8,948 nt of DNA from a bacterium (lineage in GTDB: Bacteria; CSSED10-310; JAJRTK01): the NCBI GenBank assembly GCA_024278345.1, contig JAJRTK010000547.1:1-8948 (forward strand). The letters are read 5' to 3'. The position numbers and the translations under genes were made by a program. This document shows, one piece after another, positions 1 to 8,948 of this stretch (the first letter of the stretch is position 1; each line of letters begins with the position of its first letter). A model generated the notes under the pieces. The model saw only the letters and a program-made list of their open reading frames with translations. It was not told the DNA's origin and searched no databases.

Positions 1-3000
1 AGCGGCGGCCCCACTCTTCGAGCCGATGGCAGCTATGGATTCATTAAACCCGACCTGGTCTCCTTCGCCAACGTCGATACTTATTCCTACAAGAAGTGTA
101 ATTGGATCAAGAAACGCCTTGGCCTATGCTTCAATGGAACCTCGTCGGCCACGCCCCACGTGGCCGGGATGGCGGCGTTGCTCCTTTCCGCCGGCCTTGT
201 GAATTCGGCCACGGAACTCGTGGACAGCGAGGGCCGGGGTCGAACGCTGCTGCATCGGGTCGCTCTCTGGAAGGCGGGGCCTCGCGCCAACAACACCTAT
301 GGCTGGGGCGTTGCCCGTCTTCCGCGGCTGGAGGCGCTCGGCATCTCGATTCTTGCGCCGACTTCCCAGGCTCCCTTCCGGGTGGCCACGTACAGCGCCC
401 ACGAGAAAGTCACCATCGAGGTGAAGGTCACCGATGGTCAGGGCCGCTTTGTGTCGATGGTTTCCCGGGATGAGTTCCTGGTGACGGTGGGAGGCCGGAG
501 CGCCAAGTTGCTCTTCGTGAGGGAGCGGGCCCAGGACGAAAAATATCTCCTGAAAGTGGCTCTCCCGGTGTCTCACACCGAGGGTCCGAAAGATTTGACG
601 GTTTCCGTCGTTCGGGATGAGAAGGCGGGCACCGCCACGGCTTCCGGCGCCATACTTTACGTCGATGGCCCCCACCGGAACGTGGCAACGATGCTGGTGC
701 TGGATCGCTCCGGCAGCATGGATGGGCCTCCTTTGGTGAGCGCCAAGAATGCGGCGCGTCTTTTCGTCGACTTCATGAGAACCGGCGACCAGGTGGGTGT
801 CGTGAGCTTCAATGCGGCTGCGACGGTGGATTTTCCCCTAACGACGATTTCGAAGCTCCCTGCGGAACCCTGGTTCCAAGATGACCTGGAACACGGAGAA
901 GGAAACTGGTCACCCACGGCGCCGTGGGCGTTGGTGAACGATGAGTGGCATAGCCGATCCCATGCGTTTACCGACAGTCCTGGCGGCGATTATGCGAACA
1001 ATGCGGATCTTTCGCTTTGGATGACCCGCTCCTTTGATCTGACCGGTTTTGATTATCCGGTTTTCTCGTTCTGGACGCGGTACGACCTCGAAAGCGGATA
1101 TGATTATGGCAGGGTCGAGTTTTCCAAGGATGGCGGCAGCAGTTGGGGGTATGTCCGATACACCGGGACTTCAAATGGCTGGGAATGGCGGGGGGTCTGG
1201 ATGACAAACTTCCTTTCTCCCCAAGTCCTGGTCAGGTTCCGATTGACGTCCGACGGGATTTTTACGGGCCGTGGCTGGAGCATCGATGACGTAATCATCA
1301 AGGAGGGGGGGGCAAAGCTTCGGGCCAAATCGACCATCGACTGGCTGACTGGGGGCGGCGGCACCTCCATGGGCGCGGGATTACGCCAAGGCAACCAGGA
1401 GTTGGTGGACAAGGCCCAGCCCGGAACTCCCAGGTCCATGGTACTTCTCACGGATGGAGACGAAAACGAGCCTCCCTATACGGCCGAGGTCTTGCCTGAA
1501 CTCCTCGATTCTGGAGTGCGGGTCTTTACCGTCGGCCTGGGAAACGCCAACGAGGTACTCCTCCAAGACCTGGCTCAGAAGACTGGGGGCAGTTACTTTT
1601 TTGCTCCTACCAGCCAGGATCTACAGGCCATTTATACGTCGATTTCGGGCCTGGCCCTGGATCGGGAAACTCTCGATCTCGAGCGGTTGACCCTCAGCGC
1701 GGCACAGAGGGTGGACAGGATCGTGACCGTCGATTCGGATCTCTCGGAAGCTCTCTTTTCCTGTAGCTGGAGCGCCAGCGCCAACACCGTTCAGCTCACT
1801 CTTGTCACGCCGTCGGGTCAAACCATCGATGAATCGACTTCGTCTTCCGCCGTGGAATTCGTTCGTGGGGCGACGTACGCATACTACCGGATCGTCGATC
1901 CCATGGTTGGGAATTGGACGATGCGGGTTTTTGGGCAGCAGATCCGAAGCTCTCTCCAGGAGTTCAGGCGGAAAGCCTGGCGAACGAAGAGATCTTCGGT
2001 GCTGAACGACCTTTCCGCCGGGGATCTTCAGGCTGCCCGTTCACCCCGGGGGAAGCGGGGTGTGACCGAGGACGTGGTATTGAGTGTTCAGGCCGCCACC
2101 GGTTTCAACCTCGACCTTTTTCTGGACAAGGACGAGTATGTCGCCGGAGAGCCTTTCGGGATCATGGTGGGAGTCGCCGATGGGGCGTTCATCAAGTATT
2201 TGCGCATCCAGGCGGAGATCACCGCGCCAGGGGGAAGCATCAACCAGTGGACGGAGTTCATGGACAACGGTCGTCGGGGGGACATGGAGGCCGGAGATGG
2301 CTTGTACACCGGTTCCTACCCGATGACCGGCACCCCGGGAAACTATGGCATCGCCGTGACGGTGGAGGGCAAGGATCGCCAGGGGCGATCCTTCAGGAGA
2401 ATCGGCCATCTTTCCGCTGCGGTCCTGGCCGACCAGGACACCGATGGAGATGGAATGCCCGACTGGTGGGAAGTCCAGTTCAGCGTCGCAGGGAGTCAGC
2501 CTCTAGACCCGAATTCCAACGATGCCCAGGACGACTGGGATGGCGATGAGTTGGTCAATCTTGACGAGTTTCTCTGGGGCTCGGACCCGCTTTCCGTCGA
2601 TTCCGATGGCGATGGACTGCGGGATGGCCCGGAAGTGCATTTCTATTCCACGCGACCGGCAATCCCCGATACCGATGGCGGAGGGGAATGGGATGGTTCC
2701 GAGGTGAATGCGGGACGGAATCCTTTGGATCCGGTGGATGACCTTGGGGGCGGCACGGATCTCCGGGTTCTTTTTTCGGCGTCACCTTCTTCGTTGTCGG
2801 TGGGCGAAACCACAACGTTTGCTCTATCGGTTGCCAACGAGGGTGGAGCTCCTGCCTCGGGGGGCACCCTCATGATCGATCTACCCCAGAATCTAACGGG
2901 CTTCCGGCTGATTCTTGGGGATGCTCCCTGCTCCCTGGGCGACTCGGTATTGGTTTGCGGGCTGGGTCGTTTGTCTCCATCGGGGAGGCTGAATTTCGCT

Positions 3001-3231
3001 TTCCGCGGGACGGCATCGGCTCCAGGCGTTCTTCGGGCCGTGGCCAGGGCAATCTCCAACGAGGCCGATGCCAACGAGTCGGACAACGTCGTTTCGGTGG
3101 AAATCTTTGCTCGCGGGCAAACCCTATCTCTGGCGGGCAACTTCTTGCTTGCCCTCATGGCGCTATCACTGTTTTTCGGTTTTTACGCGATCACCTGCAT
3201 GAGCCGCTTTCAACGTCGTCGCAGTCCATGA
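1..3231 (+). CDS. Secreted S8 protease (C-terminal part) fused to a split vWA domain, TSP3 repeats and a C-terminal anchor; 5' end outside window
   Basis: The frame is open from base 1, so the N-terminus and the catalytic Asp/His lie upstream; residue numbers count from base 1 (1076 residues seen). Residues 46-56 read GTSSATPHVAG, the subtilase motif with catalytic Ser48, preceded by KPDLVSFA (16-23) and closed by YGWGVAR (100-106). A beta-sandwich (about 115-215) follows. A vWA domain (about 228-552) has the metal-site residues D235, S237, S239, T455 and D485, but residues about 285-437 form an inserted immune-inhibitor-A/MAM-like jelly roll. Next come a beta-sandwich, a module with DNG..GD..AGDG.Y (755-769, choice-of-anchor-X-like), calcium-binding TSP3-like repeats (811-915), a DUF11/CARDB-like domain (920-1035), a membrane helix (about 1045-1064) and the tail RFQRRRSP. 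I infer a surface-anchored protease-adhesin. Domains are assigned by motif reading. The GTG at 160 lies inside the S8 motif and is not a real start. Confidence 0.9.
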   Translation, partial: SGGPTLRADGSYGFIKPDLVSFANVDTYSYKKCNWIKKRLGLCFNGTSSATPHVAGMAALLLSAGLVNSATELVDSEGRGRTLLHRVALWKAGPRANNTYGWGVARLPRLEALGISILAPTSQAPFRVATYSAHEKVTIEVKVTDGQGRFVSMVSRDEFLVTVGGRSAKLLFVRERAQDEKYLLKVALPVSHTEGPKDLTVSVVRDEKAGTATASGAILYVDGPHRNVATMLVLDRSGSMDGPPLVSAKNAARLFVDFMRTGDQVGVVSFNAAATVDFPLTTISKLPAEPWFQDDLEHGEGNWSPTAPWALVNDEWHSRSHAFTDSPGGDYANNADLSLWMTRSFDLTGFDYPVFSFWTRYDLESGYDYGRVEFSKDGGSSWGYVRYTGTSNGWEWRGVWMTNFLSPQVLVRFRLTSDGIFTGRGWSIDDVIIKEGGAKLRAKSTIDWLTGGGGTSMGAGLRQGNQELVDKAQPGTPRSMVLLTDGDENEPPYTAEVLPELLDSGVRVFTVGLGNANEVLLQDLAQKTGGSYFFAPTSQDLQAIYTSISGLALDRETLDLERLTLSAAQRVDRIVTVDSDLSEALFSCSWSASANTVQLTLVTPSGQTIDESTSSSAVEFVRGATYAYYRIVDPMVGNWTMRVFGQQIRSSLQEFRRKAWRTKRSSVLNDLSAGDLQAARSPRGKRGVTEDVVLSVQAATGFNLDLFLDKDEYVAGEPFGIMVGVADGAFIKYLRIQAEITAPGGSINQWTEFMDNGRRGDMEAGDGLYTGSYPMTGTPGNYGIAVTVEGKDRQGRSFRRIGHLSAAVLADQDTDGDGMPDWWEVQFSVAGSQPLDPNSNDAQDDWDGDELVNLDEFLWGSDPLSVDSDGDGLRDGPEVHFYSTRPAIPDTDGGGEWDGSEVNAGRNPLDPVDDLGGGTDLRVLFSASPSSLSVGETTTFALSVANEGGAPASGGTLMIDLPQNLTGFRLILGDAPCSLGDSVLVCGLGRLSPSGRLNFAFRGTASAPGVLRAVARAISNEADANESDNVVSVEIFARGQTLSLAGNFLLALMALSLFFGFYAITCMSRFQRRRSP
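853..1311 (+). other. Immune-inhibitor-A/MAM-like jelly-roll domain inserted in the vWA domain
   Basis: This segment encodes residues about 285-437 of the large protein. It reads as a self-contained domain: W/DDLE.GE.NW near the start, then SHAFTDSPGGDYANNADL, a strand FSFWTRYDLESGYDYG, VEFSKDGGSSW, VLVRFRLTSDG and the closing GWSIDDVII. These are the signature elements of the MAM-like domain of bacterial immune inhibitor A (M6) peptidases, and the length of about 150 residues fits. It interrupts the vWA fold after the third strand (VGVVSFN...VDFPLTT) and before the helix leading to GGGGTS. Its role is not visible; carbohydrate or protein binding is typical for such jelly rolls. Confidence 0.72.
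1305..1312 (+). other. G8 homopolymer tract at the domain junction
   Basis: Eight consecutive G residues encode part of Glu-Gly-Gly-Ala exactly where the inserted jelly roll returns to the vWA domain. Gain or loss of one G would truncate the protein before the second half of the metal site. Such tracts can be contingency loci, but this one may be chance in GC-rich DNA. Confidence 0.9.
2371..2393. repeat. Perfect 10-bp inverted repeat, 3-base loop, inside CDS
   Basis: AAGGATCGCC (2371-2380) is followed by AGG and its exact reverse complement GGCGATCCTT (2384-2393). The stem would be a stable hairpin within the coding sequence for KDRQGRSF of the large surface protein. There is no T-run after it, so it does not look like an intrinsic terminator. 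Confidence 0.85.
2431..2745 (+). other. Calcium-binding TSP3-like repeat region
   Basis: Residues 811-915 of the large protein carry repeated aspartate loops: DQDTDGDGMPDWWE, then DDWDGDELVNLDEF, DSDGDGLRDGPE and DTDGGGEWDGSE. These match thrombospondin type 3/dockerin-like calcium loops, which stiffen extracellular stalks. The ending NAGRNPLDPVDD is a common terminus of such arrays in secreted bacterial proteins. A rigid calcium-dependent spacer between the binding domains and the anchor is the likely role. Confidence 0.8.
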
Positions 3232-3260
3232 ATTCATCAACTTTGCTTACCGGAGCTGTC

Positions 3261-3269
3261 GGAAGGGAG
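3261..3269 (+). promoter_or_regulatory. Ribosome binding site that decides the start of the zinc-ribbon gene
   Basis: GGAAGGGAG lies 6 bases before the GTG at 3276. The in-frame ATG at 3228, which overlaps the upstream stop as ATGA, has no such site. This favours GTG 3276, which also places the zinc ribbon at the N-terminus. Confidence 0.7.
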
Positions 3270-3275
3270 TTTTTT

Positions 3276-3734
3276 GTGCGGACCATTCGTTTGTCGTGCA
3301 GTCACTGTGGCGCACAGTTGAACTTTGTGTCCGCGGTGCAGGTCCTTTGCGAATACTGCAATGGTGTCAACTACCTGAACTACGATGAAGAGAGGGATGC
3401 TCTGGGTCTTGTTCGTCATCGCCTCGAAACCGAAACACTCCGGGAGGGATTGGGAACACGGATCGAGGTGCTGCTTTCCAACCTTGATGCCATCGATCCC
3501 GCTCAGCGTTGGCCACCGGATGGGATATCTTTTCCCGGTCGGTCTCTTTTCATGGGCTTCGGGGGAATGGTCTGCGGGGCGTTTTTCATATCCATTGGGT
3601 CAGGTGGATTTGGATTGATGGGGATCTTGACGTTCCTTGGCGGAGCGGGCTGGATCGTTCGGAAATTCAATGGCGGGGACTTTGCTGGTGGTTCATCGCC
3701 TTGGCCGCTGCCGTTCACCGGACGGAGGTACTGA
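3276..3734 (+). CDS. Small zinc-ribbon membrane protein
   Basis: From GTG 3276 this is 152 residues. The N-terminus has two metal-ligand knuckles, CSHC (8-11) and CEYC (25-28), spaced CX2C-X13-CX2C as in a zinc ribbon. A charged, probably helical segment (37-70) follows, then two glycine-rich hydrophobic helices (about 91-107 and 110-128) and a short polar tail. The likely topology is a cytoplasmic zinc ribbon tethered to the inner membrane. I do not recognise the family. The gene begins just after the large surface-protein gene; an alternative ATG at 3228 would overlap that gene's stop and add 16 residues. A second, unrelated zinc-ribbon membrane protein lies near the end of the cluster, so this pairing may be part of the system's design. 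Confidence 0.75.
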   Translation: MRTIRLSCSHCGAQLNFVSAVQVLCEYCNGVNYLNYDEERDALGLVRHRLETETLREGLGTRIEVLLSNLDAIDPAQRWPPDGISFPGRSLFMGFGGMVCGAFFISIGSGGFGLMGILTFLGGAGWIVRKFNGGDFAGGSSPWPLPFTGRRY

Positions 3735-3771
3735 CCCGGTGCCGGCTCGGGTGGGCTTGTTGACTGGTCGT

Positions 3772-3783
3772 TTCACATGTGAA
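3772..3783. promoter_or_regulatory. Perfect 12-bp palindrome upstream of the barrel gene
   Basis: TTCACATGTGAA is identical to its reverse complement. It lies in the gap between the zinc-ribbon gene and the barrel gene, one base before the GAGGAG ribosome binding site (3785-3790). It could be an operator or a small mRNA hairpin near the site. No promoter boxes could be assigned, so the role is open. Confidence 0.4.
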
Positions 3784-3795
3784 TGAGGAGTGTTC

Positions 3796-4743
3796 ATGAG
3801 GTTTTCGAAGATGAAGGTGTTGGTTTTTCTTCTGTCGATATTCGGTCCCATGCTTTCCAGTAGTTGGGCCCAGCTTTCTTTCTTTTATCCGAATAACGCC
3901 AGGGTCGATGGTCTCGGAGGTGCCGGAGTTGCTTTGGTGTCGGTGGATGGACAGGCGCCGATTCACTTGAATCCCGCAACTCTTGCTTATGTGGAAGAGA
4001 GTCCCGCCTTCACCTTTTCCCTGGCCAGACACTCCATCAGTGCTTCGGACATGAACCTTGGGAGTGCTTGGGGATTCGCCGCGGAAGGCGTTTTCCCCCT
4101 GTCGATCCTGAACGTGCTGGGTTCGTTCCGCTATTTTACCGGGGAAGGCTCGTCGGGACTTTTCCTGGAGGCCGGGAGCGCCAAGAAGTTTCTTGATGAT
4201 CAATTCGCCACGGGAGGTACTCTTCTTTTTTGGCGTGGAAGCGAAAAGTTCGGTGAACCGGGTTTCGAGCGATCAATCTCCCTCAGCGGTTTCGTGGCAC
4301 GTCTTGGAACGCTTTATCGAAACTCGGCGGGTTGGAGCGTTGGCGCGGCGCTCAACACCGAATCCACGGCCACGACACTGTTCGTCGATGACTTTTTCGA
4401 TACGTGGGTCATGTCCGCTGTTTTTCCTTCGACTCTTCGCATGGGAGGGGCGTATCAGGAGGAGGACGCGCTTTGGGCGGCTGGGGCGGATGCCCAGATT
4501 GCGTTGACCTCTGGAGAAATGAATCAATACAGCGGTTTCATGGAATACAACTACGCAGAAAACTACACGGCCAGAGGTGGTGTGGGACTCGTATCAGCGT
4601 CAGGCAGTACGGGTTTTCTGGCTTCGTTGGGCGCCGGGGTGCAACCGACGGAAGGGCTTTACATCGATCTGTTCGTTAAGAACGTCAGCATCAGCAGTGT
4701 CAATTACTTCACCTTCGGACTTGGGAGCAGTTACTGGCCATGA
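3796..4743 (+). CDS. FadL/PorV-like outer-membrane beta-barrel protein
   Basis: The ATG at 3796 follows GAGGAG (3785-3790) by 5 bases, giving 315 residues. Residues 1-25 form a Sec signal peptide ending SSSWA before QLSFFY. The mature N-terminus contains GLGGAGVALVSVD (39-51) and HLNPATLAY (57-65). This GGAG-A...NPA-LA pattern is typical of FadL/OMPP1-type and PorV/PorQ-type barrels, where it forms the N-terminal plug. The rest alternates aromatic and polar residues in short strands with glycine turns, and ends FTFGLGSSYWP, as expected of a barrel of about 12 to 16 strands. FadL members move hydrophobic compounds; PorV acts as a cargo shuttle in type IX secretion. The sequence alone does not decide between these. 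A role in export or display of the upstream surface protein is inference. Confidence 0.75.
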   Translation: MRFSKMKVLVFLLSIFGPMLSSSWAQLSFFYPNNARVDGLGGAGVALVSVDGQAPIHLNPATLAYVEESPAFTFSLARHSISASDMNLGSAWGFAAEGVFPLSILNVLGSFRYFTGEGSSGLFLEAGSAKKFLDDQFATGGTLLFWRGSEKFGEPGFERSISLSGFVARLGTLYRNSAGWSVGAALNTESTATTLFVDDFFDTWVMSAVFPSTLRMGGAYQEEDALWAAGADAQIALTSGEMNQYSGFMEYNYAENYTARGGVGLVSASGSTGFLASLGAGVQPTEGLYIDLFVKNVSISSVNYFTFGLGSSYWP

Positions 4744-4807
4744 CAGTAGGAAGATTTAGGACATAACACGTTGCAGGATACGTTTTTTTGATTTGGGAGG
4801 CACGGCG

Positions 4808-6094
4808 ATGGCCCAGAGATTCGCGACATTTGTTTTCATTCTTCTTCCTACCATGGCGTTGGGGCAAGCCGCGGATGATTTTCTTCCGGCCAAAGATTCT
4901 GGAAAGGTCGCTGCTTCCGGTTCGGTGGCGCCCGCGATTCCGAAGTACGAAACCGACGACGCCGCGGCCGCCGCGGCGGTAAGCCGGGCCCAGGACGAGT
5001 GTTTTCCCTACTTTGCCAGGAGTGGGCCTGGCTGGACTTGTCAGGGAACGGCGACGTACCAGGTTTACAAGAACCCGACGGCGACGCGCGTTGCAAGAAA
5101 GAACGCCTATTTCCAGGCCTACAATACGGCGAAGTCGATGCTGCTCCAGACGATGAAAGGTGTGAAGGCACGCGGTGCGGACGTTTTCAAGACTGCGGCC
5201 GAAGGATTTACCACCACCGAGGAGGACTCCACCAATATCTCCATCACGACTTCGCAAGCGAACGAAACGTCGGTGCAAGGGCTCTTGAGAGGGTACGTGG
5301 TCAAAAAGCTCCACGACGACGGCAAGGGGACAGTCCAGGTGGTGATCGTCATCACGCCTCGGACGATTACCGCGGTCACGCGACCCAGTGTCAACATGGT
5401 TCAGGGCCAGAGCCTGAAAGCGGCGTTACAAGGCCTTCTCGACGAGTTTGCCAGCGGGTTGATTCCCCCGGTGGGTGGAAAGTTCATCCGGTCCGCCGAT
5501 GGGAAGCAAACGGCGGTATTGGGCTTTGGATCCACCGTGGTGCGGACCAGCCGGAACCGGATGGCGCAGAAGCAACTGGAGCAGATGGCGCATCGAACCG
5601 CCAAGGTACGTGCCCAGACTTCGTTGTTGCGCATCCTCAAGGGCGACCAGAATTTTTGGAAGTCCAGGGAGATGGAATCGACGGAACAGGAATCGAAAGA
5701 GTTCGTCCGGTTGGCGGCGGACGATCCCTTGCGCTCCGAATACCCAGAGGGCGTGAAGCTCCTGGAACAGTCCCAAGAGACTTTCATGAATTCCTGGCGC
5801 TCGGAGTCGGTGTTCAAGGCCGTGGTCGATGGCAAACTGCCGCCCGGGGTCGTGGTCCGAAGTTTCGCCAGCAAGGTCGATCCGATGCTGGTCTATGCGG
5901 TGGCCCTGTACAATCCGGCCTTGACATCGCAAACACAGAAGCTGGATCGCGCCATGGTGGAAGGAGTTCCAGTCGAAAGTGTGGGCGCCAGCCGCTCGCC
6001 TGGAGACGACAAGCTGAAGCCAGGCGTTGTCTATGGTGATGCCAAGGTGGCTCCGGGTCCCTCTGGAGAAGTGACCTCCGATGACGACCTCTAG
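4808..6094 (+). CDS. Secreted protein with two LPP20/FlgT-N-like blocks
   Basis: The ATG at 4808 follows GGGAGG (4795-4800) by 7 bases, giving 428 residues. Residues 1-19 are a Sec signal (FATFVFILLPTMALG) with no lipobox cysteine. An Ala-rich stretch precedes Cys65 and Cys78, a possible disulfide. Residues 89-185 show the LPP20-type pattern: an Ala-rich helix (RVARKNAYFQAYNTAKSMLL), KG, a Ser/Thr-rich strand, GLLRGYVVKKLHDDGKG and a hydrophobic strand VQVVIVIT. Residues about 239-372 repeat it in looser form: GFGSTVV, RNRMAQKQLEQMAHRTAKVRA, LKG and VYAVALYNP. The acidic C-terminus ends VTSDDDL. LPP20/FlgT-N domains occur in outer-membrane assemblies, often next to CsgG-fold proteins, as here. 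The family call rests on pattern, not a search; a DUF-type periplasmic family is possible. Confidence 0.7.
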   Translation: MAQRFATFVFILLPTMALGQAADDFLPAKDSGKVAASGSVAPAIPKYETDDAAAAAAVSRAQDECFPYFARSGPGWTCQGTATYQVYKNPTATRVARKNAYFQAYNTAKSMLLQTMKGVKARGADVFKTAAEGFTTTEEDSTNISITTSQANETSVQGLLRGYVVKKLHDDGKGTVQVVIVITPRTITAVTRPSVNMVQGQSLKAALQGLLDEFASGLIPPVGGKFIRSADGKQTAVLGFGSTVVRTSRNRMAQKQLEQMAHRTAKVRAQTSLLRILKGDQNFWKSREMESTEQESKEFVRLAADDPLRSEYPEGVKLLEQSQETFMNSWRSESVFKAVVDGKLPPGVVVRSFASKVDPMLVYAVALYNPALTSQTQKLDRAMVEGVPVESVGASRSPGDDKLKPGVVYGDAKVAPGPSGEVTSDDDL

Positions 6095-6182
6095 GTTTCT
6101 TAGCAAGCGCGGGCGGGCTGGAGTTCCGGGACAGACACAAAGGGGGTGACCTGCGATGACGACCTCTAGGTTTCCTAGCAAG
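6071..6182 (+). repeat. 37-bp direct repeat (35/37 identical), 75-bp offset, at a gene junction
   Basis: Copies lie at 6071-6107 and 6146-6182 and differ at two positions. Copy 1 encodes the last residues and stop of the LPP20-like gene. It also contains an ATG (6081) that opens MTTSRFLSK and ends after 22 codons at the TGA at 6147. Copy 2 contains the true start of the next gene (ATG 6156, MTTSRFPSK). The simplest reading is that the two genes once overlapped by 14 bp and that duplication of the junction separated them, leaving a dead start upstream. Confidence 0.85.
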
Positions 6183-7133
6183 GGGCTTAGGAGTGGCGGG
6201 AGCGGGTGTTCCTTTCAGAAGTTGGCCAGAAGGCTTCTTCTGTTGGGATGTCTTCCCTTGCTGATCCTGGGCGCGTTGACCGTGGAGGCCAAGGGGCTTC
6301 CGGGAGGTGTGGAAGAGTTGCTTTCCGGGCTGCTCAAGACCAAGGGAACGGTTTCCTTCGATTCGAGGAAAATCAAGGGAGATCTTAGACGCTCAGGTCG
6401 CCGCTGGTGGACCTTCGCCAGGCTTCGCGAGGACGGCAGCCTCTTGTCGGTGGCGATCATGACTCGGCCTGGATCATCCTCCACGAACCGCGCTTTGACG
6501 GACGGGTGCCTGGTCAGGGCGGTCCACGTGGGGCTGGCGAGCTTGCTGGCGACTCGGGATCTGGGTTTGGACGGCGCTTCTGACGCGGAGCGTAGGGAGT
6601 TTTCGAACTTCCTTGTGCAGGACGCATTGGAGGCGACGGTTTCAGGGCTGTTGTTTCAGCGGCGGGTGTTCGACGCCAATGGTGCGGCGGCGTTGGTGGC
6701 TTTTCGTGCGGATGCCGTGAGTTGGGAGCGGGGATCGCTCCTTACCGCCGAGCGTAAAGCTCGATTCTGGGACTATTTGCTTGTTCGAGCCCGAAGCGAG
6801 GTCAGGGCAAAGAATTATCGCGGGGCCTTGGGCTTGTACCGGGGATTGAGCAGTTTTACGCTCACGCGGGAGAGGTTCGAGCTCTGGGGAGAAGTGGCCT
6901 GGGTGAGCGCCCTGGCAGGCGACCGCGAACATAGCCGCGCCATCCTGGAGCGTCTGGCTCCCCGCGGAACAGTGCCCGTCGAGGAAATCCTCTACCGGGC
7001 GCAGGCCTCGTTGCTCATCGGGCAGGAGAACCGCGCCTACCGTTGGCTGGAACTCGGATTGGAGAGGCACCCCGAGAACCATGAAATACTCGAGCTGTAC
7101 AGCAATTTGCCGTGGGAGCGAATCGGCGAATAG
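6156..7133 (+). CDS. Secreted or membrane-anchored TPR-like protein
   Basis: The ATG at 6156 follows AGGGGG (6141-6146), giving 325 residues. A basic n-region of 26 residues leads into a hydrophobic stretch (RLLLLGCLPLLILGALTVEA, 26-45), a signal peptide or anchor. The n-region is unusually long and its first residues lie in the duplicated junction repeat. Residues about 46-195 form an alpha/beta domain in which RAVHVGLASLLATRDL, DALEATVSGLLFQRRVF and AAALVAFR recall the helix-strand order of LPP20/CsgG-neighbour domains; this is a weak resemblance. Residues about 200-320 are helical hairpins in TPR style: FWDYLLVRARSEVRAKNYRGA, WGEVAWVSALAGD and ILYRAQASLLIGQENRAYRWL. A periplasmic scaffold for the neighbouring CsgG-like complex is my inference. 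No specific family recognised. Confidence 0.72.
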   Translation: MTTSRFPSKGLRSGGSGCSFQKLARRLLLLGCLPLLILGALTVEAKGLPGGVEELLSGLLKTKGTVSFDSRKIKGDLRRSGRRWWTFARLREDGSLLSVAIMTRPGSSSTNRALTDGCLVRAVHVGLASLLATRDLGLDGASDAERREFSNFLVQDALEATVSGLLFQRRVFDANGAAALVAFRADAVSWERGSLLTAERKARFWDYLLVRARSEVRAKNYRGALGLYRGLSSFTLTRERFELWGEVAWVSALAGDREHSRAILERLAPRGTVPVEEILYRAQASLLIGQENRAYRWLELGLERHPENHEILELYSNLPWERIGE

Positions 7134-7156
7134 CAGAGCGACGAGGCAATCAGCAC

Positions 7157-7163
7157 AAAGGAG
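7157..7163 (+). promoter_or_regulatory. Strong ribosome binding site serving an out-of-frame start
   Basis: AAAGGAG lies 5 bases before the ATG at 7169, the best initiation signal in the neighbourhood. In the present sequence that ATG opens only a 32-residue peptide ending at the TGA at 7265. Removing one copy of the adjacent 23-bp repeat would join it to the 7980-ending frame. It is therefore the likely original start of the zinc-ribbon/HEAT gene. Confidence 0.8.
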
Positions 7164-7177
7164 TCAACATGTCCATT

Positions 7178-7223
7178 CAATGTCCATGGTGTGGAGCAAG
7201 CAATGTCCATGGTGTGGAGCAAG
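7178..7223 (+). repeat. Exact 23-bp tandem duplication causing a frameshift
   Basis: Two identical 23-bp units, 7178-7200 and 7201-7223, sit directly next to each other; both start CAATGTCCATGG. Twenty-three is not a multiple of three, so the downstream frame is shifted. Both units encode QCPWCGAS: the first in the frame of ATG 7169, the second in the frame that runs to 7980. This is direct evidence that a single-copy form was one continuous gene. Confidence 0.95.
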
Positions 7224-7980
7224 CCACGATGACGTCACCTTGGAGTGTGCCTGCGGCGCAGACTTGAGAAAAGTTGTGCCCGGTTTGCACCGGGCCGAGA
7301 CAAAGAAAACCGGGACTTCGAGGATCGGCTTTTCCATTCTTGTCATCTCCTTGTTGATGCCCTGGATCTATGTCGATTGCGACTTTAGGTCAAGAACTGC
7401 GTTTGGCTACGACATCGCCAAGATGAATGTACTCGTCATGATCGCCTTTGGCTTTTCAATTGTCGGTCTCATGGCGTCTTGGAACGCTTTTTCGAAACAC
7501 TCTAGCAAGATAAAGAAAATCTCCGCAGTCCTAGCACCGAGTTTTTTGGTGGCAGGCATCGGGGCAATCATTGTCCATCTTGAATCAGCACCATTTTTCA
7601 GAAGTTATGATCATGTGGTTAGAGTGTTATTCTCATGGATCAAAAAGCAACCACTGAACTCTGTTGGATTATATTCTTTTGCTACTGGATCCGTGATGGT
7701 TATTGTTGATAGTTTTACATCGGTATCCGGAATGGATGATGAGACCTTACGGGAAAAGCTGGAGATAGCTAAGCGGGAGCGAATCGTCAGCTTGCTCCGA
7801 AAGCTTCGCGAGCCACACCGAAGCAAGCGCTTGACGGCGGCCCGGGAGCTGGGCGCCATGGGAAGGGCCGCGGCGGTTGCGCTTCCCAGGCTGGAGGAAC
7901 TTGCGGTGAATGATGGCGACGATTTGGTGCAGGAAGCGGCAAGGAAGTCCGTGGAACAGATCAAGGGAAGCGCCGGGTAA
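7180..7980 (+). CDS. Zinc-ribbon, four-helix membrane protein with C-terminal HEAT repeat; start disrupted by duplication
   Basis: The original start is probably ATG 7169 (262 residues with one repeat copy). In this sequence the long frame can start at ATG 7180 (266 residues, with its ribosome site 16 bases away), at ATG 7186, or far upstream at 7081 inside the previous gene. Numbered from 7180, CPWC (9-12) and CAC (23-25) form a short zinc ribbon (CX2C-X10-CXC). Hydrophobic helices lie at about 49-65, 82-101, 114-134 and 160-177. Residues about 208-262 (AARELGAMGRAAAVALPRLEEL, then DDLVQEAARKSVEQI) match a HEAT-like repeat, a protein-binding unit. The membrane part is AT-rich and the HEAT part GC-rich. 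Either the gene is frameshifted in this genome or it initiates weakly. The family was not recognised. Confidence 0.72.
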   Translation: MSMVWSKQCPWCGASHDDVTLECACGADLRKVVPGLHRAETKKTGTSRIGFSILVISLLMPWIYVDCDFRSRTAFGYDIAKMNVLVMIAFGFSIVGLMASWNAFSKHSSKIKKISAVLAPSFLVAGIGAIIVHLESAPFFRSYDHVVRVLFSWIKKQPLNSVGLYSFATGSVMVIVDSFTSVSGMDDETLREKLEIAKRERIVSLLRKLREPHRSKRLTAARELGAMGRAAAVALPRLEELAVNDGDDLVQEAARKSVEQIKGSAG

Positions 7981-8047
7981 AACGCCCTTAAATCCGGTCG
8001 TTGAGATGGAGAAGGCGGTGGTTTCCCGGGGCCGAGGCAGAAAATGT

Positions 8048-8053
8048 GGAGGG
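8048..8053 (+). promoter_or_regulatory. Ribosome binding site for the CsgG-like gene
   Basis: GGAGGG lies 8 bases before the ATG at 8062, supporting that start over the in-frame ATG at 8044, which has only GAGG (8034-8037) ahead of it. Confidence 0.55.
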
Positions 8054-8061
8054 ATAGAGGA

Positions 8062-8913
8062 ATGGCGGAGACTAGAAGCATTTCCAGGGTTCTGTTGGCG
8101 TTCATCGGGGTTTTCTTGGGCGTGGGGGCGCTGGCGCCCCATGGCGTGGAGGGCGGCAGCCGGAAACTCACGACGATTGCGGTTCTCGGCTTCGATGATC
8201 GGAGTGGGAACGGCGCGGAAAACGTCGCGGCGACGGCCAACGAAATGTTGAGTGTCGCCTTGGCCCGGAGCCGTACGTTCCAGGTGGTGGAGCGAGAGAA
8301 ACTGGACCTGGTTCTTCGGGAACAGGAACTCATTCTCAGTGGAGCCGTGGATCTCTCTGGCGACATCATCGTGCGCCTCGGCAAGCTGTTGGGCGCACGT
8401 TACATCGTTACCGGTTCCGTGGTCCAGTTCGATCTTTCGGAGCGGCGTTTCAACGGGTATGGGGTCCAGACAGTCTCCACGAAAGTGACCTTGGGGCTTA
8501 CAGTGAAGCTCTTGGACACGAATACTGGGGCGGTGGCCTACGCGGACCAGGTGGAAAAGTCCAAATGGTATCATGAGCAGACGCCTCAACAGATCATTCG
8601 TGGAGATGGAGCCCGGACACTGTTGAAAGAGGTGTTGTGGGCGGTTGTGGATCAGCTCATCTACTTCGAGACGGGGGAGGCTGGGGGGAGGGCAGGCCAG
8701 CTCCGAGTGCCGATTTCCACCGTGCCGCCTGGCGCGGACATCGAGATCGATGGGAACTACGTGGGGGCCACTCCCATGAGCGTGGATTTGTCCACCGACA
8801 CCCAGCACGAGGTTCGCTTGTCGCTTGCCGGGTTTGGAGTTTGGGAACGCCGGGTGAAGCCTTTCAAGGGACTGAAGATCCAGGTTCACCTCATTCCCCC
8901 GGGACCGCCCTGA
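8062..8913 (+). CDS. CsgG-like outer-membrane/periplasmic protein with C-terminal PEGA domain
   Basis: From ATG 8062 this is 283 residues. Residues 1 to about 31 are a signal peptide (VLLAFIGVFLGVGALAPHG) without a lipobox cysteine, unlike curli CsgG, which is a lipoprotein. The CsgG-type core runs from about 36 to 200: TTIAVLGFDDRSG (37-49), FQVVEREKLDLVLREQE, LGKLLGARYIVTGSVVQF (GARYIVTGSV at 111-120), and then VKLLDTNTGAVAYADQV. Residues about 212-279 are a PEGA domain: LRVPISTVPPGADIEIDG, YVGATP (233-238) and a closing strand. CsgG forms the outer-membrane pore for curli subunits; related TolB-N/LpoB-like folds act as periplasmic regulators. PEGA domains often bind cell-wall or surface partners. 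No curli subunit gene is present, so another cargo or a structural role is likely. An alternative start at 8044 would add six residues. Confidence 0.85.
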   Translation: MAETRSISRVLLAFIGVFLGVGALAPHGVEGGSRKLTTIAVLGFDDRSGNGAENVAATANEMLSVALARSRTFQVVEREKLDLVLREQELILSGAVDLSGDIIVRLGKLLGARYIVTGSVVQFDLSERRFNGYGVQTVSTKVTLGLTVKLLDTNTGAVAYADQVEKSKWYHEQTPQQIIRGDGARTLLKEVLWAVVDQLIYFETGEAGGRAGQLRVPISTVPPGADIEIDGNYVGATPMSVDLSTDTQHEVRLSLAGFGVWERRVKPFKGLKIQVHLIPPGPP

Positions 8914-8929
8914 GCTTGGCTCAAGGCGT

Positions 8930-8948
8930 GCGGGACCCGAAGGCCCGC
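8930..8948 (+). terminator. Possible terminator hairpin cut by the window end
   Basis: GCGGGACCCGAAGGCCCGC can fold with seven G-C pairs, a bulged A and a CGAA loop, 16 bases after the stop of the last gene. The T-run needed to call an intrinsic terminator would lie past the window end, so this is tentative. Confidence 0.3.

Follow-up and report, generated by a model that had tools for sequence, protein, structure and literature searches.

An exact tandem duplication of 23 bp lies just inside the start of a putative membrane-protein gene in the window, by which we mean the whole 8,948-nucleotide stretch analysed, corresponding to contig C495 of the draft genome of an environmental bacterium (6.06 Mb in 550 contigs, 87.9% complete). 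The second copy separates the ATG at position 7169, which looks like the natural start of the gene, from the reading frame that runs on to position 7980. We interpret this arrangement, with a probability of roughly 0.55, as an ordinary and potentially revertible tandem-duplication mutation that lowers or abolishes expression of a 262-residue protein, and not as a proven switch.

The tandem repeat and the reading frames across it

The 23-bp unit, CAATGTCCATGGTGTGGAGCAAG, is present in two identical head-to-tail copies at 7178–7200 and 7201–7223, beginning three codons past ATG 7169. Including one extra matching base that brings its end to 7224, the array is 47 bp long with a period of 23 and a match of 100%. 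The longest short-offset self-match in the window was 24 bases at an offset of 23; ten first-order Markov randomisations reached 8–12 bases, and the repeat is therefore not a product of chance. The exact duplication described in the initial annotation was therefore confirmed. The unit did not occur again in the 6.06-Mb draft genome when up to 3 mismatches were allowed, and the array is situated 1.7 kb away from the contig end. The features of the region are as follows.

7157–7163, + strand: Shine-Dalgarno (SD) site AAAGGAG, 5 bases before ATG 7169 (anti-SD duplex −8.2 kcal/mol; spacing within the 4–10 bases preferred in the genome)
7169–7267, + strand: open reading frame beginning at the SD-supported ATG, with 32 codons and a TGA stop at 7265–7267; its first codons are probably those with which the gene originally began (translation)
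7178–7200, + strand: first copy of the 23-bp unit (repeat search and genome-wide unit search)
7180–7980, + strand: open gene frame with a zinc-ribbon-like start (CPWC...CAC), a HEAT-like C-terminus and, between them, about three hydrophobic segments; ATG 7180 and ATG 7186 are possible weak starts (translation, profile search and coding score)
7201–7223, + strand: second, identical copy of the unit, with the array going on for one base (7224)
7203–7232, + strand: nine-codon open reading frame in the third frame, stop TGA at 7230–7232; its ATG has GGAG (7193–7196) 6 bases upstream
7264–7267, + strand: TTGA, an in-frame TTG overlapping the stop of the 32-codon frame (weak SD, −1.7 kcal/mol)

As 23 bp do not make up a whole number of codons, the second unit shifts ATG 7169 out of the frame of the downstream gene. 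Translation from this ATG yielded only 32 amino acids (MSIQCPWCGASNVHGVEQATMTSPWSVPAAQT) before the TGA at 7265–7267, and reading the same frame through a single unit yielded 262 amino acids, both as previously claimed. Apart from poorer starts, the frame open to 7980 can be entered only within the first unit, at ATG 7180 (266 amino acids) or ATG 7186 (264 amino acids), both of which read QCPWCGASHDDVTLECACGADL.... As in a pseudogene, the locus has its apparent natural start in one frame and its coding sequence in another. The initial annotation had described the gene as knocked out of frame; the frame break is supported, but to call the gene knocked out is too strong, as ATG 7180 and ATG 7186, though poor sites, keep both cysteine pairs and all of the downstream sequence.

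The duplication also places the GGAG of the first unit 6 bases before the out-of-frame ATG 7203, and this ATG with its good ribosome site should act as a new decoy that is of no help to the gene. The TTG at 7264 is a possible weak site of reinitiation, from which the product would be the protein without its zinc ribbon.

Start-site preference and coding signal

The strong ribosome site reported before ATG 7169 was recovered at 7157–7163 with a spacing of 5 bases. Across the same genome, an SD core located 4–10 bases upstream was found for 34.0% of 429 first ATGs of long open reading frames and for 8.1% of internal ATGs, whereas sites at 14–18 bases only were found for 6.1% and 5.8%, respectively, and hence showed no excess. 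ATG 7180 has an SD spacing of 16, and ATG 7186 has no SD. Given this preference, ATG 7169 looks like the natural start of the gene and the other two are poorly placed. Weak use of ATG 7180 or ATG 7186 as starts is nonetheless possible and, since either would still give an intact protein, reduced expression fits the sequence as well as abolished expression.

Coding potential was scored from codon usage trained on long open reading frames of the same genome (training mean +0.114, 10th percentile +0.039 nats/codon). The gene frame over 7225–7977, comprising 251 codons without a stop, scored +0.071 nats/codon, and the neighbouring TPR and CsgG genes scored +0.121 and +0.169. The two other forward frames over the same interval scored −0.15 and −0.02, with 11 and 12 stops, and the 32-codon frame, which is a short stretch, scored −0.190 nats/codon. 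The downstream frame to 7980 therefore scores as coding, and the 32-codon frame lacks such support. We also considered a longer N-terminus beginning at ATG 7081, which is unlikely given that the gene frame over 7081–7179 scored −0.315 nats/codon. In the middle of the affected gene, positions 7402–7761 have a G+C content of 43%, compared with 54–61% in the neighbouring genes and 58% in the genome sample, and lack a third-position G+C bias. This low mid-gene G+C suggests that the gene may be foreign or fast-evolving.

The encoded protein and other tandem repeats in the genome

The protein encoded by the gene frame contains the cysteine pairs CPWC and CAC, hydrophobic segments at about residues 47–69, 79–104 and 113–140, and a HEAT-like end. 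Both domain labels of the initial annotation could be retained only in part. For the zinc ribbon, the CPWC...CAC motif is present and is the only basis of the label, with no significant HMM match in profile searches; for the HEAT region, the Pfam match to PF13646 (E = 1.8e-4, 22.1 bits) is sub-threshold, falling below the cut-off of 27.7. A single-sequence fold model, for which no alignment was used, had a mean pLDDT of 51 and is unreliable. No whole-protein homologue was found in 60 genomes (own, same phylum and same domain), in 7 other genomes of the phylum, in GTDB contigs searched by protein and by DNA pattern, or in viral contigs; all of these searches returned only weak HEAT or zinc-ribbon fragments. 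Partial matches at two loci (L004 and L012) were read individually and rejected as orthologues, as neither contained a recognisable one. The affected gene would be an orphan membrane-protein gene with a zinc-ribbon-like start. At 3246–3731 the same window encodes another small protein that begins like a zinc ribbon (CSHCG...CEYC) and has hydrophobic segments; it is flanked on one side by a VWA/subtilase-like protein and on the other by one whose PorV-like match is very weak.

We then surveyed how common such tandems are. In 1.02 Mb sampled from the same genome, 14 exact two-copy tandems were identified (about 14 per Mb), with periods of 12–149, and 6 of the 14 had periods that were not multiples of three. 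In two genomes of the same phylum, 0.27 Mb and 0.30 Mb contained 4 and 1, respectively. Such tandems, with their diverse periods, thus belong to the background of this genome. Of the six in the 1.02-Mb sample that were not multiples of three, the tandem in the window is the sole one next to a frame that is clearly coding. A 44-bp duplication bridging two open frames (L035) was rejected as a second frame-breaker, since neither frame scored as coding, and duplications at four further loci (L069, L073, L097 and L112) were likewise set aside, having open frames without a clear coding signal on both sides.

Two other repeats were observed during this survey. An exact 27-bp duplication (L051:2959–3012) lies across the end of an open frame of 411 codons, the C-terminus of which resembles FtsW/RodA; the stop codon is kept in the first unit, leaving the protein end unchanged. 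A dispersed family of 23-bp tandem repeats, with the unit GGGTCACGTTTGCGTGACTCGAA and an internal inverted repeat TCACG..CGTGA, is present on many contigs (e.g. L061:1–83, L068:16225–16324 and L072:1–95). A 31-base probe gave 117 matches to this family in the genome, compared with 0 for the reversed control. As these repeats are often located at contig ends, the family probably breaks the assembly. It was discarded as a source of the unit in the window, the two sequences being unrelated.

Competing explanations and known systems

The main rival to a duplication mutation is an assembly or sequencing artefact, in which the cells have a single unit and the draft gained its second copy through, for example, an unmerged 23-base contig overlap. 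The draft state of the genome, with its 550 contigs and 87.9% completeness, is compatible with such an error, as are the identity of the copies and the otherwise intact state of the disrupted frame, and false pseudogenes are documented to arise from assembly errors (PMC11017572). However, the periods of the genome's other two-copy tandems are varied (12–72) and show no single k-mer-like length, which argues against one systematic assembly error, and the array is distant from the contig end (1.7 kb). A 47-bp array is also short enough to be spanned by one ordinary short read. We therefore regard an artefact as possible, though less probable than a mutation. A more doubtful alternative is that the two-unit form is functional and stable, with translation starting at ATG 7180 or ATG 7186 to give 264–266 residues with a slightly altered N-terminus. 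Both codons are in frame and retain both cysteine pairs together with the rest of the protein, and the downstream frame is stop-free and scores as coding; but the spacing of 16 for ATG 7180 and the lack of an SD for ATG 7186, in a genome with no SD excess at 14–18 bases, count against efficient initiation, and competition would be expected from the better-placed ATG 7169 and from the out-of-frame ATG 7203 with its SD at 6 bases.

As in a contingency locus, the reading frame here depends on the number of exact tandem units, and we weighed a selected, reversible on/off switch operating through gain or loss of one unit. The position of the units right at the gene start and their length, which is not a multiple of three, agree with this idea, and pneumococcal capsule genes are reported to undergo phase variation through spontaneous internal duplications (Waite et al. 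2001, 2003, in the passages of PMC4022640 citing them). Yet there are only two units at one locus, and the genome has no further copy of the unit (up to 3 mismatches) and no related repeat at another gene. The locus showed no sign of variation, and the contig searches returned no other copy of it; in Xenorhabdus lrp, where some mutations are similar duplications, genetic reversion was not seen in the isolates tested (PMC6786866). A selected switch is thus possible in principle but unsupported by specific evidence, and we consider it improbable. The locus cannot be filed as phase-variable, because the defining feature of that class is the presence of both states in one population, and here there is one assembly. 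A more elaborate version, in which two-unit slippage switches an orphan zinc-ribbon/HEAT membrane protein and the decoy GGAG before ATG 7203 deepens the off state, is slightly less probable again.

Under the favoured explanation of an ordinary duplication mutation, the 23 bp just past the start codon were probably copied by replication slippage or by end-joining with one base of microhomology. Ribosomes loading at the strong site of ATG 7169 would then stop after 32 codons, and in this lineage little or none of the 262-residue protein would be produced. Collapse of the exact tandem to one copy would make the change reversible in principle, like any such duplication. The analysis shows the repeat and its uniqueness, the shift of frame, the coding signal downstream and the SD statistics; from these we infer an ancestral form with one unit, a duplication that is real in the cells and a lowered expression. 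As a one-unit relative was not found in the genomes searched, the ancestral state is deduced from a small number of codons together with the SD site and the coding frame. Counter to the mutation reading, ATG 7180 and ATG 7186 still give access to the intact frame, and expression may have been lowered and not lost. A real duplication would be one more short exact repeat that disables a gene revertibly, here in a bacterial lineage that is poorly known; an artefact would illustrate how draft assembly can give an intact gene the look of a broken one.

Among known systems, simple-sequence-repeat contingency loci resemble the window in that a change in copy number near the gene start shifts the frame. 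Such loci consist of many copies of very short units, often at several loci per genome, whereas the window has two 23-bp units at one locus. By analogy, the mechanism at the DNA level would work like the duplications described in Xenorhabdus lrp and in pneumococcal capsule genes. In the former, spontaneous tandem duplications of 26–116 bp inactivate the gene (PMC6786866), the likeness being a short spontaneous duplication that inactivates a gene; unlike the window, that case was shown experimentally, genetic reversion was unseen in the isolates tested, and lrp encodes a regulator. In the latter (the type 3 capsule locus, and cap8E and tts; Waite et al. 2001, 2003, as cited in PMC4022640), the resemblance lies in a frame-breaking short duplication that could be lost again, and phase variation was, according to those passages, observed in culture, whereas the window is known from one assembly alone.
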